DNA from: Granulicella mallensis
GTDB lineage: Bacteria > Acidobacteriota > Terriglobia > Terriglobales > Acidobacteriaceae
Direction of reading: 5' to 3'
Assembly: GCF_014203225.1 (NCBI RefSeq)
Contig: NZ_JACHIO010000010.1
Coordinates: forward strand, 124,001 to 188,000
DNA length: 64,000 nucleotides
Under the pieces are notes generated by a model, which was given only the letters and a program-made list of their open reading frames with translations, searched no databases and had not been told where the DNA came from. Shown one piece after another: positions 1 through 64,000 of this stretch; the stretch's first letter is position 1, and every line of letters starts with the position of its first letter. The translations under genes and the position numbers were made by a program.

Positions 1-160
1 CCAATACGAAGGGGCTTCAGCCCCTGGGACAAGCCTTCCTCTCTCTTGGCATCTCTGCCTGCGGAGAGGAGAGCCTATCCCAGGGGCTGAAGCCCCTTTA
101 TCGCCTGTCCTGAATGTCCGGGCTAAAGCCCGGACCTATCTCAAAAGCAAAGACAACGCT
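1..160. repeat. Palindromic intergenic repeat, family A, copy 1 (cut by window edge)
   Basis: Two inverted arms (about 11-29 and 85-105) pair as GGGGCTTCAGCCCC against GGGGCTGAAGCCCC, separated by about 55 bases. A second hairpin, TCCGGGCTAAAGCCCGGA, lies at 117-134. The same arrangement, including the flanking words CCTGAATGTCC/CTTGAATGTCC and GGACCTATCTCA, recurs at 23780-24000, so this is a dispersed element and not a private terminator. The left part is outside the window. No coding potential is apparent. Confidence 0.8.
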
Positions 161-379
161 GCTATCTCCGATTCGTCAGACACTACCTAGCCCCGGGCTT
201 TTGTTCGCAGCCGAAAGAAGGCCCGGACCTAAAGGCCACATCTTTGCTAAGCCTGAATTCCGTAGCCTAAAGGCGATTGCCTCCCTTACCCTCCGTCTCC
301 CTGATGCTGAAGCATCAGGGAACGCGCTTCGCGCTGTGCTGAAACGAAACGTGGCCTGCCTGGCACTCTGTGAACTGCT
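161..379. other. Intergenic sequence with further hairpins, no gene
   Basis: This stretch lies downstream of ribF. It holds the word TCTCCGATTCGTCAGACAC (165-183), repeated in reverse at 51357-51375, and a perfect hairpin TCCCTGATGCT-GA-AGCATCAGGGA (298-321). The hairpin could end transcription of ribF from the right, but no T-run follows on the minus strand, so that is only possible. Short open frames here have no recognisable product. Confidence 0.6.
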
Positions 380-1348
380 TTAGCTCAGAGAGACATGCAG
401 CGCATCGCATAGCGCAAAGTAGCGTTGCGCACGCCGAACGTCGAGGCCGATCTGTGCGCGTAACGCCTCGGGATTCGGGAACCGCTGTTCTCCGCGCAGC
501 CTGTAGAGAAACGTCATCTCAAGCGGAGTTGTCTCGTCCAGATCGATCGGTTCGAAGTCCAGAAGGTGAGTCTCCACCGCAAAGGAGTCGGCGCCAAAGG
601 TCGGTCGATTGCCTGCGTTGGTGACTCCCCGGAAGATGCGGGCCTGATCTCCCGTGCCCACGCGCAGGGTGGTGATGTAGACACCGTGAGCGGGCAGAAG
701 GTCTCCATAGGGGGCGAGGTTCACTGTCGGCACTGTGTAGCGGGTGCCGTAGCCTCGGCCTGATGCCGGGGTGCTATGGATGCTGAACGAGCGCCCGAGC
801 AGGGCGCGTGCCTGGGGGAGCTCTCCTGTGGACACCAGCGTGCGGATGCGGCTTGAAGATACCGCTGCGCCGCGCAGGATGTAGGGCTCGTAGGCGCGAA
901 CGAGGAAGCCGAGTTCGCGCCCTATCTGCGACAGGCTGTCGATGCCGGCTTCAGCCCTGTGGCCGAAACGGAAGGTCTCCCCTTCGTGGACTTCCACGGC
1001 CTGCAGACCATCGCGCAGAACGCGCTCGGCAAACTGGTGGGCGGTCCATAGCCTTAGCTCCTCGGTGAAGGGAAGCACCAGGGCCAGATCGACGCCGGTT
1101 TGATCGAGGAGCTCAAGCTTTTCCGCGAGCGGTGTGATGAGGGGCAGGCGTGAGGTGTTGTGCAGGATGTGTGCCGGGTGCGGATCGAAGGTAACGACTG
1201 CGGCACGTGCGCCGATCTCGCGGGCACGCGCGATGACGGAGGCTACCACCATGCGATGGCCGCAATGAACGCCGTCGAAGTTGCCGATGGAGACAACGGA
1301 GGGCGAAGGGAACGAATTGAGTTCAGCAAGCGAACGAACGATCTGCAT
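380..1348 (-). CDS. ribF: Bifunctional riboflavin kinase / FAD synthetase
   Basis: This cytosolic enzyme phosphorylates riboflavin to FMN and then adenylylates FMN to FAD. At 322 aa it has the usual length. The N-terminal nucleotidyltransferase shows GNFDGVHCGH (residues 22-31), TFDPHP near 53 and SSSRIR near 163. The C-terminal kinase shows the PTVNL form of the PTAN motif near 206, followed by TNAGNRPTFG. The ATG shares one base with the stop of the upstream metallo-hydrolase gene (TGATG), so the two are probably translationally coupled in an operon that begins with the DUF1844 gene. Confidence 0.96.
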   Translation of the reverse strand: MQIVRSLAELNSFPSPSVVSIGNFDGVHCGHRMVVASVIARAREIGARAAVVTFDPHPAHILHNTSRLPLITPLAEKLELLDQTGVDLALVLPFTEELRLWTAHQFAERVLRDGLQAVEVHEGETFRFGHRAEAGIDSLSQIGRELGFLVRAYEPYILRGAAVSSSRIRTLVSTGELPQARALLGRSFSIHSTPASGRGYGTRYTVPTVNLAPYGDLLPAHGVYITTLRVGTGDQARIFRGVTNAGNRPTFGADSFAVETHLLDFEPIDLDETTPLEMTFLYRLRGEQRFPNPEALRAQIGLDVRRAQRYFALCDALHVSLS

Positions 1349-2151
1349 CAGGCGATCTCGGGAATTTCGAAGTCTAATTTGAGGCCGTCATGCGCGAGGC
1401 GAATGTGATCGGGCAGCGAGGCGTTGGTGGATTCATGGTCCAGGTCATGGCTGATGTGGGTAAAGAAGGCACGCCGGGGAGCGATCTTCTCCACGAGCTC
1501 AATCGACCGTGCCAGGTGCGAGTGGCTGGGGTGCGGTTCGCGCCGCAACGCGTCAAGGATAAGAATATCGAGCCCTTCGAGCAGCGGCAGGCTCTCGGCG
1601 GGGATGTCGCTCATGTCCGTGAGGTAGGCAGCAGAGCCGAAGCGGTATCCGGCGATGATATTGCGCCCGTGGATGACGGGTACGCGAATGAACTGCGTGC
1701 CGAAGAGATCGACGGCCGTACCGGCGGCGGTGTCGAGACGATGGATCTGGACGCGCGCGCTGGTGGGATAGCGGTCTACCTTGCGGAAGGTGTACTCGAA
1801 GACCCGCTCGATGACCTGGGCTGTGGCGTCGTCCGCGTAGAGCGCGATGCCTTCGGGGGTGGCGAAGCTCAGGGGGCGCAGGTCGTCCATACCGAGGATG
1901 TGGTCGGCATGGCTGTGGGTGTAGAGCACGGCGTCGACGCTGCGAATGCCTTCGCTGATCGCCTGGGCATGGAAGTCCGGGCCGGTATCGACCAGCACGT
2001 TGCGCCCGCCGTAGCTGACCTGGATCGATGGCCGCGTGCGTCGATTGGGCGAGCCCGGAATCAGTGCGGAGTTGCAGACAGCACAACCACAACCGAGCGT
2101 GGGCACGCCCATCGACGTACCGCTGCCGAGGAATGTAAGAGTTGCCTGCAT
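1348..2151 (-). CDS. MBL-fold metallo-hydrolase, PhnP-like
   Basis: Metallo-beta-lactamase fold hydrolase of 267 aa. The metal-binding HxHxDH motif is at residues 79-84 (HSHADH), with later ligands in VIHGRN and FFTHISHD. An N-terminal CGCAVC cluster (21-26) matches the extra structural zinc site of PhnP, the cyclic phosphate phosphodiesterase of phosphonate breakdown. No phosphonate genes are nearby, so the substrate may be another cyclic phosphodiester. It lies 3 bases downstream of the DUF1844 gene and overlaps ribF by one base. Confidence 0.88.
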   Translation of the reverse strand: MQATLTFLGSGTSMGVPTLGCGCAVCNSALIPGSPNRRTRPSIQVSYGGRNVLVDTGPDFHAQAISEGIRSVDAVLYTHSHADHILGMDDLRPLSFATPEGIALYADDATAQVIERVFEYTFRKVDRYPTSARVQIHRLDTAAGTAVDLFGTQFIRVPVIHGRNIIAGYRFGSAAYLTDMSDIPAESLPLLEGLDILILDALRREPHPSHSHLARSIELVEKIAPRRAFFTHISHDLDHESTNASLPDHIRLAHDGLKLDFEIPEIA

Positions 2152-2154
2152 TGA

Positions 2155-2826
2155 CTAGCGAACGATGCTCGGGCCGTTCTGGCCGCTGGGGGGCATGCCG
2201 GTTCCGGGAGCGCCCTGCCTGCCTGCGGCCTGGCGGGAGAGTGCCTGGGTGATCTCGAGGAAGCCCATCTGCATCTCGAAGAGGGCCGAGCGTACCAGCT
2301 TGTCTTCGGCTTCGGAGAGATTGCCCCTGGTCTTCTCGGCCACGACGGCGAGCATATCGACGGACTGGCGTGCGCCAAGCAGGTCGACCTGCGGGGTCTG
2401 GCCGGGTTCGGCGGTGCCGCCGAGCTGGATGATCGCCTGCATGTAGATCGACTGCACGAGGCGATCGAAGGTCATTTCGGGCAGACGGTCCATGCCCGGA
2501 TTGGTGGCACGAATGGCGGTGTCCAGGCGCTCGACGGTGGCGTTATAGGCACGCGCTGCCTGCTCGCTCTGCTCCGCCGTGGGTGCGGGGGGCAGCTCTT
2601 CGCCGGTCTCGACGTCGGCGGCTTCTTCAGCAGCGGGCTTGTCGGGAACGGCCTGAGGGCCGGTTAGCCGGGCTGACGAGTCGTAGGCGTCCTGTGGGGG
2701 CTTGGGCTTTTCGAGCGTTTCAGGGCGCGCGGGTTTGGGTTCGGAGGGGGGCGCGTCGGGACGGATGTCACCTTCCGCAGTGAACTTGCGACGATCGTTG
2801 ACGACAAACTCTTTGATTTCGGCCAT
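2155..2826 (-). CDS. DUF1844 domain protein
   Basis: A 223-aa cytosolic protein of unknown function. The first 85 residues are Pro/Glu/Ala rich and probably disordered. A helical C-terminal region (about 105-200: MTFDRLVQSIYMQAIIQLG, then LGARQSVDMLAVVAEKTRGN) matches the DUF1844 family seen in acidobacteria and planctomycetes. The tail is Gly/Pro rich. It appears to be the first gene of a three-gene operon with the metallo-hydrolase and ribF, and has a start ATG at 2826. No function is known to me. Confidence 0.85.
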   Translation of the reverse strand: MAEIKEFVVNDRRKFTAEGDIRPDAPPSEPKPARPETLEKPKPPQDAYDSSARLTGPQAVPDKPAAEEAADVETGEELPPAPTAEQSEQAARAYNATVERLDTAIRATNPGMDRLPEMTFDRLVQSIYMQAIIQLGGTAEPGQTPQVDLLGARQSVDMLAVVAEKTRGNLSEAEDKLVRSALFEMQMGFLEITQALSRQAAGRQGAPGTGMPPSGQNGPSIVR

Positions 2827-2914
2827 ATTGTTCTCAATGATATTGGATGCCGGCGGTCATCGTTGCGATTGCCGCCGGAATTGATTGTTGCGGTGAGCTC
2901 TGGAAAATGGATCG

Positions 2915-2951
2915 GTTGAGCTACGAGCTAAGAGGGGTCGAGCTATGAGTT
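2915..2951. repeat. CGAG-type degenerate short repeat
   Basis: The sequence GAGCTACGAGCTAAGAG followed by GTCGAGCTATGAGTTT is a loose tandem of the unit CGAGYTN. Related runs occur at 17009-17045, 34000-34034 and 37864-37896, each at a gene end. It lies just downstream of ygfZ. Confidence 0.5.
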
Positions 2952-3896
2952 TCCTGGGCTGCGGGGGATGGCTGTGCCGCCAGCGTAGGTAAGGGGCTGG
3001 TGGGTATCCAATGCTTCACGGCGGATGTAGCCCAGGGCGAGCAGCGTGGGGCCTTCGGGCAAGGGCACGACTGCGGCGCTGGTGAGTTCGCCGACCGGTT
3101 TGCCGTTGGCTTCGATGGGCGCAGGCAGTGTGGGCAGATCGCCGGTGAGACGGAAGGCTGTGAAGGTGCGATGCACCTGTCCACGCGAGCGGATGCGCTC
3201 GACGATCTCCTGGCCGAGATAGCAGCCCTTGTTGAAGTGCAGGGCGTGGGCTTGGGCGGTCTCCTGCGGCAGATCGCGGTCGCGGATGTCCTGGCTGAAG
3301 CGTGGCGTGGCTTCGATGAGCCGGAGCTGCTCCAGGGATGCTACGGATACCTCGACTGCTCCGGCGTTGCTTAGGCTTTCGCGGAGGACAGCGAGAGAAG
3401 CTGGATCGTCCCATAGCTCATAGCGGGGAACGGAGCCTGCGGCAGGGGTAAGCAGCAGAAGCGATTTCGCATGGCTGAGATGCAGCGGGTCGAGTGTAGG
3501 CAGTTCTGATGCAGCAAGAATTGCAGGGGTTTTCGCGCCAACTAATAGCAATCCTTGCTTCTCGGTGTAAGCGGGAGAGAGCTCAACATCGTCCATGATG
3601 ATGAAGCGATCAAGATGCTGCTGGATAGATTCGACCTGACTGGTGGAGGTCTCGAGGAGGAACTCGTCACCATCGCGATAGATCGTGCCGTCGCCCTGGA
3701 TTCGGCCCTGCGCGTTCAGCAGAAAGTTGTAGTTGCCTTCGCCGGGAGCGAGCGATTGAACGGAGTTCGTCACCATGCCGTTGAGCCAGCGCGTCGCGTC
3801 CGGGCCGGTAATACGCAGGAAGGCCCGGTCATGGAGCGGAGCAAAAGCGGCGTTTTCGAGGATCTGATGGAGTTCGTGCTGGGTGTTTTCGGCCAT
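2943..3896 (-). CDS. ygfZ: YgfZ/GcvT-type folate-binding protein
   Basis: A tetrahydrofolate-binding protein related to the T-protein of the glycine cleavage system. Homologues support maturation or repair of iron-sulfur enzymes. The signature K-G-C-Y-x-G-Q-E is present (KGCYLGQE, about residue 223), which includes the conserved cysteine. I start at the ATG at 3896 (317 aa), because GAGAGGT lies about 10 bases upstream and the protein then begins MAENTQHE. The longer frame to 3944 adds 16 residues without support. It faces away from the exported metalloprotein at 4050, so the 150-base gap probably holds both promoters. Confidence 0.92.
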   Translation of the reverse strand: MAENTQHELHQILENAAFAPLHDRAFLRITGPDATRWLNGMVTNSVQSLAPGEGNYNFLLNAQGRIQGDGTIYRDGDEFLLETSTSQVESIQQHLDRFIIMDDVELSPAYTEKQGLLLVGAKTPAILAASELPTLDPLHLSHAKSLLLLTPAAGSVPRYELWDDPASLAVLRESLSNAGAVEVSVASLEQLRLIEATPRFSQDIRDRDLPQETAQAHALHFNKGCYLGQEIVERIRSRGQVHRTFTAFRLTGDLPTLPAPIEANGKPVGELTSAAVVPLPEGPTLLALGYIRREALDTHQPLTYAGGTAIPRSPGNS

Positions 3897-4049
3897 GGTT
3901 TTCGTACCTCTCAATGATTTCACACAACGGCGAGCAGAATGCATCTCACTCGAAGGACGTCGGCACTATCTCTGTATGAGATGACAGCGCTCCTGTTTAG
4001 GCGTCAAAGCATGGGTACACTTGAATAGGCAAAGTACATTGGAGGCGGT

Positions 4050-5639
4050 TTGAGCTTACGGCGAGCGGTTGGATCTTTGGTGGCGGTGATGGTGCTGAGC
4101 GCGGCTCTGCCGTCCTGGTCGCAGGCAGCTTCGCCCGCAAAACAGGATCCCAAGCCTACGCCTTCGCCGCAGGGTAGTGCCACGTCCCCGCAAGTGGATT
4201 CGGGGCAGACCTCCGGTACTGTGGATTCGCGCCTGACGAAGTTGCAGGAGAAGCAGTTGCTGGCGAAGCTGGATGACACCTTTCACTTCGTCAGCAAGGA
4301 CACCGGGCTCGAGATCAAGCGGCCGATCAAGAGCAAGTTCACCTCTCGGGATGAGGTAAGCAAGTTTCTGCGCAAGAAGTTCGACGAAGACAAAGACACC
4401 AAGCGGATGGAGAACAGTGAGCTGGTGCTGAAGAAGTTCGGGCTGTTGGACCGCGACTTCCATCTGCGCCCTTTTATGCTGAGCCTGCTGACCGAGCAGA
4501 TCGCCGGCTTCTACGACAACAAGACCCAGACCATGAACCTGCTGGACTGGGTTCCGCTGGACCAGCAGGAGCCTGTGATGGCTCATGAGCTGACCCATGC
4601 GCTGCAGGATCAGCGTGTAGGGCTGACGAAGTGGGAGAACCAGGAACAAGAGGGCATTGCCAAGGACGTAGGCGAGGACAACAAGCATATCCAGACCGAC
4701 GAGGTGGACACCGCTCGCGAGGCCGTGCTCGAAGGGCAGGCGATGGTGACCTTCGCCGACTACATGTTGCGGGATTCGGGCAAGACCCTGAAGGATATGC
4801 CGCAGGTGGGCGAGCAACTGCGTAGCGGCGCCGGAGACATGGGCGATTCACCGGTGCTGGCGCGGGCTCCGTTGTTGCTGCAACAGTCCTTGTTGTTCCC
4901 GTATTCGGAGGGCCTGGCGTTCGAGCAGGAGGTCCTGGTGAAGAAAGGGCCTGCGCGCGCCTTTGCCGGTGTGCTCGACAGTCCGCCCAGTTCCAGCTTC
5001 GAGATCATGCATCCGGATAAATTCCTGGCCCATGTTCCGGTTCCGGTAATGCAGATGCCGGATATTCATCCTCTGCTGGAAGAGGCTGGCTATGCGCCGT
5101 ACGATATCGGCGTGATGGGCGAGCTCGATGTGCGGATTACCGCAGAGCTGTTTGGCGGCCGCCCGCTGGCCGAGGCGCTGGCTCCGAACTGGAACGGTGG
5201 CATCTACTACGCGGCGCAGCGCAAGAACGCGACTGAGGCAGAGAAGCAGACGACGGCTTCTCTGGCACTGCTGTACAGCTCGCGATGGAAGAATGACGAC
5301 TCGGCGCGTAGCTTCTTTACGGTGTTCGAGGAAGAGTTGCCCCGGCAGTATGACGGGTTAAAGCGCCGCAAGCAGGATGAGAAGGACGATACCGAGCGGG
5401 TGTACTCGACGCACGAGGGCGATGTGTTTCTCTCGGTCGTAGACGATCGCGTGTGGGTGAGCGAAGGCTTCGATCTGACCTTGGCGCGCAAGCTGCGCGA
5501 TGCGGTGGACGGAGCGCAGGGGGTTGGGCCGATCCAGGTGGCTTCGTCTGTAAAGGGGAAGGAACTGACTGGCGATCTCTCGCACTGGATGGGATCGCTG
5601 GGGGTGGTGCTTCCTCGTGTGGATATAGTTTCGCGGTAA
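4050..5639 (+). CDS. Exported HExxH putative zinc metallopeptidase
   Basis: A 529-aa exported protein. Residues 1-26 form a signal peptide (basic start, hydrophobic run, SQA cleavage site), followed by a Pro/Ser linker. The catalytic-type motif HELTH is at 179-183 (VMAHELTHALQDQ). Downstream EAVLEGQA near 227 is placed to give a third metal ligand, as in gluzincins. The rest does not match a family I can name. The start is TTG at 4050, preceded by GGAGGCGG. Peptidase activity is inferred from the motif only. The gene converges on the membrane/TPR gene across a palindromic repeat. Confidence 0.75.
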   Translation: MSLRRAVGSLVAVMVLSAALPSWSQAASPAKQDPKPTPSPQGSATSPQVDSGQTSGTVDSRLTKLQEKQLLAKLDDTFHFVSKDTGLEIKRPIKSKFTSRDEVSKFLRKKFDEDKDTKRMENSELVLKKFGLLDRDFHLRPFMLSLLTEQIAGFYDNKTQTMNLLDWVPLDQQEPVMAHELTHALQDQRVGLTKWENQEQEGIAKDVGEDNKHIQTDEVDTAREAVLEGQAMVTFADYMLRDSGKTLKDMPQVGEQLRSGAGDMGDSPVLARAPLLLQQSLLFPYSEGLAFEQEVLVKKGPARAFAGVLDSPPSSSFEIMHPDKFLAHVPVPVMQMPDIHPLLEEAGYAPYDIGVMGELDVRITAELFGGRPLAEALAPNWNGGIYYAAQRKNATEAEKQTTASLALLYSSRWKNDDSARSFFTVFEEELPRQYDGLKRRKQDEKDDTERVYSTHEGDVFLSVVDDRVWVSEGFDLTLARKLRDAVDGAQGVGPIQVASSVKGKELTGDLSHWMGSLGVVLPRVDIVSR

Positions 5640-5696
5640 GGTAGCTCTGCACAAGTTCAGTCTGTAAGCTATCTTGCTTTTATTCTGGGTGTTGTT

Positions 5697-5857
5697 TTTC
5701 TGGTTGTCATTCCGAGCGAAGCGAGGAACCTGCTGTTCGCTTGTGTCGCCACAGCATCTTCCATGGCTATAGTTCTGGCCATGTGTTTTCAGGGAATACG
5801 AGCGAAGAACGGGAGACAGCAGGTTCCTCGCTCCGCTCGGAATGACAACCAGAAAAG
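5697..5857. repeat. Palindromic repeat, family D (convergent gene ends)
   Basis: Long inverted arms: TTCTGGTTGTCATTCCGAGC at the left pairs with GCTCGGAATGACAACCAGAA at the right, and the pairing goes on inward through GAGGAACCTGCTG / CAGCAGGTTCCTC. The spacer is about 75 bases. It sits between the convergent genes ending at 5639 and 5909 and could act as a bidirectional terminator, but there is no clean T-run. Confidence 0.75.
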
Positions 5858-5908
5858 CAAAGGCAACAACAGTAAAGGCAGGTTATCGTGCTGCGGGCAT
5901 TGCTGCCT

Positions 5909-8161
5909 TCAGCGTGGGATTTGACTCACGAGTGACTCTGCCTTTTCCTGGGCATGCAGAGCCTGATCCTGTCTTCCTGTGGCCGTGTACATTGCGGCCA
6001 GGATCTTCCACCGGCCAGCTACCGCAGGGGTTTCCTGTACGGCTTTCTCTTCTGCTGCAACGGCCGCAGGCCAGTTCGACAACTGGCTGTAGGCTGCCGC
6101 TTCGGCGTCGTAGAGGTCGGCTTTTGCCGGGCTACTGTCTGGTAGCACCTGCGATGCCTCCTGCAGTGTCTGTAATGCCGTGTTCGCCTGGCCGTTGAGT
6201 ACCTCTGCCTTGGCCAGCGATAACTCGACTGAAAATTCGGGTTGGGCAGCTAATCGCAAGGCTCTCTGAAAGGCATAGACCGCTTCGGGATAGCGTCGCT
6301 GATTCGCATAGAGCAATCCAAGCTGATACCAGGCGGCATCGGACTCGGACATCTTCAAGCTGCTGCGGAAGGATTCTTCGGCGGCGGCGAATTCACCACG
6401 CGAAGCCTGTAGTTGTCCATTCAGCAGAACGAGCGAGCGGTCGCCCTTTGCAATCCGAGAGGCGCTCTCAAGCGCTTGCTGTGCCTCATCGTTCCGGCCT
6501 AGCAGGAAATAAAGAACAGTCGCATTGGCGAGCTTCTGATAGTGCTCCATGCGCAGGCGTTTGTTTTGGGGAAGACTTTCATTTTCGACAAGGTGCTGAT
6601 GTTGGCAGTCAATCCTGAGAGAAGAGAGCTCGGTCTGAGGCAACGCGCCATCGCGCACAAACACAATGGCGGTTGTATCGAAGTAGACCGGTACCCAGTT
6701 TCGGCTGCTGCAATCCTCGCGTAGTGGGGCCTCTTCGACTCCCCAGAAGCGGGAGAGAGGCAGGATAACGGTCTTGATGTGGTATGTCGCAACCGCCTGG
6801 TTCCACTCTGCAGAGTCGAGAGGGAGATGCGCGAGTTTCAATTGCTCGGAGACAAGTCGATCTCCAAAGGGAAGGTAGCGGCCATCGGCAAAGTCTCGAT
6901 AGTACGGGCCCAACCTCCAGGTGAGATAGCTGCTCAGGTTGAATGTGGAAAAGAGTTCTGTCGGCAGATGATTTTTTTCTACGAAGGCTGCTGCATCCTG
7001 CGGCAGCCACCATGAAGCTCCTGCGCCAAAGAGCGTAATCCGATCCTCGAGGAGAGAGGTACGGTCTGTCGCGACGTCATAACAGCGCCAGGCCACAAAC
7101 GATAAAACGGCAATCATTCCTGCCCAACGCAATCCCGGCGATCTGGAGAAACGCTGGAGGTGACGCTGAGAGCCTGCTCTCTCTGCAAAAGCTTCGCCTG
7201 CAATCAGGCAGGCAACGGGGAGAAAGACGCCCTGCGTTCGCGACGACCAGAGACAGCTCCCAAACGCCAGGGAAAGAAAGAGTGCGAGTCCGAGCTGTCT
7301 TTTGTAAAGCAGGAAGACCAGTGCAATTGCAGAGGCTGCAAGCAACCACCAGATGGCGTTGAGAGGAGAGAGCAGTTGCAGTCCTCGCCAGGAGAATTCG
7401 CGATACAGCGGCGTCAGCTCCCTGATGACGTTGGACTGCAAGGTCGAGATGTGTTCCTGTGCTGCGATAGCCGCGTAGATGCGAAAACCCCACGGGTTCA
7501 GAAGCGTGCAAACAAAACTTGCAGCTATCCACGGAGCAGCCAGCTTCAGTTGACGGAGAGCCCTGTCTCGCTTGGCTTGCTGGGCACAATCGGCGACTTC
7601 CGCTGCGATATAACCGAGCATGAGTCCCAGGCCGGAGATAAAGCCGGTATGCAGATTTACCCAGAAGATCATGAGCAGAGGCAGCAGCCACAATCGGCGG
7701 CTGTCCCTTCCCAGATAATGATCAAGGAGCACACGGGTATAGGCCGCTGCAATCACAACGGTAAAGATTCCTGAGCGCGGAATCATCTGTCCAGCGAGTG
7801 CGGGGACGGCAAGCAGAAGCAGTATTAGTACGGATGTCTTACTGCGCAGTGCCACGATAGCCAGTGTTGCGAGCAGAGCTACGGCGCAGAACCATGAGAT
7901 GGCCGCATAACCACCAAAGTGAAACAGATGTCGAAAGACAATGCCCGCAAGAGGCGGGTAGACCCATGTCGATCCCGGTGCGGTGTAAGAAAGCACATCG
8001 CCGGAGGCTAGTGGGCTGCGGGCGTCCGCCATCTGCCAGCCGAGATCGAAGTCCACTACCGTCTGGAGACCGGCAATGGCTCCATAAAGCATCACGAGCG
8101 TCAGCAGGATGAGACGGATCGATGGGGATCGGGTTTGGGCGGAAGAATCTCGCACCGACAT
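5909..8161 (-). CDS. Polytopic membrane protein with C-terminal TPR domain
   Basis: A 750-aa protein in two parts. Residues 20 to about 370 hold roughly ten membrane helices with a long early extracytoplasmic loop (VDFDLGWQMADAR), a layout like GT-C glycosyltransferases. Residues 570-745 hold about four tetratricopeptide repeats (for example YPEAVYAFQRALRLA). No sugar-transfer catalytic motif can be fixed with certainty, so a role in envelope glycan assembly is inference. It is divergent from the secreted protein at 8230, leaving about 70 bases for both promoters. Confidence 0.7.
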   Translation of the reverse strand: MSVRDSSAQTRSPSIRLILLTLVMLYGAIAGLQTVVDFDLGWQMADARSPLASGDVLSYTAPGSTWVYPPLAGIVFRHLFHFGGYAAISWFCAVALLATLAIVALRSKTSVLILLLLAVPALAGQMIPRSGIFTVVIAAAYTRVLLDHYLGRDSRRLWLLPLLMIFWVNLHTGFISGLGLMLGYIAAEVADCAQQAKRDRALRQLKLAAPWIAASFVCTLLNPWGFRIYAAIAAQEHISTLQSNVIRELTPLYREFSWRGLQLLSPLNAIWWLLAASAIALVFLLYKRQLGLALFLSLAFGSCLWSSRTQGVFLPVACLIAGEAFAERAGSQRHLQRFSRSPGLRWAGMIAVLSFVAWRCYDVATDRTSLLEDRITLFGAGASWWLPQDAAAFVEKNHLPTELFSTFNLSSYLTWRLGPYYRDFADGRYLPFGDRLVSEQLKLAHLPLDSAEWNQAVATYHIKTVILPLSRFWGVEEAPLREDCSSRNWVPVYFDTTAIVFVRDGALPQTELSSLRIDCQHQHLVENESLPQNKRLRMEHYQKLANATVLYFLLGRNDEAQQALESASRIAKGDRSLVLLNGQLQASRGEFAAAEESFRSSLKMSESDAAWYQLGLLYANQRRYPEAVYAFQRALRLAAQPEFSVELSLAKAEVLNGQANTALQTLQEASQVLPDSSPAKADLYDAEAAAYSQLSNWPAAVAAEEKAVQETPAVAGRWKILAAMYTATGRQDQALHAQEKAESLVSQIPR

Positions 8162-8229
8162 CTCTTCCAGAATGCCATTGCTGTGTTGAATGTTCCAGTC
8201 CGCCTCTCCTGATACGATGGCACCAACAG

Positions 8230-9078
8230 ATGCGGTTCGCTATGACTTCCAGGACATTATCCGCGGCCATCTCGCTTGTTGCATTCCTTGGATTTTCGTC
8301 CGCGCTGTGTGCGCAGGCGGCGAAGACGCCCACGCTGGGAGAGATTCTGCAGCGGCTGGAAGCGAATCTGAACCACTACGACACGGGTGTCCCGAGCTTC
8401 TTCTGCGATGAGCATGTCATCTCGAAGATGGAGCCTGGCGTGCGCGATCAGGATACGATTACCGACTCCGTCTTCCGCCTCAAGCGTACTGCCGACTCCG
8501 ATCACACGACTGCTCTTGTTGAGTCACGTGAGATCAAGAGCGTCAACGGCAAGCCGCCAACGAAACGGGACCTGAAGGGTCCGACCCTGGTGAGCGGCGT
8601 GTTTGAGGGCGGTCTCGCCGTCGTCTCCCATAATCAGACATCTTGCATGCGCTACGATCTGCAACGGATTGATCGGAAGCGGCCGACAGATCCTTACATC
8701 GTTCGCTTCGCCACGGCTCTTACCCCTGAGAACTCCACCGACTGCCTTCTACAGGAAAAGAGCAAGGGCCGCGTCTTCATCGATCCTGCATCCCTGCAGA
8801 TCACGCATCTGGAACTCACTACCCCACGTCACACCATCATCCCCGGGAATGCGTATGAATCGGCTGTTGTCGGCAAGCGGGATCTCACGGTGGATTATGC
8901 GCCTGTCCTGCTTGGCGGCCAGAGCTTCTGGATGCCCACTACGATTACCTCGCGCAACGTTGGTGGTGTTGGAACCTTTGACGTGACCGTCTGGTCGTTC
9001 CAGGCCACTTATCGCAACTACCACAGGCTGGAAGTGACCTCGCGCATTCTTCCTGCTGGCGAAGTACCTGGGCCATGA
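8230..9078 (+). CDS. Secreted protein of unknown function
   Basis: A 282-aa exported protein that I do not recognise. After MRFAMTSRTL it has a hydrophobic run ending in ALCAQA, a good signal peptidase I site. The mature part is rich in beta-type segments and has a cysteine pair region (FFCDEH, SCMRYD, TDCLLQ). I choose the ATG at 8230 because the upstream extension to 8122 lies under the divergent gene and has no signal-peptide character; 8242 is an equal alternative. Similar exported proteins with a strand-rich fold are common in acidobacteria. Confidence 0.7.
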   Translation: MRFAMTSRTLSAAISLVAFLGFSSALCAQAAKTPTLGEILQRLEANLNHYDTGVPSFFCDEHVISKMEPGVRDQDTITDSVFRLKRTADSDHTTALVESREIKSVNGKPPTKRDLKGPTLVSGVFEGGLAVVSHNQTSCMRYDLQRIDRKRPTDPYIVRFATALTPENSTDCLLQEKSKGRVFIDPASLQITHLELTTPRHTIIPGNAYESAVVGKRDLTVDYAPVLLGGQSFWMPTTITSRNVGGVGTFDVTVWSFQATYRNYHRLEVTSRILPAGEVPGP

Positions 9079-9080
9079 CG

Positions 9081-10505
9081 TTACTGCCATCCTCCGCCGA
9101 GCGCGGCATAGAGCTGTACCAGGGAAGCAGCCTCCTGTTGCTGCGCCTGGGCCAGGAGTAGTTGTGCCGAGTAGAGATCCGTATCTGTCGTGAGTACCTC
9201 CAGATAACTGGTGTTTCCGCCGGAGTAACGCAACCGTGCCAGTCGCACGGCATCTGTTGCGGATTTCACCAGCTCCGCCTGGGCTTCGCGATGCTCGCGG
9301 GTCTCTTTGTAGGAGACCAGGGAGTTGGAAATGTCCTTGAGTGCTGTGAGGATCGTCTTGCGATACTCGAGCAGCATCTCCTGCTCCTGTGCCTGAGAGA
9401 GGTGATAGTTGTTCCGAATGCGACCGCCATCGAAGATCGGTTGTGAGATCGTTCCGGCGGCGTACCAGTAATCGTTTTGTACAGCGAAGAGGGACTGCAG
9501 CTGGTTGCTCGACGACCCTCCCAGGCTGGTAAGCGAGATCTGCGGGAAGAACTGCGCCTTGGCTACTCCGATGCGAGCGTTGGCAGCGATCAGTTTTGCC
9601 TCGGCCTGTTGGATGTCCGGGCGGCGTTCAAGAAGCTGCGACGGCACGCCGACGGGCACCTCCTGTGGATGCGGCTGCTCGGCAACCGGCAGGCCACGGT
9701 CGATCGCTTCGGGATTGTGGCCGAGGAGAATGCTGAGGGTGTTTTCCTGCGCTGCAATCTGGCGGCGCAGATCAGGAAGGTTGGCCTCGGCCGTATGGAG
9801 CAGCCCTTCCGCCTGGCGCGTATCCGCAAGCGAGCCTGCGCCATGCCGTTCGAGCGACTGGGTGAGCTTCAGCGAGTCCTGACGGGCCTTGATGGCGTTC
9901 TGCGTGACCTCCAGCTGGGCGTCGAGACTTCTTAGTTGAAAGTAGGCCTCGGCAACGCCTTCTACGAGAGTGGAGCGGGTTGCTTTCTGGGCCCATTCGC
10001 TGGCTAGCAGGTCAGCGCGCGCAGCTTCGGTCTGGCGGCGATACATGCCCCAGAAGTCCAGGTTCCATGCACCCGATCCGCTGAAGCCGCCTCCGTTGAA
10101 GAAGGAGTTGCCCGGCGTGCCGTTGGCGTTATTGCTGATGAGAGATGGAGGCGCCTGTAGCGCGGTGTAGCCGAGTCCGGCAGAGACGGAGGGAAGCTGC
10201 TGCGCGTGCGTGATGCCAAGCTGCGCCTGGGCCTCCAGAACGCGCTGGGCTGCGATGTGCAGATCCAGATTGTTTTGGAGTGCTTCTGTGATGAGGCGTT
10301 TCAGGACGGGGTCCTGAAAGATCGATGCCCATTGCTGATCGGAAAGAGAGGCCGTCGAGGCCTCAGGAGCGATGTCCGGTGCGAGGACTCCACGATAGCT
10401 TTGTGGTGTGGTGTCGACGGGACGCTTGTAGTTGGGGCCCACTTTGCAGCCGACCACCATCAGCGTCAGCACGCCGGCGACGAGGGTTTGCACGATTCTC
10501 TTCAC
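9081..10505 (-). CDS. RND efflux outer membrane lipoprotein, NodT/OprM family
   Basis: The outer membrane channel of the tripartite pump encoded here. A lipoprotein signal peptide precedes a lipobox ending VVGC, followed by KVGPNYKRP, a strong hallmark of NodT-type factors. Two OEP repeats follow, with long coiled-coil helices. I start at GTG 10505 (474 aa): AGAAGGA stands 8 bases upstream and the signal peptide then begins VKRIVQ. The longer frame to 10574 would overlap the adaptor gene. It is the last gene of the permease-adaptor-channel operon. Confidence 0.92.
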   Translation of the reverse strand: MKRIVQTLVAGVLTLMVVGCKVGPNYKRPVDTTPQSYRGVLAPDIAPEASTASLSDQQWASIFQDPVLKRLITEALQNNLDLHIAAQRVLEAQAQLGITHAQQLPSVSAGLGYTALQAPPSLISNNANGTPGNSFFNGGGFSGSGAWNLDFWGMYRRQTEAARADLLASEWAQKATRSTLVEGVAEAYFQLRSLDAQLEVTQNAIKARQDSLKLTQSLERHGAGSLADTRQAEGLLHTAEANLPDLRRQIAAQENTLSILLGHNPEAIDRGLPVAEQPHPQEVPVGVPSQLLERRPDIQQAEAKLIAANARIGVAKAQFFPQISLTSLGGSSSNQLQSLFAVQNDYWYAAGTISQPIFDGGRIRNNYHLSQAQEQEMLLEYRKTILTALKDISNSLVSYKETREHREAQAELVKSATDAVRLARLRYSGGNTSYLEVLTTDTDLYSAQLLLAQAQQQEAASLVQLYAALGGGWQ

Positions 10506-10557
10506 GACAACGTTCCTTCTGGAGGGTTCAGCCAACGCCAGGGGGCAGGCAAGATGT

Positions 10558-11811
10558 TCAGCGCACTTCGACATGTTGACCCTCGTTGAGCAGATCGCTC
10601 GGACTGGCTACGAGCGACTCCGAGCCTTGTAGCCCTGCAAGAACTTCGACCTGTGTTCCCATGTCTTTTCCGATGGAGACCGGGGCGAAGTGGATGGTGT
10701 GGTCGGCGTTCACGATGACGACATGCATTCCTGCGTGGTCGACGACGAGAGAGCTGGTGGGGATGATGAGCGACGTATGCTGCTCAGGCAGGGTGAACTT
10801 GATCTGCGCATACATGCCCGGCAGCAGGGAGCCATCCTTGTTGTCGACCTGCACTTCGGTCAGCATGGTGCGGGCTGCGTTATCGAGAGCGCCAGCGTTG
10901 CGAATGACCGTTCCGGTGTAGGGACGGCCGAGGCGTTCTTTGACATCGACGGCCGCCTTCTGGCCATCCTGAATGTTGACCGCCTCGGACTGAGGCACAT
11001 CGACCTGGATGCGCAACGTGCCGCTCTGCGCAATGCTGAAGAGCGGTTTGATCGTGCTTCCTCCACCGGTGCTGACGAGGTCGCCGCGCTCGACGTTGCG
11101 TGCGGTGATGACGCCATCGAACGGAGCGACGATGTGCTCGAAACCTTGCATCTGTAGCAGTCGCGCAACGTTCGCGTGGTTGGCCGTGATGCTTGCCTGA
11201 GCGGCTGTGATGTTGGCGTTGGCTGCGGCAACATCGGCAAGCCGGGCATCGTGGGCCTGCACGGCCTCATCGACGATCTGCTGCGAGATAGCGTGCTCTT
11301 CGCCCAGGGGAACATCGCGCTCCTTGGTAAGGCGAGTCAGCTCGGCATTGGCCTTAGCTTGTGCGAGCGCTGCTTGTGCCTGCTGGAGCGAAGCCTGCGA
11401 TTGAGCAAGTGTGGCAAGGGCCTGGAGCAGTTGCTGATCTATTTCAGGTGAAGAGATGATCGCCAGTACCTGGCCTGACTTTACCTTCGTGCCGATGTCG
11501 ACGTTCCTGCTCTCCAGATAGCCGTCCACGCGGGCGAAGAGGTTGGCGCTGTAGAGCGGCTCTATGTTGCCGGGCAGCTCGAGCTCGGAGGTGGGCTCGC
11601 CCTTCTGCGCATGCACCAGCGAGACGACAGGGTGTGTCACGCTGGATTCATTGACTGCGGCCAACGCCTCTCGCTGCCGCGCCAGGCGTGGAAGGATGCC
11701 GATAGCGAGCAGGACGGCCAGGATCGCGACTACTCCGACTACCTTGACGAAGGGGCTGCCGGATTTTTGCTGGGTCTTCTGGGTGGGGACGGTTTGAGTC
11801 TGCTGGGTCAT
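10558..11811 (-). CDS. RND efflux periplasmic adaptor subunit
   Basis: A 417-aa membrane fusion protein that bridges permease and channel. One N-terminal anchor helix (residues 22-42) is followed by a split biotinyl-lipoyl domain (VDGYLESRNVDIGTKVKSG near 93; IVAPFDGVITARNVERGD near 228), an Ala/Gln-rich coiled coil between them, and beta-barrel and membrane-proximal domains. Its ATG overlaps the permease stop as ATGA, which indicates translational coupling. The substrate cannot be read from sequence. The MdtA/AcrA type is favoured over the CusB metal type, since no Met-rich metal site is seen. Confidence 0.94.
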   Translation of the reverse strand: MTQQTQTVPTQKTQQKSGSPFVKVVGVVAILAVLLAIGILPRLARQREALAAVNESSVTHPVVSLVHAQKGEPTSELELPGNIEPLYSANLFARVDGYLESRNVDIGTKVKSGQVLAIISSPEIDQQLLQALATLAQSQASLQQAQAALAQAKANAELTRLTKERDVPLGEEHAISQQIVDEAVQAHDARLADVAAANANITAAQASITANHANVARLLQMQGFEHIVAPFDGVITARNVERGDLVSTGGGSTIKPLFSIAQSGTLRIQVDVPQSEAVNIQDGQKAAVDVKERLGRPYTGTVIRNAGALDNAARTMLTEVQVDNKDGSLLPGMYAQIKFTLPEQHTSLIIPTSSLVVDHAGMHVVIVNADHTIHFAPVSIGKDMGTQVEVLAGLQGSESLVASPSDLLNEGQHVEVR

Positions 11812-14800
11812 GCTGCCTCCTGTGGCGTGCTGGCATTTTTTCCGTGGATCAACGTGAACATCAAGGGGACGAAGAAGAGCGTCGCGAAGGTCGCGACTGT
11901 GAGGCCGCCGATCACTGCGCGCGCCAGCGGCGCATTCTGCTCGCCGCCCTCGCCCATGCCCAGCGCCATCGGCAACATGCCGACGATCATGGCGAAGGCG
12001 GTCATGATGATGGGCCGCAGTCGCGTGAAGCCGGCTGTGATCGCGGACTGGAGAGGATCGACGCCCTTGGCACGAAGCTCATTGGCGAAGGTAACGAGAA
12101 GGATCGAGTTGGCTGTGGCCACGCCGATGGACATGATGGCGCCCATGAGGCTGGGGACGTTGAAGGTGGTCTGCGTCAGGAACAGCGCCCACACGATGCC
12201 GCAGAACGCTCCGGGCAGTGCGCAGATGATGATGAACGGATCGAGCCAGCTCTGGTAGTTGACCACCATGAGCAGGTAGACCAGCATGGCCGCGAAGGCA
12301 AGGCCGAGGCCCAGACGATCGAAGGCTTCGTTCATGCTCTCGACCTGTCCGCGCACGACGATCGTGGTGCCCGCAGGAAGATTTTTGCTCTCTTCCTTCA
12401 CAATCTGGTTGACCTTTGCAGCCACTGCGCCGAGATCGCTGTCCTGTGTGTTCGCGAAGATGTCCAGGACCGGCGCGCCGTTATGGTGGTTGATCACTAC
12501 GGGCAGAGTGGCAGGGGTTAAGGTGGCCATGTTTCCCAGCAACTCTGTGCGATTGCTCAGAGTGTGAATCGGAATAGGGGTATTCTGAAGTGCGTTAATC
12601 GAGTTGATGTTGTACTGCGGGGTCTGCGCGGCGACGGTGTAGGTGATGCCCATCTTTGGATCCAGCCAGAAGTTGGGTTGGACCTGAGCGCTGGAACTGA
12701 GCGAGATGTAAATGCTGTTGGCTACGTCCTGCTCCGTAAGGCCAAACTGTGCTGCCCGCACGCGGTCAATATCGAGATGCAGATCGGGCGCGTCGACGAC
12801 CTGGTGCATATGGACGTCCACTGCTCCCGGCACGGCAGCCAGACGTGCCCGCAGGCGCCGGGCAACCTCGTAGTTGGCCGGATCGTAGCCTCGTACCTGG
12901 ACATCGATCGGAGCAGGCAATCCAAAGTTGAGGATCTGAGTCACCATGTCGGCGGGCTGGAAGAAGAACGTGAGATCGGGGAACTGCTGCTGCAGTTGCG
13001 ACCGTAGTTCTTTCATATATTTCTGCGTCGGGCCGTGATGTTTCTCATCCAGTGCGATCAATACCTCTCCATCGGCACTGCTGATGGTCGCGCCATCGCC
13101 GAAGGCATAGTTGAAGGTCTCAGGGGTCAGCCCGATATTGTCTGTGATCAGTGTGATCTCGTCCGCGGGGATGGTCTTGCGTATCTGTTCCTCCACCTGG
13201 CTGAAGAGCACCTTGGTGGACTCGATGCGTGTTCCCGGTCTGGCGCGTATGTGCAGTTTGATCTGTCCCGCATCGACAGAGGGAAAGAAGTCTCGACCGA
13301 TGAAGGGAAGCAGGACAAATGCCGTGGACATGATGGCGATGGAAGCGATCAGCGCGGGCTTGCGATGGGCCAGTACTTTTTCGAGAACCCGTATGTAGCG
13401 CGTCTGCACCCAGGTGTAGCCCTGGTTGAAGCGGTCATGCACACGTCCGAAGAAGGAACGCGTGGGCTTAGCCAGGGTCTCGAGATCGAAGTGGCCTTCG
13501 AAGGTGTGCTCGGCTCCGAGCATGTAGTTGACCAATACCGGAACCAGTGTGCGGGAGAGGATATACGACGCCAGCATGGCGAAGACGACAGCCAGTGCCA
13601 TCGGCGTGAAGAGGAACTTCGCCGGACCCGTGAGAAAGACCACCGAGACAAAGACGATGCAGATGGTCAGCGTGGAGACGAGCGTCGGAGTTGCAATCTC
13701 GGATGCACCGATCAGCACGGCTTCGCGCAGTGGCTGGCCGTCCATGTGCCGATGAATGTTTTCGATGGTGACGGTTGCATCGTCCACCAGGATGCCGATA
13801 GCGAGCGCGAGGCCTCCGAGGGTCATGGTGTTCATCGTCTCGCCCATGGCGCTAAGGACGATGATGGAGCTGAGAATCGAGAGTGGGATGGAGATGGCGA
13901 TGATCAGCGTGCTACGCCAACTGCCAAGGAAGAGCAGGATCATCAATGCCGTCAGAGAGGCTGCAATCACACCTTCCCGCAGGACGCCCACAATCGCGGC
14001 TTTTACAAAGATCGACTGATCGAAGAGTTCCGTGATCTTCAGACCCTTCGGAGCCGCTGCACGGGAGGCGGGCAGCACGTCGTTCTTGACCTGGTTGACG
14101 ATATCCAGCGTCGAGACAGAACCCGTCTTCATGATGGAAAGAAGGGCCGCCGGTTTGCCGTTGGCACGAGCTACGTTTTGTTGCACGGACCAGCCGTCCC
14201 GCACATGGGCAACGTCCCGCATATAAACCAGCGATCCATTGACGGTCTTGATGGGGACGTCGTTCAACGACAGTGCGTCGACCGGGCTGGAGTTGGTGCT
14301 GACGGTATATTCACTGTTGCCGACTTTGGCTGTTCCCGAGGGAAGCGTAACGTTTTGTGAATTGATTGCCGCAGTGATATCGATGGGGGTCAAGCCCTTG
14401 GCAAGAAGGGCATTTTGATCCAGATCGACCATGATCTGGCGTGCGACACCACCGTAAGGTGTAGGTAGAAGGGTGCCGGGAACGGTGCTCAACTGCTGAC
14501 GGATGCGGAACAGCCCGTAGTCGTAGATCTCCGATTCGGAGAGCGTATCGCTCGAAAGCGCAAGCTGGATGATCGGCACCGTGGACGCGCTGAAGCGCAG
14601 GATCCACGGGGGATTTACGCCAGTCGGCATGCGGAAGCGAATGGAGTTCACCGCTGCGCCTATCTGCGCTGTGGCGGCGTCGATATGTACCTGGGGTTGG
14701 AACGAGATTTTAATAACGCTGGCGCCACTGGTCGTCTGTGAATCGATGGCCTTGATGTCGTTGACCGTGGCCATCACGAACTCACTGAAGACCGTGATTC

Positions 14801-14984
14801 TCTGCTCCATCTCCTTTGCGGGCAGCCCTGTGTAAGTCCAGATTACGGTGACTTCAGGAATATCGATATCAGGAAAGATGTCGGTCGGCGTTGTGGCGAT
14901 CGCCGAGAATCCCAGAACCAGGATCAGGATCGAAGCTACAATGAACGTGTAGGGCCGGTTTAACGCAAGTCGAACAATCCACAT
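11808..14984 (-). CDS. RND efflux permease (AcrB/MdtB type)
   Basis: A 1058-aa inner-membrane proton antiporter of the HAE-1/MdtBC kind, of full length, with 12 membrane helices and two large periplasmic loops. The proton-relay pair D-D in TM4 is intact (GILVDDATVTIENIHRHM). N-terminal features NRPYTF and TDIFPDIDIPEV are typical. It heads the pump operon (permease, adaptor, channel), an order that differs from the usual adaptor-first order. An ArsR-type regulator is divergent 58 bases away, so derepression by a ligand of that protein is likely; this is inference. Confidence 0.95.
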   Translation of the reverse strand: MWIVRLALNRPYTFIVASILILVLGFSAIATTPTDIFPDIDIPEVTVIWTYTGLPAKEMEQRITVFSEFVMATVNDIKAIDSQTTSGASVIKISFQPQVHIDAATAQIGAAVNSIRFRMPTGVNPPWILRFSASTVPIIQLALSSDTLSESEIYDYGLFRIRQQLSTVPGTLLPTPYGGVARQIMVDLDQNALLAKGLTPIDITAAINSQNVTLPSGTAKVGNSEYTVSTNSSPVDALSLNDVPIKTVNGSLVYMRDVAHVRDGWSVQQNVARANGKPAALLSIMKTGSVSTLDIVNQVKNDVLPASRAAAPKGLKITELFDQSIFVKAAIVGVLREGVIAASLTALMILLFLGSWRSTLIIAISIPLSILSSIIVLSAMGETMNTMTLGGLALAIGILVDDATVTIENIHRHMDGQPLREAVLIGASEIATPTLVSTLTICIVFVSVVFLTGPAKFLFTPMALAVVFAMLASYILSRTLVPVLVNYMLGAEHTFEGHFDLETLAKPTRSFFGRVHDRFNQGYTWVQTRYIRVLEKVLAHRKPALIASIAIMSTAFVLLPFIGRDFFPSVDAGQIKLHIRARPGTRIESTKVLFSQVEEQIRKTIPADEITLITDNIGLTPETFNYAFGDGATISSADGEVLIALDEKHHGPTQKYMKELRSQLQQQFPDLTFFFQPADMVTQILNFGLPAPIDVQVRGYDPANYEVARRLRARLAAVPGAVDVHMHQVVDAPDLHLDIDRVRAAQFGLTEQDVANSIYISLSSSAQVQPNFWLDPKMGITYTVAAQTPQYNINSINALQNTPIPIHTLSNRTELLGNMATLTPATLPVVINHHNGAPVLDIFANTQDSDLGAVAAKVNQIVKEESKNLPAGTTIVVRGQVESMNEAFDRLGLGLAFAAMLVYLLMVVNYQSWLDPFIIICALPGAFCGIVWALFLTQTTFNVPSLMGAIMSIGVATANSILLVTFANELRAKGVDPLQSAITAGFTRLRPIIMTAFAMIVGMLPMALGMGEGGEQNAPLARAVIGGLTVATFATLFFVPLMFTLIHGKNASTPQEAA

Positions 14985-15042
14985 CTTGATCTCTCCACTT
15001 TGCAGAGCACTTCACAGGCAAATCAGCGCAATGGTTAGTTAG

Positions 15043-15408
15043 ATGGCTATCGAAATAGTTGGATTCAGAAATGTGTTTTCCGACTCCAAATCAAGGCTGT
15101 CGCGTCTCATAGAAATGGAAAAAATGACGGACGATGAGGTCGCGCAAATAGGGAAGGCCCTGGGGGACCCCAATCGCCTGGCCATCTACACCCAAATCGC
15201 GGAACATGAGGAACTGTTCTGTGGCGAGATGCACGCCAAGCACGTGATCTCAGCGCCGACGTTGTCGCACCATCTCAAGGTGCTGACAGACCTGGGGCTC
15301 ATCACCTCTCGCAAAGAGGGACTCAACGTCTACTACCGTGCGCTGCCGGAAAAGTTTGCGAATTACCTGAAATATCTAGGCCAGATCGGCTCGAAGCGCA
15401 ATCGGTAA
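15043..15408 (+). CDS. ArsR-family transcriptional regulator
   Basis: A winged-helix repressor of 121 aa. The HTH (SAPTLSHHLKVLTDLGLI, about residues 69-87) and wing (SRKEGLNVYYRAL) are clear. At the position of the ArsR metal site ELCVCDL the protein reads ELFCGEM, with a single cysteine, so the classic As/Sb site is missing. It may sense an organic ligand or redox state, or use a single thiol. Internal starts at 15115 and 15124 would fit the common family length better. It is divergent from the RND operon and probably controls it. Confidence 0.85.
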   Translation: MAIEIVGFRNVFSDSKSRLSRLIEMEKMTDDEVAQIGKALGDPNRLAIYTQIAEHEELFCGEMHAKHVISAPTLSHHLKVLTDLGLITSRKEGLNVYYRALPEKFANYLKYLGQIGSKRNR

Positions 15409-15489
15409 TCGAGCGTCCGATCCTTTGCTGTCCGCTTGTTGAAAGTGGGCGATAACGCGGTGAGGGCAAAGACGTATACTGGAGATCTT

Positions 15490-15987
15490 ATGTCTATTAT
15501 CCGCAACGTCGCCGCCATTGCGAAGGGTATGAGCATCACGCTCCGAGAGGGTTTCCAGCCAACCGAGGTGGAGAACTATCCGGACGGTAAAGGCCCGCTG
15601 CGCGGTGCGCAGCTTCAGGAGCGCTTCCGCGGCAAGCACCAGTTGCAGCGCGACGAGAACGGCCTTGAGAAGTGTGTGGCCTGCTTCCTGTGCGCCGCAG
15701 CCTGCCCCGCGAACTGCATTTACATCGAGGCGGCGGAGAACACCGAAGAGGTCCGCATCTCCTCGGCTGAACGGTATGCGAAGGTCTACAACATCGATTA
15801 CAACCGCTGCATCTTCTGCGGCTATTGCGTGGAAGCCTGCCCCACCGATGCGATCACGCACGGACACGGCTTCGAACTGGCGAGCCTGAACGCGACCAGC
15901 ATGGTCATGCGCAAGGAAGATTTGCTGGTGGCCATCTCTTCAGGGCTTCCGCAGTCGAACAAAGAGCATGCAGAGGTTCTGGCTTAG
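15490..15987 (+). CDS. nuoI: NADH-quinone oxidoreductase subunit I (NuoI)
   Basis: A 165-aa ferredoxin-like subunit of complex I carrying clusters N6a and N6b. Two CxxCxxCxxxC motifs are intact: C62-C65-C68-C72 (CVACFLCAAACPANC) and C107-C110-C113-C117 (CIFCGYCVEACPTDA). The start at ATG 15490 is set by GGAGAT 9 bases upstream; an upstream open extension to 15436 is not supported. No other nuo gene is in the window. Acidobacteria often carry scattered or duplicate complex I genes, so this copy may serve the main complex or a partial one. Confidence 0.93.
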   Translation: MSIIRNVAAIAKGMSITLREGFQPTEVENYPDGKGPLRGAQLQERFRGKHQLQRDENGLEKCVACFLCAAACPANCIYIEAAENTEEVRISSAERYAKVYNIDYNRCIFCGYCVEACPTDAITHGHGFELASLNATSMVMRKEDLLVAISSGLPQSNKEHAEVLA

Positions 15988-16522
15988 AGACACAGCAGCA
16001 AACAAGATTCTTCAGCGGCGGGCCTTCGGGCTCGCCGTATTGCGTTGGGTATATGGTCATGAGTTTGATGCTCGCTTTTCATCTCCTGATCTTTAGGGCC
16101 AACGGCCCGTTTCATACCAGCCTGGGGTGAAGCGAACCCGAGTCAGCACGCGATAGCGTGGCGGCTCGGGAAGCGTAGCCCCAGGTCAGGTGCGGGAGAA
16201 GAGGTTGAGGGCTGTAGGCCCGACTCATCTGTGCAGGCATGATGAATCGGGCCTACAGCCCTCTGCTCTCTTGTAAACCCCTGTACCTGGGGCTACGCTT
16301 GCCGCGAGCGAAAAACCGCTCGCGGCTGCGCTCCACCCCAGGCTGGTATGAGACGGGCCTTTGGCCCTAAAGATCAAAATCGGATTTTTCAGCGGCCTGT
16401 GAAACCGCGCTCTTCCGGTTCGTGCCTCGATCAGCTTTTGCACGGATCACTCTCTGTAATGGAAGTTTGCCCACGCATATTGGGAACGAAGTTGACCCAA
16501 GATGTTTGGCGGCCGGCAAGGA
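15988..16522. other. Gene-free region between nuoI and ybaK
   Basis: 535 bases between convergent genes. The centre is the large palindromic element annotated at 16087-16376. On either side I see no credible coding frame, RNA or promoter. Confidence 0.6.
16087..16376. repeat. Large palindromic repeat, family B
   Basis: Outer arms of about 45 bases: TGATCTTTAGGGCCAACGGC at 16087 pairs imperfectly with the right arm ending GCCCTAAAGATCA at 16376, and CATACCAGCCTGGGGTG pairs with CACCCCAGGCTGGTATG. Inner arms AGGGCTGTAGGCCCGA (about 16208) and TCGGGCCTACAGCCCT (to about 16262) form a second hairpin, and CTGGGGCTACGCTT-type words form a third. The whole could fold into a cruciform or branched RNA. 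It lies between convergent gene ends. Confidence 0.8.
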
Positions 16523-17005
16523 TTACTTGGTGAGGTCTGCCAGTTCGGCGTTGGTGGCGCGGAGGTAGTCCGCGGGCTTCATGAGAAGCTGCAGGCCACG
16601 CTGCCCGGCGGAGATCGAGAGAATGTCGAAGAGCTCGATGGTCTCGTCGGCGAAGGCGCGGAAGGGCTTCTTTGCGGCCAGTACCGTGACGCCGCCGCGA
16701 ATGTAGCCGGTGAGCGGTTCCACTTCTTTCAGTGCGGCCAGTTCGGCGTTGCGAGCTCCGGCTGCGGCGGCGAGTTTCTTGAGATCGAGTTCGCTATCGC
16801 CGGGAATGACGGCAAAGATGTGTTCCTTGTCGCTGGTATGGGTGAGCAGCGTTTTGAAGACCTGCTCGGGCGGCAGGCCGATCTTGTGCGCGACCGAGAT
16901 CGCAGTGAGATCGTTGGGATCGACCTCGTAGGCGCGTAGTTCGTACGCGATGCCGAGGGAGTCGAGCAGGCGCGCGGCGTTCGTCTTGGTAGGCTTCGGT
17001 GGCAT
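16523..17005 (-). CDS. ybaK: Cys-tRNA(Pro)/aminoacyl-tRNA deacylase YbaK/EbsC family
   Basis: A 160-aa YbaK-type editing enzyme that hydrolyses mischarged Cys-tRNA(Pro). It shows the family start TNAARLLDSLGIAYELRAYEV, the segment GLPPEQVFKTLL with the conserved lysine, and the glycine-rich YIRGGVTVLAAKK loop near residue 100. Full length. It lies 17 bases downstream of ccmA on the same strand, so it is probably cotranscribed with the ccm genes, though no functional link is obvious. Confidence 0.93.
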   Translation of the reverse strand: MPPKPTKTNAARLLDSLGIAYELRAYEVDPNDLTAISVAHKIGLPPEQVFKTLLTHTSDKEHIFAVIPGDSELDLKKLAAAAGARNAELAALKEVEPLTGYIRGGVTVLAAKKPFRAFADETIELFDILSISAGQRGLQLLMKPADYLRATNAELADLTK

Positions 17006-17008
17006 TGG

Positions 17009-17045
17009 GTTTCGAGAACGAGTTACGAGTTTTGAGCAGCGAGTT
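17009..17045. repeat. CGAG-type degenerate short repeat in the ccmA tail
   Basis: A run of CGAGAACGAGTTACGAG then TTGAGCAGCGAGTTGCGAG. It covers the ccmA stop and its last codons (SQLAAQNS), so the repeat supplies the C-terminal residues of the protein. Same family as 2915, 34000 and 37864. Confidence 0.5.
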
Positions 17046-17727
17046 GCGAGATCTCTTCGCGTTCCGCGATACGGCCTTCGCGGAGGGTCAGGACCAAGCT
17101 GGCCAAGGGGCGTGCGAGTTCCGGCTGATGCGTGGTGAGCAGCAGCGTACGCCGGGTGCCCTTGACCGAGGGCGTAGCCAGGTAGTTTCTCAGGCGCTCA
17201 ACCATGCTGCGGGCAGAGGCAGCGTCGAGATTGGAAAAGGGTTCGTCGAGTAGAAGCAGGTCAGGCTCGGTGAGGAGCACGCGGGCCAGGGAGGCGCGCT
17301 GGCGCATGCCCTGGGAGTAATCGCCGACGCGGCGAGGTAATGCGGGGTCCAGGCCAACGTCGCGTAGTGCCTGCTCCGGAGAGAGCGGGCGGGGAGCCTC
17401 GTCGGCATGAAGGCTGGCGAAGTATTGGAGATTCTCCAGGCCCGTGAGTTCGTCGTACAGCATCGTCGCGTGGCTCATGGTGGCGACGCGGTGGCGCTGA
17501 TCGAGCGGTTTCCCGCCGAAGACCGAGATCGTGCCGTAGCTCGGGGTGGCGAGGCCGGCGACCAGCTTCAGCAGCGTCGATTTGCCCGCACCGTTCTCTC
17601 CGAGCAGGACGACGCTGGCTCCGGCCGGAAGACTCAGCGAGACGTCGCGGAGAGCGGCGAAGTTGCCGTAGAGGCGAGAGACGCGATGGAGGACGACGGC
17701 TTCGTCAGATGCAGGGAGACTGGTCAC
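17023..17727 (-). CDS. ccmA: Haem exporter ATP-binding protein CcmA
   Basis: A 234-aa ABC ATPase of the CcmA type, used in releasing haem-loaded CcmE. Walker A GENGAGKST is at 43-51, ABC signature YSQGM at 137-141, Walker B LLLLDE at 157-162, and the switch His is in LLTTHQP. The open frame runs on to 17883, but that part overlaps ccmE in another frame and is Ser/Pro low complexity, so I use GTG 17727, 7 bases after the ccmE stop. The pairing with ccmE is why I prefer CcmA to a generic ABC ATPase. No ccmB or ccmC is adjacent. Confidence 0.82.
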   Translation of the reverse strand: MTSLPASDEAVVLHRVSRLYGNFAALRDVSLSLPAGASVVLLGENGAGKSTLLKLVAGLATPSYGTISVFGGKPLDQRHRVATMSHATMLYDELTGLENLQYFASLHADEAPRPLSPEQALRDVGLDPALPRRVGDYSQGMRQRASLARVLLTEPDLLLLDEPFSNLDAASARSMVERLRNYLATPSVKGTRRTLLLTTHQPELARPLASLVLTLREGRIAEREEISQLAAQNS

Positions 17728-17734
17728 GGATGGG

Positions 17735-18184
17735 TTAGTTGTTGAGCTTTGCGACGTTCCCTGTGGGCGTAGCGTTGGGCTTGGCGGCAGGGGCGTACTT
17801 GCTGGCGCACTTGGCCTGGAGCTGGGTCGCGTGGAAGACGCCGTCACGGCCGTAGGTGCCGATGGCGAGGGCCTGGGCATCATCCTTGAAGGAGTCAGGC
17901 GGTGGCTCTGCGCCCTGGTAGTTCACGCGCAGCAGCTTACCCTGTTCCACCAGAGTGAAGGTAGCGTTGGTGCCGACGTGATTGATGCTGCCGGGCTGGA
18001 CGTTGCCGGCCACGCGCAGGTGGCGTGTATAGGCCTTGTTACCCAGCTGTTGCAGCTCGCTGATGGTGACGTAGTACTGTTTGGAGTCGCCTGAGGCGGA
18101 GAGGGCGAGCCAGGCGACGGTCGCCAGAACGATCACGCCTGCGATGACGAACTTTACCGGGGACTTTTGGCTCTGATTCTTCAC
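17735..18184 (-). CDS. ccmE: Cytochrome c maturation haem chaperone CcmE, cysteine (CxxxY) type
   Basis: A 149-aa membrane-anchored periplasmic OB-fold haem chaperone. One N-terminal helix (residues 11-30) precedes the beta domain (YYVTISEL, RVAGNVQPGS, GTYGRDGVFHATQL). Where standard CcmE has AKHDENYMP with the haem-binding histidine, this protein has AKCASKYAP: C126 replaces the histidine and Y130 is kept. CxxxY CcmE proteins are known from archaea and some deltaproteobacteria with a variant Ccm system. ccmA follows after 7 bases. The tail after residue 132 is Asn/Pro rich. Confidence 0.88.
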   Translation of the reverse strand: MKNQSQKSPVKFVIAGVIVLATVAWLALSASGDSKQYYVTISELQQLGNKAYTRHLRVAGNVQPGSINHVGTNATFTLVEQGKLLRVNYQGAEPPPDSFKDDAQALAIGTYGRDGVFHATQLQAKCASKYAPAAKPNATPTGNVAKLNN

Positions 18185-18264
18185 AATGCATTTAGTTTAT
18201 CGCGAGCCCACCCATCGCATGACAATCCTGTGCGATGAATGGGCTCCCGACAAAAATCTGACAA

Positions 18265-19383
18265 TTATTCGAAGGTAACGGGCAGGGTGCGGCGCTCGTG
18301 GCTGCTCTGGCGTGCCAGCTCCAGCAACTGGATGACGCGGTAGCCATCCTCGGACGGGATGGCCAGGGGAGCTTCGCCGCGAATGGCGTCGCGGACGTTG
18401 GCATAGAACAGCCGATAGTCTCCGGTGACGCTGGGATAGGGATTGCGGGCGATCTGTATGGGCTCTTGCAGGTCCGTGCCGACAGCCAGCGTGCCCCAGG
18501 CCGACTCGGCCTCGGGAAGCCAGGCCTCCGGAGACCCCAGTTGCGGGGGACGAGCGCCTCCGAGCAAGGCTGACTCCTGCGGATCGAGGCCCTGCTTGGT
18601 GTAGCTGCCGAGCGTTCCATGGACGCGGAAGCGGGGCGAGGCATTGGCGGCCAGCATGGTGGCATGGCACTCATAGCGCAGGCTGCGGGTGTCGCCGTTG
18701 GCGGATTTGACGTCGTATTCGAGGACGATGTCGAAGGCGTCATCGATATCGGTCTTGTCCCGGTCGGTGCGGACGCTGCCGGTGATGCGCGCCGGCAATC
18801 CGAAGAGCGCAACGGCCTGGTCGACGAGATGCGGCCCGAGGTCGAAGAGCAGGCCGTTGGGGTCGCCTCCAATCTCCTTCCATGTGCCCGCACGCTGCAA
18901 GGGGCGGAAGCGGTCGAAGTGGGCCACGACCTGGGTGATGCGGCCCAGCGTGCCTTCGCGATGCAGTTTGCTGACGGTGAGGAAGTCGGTGTCGTAGCGG
19001 CGATTGTGGAAGGGCGCGAGGATGCGGCCGTACTGCCTGGCGAGGTCGATCAGCGTGCGGGCGGCGGTGGCGCTGGTGGTGAGGGGCTTGTCGACGACGA
19101 CGTGCTTGCCGGCCTGCAGGGCCTGGGAGGCCAGGTCGAAGTGGGTCTCGTTGGGCGTGCCGACGACGATGAGATCAATATTGGGATCGGCAAAGGCCTC
19201 TTCGGGAGAGCGCAGGATGCGGGCGGTGGGATAGGCGGCGGCTGCGGTGTCTCCGGAGCGCTGGACGATGGCCGTGAGCTCCAGTCCGGGAACCGCGGCG
19301 ACGAAGGGGCAATGGAAGACCTTGCCGGCGAGACCGAAGCCGAGGACGGCGGTCCGAATGGGGGCGGGGGAGGGAGTGCTCAT
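18265..19383 (-). CDS. Gfo/Idh/MocA-family NAD(P)-dependent oxidoreductase
   Basis: A 372-aa sugar or inositol dehydrogenase-like protein. The Rossmann start is AVLGFGLAGKVFHCPF, and the family motif is VVVDKPLTTS near residue 95 (the E-K-P position reads D-K-P). The C-terminal domain contains GGDPNGLLFDLGPHLVDQ, which includes the aspartate and histidine expected at the active site. The substrate is unknown. It lies 80 bases upstream of ccmE on the same strand and may or may not share its transcript. Confidence 0.92.
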   Translation of the reverse strand: MSTPSPAPIRTAVLGFGLAGKVFHCPFVAAVPGLELTAIVQRSGDTAAAAYPTARILRSPEEAFADPNIDLIVVGTPNETHFDLASQALQAGKHVVVDKPLTTSATAARTLIDLARQYGRILAPFHNRRYDTDFLTVSKLHREGTLGRITQVVAHFDRFRPLQRAGTWKEIGGDPNGLLFDLGPHLVDQAVALFGLPARITGSVRTDRDKTDIDDAFDIVLEYDVKSANGDTRSLRYECHATMLAANASPRFRVHGTLGSYTKQGLDPQESALLGGARPPQLGSPEAWLPEAESAWGTLAVGTDLQEPIQIARNPYPSVTGDYRLFYANVRDAIRGEAPLAIPSEDGYRVIQLLELARQSSHERRTLPVTFE

Positions 19384-19875
19384 AGGGGCTATCGTACGAG
19401 AAGGAAACGGGAAACAGGAAACAGGGAGTGCCCTGGTACTCCGGGTGTGTTTATGAGCTCACGGCCAAAGCCTGTCATTTCGACCGACCAACGGGAGTGG
19501 AGAAACCCCTGTATTCTGCGACGCCTGCACTCGAAGAGCCCTTTGTGCTCGACGGCAGGCCTTACAGCGTGTGCCTTTGGCTTCTTCGGCCATACGAGCA
19601 GCCGCGAATACAGGGGTTTCTCCGCTCCCGTTGGTCGGTCGAAATGACAGGCTTTTGGGTAGGTCTGTAAGTACAGCCGTAGTGCCAGTCTGGTCGCATT
19701 TCATCTGAAACCTCGCAGCTCCTTCCGGGAACTGTTCGCTGTTCCTTGTTTCCTGCTCTTATGAATTTCCGCAGCAAGTTTTGCATACATCCCGGGGGAG
19801 GGTGCATCTAGTACTAGGAATAGTCTTTACGTCTGGCAGGAAGATTTATAACCGGGGCGTGGTAAACGATTTAGC
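19384..19875. other. Long intergenic region between divergent genes, filled by nested repeats
   Basis: 492 bases between the oxidoreductase and the tolC-like gene. Most is repeat (19401-19757). The last 110 bases upstream of 19876 must contain the tolC-like promoter; TTTATAAC near 19846 is a possible -10, but no convincing -35 is seen. Confidence 0.5.
19401..19757. repeat. Nested palindromic repeat: GGGAACA-type outer arms, family C inner arms
   Basis: Outer arms are short tandem-like runs: GGAAACGGGAAACAGGAAAC at 19403 and, reversed, the GGGAACTGTTCGCTGTTCC and TTGTTTCCTG words at 19726-19756. Inside them, 19467-19655 has near-perfect arms: AAAGCCTGTCATTTCGACC / GGTCGAAATGACAGGCTTT, then CCAACGGGAGTGGAGAAACC / GGTTTCTCCGCTCCCGTTGG and CCTGTATTC / GAATACAGG. 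The same outer-arm class encloses a different inner palindrome at 51313-51780. Confidence 0.78.
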
Positions 19876-21381
19876 ATGAGAGATATGGTCAAAGTGAATA
19901 AGCGTGCGTTTCCCATCGCGCTCGCCCTTCTGCTGGCGGTGGCATGTGTTCCGGCAGTGGCGCAGAGCAGCGGCGGCAGCAGCACTACTGACTCATCCAG
20001 CAATATTCAGTCGGTGACGGCGGTGCAGCAGCAGCTTTCGCAGCCGGGGCCTAGCGTCACCCCGTCGAGTGCGGCCGATTCCTCTTTTCGCGGCAGTATC
20101 GTTCGTGACAAGGCGACCGGCGACGTATTGCAGTTGACGCTCGATGACGCGATGCAGCGTGGATTACGCAATAACCTCGGGCTGGTATTGCAGACCTCCA
20201 ACGAAAAGTCAGCCAACGGACAGCGTTTGCAGCAGCTCCAGGAGCTTCTGCCGACCGTGAAGGGCTCGGCTTCGATCGAGGTGGAGCAGGTCAACCTGGC
20301 GGCGTACGGCCTGAAGTTTCCGGGGCTGAACCCGATCATCGGACCGTTCCAGGTGGTGGACTTCCGGGCATATCTGACGCAGAAGTTGGTGGATCTGCAG
20401 TCGCTCGAAAACTACATCTCCTCAAGACACAACTTTGAAGCGGCAAAACTCAGTGCACAGGACGCTCGCGACCTGGTGGTGCTGACGGTCGGCAATGCGT
20501 ATCTGCTGTGCATTGCGGATGCGGCCCGGATTGAGGCCGTGAAGGCCGATATGGCGACCTCCAAGGTATCGCTCGACCAGGCGACTGCGGCGCATGAGGC
20601 GGGCACGAGTCCCAGGCTCGATGTGCTGCGAGCACAGGTGGACTATCAGAACGAGGATCAGAACCTGATTGCGACGACGAACCAGTTGGCCAAGGACAAG
20701 CTGGCTCTGGCTCGGGCGATCGGCCTGCCGCTGGAGCAGAAGTACGAGCTGGCCAATACGGAGCCCTTCGCGGCGTTAGATACTCCCGATCCCGAGACTG
20801 CCTTTCAGGCGGCGCTGAAGCAGCGCAAAGATTTGGCAGCGATGGCCGAGCAGTTGAAGGCGGCGCAGGCGGGCAAGAAGGCGGCTTTTGACAGCCAGTT
20901 GCCCTCGGCGAGCTTCAGTGGCGACTACGGCGATATGGGCACGACGCCGGGTCATTCCCACGGAACATTTACGGCGACGGGGCAGGTATCCGCTCCGATC
21001 CTGCAGATTGCCAAGACGCGCGGCCAGGAAGAGGTTGCCGGGGCGCAGTTCGATCAGACGCAGGCGAAGCTCTCCGACCAGGTGCAGCAGGTGAATGCGG
21101 ATGTTCGCGATGCGATTCTCGACATCCAATCTTCGGCCAAGCTGGTTGAGGCGACCAAGAGCAATGTGGACCTCGCGCACGAAGCTTTGAGCGAAGCGCA
21201 GCAAAGATTCAAAGCGGGTGTCGAAGACAGCCTGCCGGTGTCGCAGGCCCTGTCTGCGGACGAGCAGGCGAACGATCAATACATCAGCGCGCTCTACCAG
21301 CACAACGTTGCGAAGCTTTCGCTTGCACGTGCGCTGGGTGTGGCGTCGACGAACTACAAAGATTATCTGGGAGGGAAGTAA
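19876..21381 (+). CDS. TolC-family outer membrane efflux protein
   Basis: A 501-aa outer membrane channel protein with a signal peptide (ALALLLAVACVPAVAQ, cleaved after AVAQ), a Ser-rich linker, and two OEP repeats (LTLDDAMQRGLRNNLGLVLQ near 95; the second after 300). It lacks a lipobox, unlike the channel at 9081. The HlyD-type adaptor starts 2 bases after its stop, so the two are cotranscribed and probably form one export system. No inner-membrane permease lies in the operon. Confidence 0.92.
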   Translation: MRDMVKVNKRAFPIALALLLAVACVPAVAQSSGGSSTTDSSSNIQSVTAVQQQLSQPGPSVTPSSAADSSFRGSIVRDKATGDVLQLTLDDAMQRGLRNNLGLVLQTSNEKSANGQRLQQLQELLPTVKGSASIEVEQVNLAAYGLKFPGLNPIIGPFQVVDFRAYLTQKLVDLQSLENYISSRHNFEAAKLSAQDARDLVVLTVGNAYLLCIADAARIEAVKADMATSKVSLDQATAAHEAGTSPRLDVLRAQVDYQNEDQNLIATTNQLAKDKLALARAIGLPLEQKYELANTEPFAALDTPDPETAFQAALKQRKDLAAMAEQLKAAQAGKKAAFDSQLPSASFSGDYGDMGTTPGHSHGTFTATGQVSAPILQIAKTRGQEEVAGAQFDQTQAKLSDQVQQVNADVRDAILDIQSSAKLVEATKSNVDLAHEALSEAQQRFKAGVEDSLPVSQALSADEQANDQYISALYQHNVAKLSLARALGVASTNYKDYLGGK

Positions 21382-21383
21382 GC

Positions 21384-22625
21384 GTGGCCGATCAGAACGA
21401 ACAAAAGAATAATCAGGGCGCAGAGAACGCGCCTGAGGCGGAACCGGCACCTAAGAAGTCAAAGAGGGGCATTGTCCTGGTCGTGGTCTTGATCCTGGCG
21501 ATTGCTGCGGGCTTCTATTTCTGGCGCTCCACCTTTACCGAGGACACCGATGACGCACAGGTCGATGGCGACCTGTACCAGGTCAGTGCGCGTGTTGCCG
21601 GCCAGGTGGTACATGTGGACGTGACGGATAACCAGTTGGTGAAGGCCGGCGATCCGATTGCCGAGGTAGATCCCAAGGACTTTGAGGTTGCCCTGGCTCA
21701 GGCCAATGCAAACCTTGCCAGTGCCCAGGCGGACCTCGAGCAGGCGAGAGTGAACCTGCCCATCACCCACGTGAATGTGCGTACCAGCGTTTCGACCTCC
21801 GGGTCGGATGTTCTGGGAAGCCAGGCATCGCTGTCACAGGCTCAGGCCAATGTGGCGGCAGCCCAGTCTCGCGTGGACCAGGCCCAGGCCAATGCTGTGA
21901 AGGCCCAGTTGGATGTGGACCGTTACACGCCGCTGGTGGCCAAGGACGTGATCTCCAAGCAGCAGTTCGACGCTGCGGTGCAGCAGGCTGCGGCGACGAA
22001 GGCCGCGCTGGCTGAGGCGGAGCGTTCGGTCAAGGCGCAGCAGGACCAGGTAAGCTTCGCTCAGCAGCATGTGGCGCAGTCGATTTCACAGGCCCAGCAG
22101 AGCGCTCAGAACGCTCCCGGTCAGGTGAAGGTGCAGCAGGCACGCATCCAGGCGGCAATCGCCGAGGTGGCGCAGGCCCAGGCCAAGGTCGACCAGGCTC
22201 AGCTGAATCTCGGCTACACGAAGATTGTTGCCCCGATTTCGGGTATCGTCAGCAAGAAGAATGTCGATGTAGGCGAGAACCTCAGCGTTGGGCAGGATCT
22301 ATTGACGGTAGTTCCGCTGGACAACCTGTGGGTCACGGCAAACTTCAAGGAGACCCAGCTCAAGCAGATGAAGGTGGGGCAAGAGGTCGATCTGAAGGTG
22401 GATGCGCTCGGCGGACGGAAGTTCAAGGGCGAATTGCAGCAGATTGGCGGAGCCACGGGCTCGCGGCTCAGCCTGTTTCCGCCGGAGAACGCGACGGGCA
22501 ACTATGTAAAGGTGGTGCAGCGTATCCCCGTTCGCATCAACTTTACGAACCTGGAAGCCGAAAATAAGGACCACGCGCTGCGGCCGGGCATGTCGGTCAC
22601 ACCGGATGTAACGGTAAAACAATAA
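21384..22625 (+). CDS. HlyD/EmrA-type membrane fusion protein
   Basis: A 413-aa adaptor of the EmrA class. The acidic/Lys N-terminus is followed by one anchor helix (residues 29-46), then DTDDAQVDGDLYQVSARVAG, typical of EmrA. The second lipoyl half (YTKIVAPISGIVSKKNVDVG) is near residue 275. A long Ala/Gln coiled coil lies between. Start GTG 21384. EmrA normally works with an EmrB MFS pump, which is absent here; the next gene lies beyond a terminator. Confidence 0.93.
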   Translation: MADQNEQKNNQGAENAPEAEPAPKKSKRGIVLVVVLILAIAAGFYFWRSTFTEDTDDAQVDGDLYQVSARVAGQVVHVDVTDNQLVKAGDPIAEVDPKDFEVALAQANANLASAQADLEQARVNLPITHVNVRTSVSTSGSDVLGSQASLSQAQANVAAAQSRVDQAQANAVKAQLDVDRYTPLVAKDVISKQQFDAAVQQAAATKAALAEAERSVKAQQDQVSFAQQHVAQSISQAQQSAQNAPGQVKVQQARIQAAIAEVAQAQAKVDQAQLNLGYTKIVAPISGIVSKKNVDVGENLSVGQDLLTVVPLDNLWVTANFKETQLKQMKVGQEVDLKVDALGGRKFKGELQQIGGATGSRLSLFPPENATGNYVKVVQRIPVRINFTNLEAENKDHALRPGMSVTPDVTVKQ

Positions 22626-22690
22626 TCGACTGCTGGTTGCTAACGGACGAAACGTAGAGCCGTCCAAAAAACAAGACGAGAAGAGACAAT

Positions 22691-22717
22691 GGCCCGGAGC
22701 AATCCGGGCCTTTTTTT
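22691..22717 (+). terminator. Rho-independent terminator after the HlyD gene
   Basis: Perfect 8-bp stem GGCCCGGA-GCAA-TCCGGGCC followed directly by seven T. It ends the tolC-hlyD operon and separates it from the DedA-type gene. Confidence 0.93.
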
Positions 22718-22797
22718 CTTTATGCGACTCGCAAGGTTTGCGAACATCTACTTAGCATCAGAACAAGTAAGTTTATATTGCTTGGAAGGGAACACTT

Positions 22798-23754
22798 ATG
22801 ACTTGGATGATGGGCTTACTGCTGCGTCACACGTACTCAGTGATATTTGGCTGGGTATTTGTGGAGCAGGCCGGGCTGCCGATTCCCAGTATTCCTCTGA
22901 TGCTGGCTGCGGGAACCATGAGCGCGGCCCATAAGGTGCACGTCGCCTATGCACTGCCGGTGGTGATGCTGGCGTGTCTGATCGCCGATTCCATGTGGTA
23001 CTTCCTGGGCAAGCGCTACGGCACCAAGGTACTGGATCTGCTGTGCCGATTTTCTCTGGAGGCTGCAACCTGCGTGAGCAGGACGCAGGGATCGGTGACC
23101 AAGCGCGGCGCCTTCACGCTGCTCTTTGCGAAGTTCGTCCCCGGCTTGAGCACGATGTGCGCACCCATTGTGGGGCAGGCAAAGATTCCCTATCCGACCT
23201 TTGTTATCTATGACATGGCCGGTACGCTGATCTGGGCGAGCGTGTGGCTGTTTGCCGGACGCTTCTTTGGCGATCTGGCCAAGCGCAGCAGCGATTTCTT
23301 TGCCGTGTTGGGGCATTTCGCCGGCCTGCTGGTGGTGTTGATGGTGATTGGCGTCGTAGTTTACCGGTTGGTAAAGCGGCGTCAGTTTGTCACAGAGCTG
23401 CGCGGACTTCGGCTGGAGCCGACCCAGTTGCTGGCCATGATCGACGATGCCAAGCGGGAGGGTAAGGAGCTTCCGTTCATCGTGGATCTGAGGCATCCGC
23501 TGGACCTGCTACCCGATCCCCGCGTGCTGCCCGGTGCCCTGCGGATTGGGCCCGATCAGTTGAAGGAACGCAGCACGATGATCCCGCGCGATCGCGATAT
23601 CGTTCTTTATTGCACGTGTCCGAGCGAGGAGACCAGCGCGAAGGTGGCGATGGAGTTGCGCCGCATGGGCGTGCGGCGGGTGAGGCCGCTGCGTGGTGGC
23701 CTGCAGGGATGGAAGGATGCTGGCTTCCCGTTAGAGATTATCGAGCTGGTCTAG
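22798..23754 (+). CDS. DedA/VTT membrane protein fused to a rhodanese domain
   Basis: A 318-aa fusion. Residues 1-190 are a DedA-type (SNARE-associated/VTT) domain with helices and re-entrant loops (WVFVEQAGLPIPSIPLML and FAKFVPGLSTMCAPIVG). Residues 205-315 are a rhodanese domain with a cysteine loop at CTCPSE (LYCTCPSEETS) and the usual LRGGLQGWKDAGFP end. DedA proteins move or flip lipids; what the sulfur-transfer-like domain adds is unknown. The ATG follows GAAGGGAACACTT. Confidence 0.9.
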   Translation: MTWMMGLLLRHTYSVIFGWVFVEQAGLPIPSIPLMLAAGTMSAAHKVHVAYALPVVMLACLIADSMWYFLGKRYGTKVLDLLCRFSLEAATCVSRTQGSVTKRGAFTLLFAKFVPGLSTMCAPIVGQAKIPYPTFVIYDMAGTLIWASVWLFAGRFFGDLAKRSSDFFAVLGHFAGLLVVLMVIGVVVYRLVKRRQFVTELRGLRLEPTQLLAMIDDAKREGKELPFIVDLRHPLDLLPDPRVLPGALRIGPDQLKERSTMIPRDRDIVLYCTCPSEETSAKVAMELRRMGVRRVRPLRGGLQGWKDAGFPLEIIELV

Positions 23755-23779
23755 GGAATGTCTAAAGAAGCGGCGACTG

Positions 23780-24000
23780 CACTTTTGCTGTTGATTCTGA
23801 GATAGGCCTGGGTTTTAGCCCAGGCATTACGAGACAAACACGAAGGGGCTTCAGCTCCTGGGCAATCCTTCTATCCGTTGGTATTTCTACCTGTGGATAG
23901 GAGTGCATGTCCCAGGGGCTGAAGCCCCCTTTATTGACTGTCTTGAATGTCCGGGCTCAAGCCCGGACCTATCTCAGAAGCAACGACAAAGCAGATGTTG
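23780..24000. repeat. Palindromic intergenic repeat, family A, copy 2 (complete)
   Basis: Outer arms CTGAGATAGG (23797) and CCTATCTCAG (to 23977), extended by TTTTGCTGTTGATT / AAGCAACGACAAAG. Inside are the hairpin GCCTGGGTTTTAGCCCAGGC, the arms GGGGCTTCAGCTCCTGGG / CCCAGGGGCTGAAGCCCC, and TCCGGGCTCAAGCCCGGA. It matches 1-160 closely across about 150 bases. It lies between convergent genes. Confidence 0.82.
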
Positions 24001-24019
24001 GATGGTTCTATAGCGACAT

Positions 24020-24760
24020 CTAACCACTGATTTTAAAAGAGATGCTGAATGTAGTTTCGACCTCGGTGGGTTGGTTGTTCAGCAGATACGGGCGGTAATG
24101 GGCTGAGCGGACGGCTTCAAGAGCCGCAGCCTGAAGCATGGCCGGGCCGCTGACGACGTGGGCGCTTTCGATGTGGCCGGTCTTGGCGATGACGGCCTGT
24201 ATGATGACCGTGCCTTCGGTACGGGAGAGCTTTGCGATCTGCGGGTAGTCAGGGCGGATGGGCGCGAGCAACATGCCGCTTGAGACTCCTGAGGAGATAT
24301 GCGTGGGGCCTCCTTCTCCCGTCTTTGGAGTTGCTACGACGACATGTGGAGAGGAACTGCCGCCGGGGTCCAGGCTGAACGGCTGGCTTGGTGTGCCCAT
24401 GCCAAGGCCCAGTGGGTTGGCTGTTGGAGCGTTGCTGGGGGAGGTGCTTTCTATGAAGGTGCGAGTGACCCCTGAAGGCGCATTTGTAGCGGGTGCCGTG
24501 GGCGCCGACATGGGGGAACTGGATGCGCTTTCCATGCGAACCCGTGGACGAGGCGGCGGCGGCGGGGGTTGAGGTGGGCGTGGCGGCGGCGCGATGAGCG
24601 TCATCATGGGCGCGCGCAGCTTGATGGCTTCCGGATGGAGCAGCGGCACAGCGATGATGGTGGCGGCGATGGCTGCCTGAATGGCAACCGAGATCACGGT
24701 AGGCCAGCGATTGCGGGCTTTTAAAAGTGTGGTGGATTCGACGAGAGATCCTTCAAACAT
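24020..24760 (-). CDS. TonB-type energy transducer
   Basis: A 246-aa TonB-like protein. One N-terminal helix (residues 22-40) anchors it in the inner membrane. A Pro/Arg-rich span (PPPRPPQPPPPPPRPR) crosses the periplasm, and a TonB C-terminal domain occupies about 165-245 (YPQIAKLSRTEGTVIIQAVI, then AALEAVRSAHYRPYLLNNQP). It would pass proton motive force to outer membrane receptors. No exbB or exbD is adjacent. Confidence 0.9.
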   Translation of the reverse strand: MFEGSLVESTTLLKARNRWPTVISVAIQAAIAATIIAVPLLHPEAIKLRAPMMTLIAPPPRPPQPPPPPPRPRVRMESASSSPMSAPTAPATNAPSGVTRTFIESTSPSNAPTANPLGLGMGTPSQPFSLDPGGSSSPHVVVATPKTGEGGPTHISSGVSSGMLLAPIRPDYPQIAKLSRTEGTVIIQAVIAKTGHIESAHVVSGPAMLQAAALEAVRSAHYRPYLLNNQPTEVETTFSISFKISG

Positions 24761-24917
24761 GGCGGCACCCCGATGTGAGATCGATGGCGCATCCAGGCGA
24801 GGAATGCGATTACTTGCTTAGACACCGCTGTGAAGCTTGATGTTCCCCTTGCATCTGAAGAGGAAGCGATTTGAGTTCGCCGTGACGGGGCAGGGTGTTC
24901 GCGAGATGATAGGACAG

Positions 24918-26147
24918 ATGGCTATTACGCAGACGGTTTCGCAAACAGTTTCGCAAACAGAGAGAATGGTTTCGAAGCCGGGACGTGTGTTGTCGGTGGA
25001 CGTGCTTCGTGGCATCACCATTGCGCTGATGATCCTGGTCAACGATCCGGGAGATTGGGATCACCTATTTGGGCAGTTGGACCATGCTCCCTGGAATGGC
25101 TGGACGTTGACCGACACGGTCTTCCCGTCATTTCTGTTCCTGATGGGCGCGTCGATCATCTTCTCGCTGCAGTCGCGCATCGCCCGGGGGAACTGCAAGG
25201 GCACGCTCGCCGGGCACCTCTTTGCGCGCGCGGGAAAGATTCTTGCACTGTACTGGGTGCTGGCCTTCTTCCCGAGAATGCATTGGACCATCCGCTGGTT
25301 TGGCGTGCTGCCGCGCATCGCGCTGTGCTACCTGCTGGCGGGCCTGGTGCTTCTGGCGACGCGACGGGTGCGTGTGCTGGTTGCGATCATCGCGTTCCTC
25401 CTGGTGGGCTACTGGGTACTGCTGCGGTGGGTCCCTGTGCCGGGACTGGGGATGCCGATGCGGGACATTCCGTTTATGGATCAGAACGCAAACCTGGCCT
25501 CGTGGATAGACCGCGGGGTGAGCTCCTGGTCGCTGCGGTGGCTGCATACAGGCACGCTGTATCGCAAGACGAGAGACCCAGAAGGCCTGCTGAGCACCCT
25601 GCCCGCAGTGGCTACGACGCTGCTGGGGGCTTTGGCTGGGATGTGGATGCTCAACGGCCAGCGCGTGGCGAATGGAATGCGCCGGATGCGCGTTGGACTG
25701 GCGGCGATGGGAGTGGCTGGAGTCGCCGCAGGAGTTCTCTGGTCGCGATGGTTCCCGATCAACAAGAACCTTTGGACCTCAAGCTTTGTGCTGCTCATGG
25801 CCGGATGGACGGCGCTCGCACTCGCGGGATGCTCGTGGCTGATCGACGATCGGCCTCAGCCCTGGCCGCGCTGGCTGCGCATTTCGAGCTGGCCCTGGCT
25901 GGTATTTGGGTCCAATGCGATTGCAGCGTTTACGGTATCGGTCATCCTTGTGAAGGTCCTGCTGTTCTTTAAGATTGCGGATTCGGACGGCGATAAGAAC
26001 AACCTCTGGGGTGTGATCTATGAGTCGGTTTTTGCGAGGAATGGATCGACGAACTGGACATCGCTGGCATTCGCGGTAAGCTTCGTGGTGATTTGTTTTT
26101 TACCGAACTGGTGGTTGTGGCGGAAGAAGATCTTTCTGAAGCTGTAG
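24918..26147 (+). CDS. NagX/HGSNAT-like membrane acyltransferase family protein (DUF1624/DUF5009)
   Basis: A polytopic membrane protein of about 409 aa related to heparan-alpha-glucosaminide N-acetyltransferase and bacterial NagX. Diagnostic features are VDVLRGITIALMILVN and TDTVFPSFLFLMGASI, followed by about nine further helices. The family moves acetyl groups to amino sugars; whether this one does is not known. I take ATG 24918, preceded by AGGACAG; the frame is open to 24837 and 24966 is also possible. The N-terminal codons include a short tandem, GTTTCGCAAACA twice. Confidence 0.82.
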   Translation: MAITQTVSQTVSQTERMVSKPGRVLSVDVLRGITIALMILVNDPGDWDHLFGQLDHAPWNGWTLTDTVFPSFLFLMGASIIFSLQSRIARGNCKGTLAGHLFARAGKILALYWVLAFFPRMHWTIRWFGVLPRIALCYLLAGLVLLATRRVRVLVAIIAFLLVGYWVLLRWVPVPGLGMPMRDIPFMDQNANLASWIDRGVSSWSLRWLHTGTLYRKTRDPEGLLSTLPAVATTLLGALAGMWMLNGQRVANGMRRMRVGLAAMGVAGVAAGVLWSRWFPINKNLWTSSFVLLMAGWTALALAGCSWLIDDRPQPWPRWLRISSWPWLVFGSNAIAAFTVSVILVKVLLFFKIADSDGDKNNLWGVIYESVFARNGSTNWTSLAFAVSFVVICFLPNWWLWRKKIFLKL

Positions 26148-26195
26148 GGCTTGGTTCGGGAGTGAAGATGGCAACGGTAACAAGAGGAGAAGATT

Positions 26196-27785
26196 TTGGG
26201 ATACGAAAGCTTGCGGGATTGGTTGAAGGCACTGGATCGGGCGGGCGAGTTGACGCGCGTCAAGGCGGAGGTGTCGCCGATCCTGGAGATGGCGGAGTTG
26301 GCCGATCGGGCGTCCAAGAGCGGCAAGGGCACTGCAAAGGCCGGTGGACCGGCGCTGCTATTTGAGAATGTGACCGGCTATAAGGGCACGCAGGTGTTGA
26401 TGAACCAGTTCGGCAGCGAGAGGCGGATGAAGATGGCGCTCGAGGTCGACAACCTGGACGATATCGCCAAGCGTATCGAGACGCTGCTGCACCCGGTCGC
26501 TCCTGCGGGTTTCATGGACAAGCTCAAGATGCTGCCGATGCTGGCAGAGGTTGGAGGGTTCTTTCCGAAGCGGATCGAGGCGAAGAACGCGCCGTGCAAG
26601 GAAGTCATTCTGCGGGGTGAGGACGTCGACGTACTGAAGTTTCCGGTGCTGCAGACCTGGCCGCAGGATGGCGGACGGTTTATTACGTTGCCCTGCGTGG
26701 TGACGCGCGATCCCAAGTCAGGGAAGCGCAACGTCGGCATGTATCGCATGCAGGTCTATGACGGAAAGACCACGGGCATGCATTGGCAGCGTCAGAAGGT
26801 TGCCGCGGAGCACTTTCGCGAGCGCATGCGTGGGGCGACCCAGGATGCTGCTGGGGCTGTCGATGTCATGGCTCTGACCGCGGGCGGAACGACGGCGGCC
26901 GTCGATACCAGCAGTGTTCCTCAGACCGTGCTGACGAAGATTCGCGGCGAGCGGATGGAGGTGGCGGTAGCCATCGGCACCGATCCGGCGACGACGTTTT
27001 CTGCGATTGTGCCTGCACCCCCTGAGGTGGAGGAGTACCTGATCGCAGGCTTCCTGCGCCAGAAGGCTTTGGAGATTGTGAAGTGCGAGACGGTCGATCT
27101 CGAGGTTCCGGCGACGGCGGAGATCGTGCTCGAAGGCTATGTCGAACTGGGCGAACTGCGTACCGAGGGACCCTTCGGCGATCACACGGGTTTTTACACG
27201 ATGCAGGACGAGTACCCGGTATTTCACATCACCTGCATCACGCATCGCAAAGACCCAATCTATGCGGCGACGGTAGTGGGCAAGCCTCCGATGGAGGATG
27301 CATGGATGGGCAAGGCCGTCGAGCGCATCTTCCTGCCGTTGATGAAGCTGACGCTGCCGGAGATCGTCGATGTGAACCTGCCGGCGGAGGGGGTGTTCCA
27401 TAACCTGATGATCGTGAGTATCCGCAAGAGCTATGCGGGACAGGCGCGCAAGGTGATGAACGGCATCTGGGCGATGGGGCAGGCGATGTTCACCAAGTGC
27501 GTGATCGTCGTCGACGAAGACTGCGATGTGCAGGACGTAGCCGAGGTGACTCTGCGGGTGGCGAACAACATTGATCCGGAGCGCGACATCCAGTTCACGC
27601 TGGGACCGGTGGACTCGCTGGACCACGCGTCGCGGCTGCCAAACTTCGGCAGCAAGATGGGGATCGACGCGACACGGAAGTGGGCTGCGGAAGGGTTTAC
27701 TCGTCCCTGGCCGCAGATGTTGACGATGCCGGCAGAGGTAAAGTCGAAGGTGGATCGTATCTGCAAAGGGCTGGGGATTGAGTAA
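26196..27785 (+). CDS. ubiD: UbiD-family prenylated-FMN-dependent decarboxylase
   Basis: A 529-aa UbiD-family enzyme. The N-terminus YESLRDWLKALDRAGELTRV, the middle PFGDHTGFYT, and the C-terminal GKMGIDATRKW-type segment (SKMGIDATRKWAAEGF) are typical. UbiD enzymes decarboxylate aromatic acids and depend on prenylated FMN from UbiX. In acidobacteria, which use menaquinone, a role in menaquinone synthesis is the likely one. Start TTG 26196 follows AGGAGA. No ubiX is in the window. Confidence 0.92.
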   Translation: MGYESLRDWLKALDRAGELTRVKAEVSPILEMAELADRASKSGKGTAKAGGPALLFENVTGYKGTQVLMNQFGSERRMKMALEVDNLDDIAKRIETLLHPVAPAGFMDKLKMLPMLAEVGGFFPKRIEAKNAPCKEVILRGEDVDVLKFPVLQTWPQDGGRFITLPCVVTRDPKSGKRNVGMYRMQVYDGKTTGMHWQRQKVAAEHFRERMRGATQDAAGAVDVMALTAGGTTAAVDTSSVPQTVLTKIRGERMEVAVAIGTDPATTFSAIVPAPPEVEEYLIAGFLRQKALEIVKCETVDLEVPATAEIVLEGYVELGELRTEGPFGDHTGFYTMQDEYPVFHITCITHRKDPIYAATVVGKPPMEDAWMGKAVERIFLPLMKLTLPEIVDVNLPAEGVFHNLMIVSIRKSYAGQARKVMNGIWAMGQAMFTKCVIVVDEDCDVQDVAEVTLRVANNIDPERDIQFTLGPVDSLDHASRLPNFGSKMGIDATRKWAAEGFTRPWPQMLTMPAEVKSKVDRICKGLGIE

Positions 27786-27809
27786 AGAATTCAAGAAACC
27801 GGGGATTGA

Positions 27810-28547
27810 ATGCGAATTCGCATATGCGGAGTGGTTCTTGGCTGTCTAGTCTTTGCAGGGAGCATGTTTGCTCAACAAACAGACGCATTCAGCAGGAAGA
27901 ACACGTGGACTGTTTTCGCGGAGTACTCCAATACTTCAAGCCATATCGTTGCGGGCGCGGCACGACAGAGAAAACTTGCCGATCTGGGCTTTGCGTATAC
28001 ACGGCGTGTTGTGCGATTTTGGGGAACTGACCTGAGCTATCAAATTGAACTGCGTCCGGTGATGTTTGAAAGCGATCCTTTACAGATCACCAGGTACCAG
28101 TTCACCCCTTCAGGAATAAGTTCGCCATCTCCGGCCTCTGAGACGCAGACCACAGCGGTGGTGTCTCCATGCCAACCCGGTTCTGGAAAGAGTATTTTCC
28201 CCGGCGAGACAGAGACCTATAACACCACCTGCGGCAGACAATGGACCTTTGGAGAGGGCTTTTCTCCGTTTGGCTTTAAATATTCGATGAGAACTCGGCA
28301 CAAGATACAGCCGTTTCTCATCGGAACGCTGGGGTACATGTATACGAGCCGACCGGTGCCTGTTTCCGATGCGGAGTCCTTCAATTTCCTCATCGATGCG
28401 GGCGCGGGCGTAGAGGTTTTTCGTTCGAAGACGAAGTCGATTGCGGTGGAATGCCGTGTGCATCACTTTTCCAATTGGGACACGGCTCAAGCCAATCCTG
28501 GAACGGACAACGTGATGTACAAAGTGTCTTACAGCTTCGGGAAATAG
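27810..28547 (+). CDS. PagL-like acyloxyacyl hydrolase (outer membrane lipid A deacylase family)
   Basis: A 245-aa outer membrane beta-barrel protein. Signal peptide residues 1-21 end in SMFAQQ. The C-terminal H-x-S-N signature of PagL lipid A 3-O-deacylases is present as HHFSN near residue 218, giving the expected catalytic His-Ser pair, and the last strand ends YSFGK. The mid-region carries a cysteine pair. Lipid A remodelling is inferred from the family. It starts 24 bases after ubiD. Confidence 0.8.
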   Translation: MRIRICGVVLGCLVFAGSMFAQQTDAFSRKNTWTVFAEYSNTSSHIVAGAARQRKLADLGFAYTRRVVRFWGTDLSYQIELRPVMFESDPLQITRYQFTPSGISSPSPASETQTTAVVSPCQPGSGKSIFPGETETYNTTCGRQWTFGEGFSPFGFKYSMRTRHKIQPFLIGTLGYMYTSRPVPVSDAESFNFLIDAGAGVEVFRSKTKSIAVECRVHHFSNWDTAQANPGTDNVMYKVSYSFGK

Positions 28548-28606
28548 CGTGGACGGTATACTTTTCAAGGCACTAGTACGCTGATTTTGATTGTAGGAGA
28601 CAGGGC

Positions 28607-29470
28607 TTGTCGAAGGCAGAGATTGGAATTATCGGTGGCAGCGGTTTGTATGGCATGGCAGGACTTACGGAAGTACGCGAAGAACGTGTCGAGACACCGT
28701 TCGGAGACCCCAGCGACCCGTTTGTTCTCGGCAAGCTCGAAGGCCGCAACGTTGCCTTCCTGGCACGGCATGGCAAGGGCCATCGCATTCTGCCAAGTGA
28801 GTTGAACTTCAAGGCGAACATCTACGCGATGAAGAAGCTTGGTGTGACGAGCATCCTGAGCGTGAGCGCGGTAGGCAGCCTGAAGGAAGAGCACAAGCCT
28901 ACGGACTTTGTGATTCCCGATCAGTTCATCGACCGTACGTTTGACCGCACGGCGACGTTCTTTGGCAACGGGGTTGTAGGCCATGTGGGCTTTGGCGATC
29001 CGGTGTGTCCGATCGTGAGCGATGTGTTCATGAAGGCTTGCGAAGAAGTCGGTGTCGTCGGCAAGAAGGGCGGCACGTACGTGTGCATGGAAGGGCCGCA
29101 GTTCTCGACGCGCGCGGAGTCTAACCTGTATCGCTCGTGGGGTGCGGATATCATCGGCATGACCAACCTGCAGGAGGCGAAGCTCGCCCGCGAGGCTGAG
29201 ATCAGCTATGCGACTCTGGCGATGGTGACGGACTACGATTGCTGGCGCGAAGGCCACGACGATGTGACGATTGACCAGGTGATTGCGGTGATGCATCAGA
29301 ATTCCGGCAACGGGCAGAAGGTTGTGAAGGCGGCCGTGCGACTGATGCCCTCGGATCTGAGTGCAAGCCCCGCACAGACGGCCGCGAAGTTCGCGATCAT
29401 GACCGATAAGGCGGTTATTCCGGCAGAGACGAAGGCAAAGCTGGATGTGCTGTTTGGGAAGTATTGGTAG
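28607..29470 (+). CDS. mtnP: S-methyl-5'-thioadenosine phosphorylase
   Basis: A 287-aa nucleoside phosphorylase of the MTAP type that splits methylthioadenosine, the by-product of polyamine synthesis, to adenine and methylthioribose-1-phosphate. Evidence: GIIGGSGLYGM (7-17), phosphate site ARHGKGHRILPSE near 58, and MEGPQFSTRAES near 162. The MTAP-specific TDYDCW follows near 207. Start TTG 28607 is preceded by AGGAGA. A PfkB kinase follows after a palindromic spacer. Confidence 0.95.
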   Translation: MSKAEIGIIGGSGLYGMAGLTEVREERVETPFGDPSDPFVLGKLEGRNVAFLARHGKGHRILPSELNFKANIYAMKKLGVTSILSVSAVGSLKEEHKPTDFVIPDQFIDRTFDRTATFFGNGVVGHVGFGDPVCPIVSDVFMKACEEVGVVGKKGGTYVCMEGPQFSTRAESNLYRSWGADIIGMTNLQEAKLAREAEISYATLAMVTDYDCWREGHDDVTIDQVIAVMHQNSGNGQKVVKAAVRLMPSDLSASPAQTAAKFAIMTDKAVIPAETKAKLDVLFGKYW

Positions 29471-29578
29471 AGCAAATCTCCTGTTGCTGGGAAGTCGAAT
29501 CGGGCGTGCAGTGCCGTTTTTCTGGGGAAAAACGGCCATAAGTGTCGTGGTTTCGCTATACCCTACAGGAGATTTGCT
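29471..29578. repeat. Palindromic repeat, family E, directly after mtnP
   Basis: Outer arms AGCAAATCTCCTGT (29471-29484) and ACAGGAGATTTGCT (29565-29578) are perfect complements of 14 bp. Inside is a 9-bp perfect hairpin GCCGTTTTT-CTGGGG-AAAAACGGC (29513-29536). It begins at the base after the mtnP stop. No T-run follows, so termination is uncertain. Confidence 0.78.
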
Positions 29579-29682
29579 TTAGTTCGGCGGGTTTTGGGGA
29601 TTTGAACAGCTAAGAGCCATGAGGGGTTGAGCGAAGAGGAATGCTTTTCGCTTGGCTTGCATGGTGATTTGAGGGAGAAGAT

Positions 29683-30609
29683 TTGGCGATTCTGGTTGTA
29701 GGTTCGGTGGCGTTCGATTCTCTGGAGACGCCCAGCGGCAAGCGTGAGCGAGTGCTGGGCGGTGCGGCGACGCACTTTGCCTTGGCGGCAAGTTTCTTTA
29801 CCGATGTGCGTGTTGTCGGCGTGGTGGGGGAAGACTTTCTTCCTGCACACGAGGCGGTGTTGACGGCCAAGGGCGTGGATACGACGGGCATCGAGCGCGC
29901 TCCAGGTTTGAGCTTTCACTGGACGGGCAGTTATGTGAAGGACCTGAATGCAGCGGACACGCTGGCGACAGATCTGAATGTATTTGCGGAGTTTTCGCCG
30001 AAGATTCCGGCGAGCTACGAGGATTCGGACTATCTCTTTCTCGCGAACATCGATCCTGTGCTGCAGGCACAGGTGCGGTCGCAGATGCCCCATGTGAAGA
30101 TGGTGGCGGGCGACACGATGAACTACTGGATTGGAGCTCATCGCGAGAATCTGTTGAAGGTGCTGCGCGAACTGGATGTCCTGCTGATTAACGACGCTGA
30201 AGCTCGGATGTTGAGCGGGGAATCGAATGGGCTGCGTGCGGCTGAGAAGGTTATGGAGCTGGGGCCGAAGTCACTGATCGTGAAGCATGGCGAGTATGGT
30301 GCAACGGCCTACTTCAGCGCTCGGAGCTTTGGTGACGGCGTAGCGCGGCGGCCCTTCCGTTCGCCGACGATGCCGCTGGGCGAGGTGATGGATCCGACCG
30401 GCGCGGGCGACTCGTTTGCAGGCGGGTTCTACGGTTATATCGCTTCGCAGAAGACGTTGACGCCGGAGGTATTTCGCACGGCCATGTTCTATGGCAGCGT
30501 CATGGGTTCATTCGCCGTGGAGCAGTTCGGTACGGAGCGTCTTCAGAAGACGACGAAAGCTGAGATCGAAGAGCGCTTCGCGCACCTGAAGGAGATATCT
30601 CACCTGTGA
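29683..30609 (+). CDS. PfkB-family carbohydrate/nucleoside kinase
   Basis: A 308-aa ribokinase-like kinase. The C-terminal PfkB signature DPTGAGDSFAGGF (near residue 240) holds the catalytic Asp and the anion hole. The N-terminus is ILVVGSVAFDSLETP and a GGAATHFALAA sugar-binding element lies near 28. Being next to mtnP suggests a sugar or nucleoside from methylthioadenosine or adenosine turnover as substrate, but that is inference. Start TTG 29683, with GAGGGAG upstream. Its TGA overlaps the next GTG. Confidence 0.9.
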   Translation: MAILVVGSVAFDSLETPSGKRERVLGGAATHFALAASFFTDVRVVGVVGEDFLPAHEAVLTAKGVDTTGIERAPGLSFHWTGSYVKDLNAADTLATDLNVFAEFSPKIPASYEDSDYLFLANIDPVLQAQVRSQMPHVKMVAGDTMNYWIGAHRENLLKVLRELDVLLINDAEARMLSGESNGLRAAEKVMELGPKSLIVKHGEYGATAYFSARSFGDGVARRPFRSPTMPLGEVMDPTGAGDSFAGGFYGYIASQKTLTPEVFRTAMFYGSVMGSFAVEQFGTERLQKTTKAEIEERFAHLKEISHL

Positions 30610-32327
30610 AGAGAGCCCGTCGAGAGCCGTTTGCAAGGAAGATAGAGCGGCGGCGATTTTGGCTGGAACAGGCGCCCGGATATAACCCCGAGGCGGTGCA
30701 GCCGGTCGTCCGCGGGGAGACTTATGCCCTGTTTACGACGGGAATCATATTGGGCTTCTTCGCGCTGATGGTTTGCTATGCGAAGGGCTATCTGCTGCTC
30801 TACGGCGATGCCGTTGCCCACCTAGGGATCGCCCGGCGGATCGTAGACGCGCGCTATCCGGGCCTTGCGCAGTTGGGCGGTGTTTGGCTGCCCTTGCCGC
30901 ATCTGCTGATGCTGCCGTTCATCGGCAAGATGTCGATGTGGCAGAGCGGCATGGCTGCGGTGCCGATGTCGGTGCTGACCTATGCCGCCAGCGTTGCCGG
31001 CATGTGGCGGCTGGGCCGCCGGATGCTGCGTCCGCGCTGGGCGCTGGTGGCGACGGCGTTCTACGCCCTCAATCCGAACCTGCTGTACCTTGCTACGACC
31101 GCGATGACCGAGACGGTATTTCTTGGGCTGCTGGTCTGGACCGTCGTGGTAACGATGGAGGGCATCGCGGCTTTGCGTGCCGGGCAGGTGGGGGTGGCTC
31201 GCATCCGCATGGTGGTGGCAGGACTGTTGATCCTGGGGCAGGTGTTTACGCGCTACGATGGCTGGATCGTCGGCGCAGCCGTATGGTGCTGGTTTGCGGT
31301 TGCGGTCTGGCGCAGTGAGGAATCGCTTCGACAGCGTGTGATGCCCACATTCCTGATCTTTACCGTCATGTGCGTTGCGGGGCCGCTGGCATGGTTCTGG
31401 TACAACCATCATTTCGAGCATGACTGGCTCGACTTCCTGCGTGGACCGTACTCGGCGAAACAGATTGAGCGCAGGACCGCGCCTCCAGGGCAGCACTACC
31501 GCGGCTGGCATAACGTCGGCTGGGCAGCGCTGTTTTATACGCGAACGGCACAGATCGATGCAGCGGCGTGGGAGACGGGATTTGGGCTGATGCTGGCCGC
31601 GATCTATGGTCTCTGGCTGACATGGAAACGGCGTGCGACGGCTGAAGCCCGCAGCCTTGCGGAGTCTGTTGCTCTGCTGCTGTGGGTGCCGCTGCCGTTT
31701 TATATTTACTCGGTTGCCTACGGTTCGGTGCCGATCTTTATTCCTCAGCTCTGGCCGCACTCCTATTACAACGCTCGCTATGGCATGGAGATGTTGCCGG
31801 CGTTGAGTCTTTATGCGGTGCTGGCGGCGGAGAGGCTGGATGTGTGGCTGCGCACGAAGACCGAAGGAAAGCTGAAAACCAGTGCACAGCTCTGGCAGCC
31901 TGTGGCGTTGTTGCTTTGCGCGGTTAATTGCGCCGTGATGGTCTATCGCATTCCCCCGGTCCTCAAAGAGGGCATTGTGAATGCGACGACACGCGTCCCG
32001 TTTGAAAAGCAACTGGCGATCGTGATCGAAGAGTTGCCTCCGGATGTCCCCATCATGATGTCGACTTCGGCTCATATCGGCGTCGTTCAGGTTGCTGGCC
32101 GGACACTGCGCAGCATGGTCAGCGAGAACGATAACGACTCCTGGCAGGCGGCGCTGGCCGATCCGGCCGGTAAGGCTGACTACATCTTCGCGATGGAGGG
32201 TGATCCGGTGGAAGCGGCGGTGAAAGCGCATCCGCAGGGATTGACCGAGTTAGAGGTGATCTGCACGACGGGCCAGCCCTGCACGAAGGTCTATCACTCG
32301 ACTGTCTGGAGCGCGGGCGCGAAGTAG
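30606..32327 (+). CDS. GT-C fold glycosyltransferase-like membrane protein
   Basis: A 573-aa polytopic protein. An N-terminal cytosolic Arg-rich stretch is followed by about ten helices. The first outer loop carries GDAVAHLGIARRIVDARYPG, matching the acidic motif of PMT/ArnT-like GT-C enzymes, and the C-terminus is a soluble domain of about 120 residues. It would transfer sugars from a polyprenyl carrier on the periplasmic side; the acceptor is unknown. Start GTG overlaps the kinase stop (GTGA), which implies coupling. Confidence 0.8.
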   Translation: MKRARREPFARKIERRRFWLEQAPGYNPEAVQPVVRGETYALFTTGIILGFFALMVCYAKGYLLLYGDAVAHLGIARRIVDARYPGLAQLGGVWLPLPHLLMLPFIGKMSMWQSGMAAVPMSVLTYAASVAGMWRLGRRMLRPRWALVATAFYALNPNLLYLATTAMTETVFLGLLVWTVVVTMEGIAALRAGQVGVARIRMVVAGLLILGQVFTRYDGWIVGAAVWCWFAVAVWRSEESLRQRVMPTFLIFTVMCVAGPLAWFWYNHHFEHDWLDFLRGPYSAKQIERRTAPPGQHYRGWHNVGWAALFYTRTAQIDAAAWETGFGLMLAAIYGLWLTWKRRATAEARSLAESVALLLWVPLPFYIYSVAYGSVPIFIPQLWPHSYYNARYGMEMLPALSLYAVLAAERLDVWLRTKTEGKLKTSAQLWQPVALLLCAVNCAVMVYRIPPVLKEGIVNATTRVPFEKQLAIVIEELPPDVPIMMSTSAHIGVVQVAGRTLRSMVSENDNDSWQAALADPAGKADYIFAMEGDPVEAAVKAHPQGLTELEVICTTGQPCTKVYHSTVWSAGAK

Positions 32328-32393
32328 TTCAATTATTACCGGGACTCACACAGGGTACGTACCTCGGTGCCGTCAGAGTAGTATCCTGACCCG

Positions 32394-33170
32394 ATGGTAG
32401 ATCCAAGCCACATCCACTTCTCGACGTTCGAGCAGCTCATTCTTTCGGGGGCCGCGACTAAGCGACTGCTGATGGCCTGCGCGATGGGCGGCATCGTGGG
32501 CATCGAGCGGGAGTGGCGGCATAAGGACTCAGGGCTGCGCACGAACCTGTTGATCTGCATGGGGTCGGCGCTGTTCACGATCATGAGCGTGGTGCTGGCA
32601 GGGGATTCCACGGCGAACCATGGGCAGGTGGCCGCCAATATCGTACAGGGCGTTGGGTTCCTGGGCGCCGGGTTGATTCTGCATACGAAGAATCGTGTGC
32701 TCGGGTTGACGAGTGCGGCGACGGTGTTTGTGGTGGCGGCGATCGGCATGACCTGCGGGGCTGGGCTGTACATTGAGGCCCTGATCGCTACAGTGCTCGT
32801 GCTGATCTCGCTGCAGGCCGTGGGCGCGGTGGAGAGCAAGCTGGGATGGAAGCGCTACCCGATGATCTATGAGGTACGCGCGGATGTAGGGTCACCGCTG
32901 CCTCGGGCGATCGTAGGAGAGGACAAAGCCGAGGCACTGGCGGAGGACGTCGCATCTGCCTTGCATCGGATGCAGCGTGCGATCTTGAAGGTGCTGGACT
33001 CGGCGGGACAGCGGTTGTCCGTGCTGGATCGCGATAACGTGGCCGGCATAGAGCGGGTTGCCTTTACGGTCGTGGCGACTCGCCGCACGCACGATCGTCT
33101 GCTGAAAGAATTGCGTGCGAGTGATGCGACCGACCAGGTGGCAGTGTTTCGAGATACGGAGGAAGAGTGA
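32394..33170 (+). CDS. MgtC/SapB-family membrane protein
   Basis: A 258-aa protein with four to five N-terminal helices bearing the MgtC signature (GGIVGIEREWRHKDSGLRTN) and GFLGAGLILHTKNRVLGLTSAA, followed by a cytosolic ACT-like domain (about 155-255). MgtC proteins help growth in low magnesium and regulate ATP synthase in pathogens; in free-living bacteria the role is unclear. The stop overlaps the GTG start of the DapF-like gene. Confidence 0.92.
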   Translation: MVDPSHIHFSTFEQLILSGAATKRLLMACAMGGIVGIEREWRHKDSGLRTNLLICMGSALFTIMSVVLAGDSTANHGQVAANIVQGVGFLGAGLILHTKNRVLGLTSAATVFVVAAIGMTCGAGLYIEALIATVLVLISLQAVGAVESKLGWKRYPMIYEVRADVGSPLPRAIVGEDKAEALAEDVASALHRMQRAILKVLDSAGQRLSVLDRDNVAGIERVAFTVVATRRTHDRLLKELRASDATDQVAVFRDTEEE

Positions 33171-33982
33171 GCGGGATTGGGTTTGTGAAGGCGCATGCGT
33201 GCGGCAATGATTTTCTGATCATGGATGAGAGTGACGGCAAAGGGCGTCATGCCGTGTTGGCGAAGACCTTGTGCGCGCGAAATACCGGCATCGGTGCGGA
33301 TGGGATTGAGTTTCTTGACCGCCGCGCGGATGGCACGTATTTCCTGCGTCTCTTCAATGCGGATGGCAGTGAGGCCGAGTTGAGCGGCAACGGCACACGC
33401 TGTGTAGCCGCGTGGCTGGCGGCGAGTGAGGGTCTCAAGAACGTCGCGTTGGGAACGCACGGCGGCGTACGGACCTGCCGTCTGGTAGAACGTCAGGGCG
33501 CGCAGTGGTGGATCGAGAGCTCGATGGGTGTGCCGCGCGTGATGCCGCGGGCGATCCAGGTGAAGGGTGTGCAGGGAGTGATCGAAGGCGCGATGGTCAA
33601 TGTGGGGAATCCCCACTACGTGATCTTCACCGATCAGGAGGGCTTTCGTAGCCACGGCATGAGCTGGCAGGAGCTTGGTGCAAAGATCAGCGTCGATCCG
33701 CTCTTTCCGCATGGAACCAATGTGGAGTTTGTGCGGGTGCTGGAGGACGGAGAGATTGCCTTCCGCATCTACGAACGCGGCTGTGGGCCAACAAACTCAA
33801 GCGGTACAGGAACGTGCGCCTCCGCGGCCGCAGCGATGACGCTGCGTGAGACTCCACGGGCTCTAACCGCGATCGCGCAGGGTGGAACGCAACAGGTCGT
33901 ATGGCCGGACAGCACGAGCGAGATGCTGCTGATGGGGCCGGCGGAGATCATCTGCAAGGGCGAAGTGGAGTTTGGCGGGTGA
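33167..33982 (+). CDS. dapF: Diaminopimelate epimerase homologue with both catalytic cysteines replaced by serine
   Basis: A 271-aa protein with the DapF two-lobed fold motifs (CGNDFLIMD at 12-20, FNADGSEAELSGNGTRC at 63-79, YERGCGPTNSSGTG at 202-215). In standard DapF, Cys73 (C-GNG) and Cys217 (A-C-GTG) are the acid/base pair for LL- to meso-DAP epimerisation. Here S73 and S212 stand at those places; the codons are AGC at 33383 and AGC at 33800. Other cysteines (C79, C206, C217) lie near but not at the site. Normal epimerase activity is doubtful. Start GTG overlaps mgtC; ldcA and mpl follow. Confidence 0.85.
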   Translation: MSGIGFVKAHACGNDFLIMDESDGKGRHAVLAKTLCARNTGIGADGIEFLDRRADGTYFLRLFNADGSEAELSGNGTRCVAAWLAASEGLKNVALGTHGGVRTCRLVERQGAQWWIESSMGVPRVMPRAIQVKGVQGVIEGAMVNVGNPHYVIFTDQEGFRSHGMSWQELGAKISVDPLFPHGTNVEFVRVLEDGEIAFRIYERGCGPTNSSGTGTCASAAAAMTLRETPRALTAIAQGGTQQVVWPDSTSEMLLMGPAEIICKGEVEFGG

Positions 33983-33999
33983 GAGAGGTTTTGGTGCTT

Positions 34000-34034
34000 T
34001 CAGTTTCGAGAGTCGAGTTTCGAGTGGCGAGTTT
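34000..34034. repeat. CGAG-type degenerate short repeat before ldcA
   Basis: The run TTTCGAGAGTCGAGTTTCGA followed by GTGGCGAGTTTCC occupies the spacer between the DapF-like gene and the ldcA start at 34038. Same family as 2915, 17009 and 37864. It replaces the place where a ribosome site would be expected. Confidence 0.5.
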
Positions 34035-34037
34035 CCT

Positions 34038-34931
34038 ATGCTGTTGAGACAGGGAAGTCGTGTTGCGGTGGTTTCGCCTGCGTCGGCGGCGAAGGCGGAG
34101 CTTGTGGAGCGTGGCGTTGAACGGCTCCGCGGGTTTGGGTATGAGCCGGTGATGATGCCGCATGCCCTGGCTCGTGGTCCTCTGTACTATGCGGGAACTG
34201 CAGAGCAGCGCGTGGCGGATCTGCATGAGGCTTTTGCGGATTCTTCGATTGAGGGAGTTCTTTGCACGCGCGGCGGCTGGGGATCGGCGGAGCTTTTGCC
34301 TCTGCTGGATCGTGAGTTGATTTGCGCGAATCCCAAAGTGTTTGTCGGATATAGCGACCACACGTCTCTGCATACGTGGTTCTGGAATGAGTGCGGCATG
34401 CGCACGTTCTATGCTCCGATGGTTGCGGCGGACTGGTCGAAGGACGACGGCGTGGACGAGCGCACATGGCGTGCTTCGATTGAGGGTCACGGAGCGTGGA
34501 GCGTGGGTGCTGAGGATGGATTGCGTGTTCTGCGTAACGGCAGTGCGGAAGGGCGGCTGCTGGGGGGATGCCTGGCGATTCTGGAAGCAGGGTTGGGAAC
34601 GCCGTGGTCGTTGAGGCTCGAAGAGCCTACCGTGTTGTTCTTGGAAGATATCGGGACCAAGCCGTACCAATGGGACCGGATGCTGCAGCACCTGAAGTTT
34701 GCGGGCATGATGAAGAATGTGCGGGGCGTTGTGCTGGGTGATATGAGCGCGAACGTTCAACCGACCGAGATGGAGTTGCTGGAGGCCGCGTGTCTCCATG
34801 CCCTGCGCGATTTTGAGGGCCCCATTACGATCGGCCTGCAAAGCGGCCACGTGTCGATGCGGAACCGTTCTGTTCCGCTGGGAGCCTGGGTCGCGATGAA
34901 GAAAGCTGAGATGAAGGAAGTGGCGGGCTGA
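34038..34931 (+). CDS. ldcA: LD-carboxypeptidase (peptidase S66)
   Basis: A 297-aa cytosolic serine peptidase that removes D-Ala from recycled murein tetrapeptides. The catalytic Ser lies in CTRGGWGSAELLP near residue 80, and the family pattern YSDHTSLHTWF and a C-terminal LEDIGTKPYQWDRML follow, with the Glu and His expected for the S66 triad. ATG 34038 gives the normal N-terminus (LRQGSRVAVVSPAS). The frame is open upstream to 33972, but that part is repeat sequence. mpl begins 2 bases after the stop. Confidence 0.93.
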   Translation: MLLRQGSRVAVVSPASAAKAELVERGVERLRGFGYEPVMMPHALARGPLYYAGTAEQRVADLHEAFADSSIEGVLCTRGGWGSAELLPLLDRELICANPKVFVGYSDHTSLHTWFWNECGMRTFYAPMVAADWSKDDGVDERTWRASIEGHGAWSVGAEDGLRVLRNGSAEGRLLGGCLAILEAGLGTPWSLRLEEPTVLFLEDIGTKPYQWDRMLQHLKFAGMMKNVRGVVLGDMSANVQPTEMELLEAACLHALRDFEGPITIGLQSGHVSMRNRSVPLGAWVAMKKAEMKEVAG

Positions 34932-34933
34932 CG

Positions 34934-36400
34934 ATGGCGAAGCATGTGCATTTGATTGGGGTGTGTGGAACGGCGATGGCGTCGCTGGCAGGGATGTTGC
35001 GGGCGCAGGGACATCGTGTCACGGGCTCGGACATGGCGGCGTATCCTCCGATGAGCGATCAGCTGCGGGCGATGGGGATTCCCATCATGGAGCCTTATAG
35101 CGAGAAGAATCTCGACCCGCGGCCGGACCTTGTGGTGGTCGGCAATGCGATCTCGCGCGGCAATCCGGAGCTGGAGCGTGTGCTGGATGAGCGGATTCCC
35201 ATGACGTCGATGGCTGCCTTGATTCACGATGAGTTTCTGCAGGATCGTGAGTCCCTGGTCGTCTGCGGAACGCATGGCAAGACGACCACGACCAGCATGC
35301 TGGCGTGGATCTATGAGACGGCAGGGATTAGGGAACAGGGATTAGGGATTAGGGAAGACGACGCTGCAAGGTGGACCCCATCGTTTTTGATTGGGGGCGT
35401 GGCGGAGAACTTTGGCACGAGCTTCCGGGTGCAGGAGGGCACGCGGCCCTTCATCCTTGAAGGCGATGAGTATGACACGGCGTTCTTCGACAAGGGGCCG
35501 AAGTTTTTGCACTACTTTCCCGATGCCGCCATCCTGACGCATGTCGAGTTCGATCACGCGGACATCTATACGGACTTGAATGCGGTCAAGACGGCCTTCA
35601 AACGCATGGTGAATCTCATCCCTCGGCGTGGCCGGCTATTGGCTTTCGATGGCAGCGAAAACGTGACTGAGTGTGCGGCGAAGGCGTTTTGCGCGGTGGA
35701 ACGCTATGGCTTCAAGGAAGATTCGTATTGGCAGGCTGTCGATATGAAGCATGAGGGCGTCGTCACCACCTGGACGCTGTTGCGCGGTGGAGTGGAGTTT
35801 GCGAAGCTGCGGCTGCCGATGGCCGGCGAGCACAATGCACTGAATGCCACGGCTGCGGCTGCGCTGGCCGCAGGGCAGGGTATTCCTGTGGAGGCAATCG
35901 TCGAAGCGCTGGCTACCTTCAAGAGCGTGAAGCGGCGGCTCGAGGTGCGGGCCGAGGTGGCTGGTGTGACGGTGATTGACGACTTTGCGCATCATCCGAC
36001 GGCTATTCGCGAGACCTTGCGAGCGCTGAAGAGCGCCTATGCGGGGCGGCGGTTGTGGGCTGTGCTCGAACCGCGTTCCAATACGCTGCGTCGCAACGTC
36101 TTTGAGCGTGAGCTGGTGGAGAGCCTCTCGCTGGCAGACGAAGTGGTACTGGCGGGAGTCTTTAAGAGCGATGCGATTCCGGTGTTGGAGCGGTTGGAGC
36201 CGGAGCATGTTGTCGATGCGTTGAATGCGAGACAGGTTCCTGCGGTGCTGTGTGCCGATGCCGATGCGATTGTGGCGGAGGTTACGCCGCGAGTGCGCGC
36301 CGGAGATGTGGTGGCGATCCTGTCGAATGGCGGTTTTGGCGGGATTTATACCAAGTTGCCGCAGGCGCTGGAGGCTGCTGTAGCGGGATCGCTGCTCTAG
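34934..36400 (+). CDS. mpl: UDP-N-acetylmuramate:L-Ala-gamma-D-Glu-meso-DAP ligase (Mpl)
   Basis: A 488-aa Mur ligase that reattaches recycled tripeptide to UDP-MurNAc. N-terminal IGVCGTAMASLAGML, the P-loop GTHGKTTTT (112-120), and EGDEYDTAFFDKGPKF with LEFDHAD-type LTHVEFDHAD are Mpl-specific and distinguish it from MurC. Residues 131-149 (GIREQGLGIRE and the next eight) are not in the family alignment I recall, where the chain passes from ETAG to SFLIGG with one or two residues. This insert is encoded by a repeat at 35323-35356. Its stop TAG shares CTAG with the convergent gene. Confidence 0.93.
   Translation: MAKHVHLIGVCGTAMASLAGMLRAQGHRVTGSDMAAYPPMSDQLRAMGIPIMEPYSEKNLDPRPDLVVVGNAISRGNPELERVLDERIPMTSMAALIHDEFLQDRESLVVCGTHGKTTTTSMLAWIYETAGIREQGLGIREDDAARWTPSFLIGGVAENFGTSFRVQEGTRPFILEGDEYDTAFFDKGPKFLHYFPDAAILTHVEFDHADIYTDLNAVKTAFKRMVNLIPRRGRLLAFDGSENVTECAAKAFCAVERYGFKEDSYWQAVDMKHEGVVTTWTLLRGGVEFAKLRLPMAGEHNALNATAAAALAAGQGIPVEAIVEALATFKSVKRRLEVRAEVAGVTVIDDFAHHPTAIRETLRALKSAYAGRRLWAVLEPRSNTLRRNVFERELVESLSLADEVVLAGVFKSDAIPVLERLEPEHVVDALNARQVPAVLCADADAIVAEVTPRVRAGDVVAILSNGGFGGIYTKLPQALEAAVAGSLL
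35323..35356. repeat. AGGGATTAGGGA short repeat inside mpl
   Basis: Units AGGGATTAGGGAACAGGG then ATTAGGGATTAGGGA are read in frame as GIREQGLGIRE of mpl. The same words occur in intergenic repeats at 19401-19427, 19721-19757, 51316-51336 and 51715-51765. It lies just past the P-loop helix of the ligase. Confidence 0.75.
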
Positions 36401-37056
36401 TAGTAAACGGCACAACCTCGCGCTTCCAGTGTGGCGATCCACTCCGGAAACACGAAGTCGGTGACCCAGCGGAGATCGAGTTTCTCCAGTCGCGGCAGTT
36501 CAGCGACCGAGGCGGGCAGATGCTCAATTGGGTTTCCACGGAGATCGAGTTGGCGGAGTTCGCGCAGCGCCGAGATTGCGTCAGGTAGTCTGGTCAGCTT
36601 GTTGTTCCTGAGATGAAGCTCGCGCAGTTGGGAGAGCTGTCCAAACGATTCAGGCAATGAGGCAATGGCATTGTCTGTGACCCGGAGTTCGATGAGGCTT
36701 GCCATGCCGCTGACGCATTCAGGAAATGCTTCGAAGGCGTTGCTGCTGATGTTCAAGTAGCGCAACCGCGTCAGCCCTGCGAATGTAGCTGGCAGCGAGG
36801 CGAGACGATTGTCGTGCAGGTAAAGAAAGTCGGTCAGGTGAGGTAGCTGTCCGAGGGATACTGGAACCTGTGTGAGCTGGTTGTGCCCCAGATCAATCAT
36901 GCGGAGTTCCTGGAGCTGTCCGATCTGGTCAGGGATCGAAGAGAGGTCGTTGTCAGCCAGGATCAGGGCTTCAAGTTCGTGTTGCTCCCAGACGTACTCG
37001 GGGACGGACCCGAGGTGCTTCTTCCAGAGGTTCAGCGTCTTTGCTATATCTCTCAA
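36397..37056 (-). CDS. Leucine-rich repeat protein
   Basis: A 219-aa protein made of about seven leucine-rich repeats with a 23-residue period (LxxLxLxxNxLxxLP), preceded by a short helical cap MRDIAKTLNLWKKHLG and ended by a capping segment. No signal peptide is seen, so it is probably cytosolic; LRRs act as binding platforms. Start TTG 37056 follows AGGATGAATCC. Its TAG stop lies in the same CTAG palindrome as the mpl stop on the other strand. Confidence 0.88.
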   Translation of the reverse strand: MRDIAKTLNLWKKHLGSVPEYVWEQHELEALILADNDLSSIPDQIGQLQELRMIDLGHNQLTQVPVSLGQLPHLTDFLYLHDNRLASLPATFAGLTRLRYLNISSNAFEAFPECVSGMASLIELRVTDNAIASLPESFGQLSQLRELHLRNNKLTRLPDAISALRELRQLDLRGNPIEHLPASVAELPRLEKLDLRWVTDFVFPEWIATLEARGCAVYY

Positions 37057-37154
37057 GGATTCATCCTAATGGCTCTTTTATGACCGATGAGAGGGAACAG
37101 GCATAAGAGAGAAGTTGAATCGGGCCACTGGAGAGCACGATATCCTAAAGGAAC

Positions 37155-37859
37155 ATGTTTGCTGCTCTTCGGATGTTGTTTGTGTTCGTAACTTTAGGCG
37201 TGCCGGCTGCGCTGGTGGGAATTCCGTGGTCAGCCCTGCGGGGTAACTTCCGCGCCATGTACCGGTGGGGAATGGGAACGGCCCGTTTGGGCATACGCGC
37301 GGCGGGAATTCGTGTGCGTATCGAGGGCCTGGAAAATATCCCACAAGGCCGCTCCTGCATCTTCATGAGCAATCACGTGTCGAACCTCGACGCGCCGGTG
37401 TTGCTGCCCTCCATTCCGGGTATGGCCAGTGTGTTTCTGAAGAAAGAGCTGATGCGCATCCCGCTGTTGGGAACGGCGATGCGTATGGGAAAGTATGTTC
37501 CGGTGTCGCGCGGGCACTCTAGAGAAGAGGCCCGCAAGAGCGTAGAAGCCGCAGCAGACGCGTTGCGTTCAGGCATGCACATCTTCGTGTTTCCTGAGGG
37601 GACGCGATCGCCGGATGGAAAGCTGTTGCCCTTCAAAAAAGGCGCGTTTTTTCTGGCGGCGGAGACAGGGGCGCCCATGGTTCCAATCGTGATTCGTGGA
37701 ACCGAACGCATGATGAGCAAAGGCAGCTTGAAGGTTATCCCCGGCGAGGTAGTTGTGCGATTTCTTCCGGTGATGGAGCCTGAGGACTTCGCCACACGCG
37801 AAGAGTTGATGGCTGCTGTGCGCGGTGAGATGGAACGGGCCCTGGCACAGGGGATTTGA
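37155..37859 (+). CDS. plsC: 1-acyl-sn-glycerol-3-phosphate acyltransferase
   Basis: A 234-aa membrane-bound acyltransferase of phospholipid synthesis. It shows the HX4D motif (NHVSNLDAP, residues 74-82), the FPEGTRSPDG motif near 142 and the conserved PIVIRGTE block near 175. An N-terminal hydrophobic segment (3-24) anchors it. Full length; no partner genes next to it. Confidence 0.94.
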   Translation: MFAALRMLFVFVTLGVPAALVGIPWSALRGNFRAMYRWGMGTARLGIRAAGIRVRIEGLENIPQGRSCIFMSNHVSNLDAPVLLPSIPGMASVFLKKELMRIPLLGTAMRMGKYVPVSRGHSREEARKSVEAAADALRSGMHIFVFPEGTRSPDGKLLPFKKGAFFLAAETGAPMVPIVIRGTERMMSKGSLKVIPGEVVVRFLPVMEPEDFATREELMAAVRGEMERALAQGI

Positions 37860-37863
37860 TTCA

Positions 37864-37896
37864 GCTACGAGCAACGAGGCGTTGAGTGGCGAGGGA
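37864..37896. repeat. CGAG-type degenerate short repeat between plsC and the SPOR gene
   Basis: The run AGCTACGAGCAACGAGGCG then TTGAGTGGCGAGGGAG lies between the convergent stops of plsC and the SPOR gene. Fourth member of the family noted at 2915, 17009 and 34000. Confidence 0.45.
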
Positions 37897-37897
37897 G

Positions 37898-38596
37898 TTA
37901 CTTGACGATGGCGTTGTAGCCGTCGGCGAGCAGGCGTTGGCGCATGGCGTCTGCGTCCTTGTGATTGCTGAAGGGGCCGACCTGAATATGGATCAGCTTA
38001 TCCTGTGGCTCGCTATGGGCTGCGACGGTATACCCCTTACGCTGCAGCGCGCCGACCAGCAGACTGGCGTCTTCCTGATGGGAGACGGCGGCTACCTGTA
38101 CAACGAAGGAGCCTGCTGGAGTTGTCGAGGGAGTCGGTGGAGGCGTTGGGTGACTGCTGGAAGCTGACTCGGATACAGGAGCCGGCTTTTTGGCGGGGAC
38201 AGGCGTCTCGGTCGCAGTTGTCGTAACCGGGACATGAACGGGTGCTGCGGGCCGTGGGCTGGGTGCTTCCGGCGTATCCTCTGTGTCGTCTGATTCGTTC
38301 GTTGCGGCTACCGGTTTAATCGCAGGAGCGTTTGTGTGACCCGCTGGAGAGCCTGCCGCGGGTTTGAAGGTATTGAATGTGGTCGAGGAAGCATCGGAGG
38401 TATCCGATGTGTCGGACGCGGCGGATACAGGAGGGGCCGATTTATGGCCCATGTTGTAGCCGAAGGCGAAAAACAGCGCGCACAACAAAGCAAGACCGAA
38501 AAAAATACCGAGAACTGAACCTGTACCCAGGGTCAGTTCCCGATGGTTTTGCCGGCCTTGGAGATCGTCATCGTCGTCGTCAAGAAGGTGACTCAT
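37898..38596 (-). CDS. SPOR-domain membrane protein
   Basis: A 232-aa bitopic protein. A short cytosolic tail with LLDDDDDDLQGRQ, one membrane helix (about 28-48), and a long Ser/Thr/Pro/Ala linker lead to a C-terminal SPOR domain (155-232: FVVQVAAVSHQEDASLLVGA). SPOR domains bind denuded glycan strands at the division septum, so a role in cell division or septal murein is likely. It lies 23 bases downstream of the beta-barrel gene. Confidence 0.9.
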   Translation of the reverse strand: MSHLLDDDDDDLQGRQNHRELTLGTGSVLGIFFGLALLCALFFAFGYNMGHKSAPPVSAASDTSDTSDASSTTFNTFKPAAGSPAGHTNAPAIKPVAATNESDDTEDTPEAPSPRPAAPVHVPVTTTATETPVPAKKPAPVSESASSSHPTPPPTPSTTPAGSFVVQVAAVSHQEDASLLVGALQRKGYTVAAHSEPQDKLIHIQVGPFSNHKDADAMRQRLLADGYNAIVK

Positions 38597-38619
38597 GGAA
38601 GTATGAAGACTCCGGAAGA

Positions 38620-39300
38620 TCAGAAGCGCATATAAAAGCCGACAGTGGGCTCGGATGTGATGGTGTGCTGCTTGATCGTGTAATAGTTCTGGCCGAAGTC
38701 GGGAGCCAGGTAGAAGAGTTGGCGGAAGGAGGCGCGCAGGCCGAAGTGGCTGGAGAAGTACTCCTGCTGGATGCCCGCCGAATAGTAGTAGGTGGCACGA
38801 GCCTGAGCCTGCGAGGTCAAGCTTTCACCGCCGTGCAGGGTCGGTTTGAATTCTGTAGTACCCAGACCCGCAGAGACAAAGGGTTGAAAGCCGAAGATGT
38901 GGTGGGCGGGGGTGACGATGTAGCCGAGAGTGTATTCGTTAGCGCCCGTTTGAACGGCGATCGGGGGCTGTGGATACGAGAAGTTCTCGGTATAGCGGGC
39001 ATAGCCGAAGTTGAACTCGAAGCCGACGAGGGGTTTCACGATATAGCGAATGTTGACCAGAGCGCCGACGGTGTTGGAGGGCTGCTGCGTGAGGAAGCAG
39101 GGCAGCGTTGGGGCGCAGTCTGGCGCATCGGGACGAAGAACCGGCCCGGAGACGGTCTTGTTGAAGATGCCAGCGCCGCTGATGCCGAGGTCGAGGCGGG
39201 AGAGATGACGGTCGAGCGCCGACACCTGCTGAGCGCCGGCGTTGCCGAACGTGGATGCCAATAAGGCTGCGGCGAGGAAGAGCGAAACTTTGCGAATCAA
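38620..39300 (-). CDS. Outer membrane beta-barrel protein
   Basis: A protein of about 226 aa with a signal peptide (KVSLFLAAALLASTFGNAGA) and alternating strands characteristic of an OmpA/OmpW-like eight-stranded barrel, ending in an aromatic residue (VGFYMRF). The frame is open to 39717, but that part lies over the NfeD-like gene. I start at TTG 39300, which overlaps the upstream stop as TTGA with GGAG about 10 bases before. Function unknown; probably a surface porin-like protein. Confidence 0.75.
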   Translation of the reverse strand: MIRKVSLFLAAALLASTFGNAGAQQVSALDRHLSRLDLGISGAGIFNKTVSGPVLRPDAPDCAPTLPCFLTQQPSNTVGALVNIRYIVKPLVGFEFNFGYARYTENFSYPQPPIAVQTGANEYTLGYIVTPAHHIFGFQPFVSAGLGTTEFKPTLHGGESLTSQAQARATYYYSAGIQQEYFSSHFGLRASFRQLFYLAPDFGQNYYTIKQHTITSEPTVGFYMRF

Positions 39301-39797
39301 GACTTGAGGGCTCCGGGGCGCGAAGTGCGCGCTCGTTCTAAGTCTAAACCCTTGTTGGCTCGGGCGCGGCGGGCTAGACGGGTGAGTAGTGAGGTTCCTG
39401 CTCCCAGGATGAGACCGCAGCCCGTGGCAACGGCGACATGGACGTGAGGTTTGACTGCTCCGGCGGTGAGGTGCAGGAAGCCAAAGATCAGGGCAGCGGT
39501 TGCTGAAACTGCAAGTAGCAGAGGCGTTTGACGCAGCAGGTCGAGCAGCAGCAGGCTTATAGCGATAGCCATAAGGACGACGCCGGAGACATTTATAGGC
39601 GAATGGAGGAGTGCTGCAATGGCCAATAGCGTCATCAGGAGACCTACCGCGCCAGGGAAGATCGATCCAGGCCGATTGAGTTCGAGATAGATCATCAGCA
39701 AGCCGAGGGTGAAGCAAAGGATGGCTGTGTCCGGAGAGAGCGGAAGCCGCGGAGCGATTGCCATGGCGGTGCTGGCGAAATACAAGGGGATCTCCAC
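39297..39797 (-). CDS. NfeD-like membrane protein
   Basis: A 166-aa inner-membrane protein with four to five helices and the NfeD motif LELNRPGSIFPGAVGLL near residue 38. NfeD proteins partner with ClpP-class or SPFH membrane proteases; here the protease half and the soluble OB-fold are missing, so it is a membrane-only member. Its stop overlaps the start of the beta-barrel gene. Confidence 0.82.
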   Translation of the reverse strand: MEIPLYFASTAMAIAPRLPLSPDTAILCFTLGLLMIYLELNRPGSIFPGAVGLLMTLLAIAALLHSPINVSGVVLMAIAISLLLLDLLRQTPLLLAVSATAALIFGFLHLTAGAVKPHVHVAVATGCGLILGAGTSLLTRLARRARANKGLDLERARTSRPGALKS

Positions 39798-39846
39798 TTC
39801 GCTACGCTCAGGTCAAATATAAGAAATTCAGTGCGAGCCCATCCGT

Positions 39847-41451
39847 CTACGGGATACTTTGACCGCGCTGCTGAAGGTTCTGGCGCAAGGCCTGCGCGGC
39901 GGTGTTGGAGGGCTCAAGGCTCAGGGCTCGCGATACGTCGTCGGCGCAGCCAGCCAGAAGATTGTCTGCGAGATCGAGCCGCGCAAGGACGAGATAGGCG
40001 GTGGCGCTTGGCTGAATCTTGAGAGACTTGCGAGCCTCATCGCGAGCTTCTGCAGCATTGCCGCTGGCTTCTCGGACCTGGGCCAGGCCGACGTGGGCGG
40101 CGGCGCTGTTCGGGTCGGCCGTTAGAGCGGATTGAAACTCGCCTTCGGCTTCCGGCAGCAGGCCCTGGGCCAGATAATCGCGGCCAAGCTGGGTGTACTC
40201 GGTCGCCTGCTGTGCCGGAGGAAGCGTGGCCATGCGTGCCGCGCGCATCTGGTCGAGCTGGAAGGCGGCCTGGCGGAGACCGGCCTCCGAGTAGTTGCGG
40301 CGGATGCGCTCGACAGGGCTGAAGGAGTTGGTGGCGCTGTCGGTGAGCTTCGTTCCGGCAGGAACGAGGCTGAGGTGAGCCCGCAGCGATCCGGCTTCGT
40401 TGTCGTTCGGCTTGAGCTTCAGGGCGGCGTCAGCTTCTTTGAGCGCGCCAGCGGTGTCTCCACGGCGAAAGAGGGCGATAGCGAGGTTGTAGTGATAGTC
40501 CTCGTCGGAGGGGTCGGCTGTCGAGGCCCTCTGGAAGAAGGCCGCACCGTCTTTGCCCTGACGGCTAAGCGCTACGGCCTGATCGTTGACCACTTCCGGC
40601 AAAGGAAGCCTTGTGGCCACGAAGGCGAAGGCCTGTTCAGCGGCTGCATAGTTGGCGGAGTTGAAGTGGGCTAGTCCGAGATAGAAGTTGGCTTCCAGTG
40701 CAAGGCGATCGCTGTGCGGCACCTTCGCGAGGGTCGCTGCGGCGGCAGGGAAGTTGCGTACCGTGTACTGTTCTTTGCCGAGCGCCAATAGAGCTGCTGC
40801 GTAATCGGGCACGATGGCCACCGCTGCCTGCAGCCGCTTGATGCGCTCATCGGCTGCGGGAGCGTTGGTGCCGCGAATGTAGTTCTCGAAGGCGGAGAGT
40901 GGGACGGCGCCGGGCGCGGCAATGAAGGTGCCTTCGGCCACATTGAAATGAGGATCGATGTTTCGTGCGACCTTCCATGCGATGGCGTTTTCGGCGTCGA
41001 AGAGCCGATTGAGCGGGGCACCGTCTTCGATGGGCGCGGTAAGGCTGAGCGCATCGACGGAGAGGACTCGGGCCTGAATGGAGATCTGGTCGTTCGCGAT
41101 GTTGTAGCTGCCGACGATGACATAGTTCGCATCAAGCTGCTGTGCGATTTTGATCGTGGTGGCGCGTGAGGGCTTGAAGCCAGCCGGCAGCCCGAGGTGA
41201 TCGAAGGCGAAGAGCCGGTCGTCGTGAGAGATGGTGAGGAAGCCGGCAGAGGTAAGGCGCTTGCTCAGGGTGTCCGGGAAGGAATCGCCGACCCAGTTGA
41301 GGGAGGGATTGCCAGAGCGATTGTCGAAGGGAAGGACAAGAACCACGCGGCCGCCGGCCTGCTGGGACTGTGCTAACGCCGGAGCGGCGAGGGAGGCGAA
41401 GATCGCCGTGAGAGCGAGGATCAGGGCGAAGGGCTTCGACAAGGACCGCAT
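39847..41451 (-). CDS. Exported TPR protein with TolB/FlgO-like N-terminal domain
   Basis: A 534-aa protein. Signal peptide 1-28 (ending PALAQ) is followed by a TolB/FlgO-like domain (VLVLPFDNRSGNPSLNWVGD, about 36-150), then about eight tetratricopeptide repeats (200-525; example RRGDTAGALKEADAALKLKP). Likely periplasmic and acting as a scaffold. Partners are unknown, and the next gene upstream (Uma2) is not related in function. Confidence 0.83.
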   Translation of the reverse strand: MRSLSKPFALILALTAIFASLAAPALAQSQQAGGRVVLVLPFDNRSGNPSLNWVGDSFPDTLSKRLTSAGFLTISHDDRLFAFDHLGLPAGFKPSRATTIKIAQQLDANYVIVGSYNIANDQISIQARVLSVDALSLTAPIEDGAPLNRLFDAENAIAWKVARNIDPHFNVAEGTFIAAPGAVPLSAFENYIRGTNAPAADERIKRLQAAVAIVPDYAAALLALGKEQYTVRNFPAAAATLAKVPHSDRLALEANFYLGLAHFNSANYAAAEQAFAFVATRLPLPEVVNDQAVALSRQGKDGAAFFQRASTADPSDEDYHYNLAIALFRRGDTAGALKEADAALKLKPNDNEAGSLRAHLSLVPAGTKLTDSATNSFSPVERIRRNYSEAGLRQAAFQLDQMRAARMATLPPAQQATEYTQLGRDYLAQGLLPEAEGEFQSALTADPNSAAAHVGLAQVREASGNAAEARDEARKSLKIQPSATAYLVLARLDLADNLLAGCADDVSRALSLEPSNTAAQALRQNLQQRGQSIP

Positions 41452-41459
41452 TAGGTCGA

Positions 41460-42005
41460 TTATAGGCGGTCGGCGGCGACAAATTTCTTGTCGAGTTTCG
41501 CAAACGCTTCCGTGAGGTCGACGTGGATAGGGGTCCCGGGGACGGTGAGGTTCGTGAAATCGGCTTCGTGCAGGCCTGTGGCGTCGAAGGTATAGGCGAT
41601 GCGGCGGAGCGGATCGATAAGCCAGATGTTTTGTACGCCCATCGAGAGGTAGTCGGCGAGTACTTCCTTTGCACGTGAGATACGGTCTTCAGGCGAGAGA
41701 ATTTCAATGCAAAGGAGGGGCGGAGTGGCTGTGACCTGTTCGCGAGGTGCATCGCTGCGCAGTATGGCTACGTCACAAACCCGCACACGATCTGATGTAA
41801 CACGGATGCGTTGTTCTACAACGGCATCCGTACCCCAGGACTCCTCGTTGAGGGTGAAAACAAAATAGAAGAAGCCTTGAATTTTTCTGTGCTCGTATTC
41901 GCCCAAGTGGCGCTCCTCGATCTCGCCATCCACGAAATCGGCGTCGGGGTGATAGCTGGTGCGGAGGTACTCGTCGATGGAGAGCAGCGCGGGTGTGGTC
42001 GCCAT
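41460..42005 (-). CDS. Uma2-family restriction endonuclease-like protein
   Basis: A 181-aa PD-(D/E)XK nuclease-fold protein of the Uma2 (DUF820) family. The core motifs are FVDGEIEER near 20, LLCIEILSPEDRISRAKEVLADYLSMG (about 97-122) and IWLIDP. The family is multiplied in cyanobacteria and acidobacteria, often beside mobile elements, and the role is not settled. It lies between murA and the TPR gene on the minus strand. Confidence 0.9.
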   Translation of the reverse strand: MATTPALLSIDEYLRTSYHPDADFVDGEIEERHLGEYEHRKIQGFFYFVFTLNEESWGTDAVVEQRIRVTSDRVRVCDVAILRSDAPREQVTATPPLLCIEILSPEDRISRAKEVLADYLSMGVQNIWLIDPLRRIAYTFDATGLHEADFTNLTVPGTPIHVDLTEAFAKLDKKFVAADRL

Positions 42006-42049
42006 TGGATACCTCTAGAGAAATTATGCGCCGGGGATGGGGCCTTCGG

Positions 42050-43330
<1,281 letters not shown>

Positions 43331-43408
43331 CTGTACAGTCTACGAAAGGGGGATGAGGAAACGGGTGCCGAAGTTGGTGCAGGGGCAAAAGAGGCCTGGT
43401 TGACTGGT

Positions 43409-45505
43409 TTATTCGTCCAACGCGAAGGCGATCAGGGTATCGTCGCGTTTTTCGTTGAGTCCGGCATGTCCCCCGGCGGCAATGACTAGAAACTGTTTGC
43501 CATCCAGGGTATAGGTCATCGGAGTGGCCTGAGCGGGGGCCGGGAGAGAGGTGCTCCATAACTCTTTTCCGGTAGAAGAGTCGAAGGCGCGGAGTTTGGC
43601 GTCTCGCGTGGCCGCAGCGAAGACGACTCCTCCGGCAGTGACGATGGGGCCGCCCAGTGTCAGGGATCCGGTAGGTTGGTCTGTGGCGTTGGTTCTCAGG
43701 GGCGACTGCCAGGCGATGCGACCAGTATTGAGGTTTAACGCTGTTACGGCTCCCCAGGGCGGCGCGGTGCAGGGATTACCGTCGTGGTCGATGAGCGGCT
43801 GGCGTTTCAGCAGGTAGGGAGAGCCGCGTTGCGGGGAGATCTCCGCGCCGAAGTGCGGGTTGTCGTACTTTATGGGGAAGAGGCATACCCATCCGGCGAT
43901 GGAGGCTATAGCCATGCCTGTGAGCACGCCATGAAGTCCGGGATTCCAATGTTTATGGCGCAGGCAAAAGAGAAGAAGCGTGCCTCCGGCCAAATACAGC
44001 CAGATGGGCCAGTCGCGAAGGATTGGTTCAATCTCGCGTTGCCATAGAAGAGCGGGAGACCGGCCGTCGACGAGTTGGATCGTAAAGGGAACACGGTTGT
44101 TGTTAGCGTAGAGAATGCCTGTGGCAGGATCGAAGGCAAGCGAACCCCAGTTCACTCCGCCGAGGCTACCTGGATAGAGCAGGGTTCCTGTGAGACTGGG
44201 CGGAGTATAGATGCCGCTGTAGCGCAGGGCTGCGAGCTGAGTCCGGCAAAATTGGGTGTTGGCCTCGCTGCGTTGCCAGCCTGTGTTGTTTTGCTCTGGA
44301 GGGGCAAGAGGCGCGAGCGGTGGAAGGCTGGAGAAGGGTTGCGTGGGAGAGGTGATCTCACCGGGCACGTCGCTCTGCATAACGGCACGCTCTTCGACAG
44401 GATAGAGCGGCTGTCCTGTACGTCGATCGAGGACGAAGACCTGACCTGCCTTGGTGGCAATGGCAATCGCTGGCGTTGTGTTGTGGAAGGTGAAGAGAAG
44501 CGGCTCTGTGGCTACGTCATAGTCCCAGAGATTGTGATGGACGGTCTGGAAGGCCCATACCTTTCGACCGGTGCGGGCATCGAGAGCGATGACAGAATCG
44601 GCGTCACGGTTGTCGCCCGGGCGCAGGCCTCCGTAGAAGTCGGGCGAGGCGCTGCCGGTGGGCACAAAGATGAGGCCGAGCGCTGGGTCGGCGGAGATGA
44701 CGCTCCAGGCGTTGCCGGCTCCGGTGCGCGGGTGTTGTGCTGCAGCCCAGGGCAGTGGCTCCCAACTCCAGAGCAGGCGGCCGGTGCGGACATCGTAGCC
44801 GCGAACGACGCCGGATTCGACATCGACCTGCTGGTTATCGGCGACGGTCGAGCCTACGACGACGACATCGCCGAGGACGGTTGGGGGCGAGGTCAGGCCA
44901 TAGCCTCCAATGCCGGTGTAATGAATGCCCTCGCGAAGATTGACCTCTCCGGAATGGCCAAAGTCCGTGCAGGGTTTGCCGGTAGCGGCATCGAGCGCCA
45001 ACAGGCGTGCATCGATGGTGCCGAGGAATACCCGTGTGGAGCAGGGAGCCGTGGACTGGGTGGAATCAGGAGAGATTGGCCAGAGAGCCACGCCGCGCGA
45101 GGTGACGATCATCTCTTCGTGCTCCGGTTTAACGCGTGGGTCATATTGCCAGAGAAGTTTGCCGGTGGTGGCATCTACAGAGAAGATGACGTCGAAGGGA
45201 GAGGTGAAGTAGAGCGCATGGCCACGGAGGATGGGCGTGGTCTCAAACGAGGCGTCGTTCAGACCGGTGCGTTGGGCATCGAGCGCGTGGGTGTGGAATG
45301 TCCAGACGGGGTGAAGGTGTGCGAGATTATCGCGAGTGATCTGCGTGGAGCTGGAATAGCGCGTGCCGCCTGCGTCCCCTCCGTAGGTGGGCCAGCCTTC
45401 GCCTGCGGGAGTTTGTTGCGCGCAGAGAGCGGATGTCGACAAAAGCAATGCCACAACGACGGGCCTGCACCGTAAAAAGGCCGAGAAGATCGTGCCATAA
45501 GACAT
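43409..45505 (-). CDS. PQQ-dependent dehydrogenase-like quinoprotein with internal membrane segments
   Basis: A 698-aa exported quinoprotein of the glucose/quinate dehydrogenase class. A signal or anchor segment (residues 13-32) is followed by propeller blades with the tryptophan docking pattern (ATGKLLWQYDPRVKPE, ARTGRKVWAFQTVHHNLWDYD). Odd: about residues 488-540 hold two hydrophobic helices (WLYLAGGTLLLFCL and VLTGMAIASIAGWVCLF) between NNNRVPF and the family segment GNPCTAPPWGAVTALNL. I start at ATG 45505; the open extension to 45739 reads into the divergent intergenic region. Confidence 0.85.
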   Translation of the reverse strand: MSYGTIFSAFLRCRPVVVALLLSTSALCAQQTPAGEGWPTYGGDAGGTRYSSSTQITRDNLAHLHPVWTFHTHALDAQRTGLNDASFETTPILRGHALYFTSPFDVIFSVDATTGKLLWQYDPRVKPEHEEMIVTSRGVALWPISPDSTQSTAPCSTRVFLGTIDARLLALDAATGKPCTDFGHSGEVNLREGIHYTGIGGYGLTSPPTVLGDVVVVGSTVADNQQVDVESGVVRGYDVRTGRLLWSWEPLPWAAAQHPRTGAGNAWSVISADPALGLIFVPTGSASPDFYGGLRPGDNRDADSVIALDARTGRKVWAFQTVHHNLWDYDVATEPLLFTFHNTTPAIAIATKAGQVFVLDRRTGQPLYPVEERAVMQSDVPGEITSPTQPFSSLPPLAPLAPPEQNNTGWQRSEANTQFCRTQLAALRYSGIYTPPSLTGTLLYPGSLGGVNWGSLAFDPATGILYANNNRVPFTIQLVDGRSPALLWQREIEPILRDWPIWLYLAGGTLLLFCLRHKHWNPGLHGVLTGMAIASIAGWVCLFPIKYDNPHFGAEISPQRGSPYLLKRQPLIDHDGNPCTAPPWGAVTALNLNTGRIAWQSPLRTNATDQPTGSLTLGGPIVTAGGVVFAAATRDAKLRAFDSSTGKELWSTSLPAPAQATPMTYTLDGKQFLVIAAGGHAGLNEKRDDTLIAFALDE

Positions 45506-45739
45506 TGTTCGAGTGTAAGGGGAGGGGGACAGGAGCCGCGACAAGACCGATGTCTGTTCGCTGAAGTTACGCTGCACAGAGGCCTCGAAATGTGCTGTGA
45601 TTGCGAATAGATTCTTAGATGAGATCAACGTGCAGAGTGGTTTCGTGCCCTGTCTCTTAGGTCCTGAGGTGTTGCGGCAACTTACAATTCCCGCCGCTTC
45701 TTGTGCATCGAACTTGTCATCAATATGAAGGAGATCCAC

Positions 45740-46492
45740 ATGAGTACCGCAAATCTGCCTGATGATCTGAGAAATTCCAATCCAACATTGATCGAATCCA
45801 TTTCCCGTCGTGCGTTTGTGCGCAACGCGGCGCTTGCCGGAGCTGCTCTCGCCGCACTCCGCGGAGAAGGCGTTGCCCAGCAGACGGGAACGGGAAATTA
45901 CAGCAACAGCGCAATCAGCGGAATTCCATCTGGGACATCCAGCCCTAACCAGACAGCCGCCGAACAGGTCATTGAAATCAAGATTAAGCGGGCTATGCTA
46001 GCCGGGCCGTCTGAGATCACCAAAGATGCGACGGTGATGGACAAAGACGAACACGGCAAGATGACGGTGCTTCGGAAGGGGACAAATCAATGGGTTTGCA
46101 TGCCAGGAAATGAAAACGTGATCGGCGATCCTCCCATGTGTGCCGACCCCATGGCGATGCAATGGTTTATGGATGCCCATCTCCGTAAACCGAAGCCGAC
46201 CAACGCTGTTCCGGGGTTGTGTTACATGCTCTGTGGAGCGACACAGCATAGCAATACTGATGCGCACGACAAGACCAGTCCGGCAATCCCGATCGGCCCC
46301 CATTGGATGATCATGTGGCCTTTCGATGCGAAGGCATGTGGTTTGCCGACGACAGTAAGGGATGCGGGTGCATGGGTCATGTTCAACGAGACCCCGTATG
46401 CCTATTTGCATATCTGTGGAACCCCGTGGGTCGGCAACGAATACCAGCCTGGAGTCGCGCCGGTATGGACGATGCAGTACGCAAGGGGATGA
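45740..46492 (+). CDS. Tat-type exported protein of unknown function
   Basis: A 250-aa protein I do not recognise. Residues 20-47 are a Tat signal (SRRAFVRNAALAGAALAAL ending in GVAQQ). The mature part has several cysteines (VCMPG, PMCAD, LCYMLCG, HICG) and His/Trp/Met-rich loops suggestive of metal binding. ATG 45740 is set by AAGGAGAT 6 bases upstream. It is divergent from the PQQ-type gene; a cofactor-bearing periplasmic protein working with it is conceivable but not shown. Confidence 0.78.
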   Translation: MSTANLPDDLRNSNPTLIESISRRAFVRNAALAGAALAALRGEGVAQQTGTGNYSNSAISGIPSGTSSPNQTAAEQVIEIKIKRAMLAGPSEITKDATVMDKDEHGKMTVLRKGTNQWVCMPGNENVIGDPPMCADPMAMQWFMDAHLRKPKPTNAVPGLCYMLCGATQHSNTDAHDKTSPAIPIGPHWMIMWPFDAKACGLPTTVRDAGAWVMFNETPYAYLHICGTPWVGNEYQPGVAPVWTMQYARG

Positions 46493-46568
46493 ATCTGAGA
46501 GGAGTACTTAGAGGCTCCAGGGAAACGTTTTGTGGCGTCAAAGGTCAAAAGACGAAAGGGAGATACAG

Positions 46569-47081
46569 ATGAGTGATGCAACACGGACTACCCACGACTT
46601 TGCAGGAAAACGGATTGAAGTGAAGAGTTCGTTGGCCTTCGACGAGATTATGAAACGTCTGCGAGAGCAGACCGGCAAATCTGCCGTTCCTCTGATCAAT
46701 GAGATCGCCTCACAGAGTCATTCGCCGCAAGAGTTTGACGCTGAAGTCACCAGGCGTTTTGTCGGGCCGAGCGGCTTTATGCTGTTCGCTGAGATAGATC
46801 ACAGCGGGTGGATTACGATCTATGGGATTCATCGTCGTGTGCTGCGAATCATCCTCGGAAATCCTCTGCTCGCGATCACCATGATGCGTGAAGACCTTTC
46901 CGCAGGCCTCTTTGCGCCCGTAGAGGTGCTTCTTGTAGAGGATGGCGAGGGCTCAACACTTTATTATGTTCAACCCTCCTCATTGATGGTTATCGCCGAG
47001 AACGAACCTCTACTGAAAGCGGCTGTGGCGCTGGACCATAAGCTTGAAGAACTCATCGGAACAATCACCGGCCTTATCTAA
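46569..47081 (+). CDS. DUF302-family protein
   Basis: A 170-aa soluble protein matching DUF302: the start IEVKSSLAFDEIMKRLREQ and the later ILGNPLLAITMMREDLSAGLFAPVEVLLVED fit the family pattern of LGNP followed by a short helix and a VVVYE-like strand. Members are often found with redox or sulfur proteins and have no fixed function. ATG 46569 follows GGGAGATACAG. It lies 76 bases after the Tat-type gene on the same strand and could be cotranscribed. Confidence 0.78.
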   Translation: MSDATRTTHDFAGKRIEVKSSLAFDEIMKRLREQTGKSAVPLINEIASQSHSPQEFDAEVTRRFVGPSGFMLFAEIDHSGWITIYGIHRRVLRIILGNPLLAITMMREDLSAGLFAPVEVLLVEDGEGSTLYYVQPSSLMVIAENEPLLKAAVALDHKLEELIGTITGLI

Positions 47082-47191
47082 AGGTGGATTGTTGTGCGCA
47101 GAGAGTAGATGTCTCGAACAAGATTGCCACCAGAGCCGGGAGACGGCTAAGGAATGCGTGCCGCGAGACATGGTTCGAGCGAAGGGAGCGC

Positions 47192-47225
47192 AAAAAGCCT
47201 CCGCGAAGTCGTTCGTGGAGGCTTC
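47192..47225 (-). terminator. Rho-independent terminator for the Spy-like gene
   Basis: On the minus strand: AAGCCTCCACGAA-CGAC-TTCGCGGAGGCTT, a 13-bp stem with one mismatch, followed by TTT. It lies 17 bases past the Spy-like gene stop. Confidence 0.85.
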
Positions 47226-47241
47226 TACTTGAAAGAGGGAA

Positions 47242-47673
47242 TTATGCCGTCGGCGGGGCAGTGGGCTGCTGCTCCTGGCCGTGGCCTCTGTGTCCGTGGT
47301 GCATGGACTTCAACTGCTGGAGCTGATCAGGGGTAAGGACAGTCGCGAGCTGCTGTTCGGTGGCCTCGTGGATCGCCTTCATCTGTTGATGCATGTCCTG
47401 GGGGGCGAGGGTGGTGTCGGCGTGGAGGGCGGTGAGCTTCTGGTCGCGATCTGCCAGGATGGGTTCGACCTTGGCCTGCTGATCCGCCGAGAGGTTGAGC
47501 TGCTTGGCCAGTCTCTTCGTCTCATGTTGTGGATTCGGCGCGTGATGGTGGTGGTGTGCCGGAGCGGCAGGCTGCTGAGCATCGGGCGCCGGAGCTGTCT
47601 GCGGCTGCTGAGCGAAGGCGACTGAGCCGGCGAGTACGAGTGCGAGTGCTGCTGGGAGAAGTGTGCGTTTCAT
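47242..47673 (-). CDS. Spy/CpxP-like periplasmic protein with histidine-rich segment
   Basis: A 143-aa exported protein with a signal peptide of 21 residues (ending VAFAQQ), a Pro/Ala/Gln linker with HHHHH at 40-44, then a helical Spy-like domain with two LTxxQ-type motifs (LNLSADQQAKVEPIL and VLTPDQLQQLKSM) and a tail HHGHRGHG. Spy-type proteins are chaperones or metal-responsive envelope stress proteins. The His clusters suggest metal binding. Confidence 0.82.
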   Translation of the reverse strand: MKRTLLPAALALVLAGSVAFAQQPQTAPAPDAQQPAAPAHHHHHAPNPQHETKRLAKQLNLSADQQAKVEPILADRDQKLTALHADTTLAPQDMHQQMKAIHEATEQQLATVLTPDQLQQLKSMHHGHRGHGQEQQPTAPPTA

Positions 47674-47801
47674 CGAAAGCTCCTTCGTGCGGCGCTGTGG
47701 AGGGGCTCGCCGCTTGCTGTTGGAATAAACACGGCTTGAGGAGAATGTTGCGTAGGTAATTGGAGCTCCGATTGTACTGTCACCGGGTGTATCTTAGCGA
47801 T

Positions 47802-48062
47802 ATGCAGGTTGTGGTCGAAATTCCGGATGAGTTTGCAGGAGTGCTGGCTCCGGTAGGTGAGGACGCTGCACGGTTGTTGCTCGAAGATCACACGGCACAG
47901 GCCTATCGCGATGGCAAGTTGACGATGGAACAGGTCAAGCAAATACTGAATTTGCCCACTCGCATGCACGTAGATCCTTTTCTGTTGAAGTACGGAATCT
48001 TCGACTATACGTCGCGAGATCTCGATGAGGATCTCGCTAATCTTCGGCGGCTTACTCCGTGA
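47802..48062 (+). CDS. UPF0175-family antitoxin
   Basis: An 86-aa protein of the UPF0175 (HigA/PHD-like small antitoxin) family: VVVEIPDEFAGVL, then LLEDHTAQAYRDGKLTMEQVKQILNL, an HTH-like region. ATG 47802 gives the usual N-terminus; upstream in-frame codons to 47760 lack support. Its stop overlaps the next gene's GTG, as is common in toxin-antitoxin pairs. Confidence 0.85.
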   Translation: MQVVVEIPDEFAGVLAPVGEDAARLLLEDHTAQAYRDGKLTMEQVKQILNLPTRMHVDPFLLKYGIFDYTSRDLDEDLANLRRLTP

Positions 48063-48532
48063 TTGTTGTCGCAGATACTAGTCCGTTAAATTATCTGGTG
48101 CAGATGGGAAAAGAAGTGCTTCTGCATGAAATCTATGGCAGTGTAATCGTGCCTCCTGCTGTAGTTTCTGAGCTTCGTCATGCGGGTGCGCCCGACGTAG
48201 TGCGGAATTGGGCCTTTTGTTTGCCAGATTGGGTGACGATTGATTCCATTTTCAATATGGACAAAACACTTCCTGTGGTACTCGGACAAGGAGAGCGTGA
48301 GGCGATCAGTTTGGCGATTAAGCTGTCTGCAACGTTCGTCCTACTGGACGATGGTGCAGGGCGAAAAGCTGCCAAGCATCGTTCGCTCATTCCTGCAGGG
48401 ACGCTAGCTGTTCTGATTCAAGCGTCCGAGCGTGGTCTTCTCCATCTGCCGAGTGCCATTGCGGAACTGCGCGGTCTGGGGTTCAGAGTGTCCGACGATC
48501 TGGTAAATAAATACACCAAGCTATCAAGCTGA
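48059..48532 (+). CDS. DUF3368 PIN-like toxin
   Basis: A 157-aa PIN-fold protein. Acidic residues expected for metal-dependent RNA cleavage are in ADTSPLNYL (residues 4-12), GEREAISLA near 78 and LLDDGAGRKAA near 97. UPF0175/DUF3368 pairs are recognised as type II toxin-antitoxin modules. Start GTG overlaps the antitoxin stop (GTGA). Confidence 0.86.
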   Translation: MIVVADTSPLNYLVQMGKEVLLHEIYGSVIVPPAVVSELRHAGAPDVVRNWAFCLPDWVTIDSIFNMDKTLPVVLGQGEREAISLAIKLSATFVLLDDGAGRKAAKHRSLIPAGTLAVLIQASERGLLHLPSAIAELRGLGFRVSDDLVNKYTKLSS

Positions 48533-48656
48533 TAAAGATAGTCTCGATAGAGCAGAGGCAACGAGATGGCCAAAGCTTGAGACGTTCCAATCGACGGATG
48601 AGTCGAGTCCGGATCAACGGAGGAACGCAGCAGATTTGCTGTATTCCTCGGAAGGC

Positions 48657-49616
48657 TTAGAGCTCGAGCCTGGAATCGTCGATCGCGAGACGAACATTGC
48701 CATCGGACTTCTGCAAGCGGCGTACTGCTTCCATCTTGTCTACGTTGGCCTTGAGCATGACGACCGCGATAGGAATTGACTTGCCTGCGGACTTGATCGT
48801 GCGGATCGCGGTCTCGCGGTCGATATCGCAGAGCTTCATCAGAACGCGGATACCGCGTTCGACGAGCTTTGCGTTCTTCATGTGAACGTTCACCATCAGG
48901 TTGTCGTACACATAGCCGAGCCGAGTCATCGCGCCGGTGGTGATCATGTTCAGGATCATCTTCTGCGCGCTGGAGGCCTTCATGCGGGTAGAACCGGAGA
49001 CGATCTCAGGGCCCACTTCGGCGCAGATGGTAACGTCGGCAACCTGTGAGAGGTCGGAGTCGGGATTGCAGGTGACGGCCGCGGTCTTGGCTCCGCGTGA
49101 GCGGGCGTATTCCGTGGCGCCGATGACGTAAGGGGTGCGTCCCGAAGCCGAGACGCCGATGACGATGTCCTTGCGCGTGGGGCGGCGGCGGGCGATATCG
49201 CGCTGGCCGAGCTCGGGCGAGTCTTCGTTGACGTCCGAAGCGCTGGCGAGGGCCTTGGGGCCGCCGGCCATGATGTATTGCACCTGCGAGGGCGCAGTGG
49301 AGAACGTCGGGGGGCACTCGGAGGCGTCCAGGGCGGCGATGCGGCCGGAAGAGCCGGCGCCGACGTAGATAAGCCGTCCGCCATCGCGGAGCGAGCGTGC
49401 GACGGTGTCGATCACCATCGCGATCTCAGGCAGGGCTTTTTTTACGGCTGCCGCGACCTTGGTGTCATCGTGGTTGATGATGCGCGCAATATCGATAGCG
49501 GATTTCGTATCGAGACCGGTTGACGCGTCATTCGGCTTCTCCGTGGTAAGAGTTTGGAGGTCGGCGGGCATGCGTTGCTGCATTGGCTTCTCGATCAGGG
49601 ACGGCGAAGACGACAT
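48657..49616 (-). CDS. murQ: N-acetylmuramic acid 6-phosphate etherase
   Basis: A 319-aa SIS-domain lyase that removes the lactyl ether from MurNAc-6-phosphate in murein recycling. The phosphate loop YVGAGSSGRIA and the catalytic glutamate in DASECPPTF are clear, with the second signature SGSTRMKASSAQKMILNM. ATG 49616 is preferred over 49652 by family length. It stands alone on the minus strand; it complements ldcA and mpl, which handle the peptide half of the same recycling. Confidence 0.95.
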   Translation of the reverse strand: MSSSPSLIEKPMQQRMPADLQTLTTEKPNDASTGLDTKSAIDIARIINHDDTKVAAAVKKALPEIAMVIDTVARSLRDGGRLIYVGAGSSGRIAALDASECPPTFSTAPSQVQYIMAGGPKALASASDVNEDSPELGQRDIARRRPTRKDIVIGVSASGRTPYVIGATEYARSRGAKTAAVTCNPDSDLSQVADVTICAEVGPEIVSGSTRMKASSAQKMILNMITTGAMTRLGYVYDNLMVNVHMKNAKLVERGIRVLMKLCDIDRETAIRTIKSAGKSIPIAVVMLKANVDKMEAVRRLQKSDGNVRLAIDDSRLEL

Positions 49617-49734
49617 AGTGTGAGTAGCGTTGGATTTACGGTTCTGAAGCATTCTAAATCAAAGCGTGCATGTCTGGCTTGCAGGGGATTAGATGCGCTC
49701 CATTAGCAACACACAGATTAGAATGGTGGACGAC

Positions 49735-51312
49735 ATGAGCGATCAGAAAGTTGTACGGCGTGCCCTGTTGTCTGTAACCGACAAAACGGGCTTGGTAGAG
49801 TTTGCGAAGACGCTGGCTGGATTTGGCGTTGAATTGGTTTCGACAGGCGGCACGTCTAAGGCGTTGCGCGATGCGGGCCTCACTGTCCTGGATGTGGCCG
49901 AGTTGACCGGTTTTCCGGAGATGCTCGATGGCCGCGTGAAGACGCTGCACCCGGTGGTGCATGGGGGCATCCTGCATCGCCGAGGCGACCCGGCGCATGT
50001 GCGCGCGGTGGAAGAGCACGGCATTGGGGCGATCGATATGGTCGTCGTCAACCTGTATGCGTTCGAGAAGACGGCCTCGCGCGAGGGCGTCAAATTCGAA
50101 GAGATTATCGAGAATATCGATATTGGCGGCCCCTCCATGCTGCGCTCGGCGGCCAAGAACTTTGAGGATGTCGCGGTCGTCACGAGTGTGCAGGACTATG
50201 CCTCGCTGACGGAGGAACTGAAGGCCAACGAAGGCAAGTTGAGCTATAAGACTCGCTGGCAGCTGGCGCGGAAGGCTTTTGCGACGACGGCCGCTTATGA
50301 TGTGGGGATTGCCTCGACCCTGGAAGCGATGCCGGACATCCCGGGCGAATCGGCAAAGACCACGGAACTGCCGGCAACCCTGCGCGTCATCGCTCCTCGC
50401 AAGGCTTCGTTGCGCTACGGAGAGAATCCGCACCAGTCTGCGGCGCTGTATGTGGATGGCTCGGGCCTGGGTATTGCCGATGCGGAACAGTTGCAGGGCA
50501 AGGAGCTCAGCTACAACAACCTTGTCGACCTCGACGCCTGCTGGGCGCTGGTGAGCGAGTTTGATGCCTGCGCGGTGGCGATCATCAAGCATACGAACCC
50601 GTGCGGTGTGGGACAGGGAACGACCGTGGAGGAAGCCTATCTTCGTGCCCTGGCTGCCGATCCTGTGTCGGCCTTCGGTGGAGTGATCGGTATTAACCGC
50701 ATCGTGGACGGCGCAGCAGCGGTAGAGATTGCCAAGCTGTTCGTCGAGGCTGTGGTTGCGCCGGAGTTTACTCCCGAGGCCCTGGCTGCGCTCGGTACGA
50801 AGAAGAATCTGCGTGTGCTGCGTATTCAGCCGGCCAAGCCATCACGGATGATCAAGCAGATCTCGGGCGGTTACCTGGTGCAGGACGAAGACAGCGCAAT
50901 GGTGCAGCCGGATCAACTGACGGTTGCCACCACACGCAAGCCGACGGAGGAGGAGCTCAAGGCTCTGCTCTTTGCGTGGCGCGTGTGCAAGCACGTCAAG
51001 TCGAACGCCATCGTCTATGCACGGCTCGATGGCGGCTTTGGGCAGACGGTAGGCGTGGGCGCGGGGCAGATGAGCCGCGTCGATGCCGCGAGATTTGGCG
51101 CCATGAAGGCGGCTCTGCCGTTGCAGGGAACTGTCGCCGCTTCAGACGCCTTTTTCCCCTTCCCGGACGGCCTGGAGTTGATTGCGGAATCAGGCGCTAC
51201 GGCGGTGATTCAGCCGGGTGGTTCGGTACGCGACCCTGAGGTGATTGCTGCCGCAGACCGGTTAGGGCTGGCGATGGTCCTCACGGGGATGCGCCATTTC
51301 CGTCACGGCTGA
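49735..51312 (+). CDS. purH: Bifunctional AICAR transformylase / IMP cyclohydrolase
   Basis: Catalyses the last two steps of purine synthesis. 525 aa from ATG 49735. The N-terminal cyclohydrolase domain ([33 protein letters not shown]) and C-terminal transformylase domain ([13 protein letters not shown], the KHTNPCG motif, and the terminal [19 protein letters not shown]) are complete. The frame is open to 49693; 49723 is an alternative start. Confidence 0.97.
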
Positions 51313-51849
51313 GAAAAGCCAGGGAACAGGGGTAATGGAAAGCCAAGCTCCAGCTCGTGTCTGACGAATCGGAGACCACGGTTTAGACCAAAGCCAAGAT
51401 CGAGAGATATAGCTTTTATCTTCTCTTTCCCTACAGCGGCGTCATCCTGAGCGTAGCGTCCCGGCTTTTGGGACGCGGAGTCGAAGGACCCCGAGGGTTG
51501 ACCTCTTGCCCAAACCTTTTTCACCTTTTCTACCTCGAGCGCTCGATCCTGAACGTTCGTGCTGGAAAAGGTCCTAACAGCACGGGTGAGATCGATTTCT
51601 TCGGGGTCCTTCGACTGCGCACCTCGCAAAAGCGCGAGGCGCTCCGCTCAGGATGACGTCTCTGTGTAGGGGGCAAACTAGGTGTTTAGGTGATGTCCGA
51701 TTCGTCAGACGCTATCTAATCCCTTGCTTTTCTAATCCCTAATCCCTGTGCCCTCATCCCTGGCTTTCGGCTTTTGCTAGCAAACAGCATCCAAACCCTG
51801 TACAGTGCCGTCTAAGGAATTAGAACGAGCGTTTTCAGGATCTCTGCCC
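51313..51849. repeat. Nested palindromic repeat region between purH and the TPR gene
   Basis: 537 gene-free bases built of nested arms. Outermost: AGCCAGGGAACAGGG (51318) against TAATCCCTAATCCCTGTG and CATCCCTGGCT (to about 51767). Next: GTCTGACGAATCGGA (51359) against TCCGATTCGTCAGAC (51696-51710). Innermost: CCTACAGCGGCGTCATCCTG against CAGGATGACGTCTCTGTGTAGG, with a perfect 15-bp pair GTCGAAGGACCCCGA / TCGGGGTCCTTCGAC (51480-51494, 51601-51615) and small hairpins GCGTCCCGGCTTTTGGGACGC and CCTCGCAAAAGCGCGAGG. The TPR promoter must lie in the last 80 bases. Confidence 0.8.
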
Positions 51850-53940
51850 ATGAGCCCAGCTTTTCGTACTTCACTTCTGCCTCTTTGCTTTACCGTTGCC
51901 CTTGTCTCGTTCGCCGCCTCCGGCAGTATGCTCGCGCAGAATGCGACTGCGAAGACGGTTACCCCCCCTGTGACCGATCGCTCTTCCGCGTACTACCACT
52001 ACGGTCTGGCCAAGATCTACGAAGATGAGGCCTCAGGGAATGGCCGCCAGGACCTTGCAACGCAGGCGATTGAGCAGTACAAGCTCGCGCTCGATGCCGA
52101 TCCCGGCTCGCGCATGTTGCAGGACGGCCTGTCCAACCTCTATTTCAAGCTGGGACGGATTCGTGAAGCCGTTACGGCTGCGCAGGACCAGGTAACCAAG
52201 CACCCGGATGACGCCGATGCCCATATGCTGCTGGGACGGGTCTACCTCCGTTCGCTTGGCGACGGCCAGAGCCCGCAGTCCAGCGACATGTTGCAGATGG
52301 CGATCAAGGAGTACGAGAAGATCGCAGAACTCAAGCCCAACGACCTTGAGACACATCTGCTCCTGGGCCAGCTTTACGGCCTGAATCACGATTCGGCTAA
52401 GGCCGAGGCGCAGTTCAAGGCGGCGCAGCAGATCGACGGATCTTCCGAAGAGGTCGTGTTGAGCATGGCCCGGCTCTATTCGGAGCAGGGCGACCTGCAG
52501 CGCGCAGCGAAGGTGATCGCCGATGTGTCGGAAGATGACCGCAGCGCCCGTATGGATTTTGCGCTGGCCGGCATTTACGACCAGCTGAAGCAGCCGAAGC
52601 AGGCCGTTGCGGCGTATCGGGCCACACTCGACCAGGATCCCGACAATACGGACGCCAAGCGTGGATTAGCCAACGCCTTGATTGCCAATGGCGAAACCGA
52701 TGCCGCCGCGAAGATCTTTGCGGAGATCATCAGCTCCGATCCGCAGGATGCGCAGTCCCTGATTCGTGAGGCCGACATCCAGCGCCAGCAGGGGCACTAC
52801 GAGCAGGCTCTTACGACATTGAAGAAGGCTGGAGCGCTGGTCTCTAACAATCTCGAGCTCAACTACAACGAGGCGCTGGTCTACGATGCGCTCGGACGTT
52901 ACGACGAGGCCATCAAGACCCTGAAAGATATGCTCGCTTCGACCGAACAGGCCGACGGCAAGTATGACGACCAGGCCCGGGGCAACCGTGCTTTATTCCT
53001 GGAACGGCTTGCGATCGTCTACCGCGAATCGAATAAGACGCAGGAGGCCGTAGAGGCCTATAAGCAGATTCAAGCGCTGGGCGGCGATTTCCAGGCGCGT
53101 GGCGCCGATGGTCTTGTCCAGGCCTATCGAGACGGCCATCAATGGCCTGAGGCCCTGCGCGCTGCGGCCGACGCGGCCAAGGCGATGCCGACCAACCGTG
53201 ATATTCAACTGACCTATGCCAGCCAGCTGGGAGATGCAGGCAAGCTGGATGAGGCGATCAAGCTTGCCAATGCCCAGTTGAGCGGCAAGACCCCTGGCAC
53301 GCCGGAAGACCGGATCGTTTATTTCACCATTGCCGATATCTATTCGCGGGCGAAGCACTGGAAGGAAACATCGGCAGCTCTCGACAAGGTAGAAGCTCTT
53401 TCTGCGAAGCCTGAAGATAAGGTCTTCCTCTATTCGTACAAGGCCACGATTGCGGACAAGCAGAAGATGTTCGATGAGGCGGAGTCGGAGTACCGCAAGG
53501 GGCTGGCGATCGATCCGCAGAGTGCGGCCATCCAGAACGACTACGGATTCATGCTGGCGGACCGCGGCATTCGGCTGGATGAAGCTGTCACCATGCTGAA
53601 AAAGGCGGTAGCCTACGATCCTCAGAACGGCGCTTTTCTGGACTCGTTGGCGTGGGCTTATTACAAGCAGGGGCAGTATGCGCTAGCGGAAGACTACGCG
53701 CAGAAGGCCGTTGCGCGAGCGGGCAACGATCCAACGGTGCTCGACCACCTGGGTGAGATCTACGCAAAGACCGGTAAGCTGCCGCAAGCGGTGGTCCAGT
53801 GGCAGAAGTCTCTGGCGCAATACGCTACTTCGCTTGCGCCTGAGGCCGATCCGTCCGACGTTGAGAAGGTGCAGCACAAGCTGGAAGGCGCTCGCGTCAA
53901 GCTGGCCCATGCGAACATCACTCCGGAAAATAACCACTAG
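51850..53940 (+). CDS. Exported TPR repeat protein
   Basis: A 696-aa exported protein: signal peptide (to about residue 31, GSMLAQ) then some fourteen tetratricopeptide repeats through nearly the whole length (for example DEAESEYRKGLAIDPQSA). Such proteins scaffold envelope assemblies. ATG 51850 follows AGGATCTCTGCCC; the frame is open to 51805. A dGTPase follows 25 bases later. Confidence 0.86.
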   Translation: MSPAFRTSLLPLCFTVALVSFAASGSMLAQNATAKTVTPPVTDRSSAYYHYGLAKIYEDEASGNGRQDLATQAIEQYKLALDADPGSRMLQDGLSNLYFKLGRIREAVTAAQDQVTKHPDDADAHMLLGRVYLRSLGDGQSPQSSDMLQMAIKEYEKIAELKPNDLETHLLLGQLYGLNHDSAKAEAQFKAAQQIDGSSEEVVLSMARLYSEQGDLQRAAKVIADVSEDDRSARMDFALAGIYDQLKQPKQAVAAYRATLDQDPDNTDAKRGLANALIANGETDAAAKIFAEIISSDPQDAQSLIREADIQRQQGHYEQALTTLKKAGALVSNNLELNYNEALVYDALGRYDEAIKTLKDMLASTEQADGKYDDQARGNRALFLERLAIVYRESNKTQEAVEAYKQIQALGGDFQARGADGLVQAYRDGHQWPEALRAAADAAKAMPTNRDIQLTYASQLGDAGKLDEAIKLANAQLSGKTPGTPEDRIVYFTIADIYSRAKHWKETSAALDKVEALSAKPEDKVFLYSYKATIADKQKMFDEAESEYRKGLAIDPQSAAIQNDYGFMLADRGIRLDEAVTMLKKAVAYDPQNGAFLDSLAWAYYKQGQYALAEDYAQKAVARAGNDPTVLDHLGEIYAKTGKLPQAVVQWQKSLAQYATSLAPEADPSDVEKVQHKLEGARVKLAHANITPENNH

Positions 53941-53965
53941 GGATTTCCGGCTAAACTAATAAGGA

Positions 53966-55135
53966 ATGAAGTCAGACCTGCAAGTTTGTGGCGTCTTCGG
54001 CGAGATCGAAGAGCAGTTATCGTCGCGCGCCTTTCCAGCCCCTCCCAGCGATGGCCGCAAGCCGTTCGAGAGGGACCGTGACCGCATCGTGCAGGCGCGC
54101 GCGTTTCGCCGCCTGGCAGGGAAGACGCAGGTCTTCACCAGCCGTGCCTCTGACCACTTTCGCAGCCGCCTGACCCATACCATCGAAGTGGCCCAGGTAG
54201 CCCGGCAGGTAGCCGCAGCCCTGGGGCTCAACGTTGACCTGGCGGAGACTCTGGCTCTGGTTCATGACATTGGGCACCCACCTTTTGGACATGCAGGGGA
54301 ACGTGCCCTGGACGAGTGCCTTAAGCGGCATGGACTGCGTTTCGACCACAATCTCCACGCGCTGCGCATCGTCGAGCGGTTCGAGCAGCGGTATGCCGGG
54401 CATCGCGGCCTGAATCTTACGCTGGGAGCGCGTGAGGGCATCATCAAGCACTCGCGTGACTACAGCGAAGGCGAGCACCCGGAGCTGGCGGAGTATTTCC
54501 TAAGCCAGCGGCCACCGCTGGAGGCCCAGATCATCGACCTCGCGGACGAGATTGCTTACCTGACCGCCGACCTTGACGATGGAGTGGAGTCCGGTCTGCT
54601 CGAGGTGCGGCATATTCGCGACCACGTCGGAATCCTGCGCAAGAGCTATGCCGCAGTCCAGCAGGCGCACGCCGGAGCGCAGGAGAAGTACATCTTCCAC
54701 GACGCGCTGCAGGCCATGCAGAAGACGCTGGTGCTGGATCTCATCCGTACGACGCGGGAGAACGTGGCGGCCATTGGGGCACAATCGCTGGCTGATATTC
54801 GGAATTCTGACCATCGCCTGGCGGTCTTTTCTCCGCAGGCGGAGGCGGAGCGCCTGGAAGAGAAGCGCTATCTCTACGACACGCTGTACACCTGTCCGGA
54901 TCTGGAGCTCGAGCACTCGAAGGCCGCCGAGGTCGTGACGGAGCTGTTCGACTTCTGGGTAAACGAGCCGGAAGAGCTGCCTGAGGCGTATTACGCCGAG
55001 GTCGAAAGCGAAGGATTGGCGAGGGTTGTGGCCGATTACATCGCGGGCATGACCGACAACTTCATCCTGCTGCGGTATGCGGATGTGCGCCGTAAAGTGC
55101 GCACCAGCCTTGCTCTATGGCCTAAACGACACTAG
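53966..55135 (+). CDS. dgt: Deoxyguanosinetriphosphate triphosphohydrolase-like HD protein
   Basis: A 389-aa HD-superfamily hydrolase of the dGTPase type, which removes triphosphate from dNTPs. Motifs: RLAGKTQVF, RLTHTIEVAQ (first His), LALVHDIGHPPFGHAGE (His-Asp), and later DLADEIAYLTADLDDG with the last Asp. The length matches the dgt type 2 branch. It may be cotranscribed with the TPR gene. Confidence 0.93.
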   Translation: MKSDLQVCGVFGEIEEQLSSRAFPAPPSDGRKPFERDRDRIVQARAFRRLAGKTQVFTSRASDHFRSRLTHTIEVAQVARQVAAALGLNVDLAETLALVHDIGHPPFGHAGERALDECLKRHGLRFDHNLHALRIVERFEQRYAGHRGLNLTLGAREGIIKHSRDYSEGEHPELAEYFLSQRPPLEAQIIDLADEIAYLTADLDDGVESGLLEVRHIRDHVGILRKSYAAVQQAHAGAQEKYIFHDALQAMQKTLVLDLIRTTRENVAAIGAQSLADIRNSDHRLAVFSPQAEAERLEEKRYLYDTLYTCPDLELEHSKAAEVVTELFDFWVNEPEELPEAYYAEVESEGLARVVADYIAGMTDNFILLRYADVRRKVRTSLALWPKRH

Positions 55136-55229
55136 TTTTGGCCTCAGGACTCACAGGGGCTACTTGCCTTTGTCTCCAGGTGTTGTTAGCCTTAAGGAAT
55201 TGAGCAAAGCGAAGCCTCGCGTTGCATGC

Positions 55230-55304
55230 GTCCCCGTCGTCCAGTGGTTAGGACATCGCCCTTTCACGGCGGTAACACGGGTTCGAATCCCGTCGGGGAC
55301 GCCA
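55230..55304 (+). tRNA. tRNA-Glu (anticodon TTC)
   Basis: The acceptor stem GTCCCCG (55230-55236) pairs with CGGGGAC (55294-55300), followed by G and an encoded CCA. The anticodon loop CTTTCAC gives anticodon TTC at 55263-55265. The T-arm is CACGGGTTCGAATCCCGTC-like with the invariant GTTCGAATC. It is complete. Confidence 0.97.
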
Positions 55305-55368
55305 AATACTTTCAATAACTTAGCGCTTTTACCGCAAAATGGCCGGGGACCCTCTGGGGACCCTATTT

Positions 55369-55500
55369 CTATGCGCTCATTGCAAGGACCTGGGCCACCT
55401 CCTCTGAGCGCATCATTGCGACGACCTTTCGTTGGGCCTCTCGCTTGGCAGGCATTTGGGCTTGGCTGTACACGTCCATGGTCACCTTCGCCGAGCCATT
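55369..55500 (-). pseudogene. C-terminal fragment of a tyrosine recombinase (phage-type integrase)
   Basis: The minus strand encodes 44 codons ending at TAG 55369 that read NGSAKVTMDVYSQAQM then PAKREAQRKVVAMM. This matches the end of tyrosine recombinases, where the nucleophile tyrosine sits in the pattern T-x-D-x-Y. Upstream (in its own direction) similarity stops and a stop codon follows at 55561-55563, so the catalytic Arg and His boxes are gone. The fragment ends 65 bases from tRNA-Glu, as expected for an integrase beside its attachment site. Confidence 0.78.
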
Positions 55501-55744
55501 CTTCCTTGTCCGAAGACAGAGGTGCGTTGTCTCGACAGCTTTCGACCCAGCCGTTACCAGCTACGCCGATGTCGATAGGCTTCTGCGGACGGAACCGCAG
55601 GTTCAGCTCACTCCTTTCGTGTTGAACAATCATTCAAACAGCTTCAAGTCGCACGGACGTTCCTTCCCGCAACGCCCTCCCAAACAGATCTTGCGTGCTC
55701 GCGCACGCGCCTAAGGAAACCAAGCCTTGCTAGGGGTGAGTGTA

Positions 55745-55945
55745 CCGGGACATGCGTTACGCTGTGGACCTGAGACATCCGTTACAAGCGCCTTGCGGTG
55801 GCGATGGTTCGAGTTGAGCGGGCACGAGAAGACATATATCCAGTCGTCGAGGCCGTGGGAATGTGGGAATCCCGAAGGGATTTCCAAAGAGTGTGGGAAG
55901 GGTGGGAAGCCGACTTCATGGCTTTCCATACTCTGTCATTTCCAT
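55745..55945. mobile_element. Possible insertion-sequence remnant
   Basis: Two direct copies of GACATSCGTTAC (55749-55760 and 55774-55785), 25 bases apart, look like the multiple terminal binding words of some insertion sequences (IS481 kind, from memory). They are followed by the palindrome GGAATCCCGAAGGGATTTCC. No transposase is left. This call is weak. Confidence 0.3.
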
Positions 55946-56387
55946 GGCCTGTTTTGCCCGGCGACCCAGATAAATCAGCTACGCCACCTGGCCCAATACA
56001 CCGCACCCGCCACGACCGCTTATCGTGATCGGTTATCAATGAGTGCATTGGCGATTTCCCACCATTTGACCTTGCTGCGGGAGGAATCACAACTATTCGT
56101 AGTTGCCGAAAAGCCAGTATTTTGTGTAGTTTGATTTAGGAACCGATCCAGCCCAACAGAGATTGTAGGCAAAATTGGGTGAAAACGAACCCGCACCGAA
56201 GCGACCCACATGAACTTCTAACCTCACACTTACACCTTCCACGCCCCTGCCTCGAATGATGGCTTGGTTTAGCGTAGGCGGCCGGCGGCATCTGGTGCTC
56301 ATGAAAACCACTCTTTCGGGTGGCGGACGGCGCAGCGACGAGTGGTATCTTAAGCGCATAGACGATGTAGATTTCAGTTAGGCGGTC

Positions 56388-57017
56388 ATGGCGGCTTCAA
56401 GCAAAATCAGGGTGCTCTGCGTTGACGATCATCCGCTTGTTCGCGATGGCATCGCATTCGCGCTGCAGCAGCAGAACGACATGGAACTGGTTGCGCAGGC
56501 GAAGAACGGGATTGACGCTGTCGCGGCGTTTCGACAGCATCGCCCTGACGTGACCTTGATGGACCTGCAGATGCCGCAGATGAACGGGATCGATGCAACG
56601 GCTGCCATTCGTAGCGAGTTTCCCAATGCGCGCATTGTCATCCTCACCACTTATTCGGGAGATATCCAGGCTTCGCGCGCACTCAAACTCGGGGCCGTCG
56701 GCTACTTGCTCAAGGGCATGTTGCGCACCGAGCTAATTGATACCATCCGCTCCGTGCACGCAGGCCACCGGCGAATTCCACCCGAGATTGCTTCGGAGAT
56801 TGCAGAGCACTACAGCGCCGACGCGCTCTCCGACCGAGAGATTGAAGTGCTGCGCGTGGTTGCATCCGGATGCTCGAACAAGATCGTCGCCGACAAGCTT
56901 TTTATCTCCGAAGATACGGTGAAGGGACACATGAAAAGCATCCTTGCCAAGCTGCAGGCGAATGATCGTACCCACGCCGTCATGATCGCGATGAAGCGCG
57001 GCTTCCTCGAGGGCTGA
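56388..57017 (+). CDS. NarL/LuxR-family response regulator
   Basis: A 209-aa two-component regulator. The receiver domain (1-120) has the acidic pair in CVDDHP, the phosphoacceptor Asp in VTLMDLQMP near residue 57, a Thr in ILTTYS and Lys in LLKGM. The LuxR-type HTH (145-205) shows LSDREIEVLRVVASGCSNK and FISEDTVKGHMKSILAKL. The HisKA_3 kinase at 63160 is of the type that pairs with NarL regulators and is a plausible partner. Confidence 0.95.
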   Translation: MAASSKIRVLCVDDHPLVRDGIAFALQQQNDMELVAQAKNGIDAVAAFRQHRPDVTLMDLQMPQMNGIDATAAIRSEFPNARIVILTTYSGDIQASRALKLGAVGYLLKGMLRTELIDTIRSVHAGHRRIPPEIASEIAEHYSADALSDREIEVLRVVASGCSNKIVADKLFISEDTVKGHMKSILAKLQANDRTHAVMIAMKRGFLEG

Positions 57018-57019
57018 GT

Positions 57020-58396
57020 TTAGACGAGCGGCTTCAAGCTCCCAAGTACCGTCGGGATCAGGTCAGCGACCGTAGGGTGAATGCGCATCGCGCGCTGGAG
57101 CAGCGAGGTAGGCATGCCAGAGTACATTGCGGTAAGAATGCAATGGATCGCTTCGTCGCCTCCGGTCCCCAGGATGGACGCACCCAGAATCTCCTTGCTC
57201 TCCGCGTCGACCAGCAGCTTGATGAATCCGTGCGTCTCACTCTTCTCGATGGCGCGGCTCACCTTGGTCATCGGCCTTATTCCGATCAACGCAGCTCGTC
57301 CGCGCTGCCGTACTTGACGTTCGGTCATACCGACTTGCGCTAACGGTGGATCAATGTACAGCGCATGCGCCGGAATGCGATCGCTCACGTTGCGCGCATC
57401 GTTATCGAGAAGGTTTGCCGCGACAACCTCGGCGTCATTGCAGGCAGTGTGAGTAAACCCGCCGCGTCCGTTGCAGTCGCCAAGCGCCCATATTCCCGGG
57501 ACGGCGGTTTGGAGCTGGTCGTCGACCGAAATGTAGCCATGTTCGTCAACAGCGATGCCGGCAGCTTCCAAACCGAGGTCGTCTGTGTTCGGCGTACGTC
57601 CCATCGCCAGCAGAATATGCGATGCCGGAACCTCCAGCTCACCGTCAACGCTGTTTACGCCCACCGAGACGTCTTCGCCATCGAAGCGCAGTGAAATGCA
57701 ATCCGCGTTAAGACGCACTTCAATCCCTTCCGCCTCCAGGATACCTTGCACAGCGTTCGAAACATCCTCGTCCTCATCGGCGACGAGTCGTGCCGCGCGC
57801 TCAATCACAGTGACCTCGGATCCGAAGCGCCGGTATATTTGCGCAAACTCGAGCCCTGTGTAACCTCCGCCTACTACGGCCAGCTTAGGTGGTAGTGAGT
57901 CGAGCGCCAGGATCGTCGAGCTTGTCAGGTAGGGAACCGTATCGATACCGGGCAGGTTGGGAATGGCAGGCCGCGAGCCGACGTTAAGAAAGATATGTGG
58001 CGCGGTGAGCAGTTCGTCTCCAACCCGAAGCTGAGATGGGGAGACGAAGCGCGCGGCGCCCTGGTAAATCGTGCAACGCTCCATCTGGCGTAGGCATTGC
58101 TCCACACCCTCTCGCGACTTCGCTACAATTGCCTCCATGCGCTGCCGGACGCGTGGCATATCCATCATCACCGCGATGCTTGGGACAACCCCGAAGTCTT
58201 CGGCACGCCGGTTCAGATGTGCTGCATAAGCGCTCGCGACCAACGCCTTGGTGGGCGTGCAGCCGGTGTTCACGCAGGTTCCGCCGAATAGCTTCCTCTC
58301 CACTAGAGCAACTGTCCACCCAGCCGCTGTAAGCCTTCCGGCGAGCGCAGGACCTGCCTGCCCGGCACCAACGATGATTGCGTCATAAGCTGCCAT
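57020..58396 (-). CDS. Mercuric-reductase-like FAD/NAD(P) disulfide oxidoreductase
   Basis: A 458-aa class I flavoprotein disulfide reductase. FAD motif GAGQAG (10-15), redox-active CVNTGC (C41, C46), NAD(P) motif VVGGGYTGLEF near 175, second FAD motif WALGDCN, and dimer domain with the conserved His-Pro (MRIHPTVADL). It lacks the N-terminal HMA domain and the C-terminal Cys-Cys of true MerA, so mercury reduction is unlikely; a low-molecular-weight disulfide or quinone is more likely. Convergent with the response regulator, 2 bases apart. Confidence 0.9.
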   Translation of the reverse strand: MAAYDAIIVGAGQAGPALAGRLTAAGWTVALVERKLFGGTCVNTGCTPTKALVASAYAAHLNRRAEDFGVVPSIAVMMDMPRVRQRMEAIVAKSREGVEQCLRQMERCTIYQGAARFVSPSQLRVGDELLTAPHIFLNVGSRPAIPNLPGIDTVPYLTSSTILALDSLPPKLAVVGGGYTGLEFAQIYRRFGSEVTVIERAARLVADEDEDVSNAVQGILEAEGIEVRLNADCISLRFDGEDVSVGVNSVDGELEVPASHILLAMGRTPNTDDLGLEAAGIAVDEHGYISVDDQLQTAVPGIWALGDCNGRGGFTHTACNDAEVVAANLLDNDARNVSDRIPAHALYIDPPLAQVGMTERQVRQRGRAALIGIRPMTKVSRAIEKSETHGFIKLLVDAESKEILGASILGTGGDEAIHCILTAMYSGMPTSLLQRAMRIHPTVADLIPTVLGSLKPLV

Positions 58397-58723
58397 TGAT
58401 CTCTTGCTTCTTTCTTCGCGCGCATTGTGTCGGCTATCGACCGAGCGAATATCCGTTCCAAGTTATCTCCGCAGCGCCTGCCCGTCACCACCCGATGGGG
58501 TGGTCTTCCGACAATTTTCTTGTATGAGGCGATACCGGTTGCTGCACCCCCATGAGGTAGTCACTTTTCACTACTTCCGGGTGGCCCGTGCTGCATGGAA
58601 TCCGGCCATACTTCACTACAAGCTGACCCAAGTCAGCACCGCAGCAACACCGATCCCTTCGTGTCGAATTCTCGCATCGGCATGAGCTCACTCACCGATC
58701 CATAACCTCAATGGGAGAACATC
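58397..58723. other. Divergent promoter region of the reductase and hydrolase genes
   Basis: 327 bases between divergent genes. It carries an imperfect inverted repeat GAGGTAGT-n8-ACTACTTC (58554-58577) and a further copy of TTCACTAC at about 58611. The hydrolase gene start is preceded by GGGAGAACATC. No coding frame is credible here. Confidence 0.5.
58554..58577. promoter_or_regulatory. Inverted repeat, candidate regulator binding site
   Basis: Half-sites GAGGTAGT and ACTACTTC agree in 7 of 8 positions around an 8-base spacer, which suits a dimeric helix-turn-helix protein. It lies about 150 bases before the hydrolase operon and 160 before the reductase start. The NarL-type regulator at 56388 is the natural candidate; this is inference. 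Confidence 0.4.
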
Positions 58724-59455
58724 ATGCTCAACGAAAACGTTCACATCGCACTGACGCCCGCCCCCGCGGTAAAGAACATCGTCCTCGTCCATGGCGCCTT
58801 CGCCGATGGAACCAGTTGGTCGAAGATCATTCCTATCCTCGAATCCGAGGGCTATCACGTCGTCTCCGTGCAAAACCCTCTCACCTCGCTTGCCGATGAT
58901 GTGGCTGCCACGCGGCGCGCGATCGCCCTGCAGGATGGTCCTGTCATTTTGGTCGGCCACTCCTGGGGCGGCGCGGTCATCACGCAGGCAGGCGACGATC
59001 CCAAGGTTGCAGGTCTCGTCTACGTCGCGGCTTACGCGCCCAATGCCGGTGAATCAGCCAACCAGGCGAGCACTCCCTTCGGCGTCACCGAAGGACAGAA
59101 AGCTATTCGCGTCGACAGCGAGAAGTTCGCCTACATGACCTCGGACGGTATTCTCAACCACTTCGCGCAAGGGCTTCCCATGGAAGAGCGCCGGGTAGTG
59201 CTTGCCGTACAGGGAGAGAGCTACGGCCCCATGTTCGACGAGAAGCTTACCGTCGCCGCCTGGCAGACGAGGCCCTCATGGGTCGTCATCGCATCGGATG
59301 ATCAGATGCTTCCGCCGGCCATGGAAGCGGCTTCAGCGAAGCGTCTGGGCGCCACTGCGACGACCCTCCCAACCTGCCACCTCGCGATGCTCCAGCAGCC
59401 AGTCGAAGTAGCTGCGGTGATCGATCAGGCTGCAAAGACCGCGTTGCGCAAATAA
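58724..59455 (+). CDS. Alpha/beta hydrolase, paralogue 1
   Basis: A 243-aa alpha/beta hydrolase. Oxyanion strand [13 protein letters not shown], nucleophile elbow GHSWGG (Ser near residue 87), acid in IASDDQMLPP and base His in TCHLAM. No signal peptide, so cytosolic. It is about 70% similar by eye to the next gene, a clear tandem duplication. First gene of a plus-strand group with 59483, 60379 and 61274. Substrate unknown; related proteins are esterases or act on small aromatic esters. Confidence 0.9.
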   Translation: MLNENVHIALTPAPAVKNIVLVHGAFADGTSWSKIIPILESEGYHVVSVQNPLTSLADDVAATRRAIALQDGPVILVGHSWGGAVITQAGDDPKVAGLVYVAAYAPNAGESANQASTPFGVTEGQKAIRVDSEKFAYMTSDGILNHFAQGLPMEERRVVLAVQGESYGPMFDEKLTVAAWQTRPSWVVIASDDQMLPPAMEAASAKRLGATATTLPTCHLAMLQQPVEVAAVIDQAAKTALRK

Positions 59456-59482
59456 CGCCACAACCTCCAAAGGAGAACTGCC

Positions 59483-60238
59483 ATGTCAAGCCAACCACTC
59501 AATACCGATGCAGAAGCCAAAGCGTCCTCTGCGACACACGTCAAGAACATCGTTCTGGTGCACGGTGCATTTGCGGACGGATCAAGCTGGTCGAAGGTGA
59601 TCCCGCTCTTGCAGAAGATGGATTACCACGTCGTCGCCGTGCAAAACCCAATGACCTCTCTGGAGGATGAAGTCGCCTTCACGAAACGAATCATCGCGCT
59701 TCAAGACGGTCCACTCATTCTCGTGGCCCACTCCTGGGGTGGCGCAGTGATCACGCAAGCCGGCGACGATCCAAAAGTCGCCGGGCTTGTCTACATCACG
59801 GCGTACGCGCCCGAGGTCGGAGAATCTTCGAATGATGCAGGAAGCCCCTACGGCTGGACTTCCGGGCAAAAGCAGATTCGTCTCACGGCGGACAAGTTCG
59901 CCACACTGACCACGGAGGGCATGCTGGACTACGTTACCGAAGGCCTGCCCATGGAGGAACGTCTGCTCGCGCTCGCAACCCAGGGCCAGAGCTACGGCCC
60001 CATGTTCGACGAGAAGTTGACGGTGGCTGCGTGGAAGATGAAGCCCACATGGTCTCTCATCTCCACGCAGGACCAGATGCTGGCCCCCGCAATGGAAGCG
60101 ATGATGGCGAAGCGAATGGGCGCCGTCACCGTCTCCGTGGACAGCTGCCACATGGTCATTCAGCAGGCCCCGGTCGAGGTGGCAAACATCATCGACCAGG
60201 CGGCAAGGAACGCGCTGAACAACCACCCGAACGAGTAG
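59483..60238 (+). CDS. Alpha/beta hydrolase, paralogue 2
   Basis: A 251-aa protein with the same motifs as its neighbour: [19 protein letters not shown]-type elbow (AHSWGG, with Ala in place of the first Gly), STQDQMLAP and SCHMVI. The first 15 residues are a Ser/Ala-rich extension missing from paralogue 1. It follows 27 bases after paralogue 1 and has GGAGAA upstream of the ATG. Confidence 0.9.
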
Positions 60239-60378
60239 CTTGCAAAGCCCCCTTCGTGAGGTGTTCACACCAAGTGGGCGGGGTCAGAATCACTTTCAGA
60301 AAGAAGAAACCGACTCAGCATCAGGCAAGCGGAGTCTCCACTCAAACGCAACAGTCACCCGCAAGAATCGAGGAGATC

Positions 60379-61200
60379 ATGAGCACACTTACTCTGAAGG
60401 ACGGAACCACGATTTACTACAAGGACTGGGGCACCGGTCAGCCCATCACCTTCTCGCACGGCTGGCCGCTGAACGCGGACGCCTGGGACGCCCAGATGCT
60501 TTTCTTCGGCAATCTCGGCTATCGCGTCATCGCACACGATCGCCGCAGCCACGGCCGCTCCAGCCAGACATGGGATGGCAACGAAATGGACACCTACGCC
60601 GACGACCTAGCAGAGCTGTTCGAAGCGCTCGACCTGAAGGACGCAATCATGGTGGGCCACTCCACCGGAGGCGGCGAGGTAGCGCGCTACATTGCGCGCC
60701 ACGGAACAAGCCGCGTGGCGAAGGCCGTGCTCATCAGTGCTGTGCCGCCGATCATGGTGAAGTCCGAGCGCAACCCCATTGGGACTCCGATCGAAGCGCT
60801 CAATGCGATTCGCAATGGCGTTGTCAACGATCGTTCCCAGTTCTACAAGGACCTCTCCCTCCCGTTCTTCGGCTACAACCGGCCGGGAGCCACGATCTCT
60901 GAAGGCGTGCGCGAGAACTTTTGGTTCGAGGGAATGCAGAGCGGCATCAAGGGCTCCTACGACTGCATCAGGGCCTTCTCTGAAACCGACTTCACCGAGG
61001 ACCTGAAGAAGATCGATGTCCCGACCCTCGTCATGCATGGAGACGACGACCAGATCGTTCCATACCCGGATGCCGGCGCGCTGACCGCCAAGCTGGTCCC
61101 GAACGCGACGCTGAAGGTCTATGCCGGCTTCCCGCATGGCATGCCCATCACGCACGCCGATGTGATCAACAAGGACTTGCTCGGGTTTCTCAAGAGCTAG
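60379..61200 (+). CDS. Cofactor-free haloperoxidase/perhydrolase-type alpha/beta hydrolase
   Basis: A 273-aa protein of the non-haem chloroperoxidase family. [17 protein letters not shown], nucleophile GHSTGGGE near residue 97, acid in [11 protein letters not shown] near 225, base His in GFPHGMPI near 255. These enzymes are esterases that also make peracids from H2O2 and acetate. ATG 60379 is set by AGGAGATC; the open frame to 60031 runs over paralogue 2 and is rejected. It differs clearly from the two hydrolases upstream. Confidence 0.93.
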
Positions 61201-61273
61201 GTCTCTCGAGGTCGCGGGGCGCCCGCAACGGCGTCCCGCTTCCCATCACCGCTATTTTTCGCTGGAGCGCGTC

Positions 61274-63034
61274 ATGACATCCCCGCTGACCTTTCCCGAA
61301 GCAAATTCGAACAGCCCTCAGACCGCTGGCATCCAGACCGCTGGCATCTTCCACCCAATTTTCACCCCCGCTCTGCTTGAGCGCCTGAGATGCTATGGCA
61401 ACGAAGAAGTTGTCTCGGAGTCCTCCTACCTCTTCGTTCGTGGCGAGCGCGATGTTGACTGGTTTGTGATTCTCGATGGTGCCGTCGAGATCTTCGAAGG
61501 TGCCGGAAACAATCGCAAAGAGCATATCGTTGCACGCTTGACCGACGGCCAGTTCACCGGTGAACTGGATCTCCTGGACAACCGGGAGACCCTGGTTAGC
61601 TGCCGTGCTGTCCAGCCCACGCGGTTAATGCGTATATGCCGCGCATCGCTGGCGCAGATCATGCGGTCAGAGACTGAGATCGCCAACCTCATCATGCAGG
61701 CTTCCATCAGCCGCAGGGGTAACCTTGTTCAGCAAGCCACCAGTGGGGTCATACTTCTCGGCCACGGGTATAGCATCGACACGATTCGCATCCAGCGATT
61801 TCTCAGCCGCAACGGCTATCCCTACCGCATCATCGACGCTGAACTGGATCAGGACGCCGATGCCCTCATCCGGACCTTCGAGATCACGCAAGCCGGCCTT
61901 CCTGTGGCCCTCCTGCCGGACGGGCGCGTTCTACGCAACCCATCGATCACCATGCTCGCCGATGAACTCGGCCTGACCGACCTGCGAGAGAACACAATCG
62001 TCTACGATGTCGCGATCGTCGGCGCCGGCCCTGCTGGCCTCGCCGCTGCCGTCTGTGCAGCGTCCGAAGGCCTCAAGACCATCGTGATCGAAGGAGCCGC
62101 GCCCGGCGGACAAGCGGGGACCAGCTCGCGCATCGAGAACTACCTTGGCTTTCCTACAGGTGTCTCCGGTCAGGAACTCTCGGAGCGCGCACTCATCCAG
62201 GCGCAGAAGTTCGGAGCACACTTCTCTATCTCTCGCAACGTGGTCAGTATGAGCAAGCAGGACGGTATGTGCCGTCTGGAGATCGAAGACGCGCCCGCTG
62301 TCAGTGCACGCACCGTCGTCATCGCTACCGGCGCCCGCTATCGCAAGCTCAACGTCGCGAACTATCACCGCTTCGAGTACCAGGGAATCCATTACGCGGC
62401 TACGGCGATGGAAGCTAGTCTCTGTCGCGGCGAAGAGATCGTCGTGGTGGGTGCAGGCAACTCAGCCGGGCAGGCCGCCCTCTTTCTCGCGCAAACCGCG
62501 AAGCACGTTCACCTGATTGTCCGGGGTCGCAGCCTGCAGGCCACCATGTCGGACTATCTCGTCCAGCGCATCCTTGCCACCAGCCAGATTACCGTGCGCC
62601 TGCAGGCCGAGATCGTCGGCATGGATGGAGCCGATCGGCTCAGCACCGTGACGGTTCGGGACAATGCAAGCCGCACATCCAAAACGATAAACGTCTCGCA
62701 TGTCTTCGTCATGATCGGCGCCAGCCCCAATACAACTTGGCTTCGCAACACTCTTTCCATGGATGACAAGGGCTTCATCATTACTGGCAGCAGCGCCTCA
62801 TCAAGCGCCTTCTTCGGCACCAACCTCGAAGGCGTCTACGCCGTCGGAGACGTGCGCTGCGGCTCGGTCAAGCGCGTCGCCTCCGCTGTAGGGGAGGGGT
62901 CCGTCGTGGTCTCCGACATCCACAAATACCTGACTGCTTCGAAGCTGTCGCGGCAGGAAGGGGAACAACCGGACCTGCCGCTTGCCGTAACCCTGCGAAC
63001 CGCGATGTCGGCATACAGCGCCGCAACGTTATGA
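61274..63034 (+). CDS. Cyclic-nucleotide-binding / thioredoxin-like / thioredoxin-reductase-like fusion flavoprotein
   Basis: A 586-aa three-part protein. Residues 25-145: cNMP-binding (CRP-like) beta-roll (FVILDGAVEIFEGAG; GELDLLDNRETLVSCRA). Residues 157-235: thioredoxin/glutaredoxin-like fold lacking its cysteines. Residues 245-575: FAD/NADPH reductase with GAGPAG (250-255), GAGNSAG (393-399) and a C-terminal GVYAVGDVRCGSVKR. The CATC redox motif of thioredoxin reductase reads AATA (375-378), so electron transfer to thioredoxin is not expected. Last gene of the hydrolase group. Confidence 0.9.
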   Translation: MTSPLTFPEANSNSPQTAGIQTAGIFHPIFTPALLERLRCYGNEEVVSESSYLFVRGERDVDWFVILDGAVEIFEGAGNNRKEHIVARLTDGQFTGELDLLDNRETLVSCRAVQPTRLMRICRASLAQIMRSETEIANLIMQASISRRGNLVQQATSGVILLGHGYSIDTIRIQRFLSRNGYPYRIIDAELDQDADALIRTFEITQAGLPVALLPDGRVLRNPSITMLADELGLTDLRENTIVYDVAIVGAGPAGLAAAVCAASEGLKTIVIEGAAPGGQAGTSSRIENYLGFPTGVSGQELSERALIQAQKFGAHFSISRNVVSMSKQDGMCRLEIEDAPAVSARTVVIATGARYRKLNVANYHRFEYQGIHYAATAMEASLCRGEEIVVVGAGNSAGQAALFLAQTAKHVHLIVRGRSLQATMSDYLVQRILATSQITVRLQAEIVGMDGADRLSTVTVRDNASRTSKTINVSHVFVMIGASPNTTWLRNTLSMDDKGFIITGSSASSSAFFGTNLEGVYAVGDVRCGSVKRVASAVGEGSVVVSDIHKYLTASKLSRQEGEQPDLPLAVTLRTAMSAYSAATL

Positions 63035-63159
63035 AGCTTCCTACCAGTGGCTACAGACAACTCCAGGGTCGACACCGATCGTCATCTGGGCTACGGACCG
63101 TCTGCGTGTAATTTTTGCATGAGTGATGAGACGAGTTTTCATGGGATTATCTCTTTGGT

Positions 63160-64000
63160 TTAGGATCGCAACCGAGGCAGATATCTAAAGAATAGGCGCA
63201 TGATCGGAGATCTGACTCCATATGCCCGATTGGCTGGCACAGTGACTGTAATCCGAGTTCCATTGGCCGTTGAACTTGTACATTCAAATTTAGCGCCAAT
63301 CTTAGTCGAACGTTCTTTCATCCCGCTCATCCCCCAGTGGCCCGCTCTTCCATCAGTGAGAAGAATCGGATCTATCCCTTTGCCGTCGTCCTCGCAGGAG
63401 ACAACGAACGCGTTTTTACTATAGGTGATCCTGACCTCAACAACGGAAGGATCCGCATGCTGAAAAGCATTCGTAATGGCTTCGCGTCCGATGCAGAAGA
63501 CTTCTTCGAGAACGATCGGATCGACGACAACCATCGGTCCCTCGGTTTGAACATGAAATCTAATTTCGCTATAGCGCGTGAGATGAGTGCCGACCGCGGC
63601 GAGGGCTTCAGCGAGCGTTAGATCCTTGAATGTGTCGGATCGGAGACTTCTGACCCGGTCCCTCCCTTCTAATAAAATAGTGTCTGCCGATTTGAGTGCA
63701 TCCTCAAGCATCCTGCGGGCGCGTCCCCCTTCAGGGACTTCCTGGGAGGCGACATCAAAGCGAAGCATAAGTCCCTGTACTCCCTGCAGGAGGGTGTCAT
63801 GCAGATCGCGCGCAATCCGTACCCGTTCGTCTGCGCGCTCTTCAGCCCTGATTCGCACTGTTTCGGTTACGCGTTGGATTCGCAGCATGAGTATGAGCCA
63901 AACCACAGCGGCTGTAAGAGCGAAACATGCGAGGAAGAACCACACAGTTTGGTAAAAAGCCGGCAGAACTTGAAAGCGAGTACTGGAGGGCTGACTCCAG
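63160..64000 (-). CDS. Sensor histidine kinase, NarX/LytS-like HisKA_3 type (5' end outside window)
   Basis: A partial gene. One membrane helix (WFFLACFALTAAVVWLI) is preceded, beyond the first Met at 63945, by open codons reading STRFQVLPAFYQTVW to the window edge. This is typical of the end of a Y_Y_Y domain, so the full protein probably has a large periplasmic propeller sensor. DHp histidine is in RIARDLHDTLLQG; the HATPase has REAITNAFQHA, DDGKGI and GHWGMSGM. Likely partner of the NarL-type regulator at 56388. Confidence 0.92.
   Translation of the reverse strand, partial: WSQPSSTRFQVLPAFYQTVWFFLACFALTAAVVWLILMLRIQRVTETVRIRAEERADERVRIARDLHDTLLQGVQGLMLRFDVASQEVPEGGRARRMLEDALKSADTILLEGRDRVRSLRSDTFKDLTLAEALAAVGTHLTRYSEIRFHVQTEGPMVVVDPIVLEEVFCIGREAITNAFQHADPSVVEVRITYSKNAFVVSCEDDGKGIDPILLTDGRAGHWGMSGMKERSTKIGAKFECTSSTANGTRITVTVPANRAYGVRSPIMRLFFRYLPRLRS

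Follow-up and report, generated by a model that had tools for sequence, protein, structure and literature searches.

PLP-independent amino-acid racemases usually work with a thiolate/thiol pair, and the reason given in PMC8142540 is that cysteine has a lower pKa and is more easily desolvated than serine or threonine. In the diaminopimelate (DAP) epimerase family, DapF, whose product meso-DAP is a precursor of both the cell wall and lysine, the two catalytic cysteines sit at the starts of two helices, and the residues that hold DAP are known from the Anabaena enzyme (both PMC12039745). The PROSITE signature of DapF, as quoted in PMC8225329, has the catalytic Cys before [GI]-N-[GA]-x-R. In the C. 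glutamicum enzyme, H2O2 switches activity off via a disulfide between both catalytic cysteines (PMC5296763). For one DapF, PMC8142540 quotes a kcat/Km of 883 per M per s. Exchange of one cysteine for serine nearly abolishes or greatly reduces activity in PddB (PMC8225329) and HisR (PMC11602996). Among the papers listed by literature searches, none seems to describe a two-serine epimerase of the DapF family.

The window, a stretch of 64,000 nucleotides from Granulicella mallensis (NZ_JACHIO010000010.1, positions 124,001 to 188,000), carries a DapF-family gene at 33167..33982 on the plus strand (all coordinates are those of the window unless a locus is named). The gene begins with GTG, shares 4 bases with the end of mgtC and encodes a protein of 271 residues.

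Serine at both catalytic positions of a DapF-family protein

The protein scored 206.4 bits against the DapF model TIGR00652 (cut-off 114.65) and 143.6 bits against PF01678 (cut-off 34.7). At an E value of 0.001, Pfam and NCBIfam returned DapF models only, with no match to a proline racemase or hydroxyproline-enzyme profile. The framework motifs FNADGSE, SGNGTRC and YERG, which the initial annotation had described as kept, are present, and its central observation, serine at both catalytic positions, was confirmed. In phmmer alignments Ser73 (AGC, 33383..33385, plus strand) and Ser212 (AGC, 33800..33802, plus strand) stand opposite the catalytic cysteines of three solved DapFs, 9mro (Anabaena), 3ejx (Arabidopsis) and 5h2g (C. 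glutamicum). A MAFFT alignment of 225 rows was concordant, with Cys at both columns in the Anabaena and C. glutamicum enzymes. The PROSITE signature is missed at one place, where SGNGTR has Ser for Cys, and the remainder fits; with Ser73 and Ser212 the protein lacks the catalytic Cys pair of a two-cysteine DAP epimerase.

An AlphaFold2 model (mean pLDDT 97.1, pTM 0.93) has helices 74-88 and 213-226 beginning directly after Ser73 and Ser212, the places at which the catalytic cysteines of the family are found. When the model was used in a fold search, the best solved match was the Anabaena DapF 9mro (E 8e-28, TM 0.87), whose entry title gives it as bound to D,L-aziDAP or D,L-alpha-methyl DAP, and the two-domain fold of DapF was thus recovered. 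The matches that followed were other DapFs and O-ureidoserine racemase, the DapF mutants C73S and C217S being among the matches; hydroxyproline epimerase and proline racemase structures stood lower in the list.

The Ser/Ser rows of the alignment number 101 (the window, 78 phylum loci and 22 named loci, with L014 left out) and represent 100 distinct sequences, L022 and L108 being one gene. An alignment that puts C79, C206 or C217 of the window protein in the catalytic positions, named beforehand as the result that would count against the serine reading, was sought among the solved DapFs and the 225 rows and was not found. Takeover by any of these three was rejected on their positions and on the row counts. 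Of 96 Ser/Ser rows (all except five outside the main group, with L022 and L108 both counted), 85 have Cys79, 6 have Cys206 and 66 have Cys217. Ordinary DapFs carry, besides the catalytic pair, cysteines to which C79 and C217 align; the other Cys/Cys rows, 57 with L117 as a duplicate of L084, have C79 in 57 and C217 in 54.

The residues that contact DAP are kept. Asn14 (33206..33208; Anabaena Asn13), a conserved pocket residue, is found in 99 of the 100 distinct Ser/Ser sequences. The contacts to distal DAP (PMC12039745) are Asn64 (33356..33358; Anabaena Asn66), Asn148 (33608..33610; Anabaena Asn164), Asn185 (33719..33721; Anabaena Asn197) and the pair Glu203-Arg204 (33773..33778; Anabaena Glu215-Arg216), all on the plus strand. 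Each is present in 100/100 of these sequences apart from Asn148 (99/100), for which L138 is the exception, and Gly74 and Asn75 are likewise found in all 100. The acidobacterial Cys/Cys proteins (n = 54) have Val at position 148 in 39 cases and Asn in 8, so that the acidobacterial proteins that kept the cysteines have mostly changed the pocket and those that lost them have kept it. These Cys/Cys proteins may have another substrate or may bind DAP differently. Ten of the 54, which include L129, L134 and L161, have Asp or Glu in place of Asn64.

Distribution and descent of the Ser/Ser type

A database search scored 8,000 candidates, and the best 120 of its 7,999 matches, the nearest proteins, were all Ser/Ser; the pair of serines is therefore neither chance nor a sequencing error. 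The idea of a lone degenerate copy was rejected on the same 120/120. A plasmid search gave 116 records, all below 60% identity, with 32-33% among the five matches listed.

A DapF match was obtained in 290 of the 297 acidobacterial genomes with a completeness of at least 90%, and in 263 it exceeds the cut-off. Both catalytic columns were read in 140 genomes, which are not a random sample (the 30 best-scoring loci were taken and then others to cover 75 family-level groups): 78 are Ser/Ser, 54 Cys/Cys and 4 Cys/Ser, and in 4 fragments a column is missing. By family-level group (n = 75), Ser/Ser was seen in 42, Cys/Cys in 31 and both in 3. A single DapF match is present in 75 of the 78 Ser/Ser genomes. 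Some genomes of one group, f22 (e.g. G058 and G233), have more than one DapF match together with a strong Ser/Ser copy, and relatives in that group such as G026 have a single weak Cys/Cys DapF.

The named loci are 80 out of 579 relatives. Those of the Ser/Ser type are titled as acidobacteria (by genus, family or phylum), as Candidatus Aminicenantes or, once, as 'bacterium'; Aminicenantes were counted in the same phylum because the gene of L022 recurs as L108 in the phylum search. The remaining named loci are Cys/Cys, except for one Cys/Ser record from Hydrogenedentota and for L014, in which the match is broken at the first column. In L014 (positions 6001-6764), a Granulicella metagenome bin, the dapF match is split over two frames, probably through an assembly error or a broken gene. 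Forms with Cys first and Ser second were seen in L225, L227, L150 and L140 (acidobacterial) and in L081 (the Hydrogenedentota record). In much of this soil phylum, DapF appears to have lost both thiols and kept its substrate pocket.

A quick tree was built, with both catalytic columns masked, from 111 rows of the 225-row alignment: each family and type gave one row, and the named ones were added. The main Ser/Ser clade (52 rows, starred, 96) lies among canonical DapFs. A second clade of 4 rows (100) is placed apart from it, close to the enzymes of cyanobacteria and plants, and the third occurrence is a single row, L138, among divergent acidobacterial Cys/Cys proteins. The Ser/Ser label needs 3 changes on this tree, at least 2 of them being forced by starred branches, and shuffled labels average 37; the tree has long branches, and the stars of a quick tree are less trustworthy.

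The codons bear on whether the serines have been selected. In the 100 Ser/Ser loci fetched, codon 73 is TCN in 89 and AGC in 11, and within the main clade the tree shows four changes between the AG and TC classes, all with Ser kept. Codon 212 is TCN in 99 of the same 100, and AGC is found there solely in the window and in L004. Each switch between TCN and AGC takes two base changes. In 9 of 11 Ser/Ser pairs dN/dS is about 0.05-0.25; for the remaining 2 pairs dS is infinite, and in most pairs it is close to saturation. Serine is retained through TCN/AGC switches at both sites, which points to selection for it.

Residue 201, Ile in the window protein (33767..33769, plus strand), accompanies Ser212: it is bulky in 101 of 108 distinct rows with Ser212 and in 0 of 112 with Cys212. 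It is Ile in 4/4 rows of the second clade, bulky in 4 of the 5 Cys/Ser rows and Val in L138, which has Val also in place of Asn148. Starred branches give two independent pairs; with so small a number no sign test could be significant, and the pairing of a bulky 201 with Ser212 is suggestive. Co-variation at positions 82 and 216 was inconsistent across the independent Ser/Ser groups.

Neighbouring genes and the DAP/lysine pathway

The gene lies, as had been proposed, between mgtC and ldcA-mpl, all on the plus strand. Upstream is an mgtC-family gene (32394..33170; PF02308, 121.9 bits). Downstream are ldcA (34038..34931), for an LD-carboxypeptidase of peptidase family S66 (PF02016, 126.6 bits; PF17676, 99.2 bits), and mpl (34934..36400), for murein peptide ligase (TIGR01081, 422.4 bits, cut-off 388.7). 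Just past mpl, on the minus strand at 36397-37056, is an open reading frame resembling leucine-rich repeats. Among 85 flanked loci, in many of which the flank was only 1.5 kb, relatives of LdcA lie downstream in 14, relatives of Mpl downstream in 16 and relatives of MgtC upstream in 7, but in 11 other loci an HtrA-type protease is directly upstream of dapF. The murein-recycling neighbourhood of dapF is thus recurrent and one arrangement among several.

In the window genome (6.47 Mb in 52 contigs, with a stated completeness of 100%) asd, lysC and dapB are side by side, and dapA and dapD lie farther along the same 19-kb stretch. LysA scored 501.8 bits, above its cut-off, and MurE has the DNPR and GKGHE motifs. 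DapD passed NF008808 (281 vs 204) and failed TIGR00965 (173.5 vs 375.4). No DapL was found above cut-off and, with the one DapE model searched (TIGR01910), no DapE, the best match being an ArgE. Between dapA and dapD, on contig C1, is an enolase-superfamily protein (L308:11406-12896) closest to sugar-acid dehydratases.

The product of the DapD route is LL-DAP, and both LysA and MurE take meso-DAP, the DNPR motif being the mark of a MurE that adds meso-DAP. An epimerase is therefore needed in this genome. The dehydrogenase Ddh (TIGR01921) reached 22.5 bits against a cut-off of 180.6, and a Ddh bypass was rejected on that score; among 99 genomes Ddh was above cut-off in 2, both with Cys/Cys DapF. 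The full-length DapF model gave 1 match in the window genome, the gene at 33167..33982. PF01678 found this gene as two half matches and, on contig C5, one further match below threshold. The C5 protein was considered as a second DapF and rejected: it resembles 4-hydroxyproline epimerase, though it too falls below the cut-offs for that enzyme. The genome-wide search for a second dapF with both cysteines, proposed in the initial annotation, thus found none of either type by family and full-length profiles. On gene content, a DAP epimerase should be required here and the Ser/Ser protein is the main candidate.

Of the genomes typed, 23 of 34 with a Ser/Ser DapF and 7 of 31 with a Cys/Cys one have LysA above cut-off, kinship uncorrected; 11 of the 34 do not. 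A search of paper listings on the diamino acid of acidobacterial peptidoglycan yielded nothing of use. Strong DapF matches together with LysA above cut-off were also seen in G068 and G094. In the 60 genomes chosen for the DapD and DapL searches, from which the shares are not phylum frequencies, DapD exceeded its cut-off in 19 of the 31 Ser/Ser genomes and in 11 of the 27 Cys/Cys ones, which leaves 16 of the latter without it. The 12 Ser/Ser genomes without DapD above cut-off (G001, G005, G015, G038, G043, G054, G056, G085, G106, G162, G203 and G244) also lack the C-terminal domain of DapB (PF05173), and the substrate is less sure there because both proteins are missing. All 12 have a MurE of the DNPR type, and G038 has a DapL. 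MurE was searched in 58 chosen genomes and the DapB domain in 32, mostly those that TIGR00036 missed, and these shares too are not phylum frequencies; MurE motifs were examined in 50 of the 57 genomes above cut-off, L292 being without the motif by pattern.

Function, mechanism and known systems

The results shown here are the two substitutions, an intact DAP pocket, a single gene copy, the pathway genes, the spread through the phylum and serine kept through codon switches. From these we consider the Ser/Ser protein to be a working LL/meso-diaminopimelate epimerase that would use two serines as base and acid, with a probability of roughly two in three. Of the readings offered in the initial annotation, serines in a changed mechanism is the one that the sequences best support here. 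The other, a distinct isomerase, dehydratase or binding protein, is not favoured, because the DAP pocket is kept, the protein is the only DapF of the genome and the DAP/lysine genes demand an epimerase. One point against a two-serine epimerase is that related enzymes lose nearly all activity when one Cys is mutated to Ser.

It is conceivable that the Ser/Ser protein binds DAP or a DAP-like compound and performs other chemistry on it, such as a one-base elimination or dehydration, meso-DAP coming from another enzyme. In favour of this are the Ser/Thr enzyme B9K4G4, which acts as a dehydratase (PMC4113996), the elimination from chloroglutamate that glutamate racemase retains when Ser replaces one of its Cys residues (PMC8142540), and the 12 of 31 Ser/Ser genomes in which neither DapB nor DapD is found. 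Against this, the window genome has the genes that demand an epimerase without another DapF or a Ddh above cut-off, the DAP contacts are kept, and both serines are kept together where an eliminating enzyme would presumably need one base; we regard such chemistry as unlikely. A related proposal, which we find quite improbable, leaves the making of meso-DAP to the enolase-type protein of L308:11406-12896 or to the C5 protein, both present in the window genome, and gives the Ser/Ser DapF a regulatory or binding role, for which E. coli DapF in complex with RppH (PDB 6d13, by its entry title) is a precedent. The enolase-family candidate scored best, below cut-offs, against sugar-acid dehydratases. 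For a binding role, there would be little need to keep the complete pocket and the two serines in 100 sequences. The C5 candidate scored best, also below cut-offs, against 4-hydroxyproline epimerase and has a DapA-like gene about 3 kb away. A DapA-like gene beside a hydroxyproline epimerase is the usual makeup of the hydroxyproline route.

Replacement of one serine in function by another cysteine, C36, C79, C206 or C217, is very doubtful. The window protein has all four, and among the 96 Ser/Ser rows Cys36 is kept in 92 and Cys79 in 85, but the low count of Cys206 and the incomplete one of Cys217 speak against these two. C36 is shared by all three reference DapFs and by 52 of the 54 Cys/Cys rows from acidobacteria; C36, C79 and C217 thus exist beside the catalytic pair, being common in Cys/Cys rows as well. 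The loss of both catalytic cysteines might instead mark a decaying or dead copy of DapF, which we hold to be the least probable explanation of all: dN/dS is well below 1 in the pairs for which it could be computed, and the pocket and both serines are kept in 100 distinct sequences, usually as the sole copy. Conservation of this kind speaks strongly against a dead gene.

If the protein is a two-serine epimerase, its two domains would close around DAP and place the alpha carbon between two serine hydroxyls at helix N-termini. One serine, acidified by the helix dipole and backbone amides in a closed, water-free pocket, would take the proton from the alpha carbon of LL-DAP, and the serine facing it would reprotonate the planar carbanion to give meso-DAP for LysA and MurE. 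The bulky residue 201 might help to pack the smaller hydroxyl. Any advantage of two serines is speculative, and may be that oxidants could not switch the enzyme off via a disulfide between the catalytic residues; a two-serine enzyme would be immune to this bond because it needs both cysteines. We lean slightly towards the broader picture of a thiol-free, cofactor-free DapF in much of the Acidobacteriota, which arose at least twice, uses two serines to remove and return a proton of DAP, and keeps working in the presence of oxidants and thiol reagents that would stop a two-cysteine DapF.

If the Ser/Ser enzymes work, they would give a direct answer to the question of the weakest acid/base pair that can still invert the alpha carbon of an amino acid. 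They would also be natural oxidant-proof epimerases, and many soil bacteria would escape inhibitors that attack the cysteines of DapF. Should they be inactive, the source of meso-DAP in these bacteria becomes the question.

Among known systems, DapF itself (TIGR00652, PF01678; 9mro, 3ejx, 5h2g) shares with the window protein the fold, the DAP contacts, a family score above cut-off and a genomic setting of DAP/lysine genes. It differs in having cysteines where the window protein has its two serines, and Val, Thr or Ser in place of the bulky residue 201. By their numbering, the mutations C73S and C217S of H. influenzae DapF presumably fall in the same places as Ser73 and Ser212. These mutants (2q9h, 2q9j) have the same residue change and match the window model in fold, but they are single laboratory mutants of a Cys/Cys protein with no natural second serine. 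The DAP pocket is presumably absent from the Ser/Thr trans-3-hydroxyproline dehydratase B9K4G4. Like the window protein, that enzyme has no Cys in either catalytic place; unlike an epimerase it eliminates water, and its second side carries a Thr in a non-catalytic orientation (PMC4113996). The Ser/Cys 4-hydroxyproline 2-epimerase B9JQV3 has a related fold and a natural serine as one acid/base residue, but belongs to another branch of the superfamily, acts on another substrate and pairs its one serine with a Cys, numbered 236 in the legend and 255 in the text of PMC4113996. Descent and pocket place the window protein in DapF, but it lacks the catalytic pair that defines the two-cysteine enzyme.
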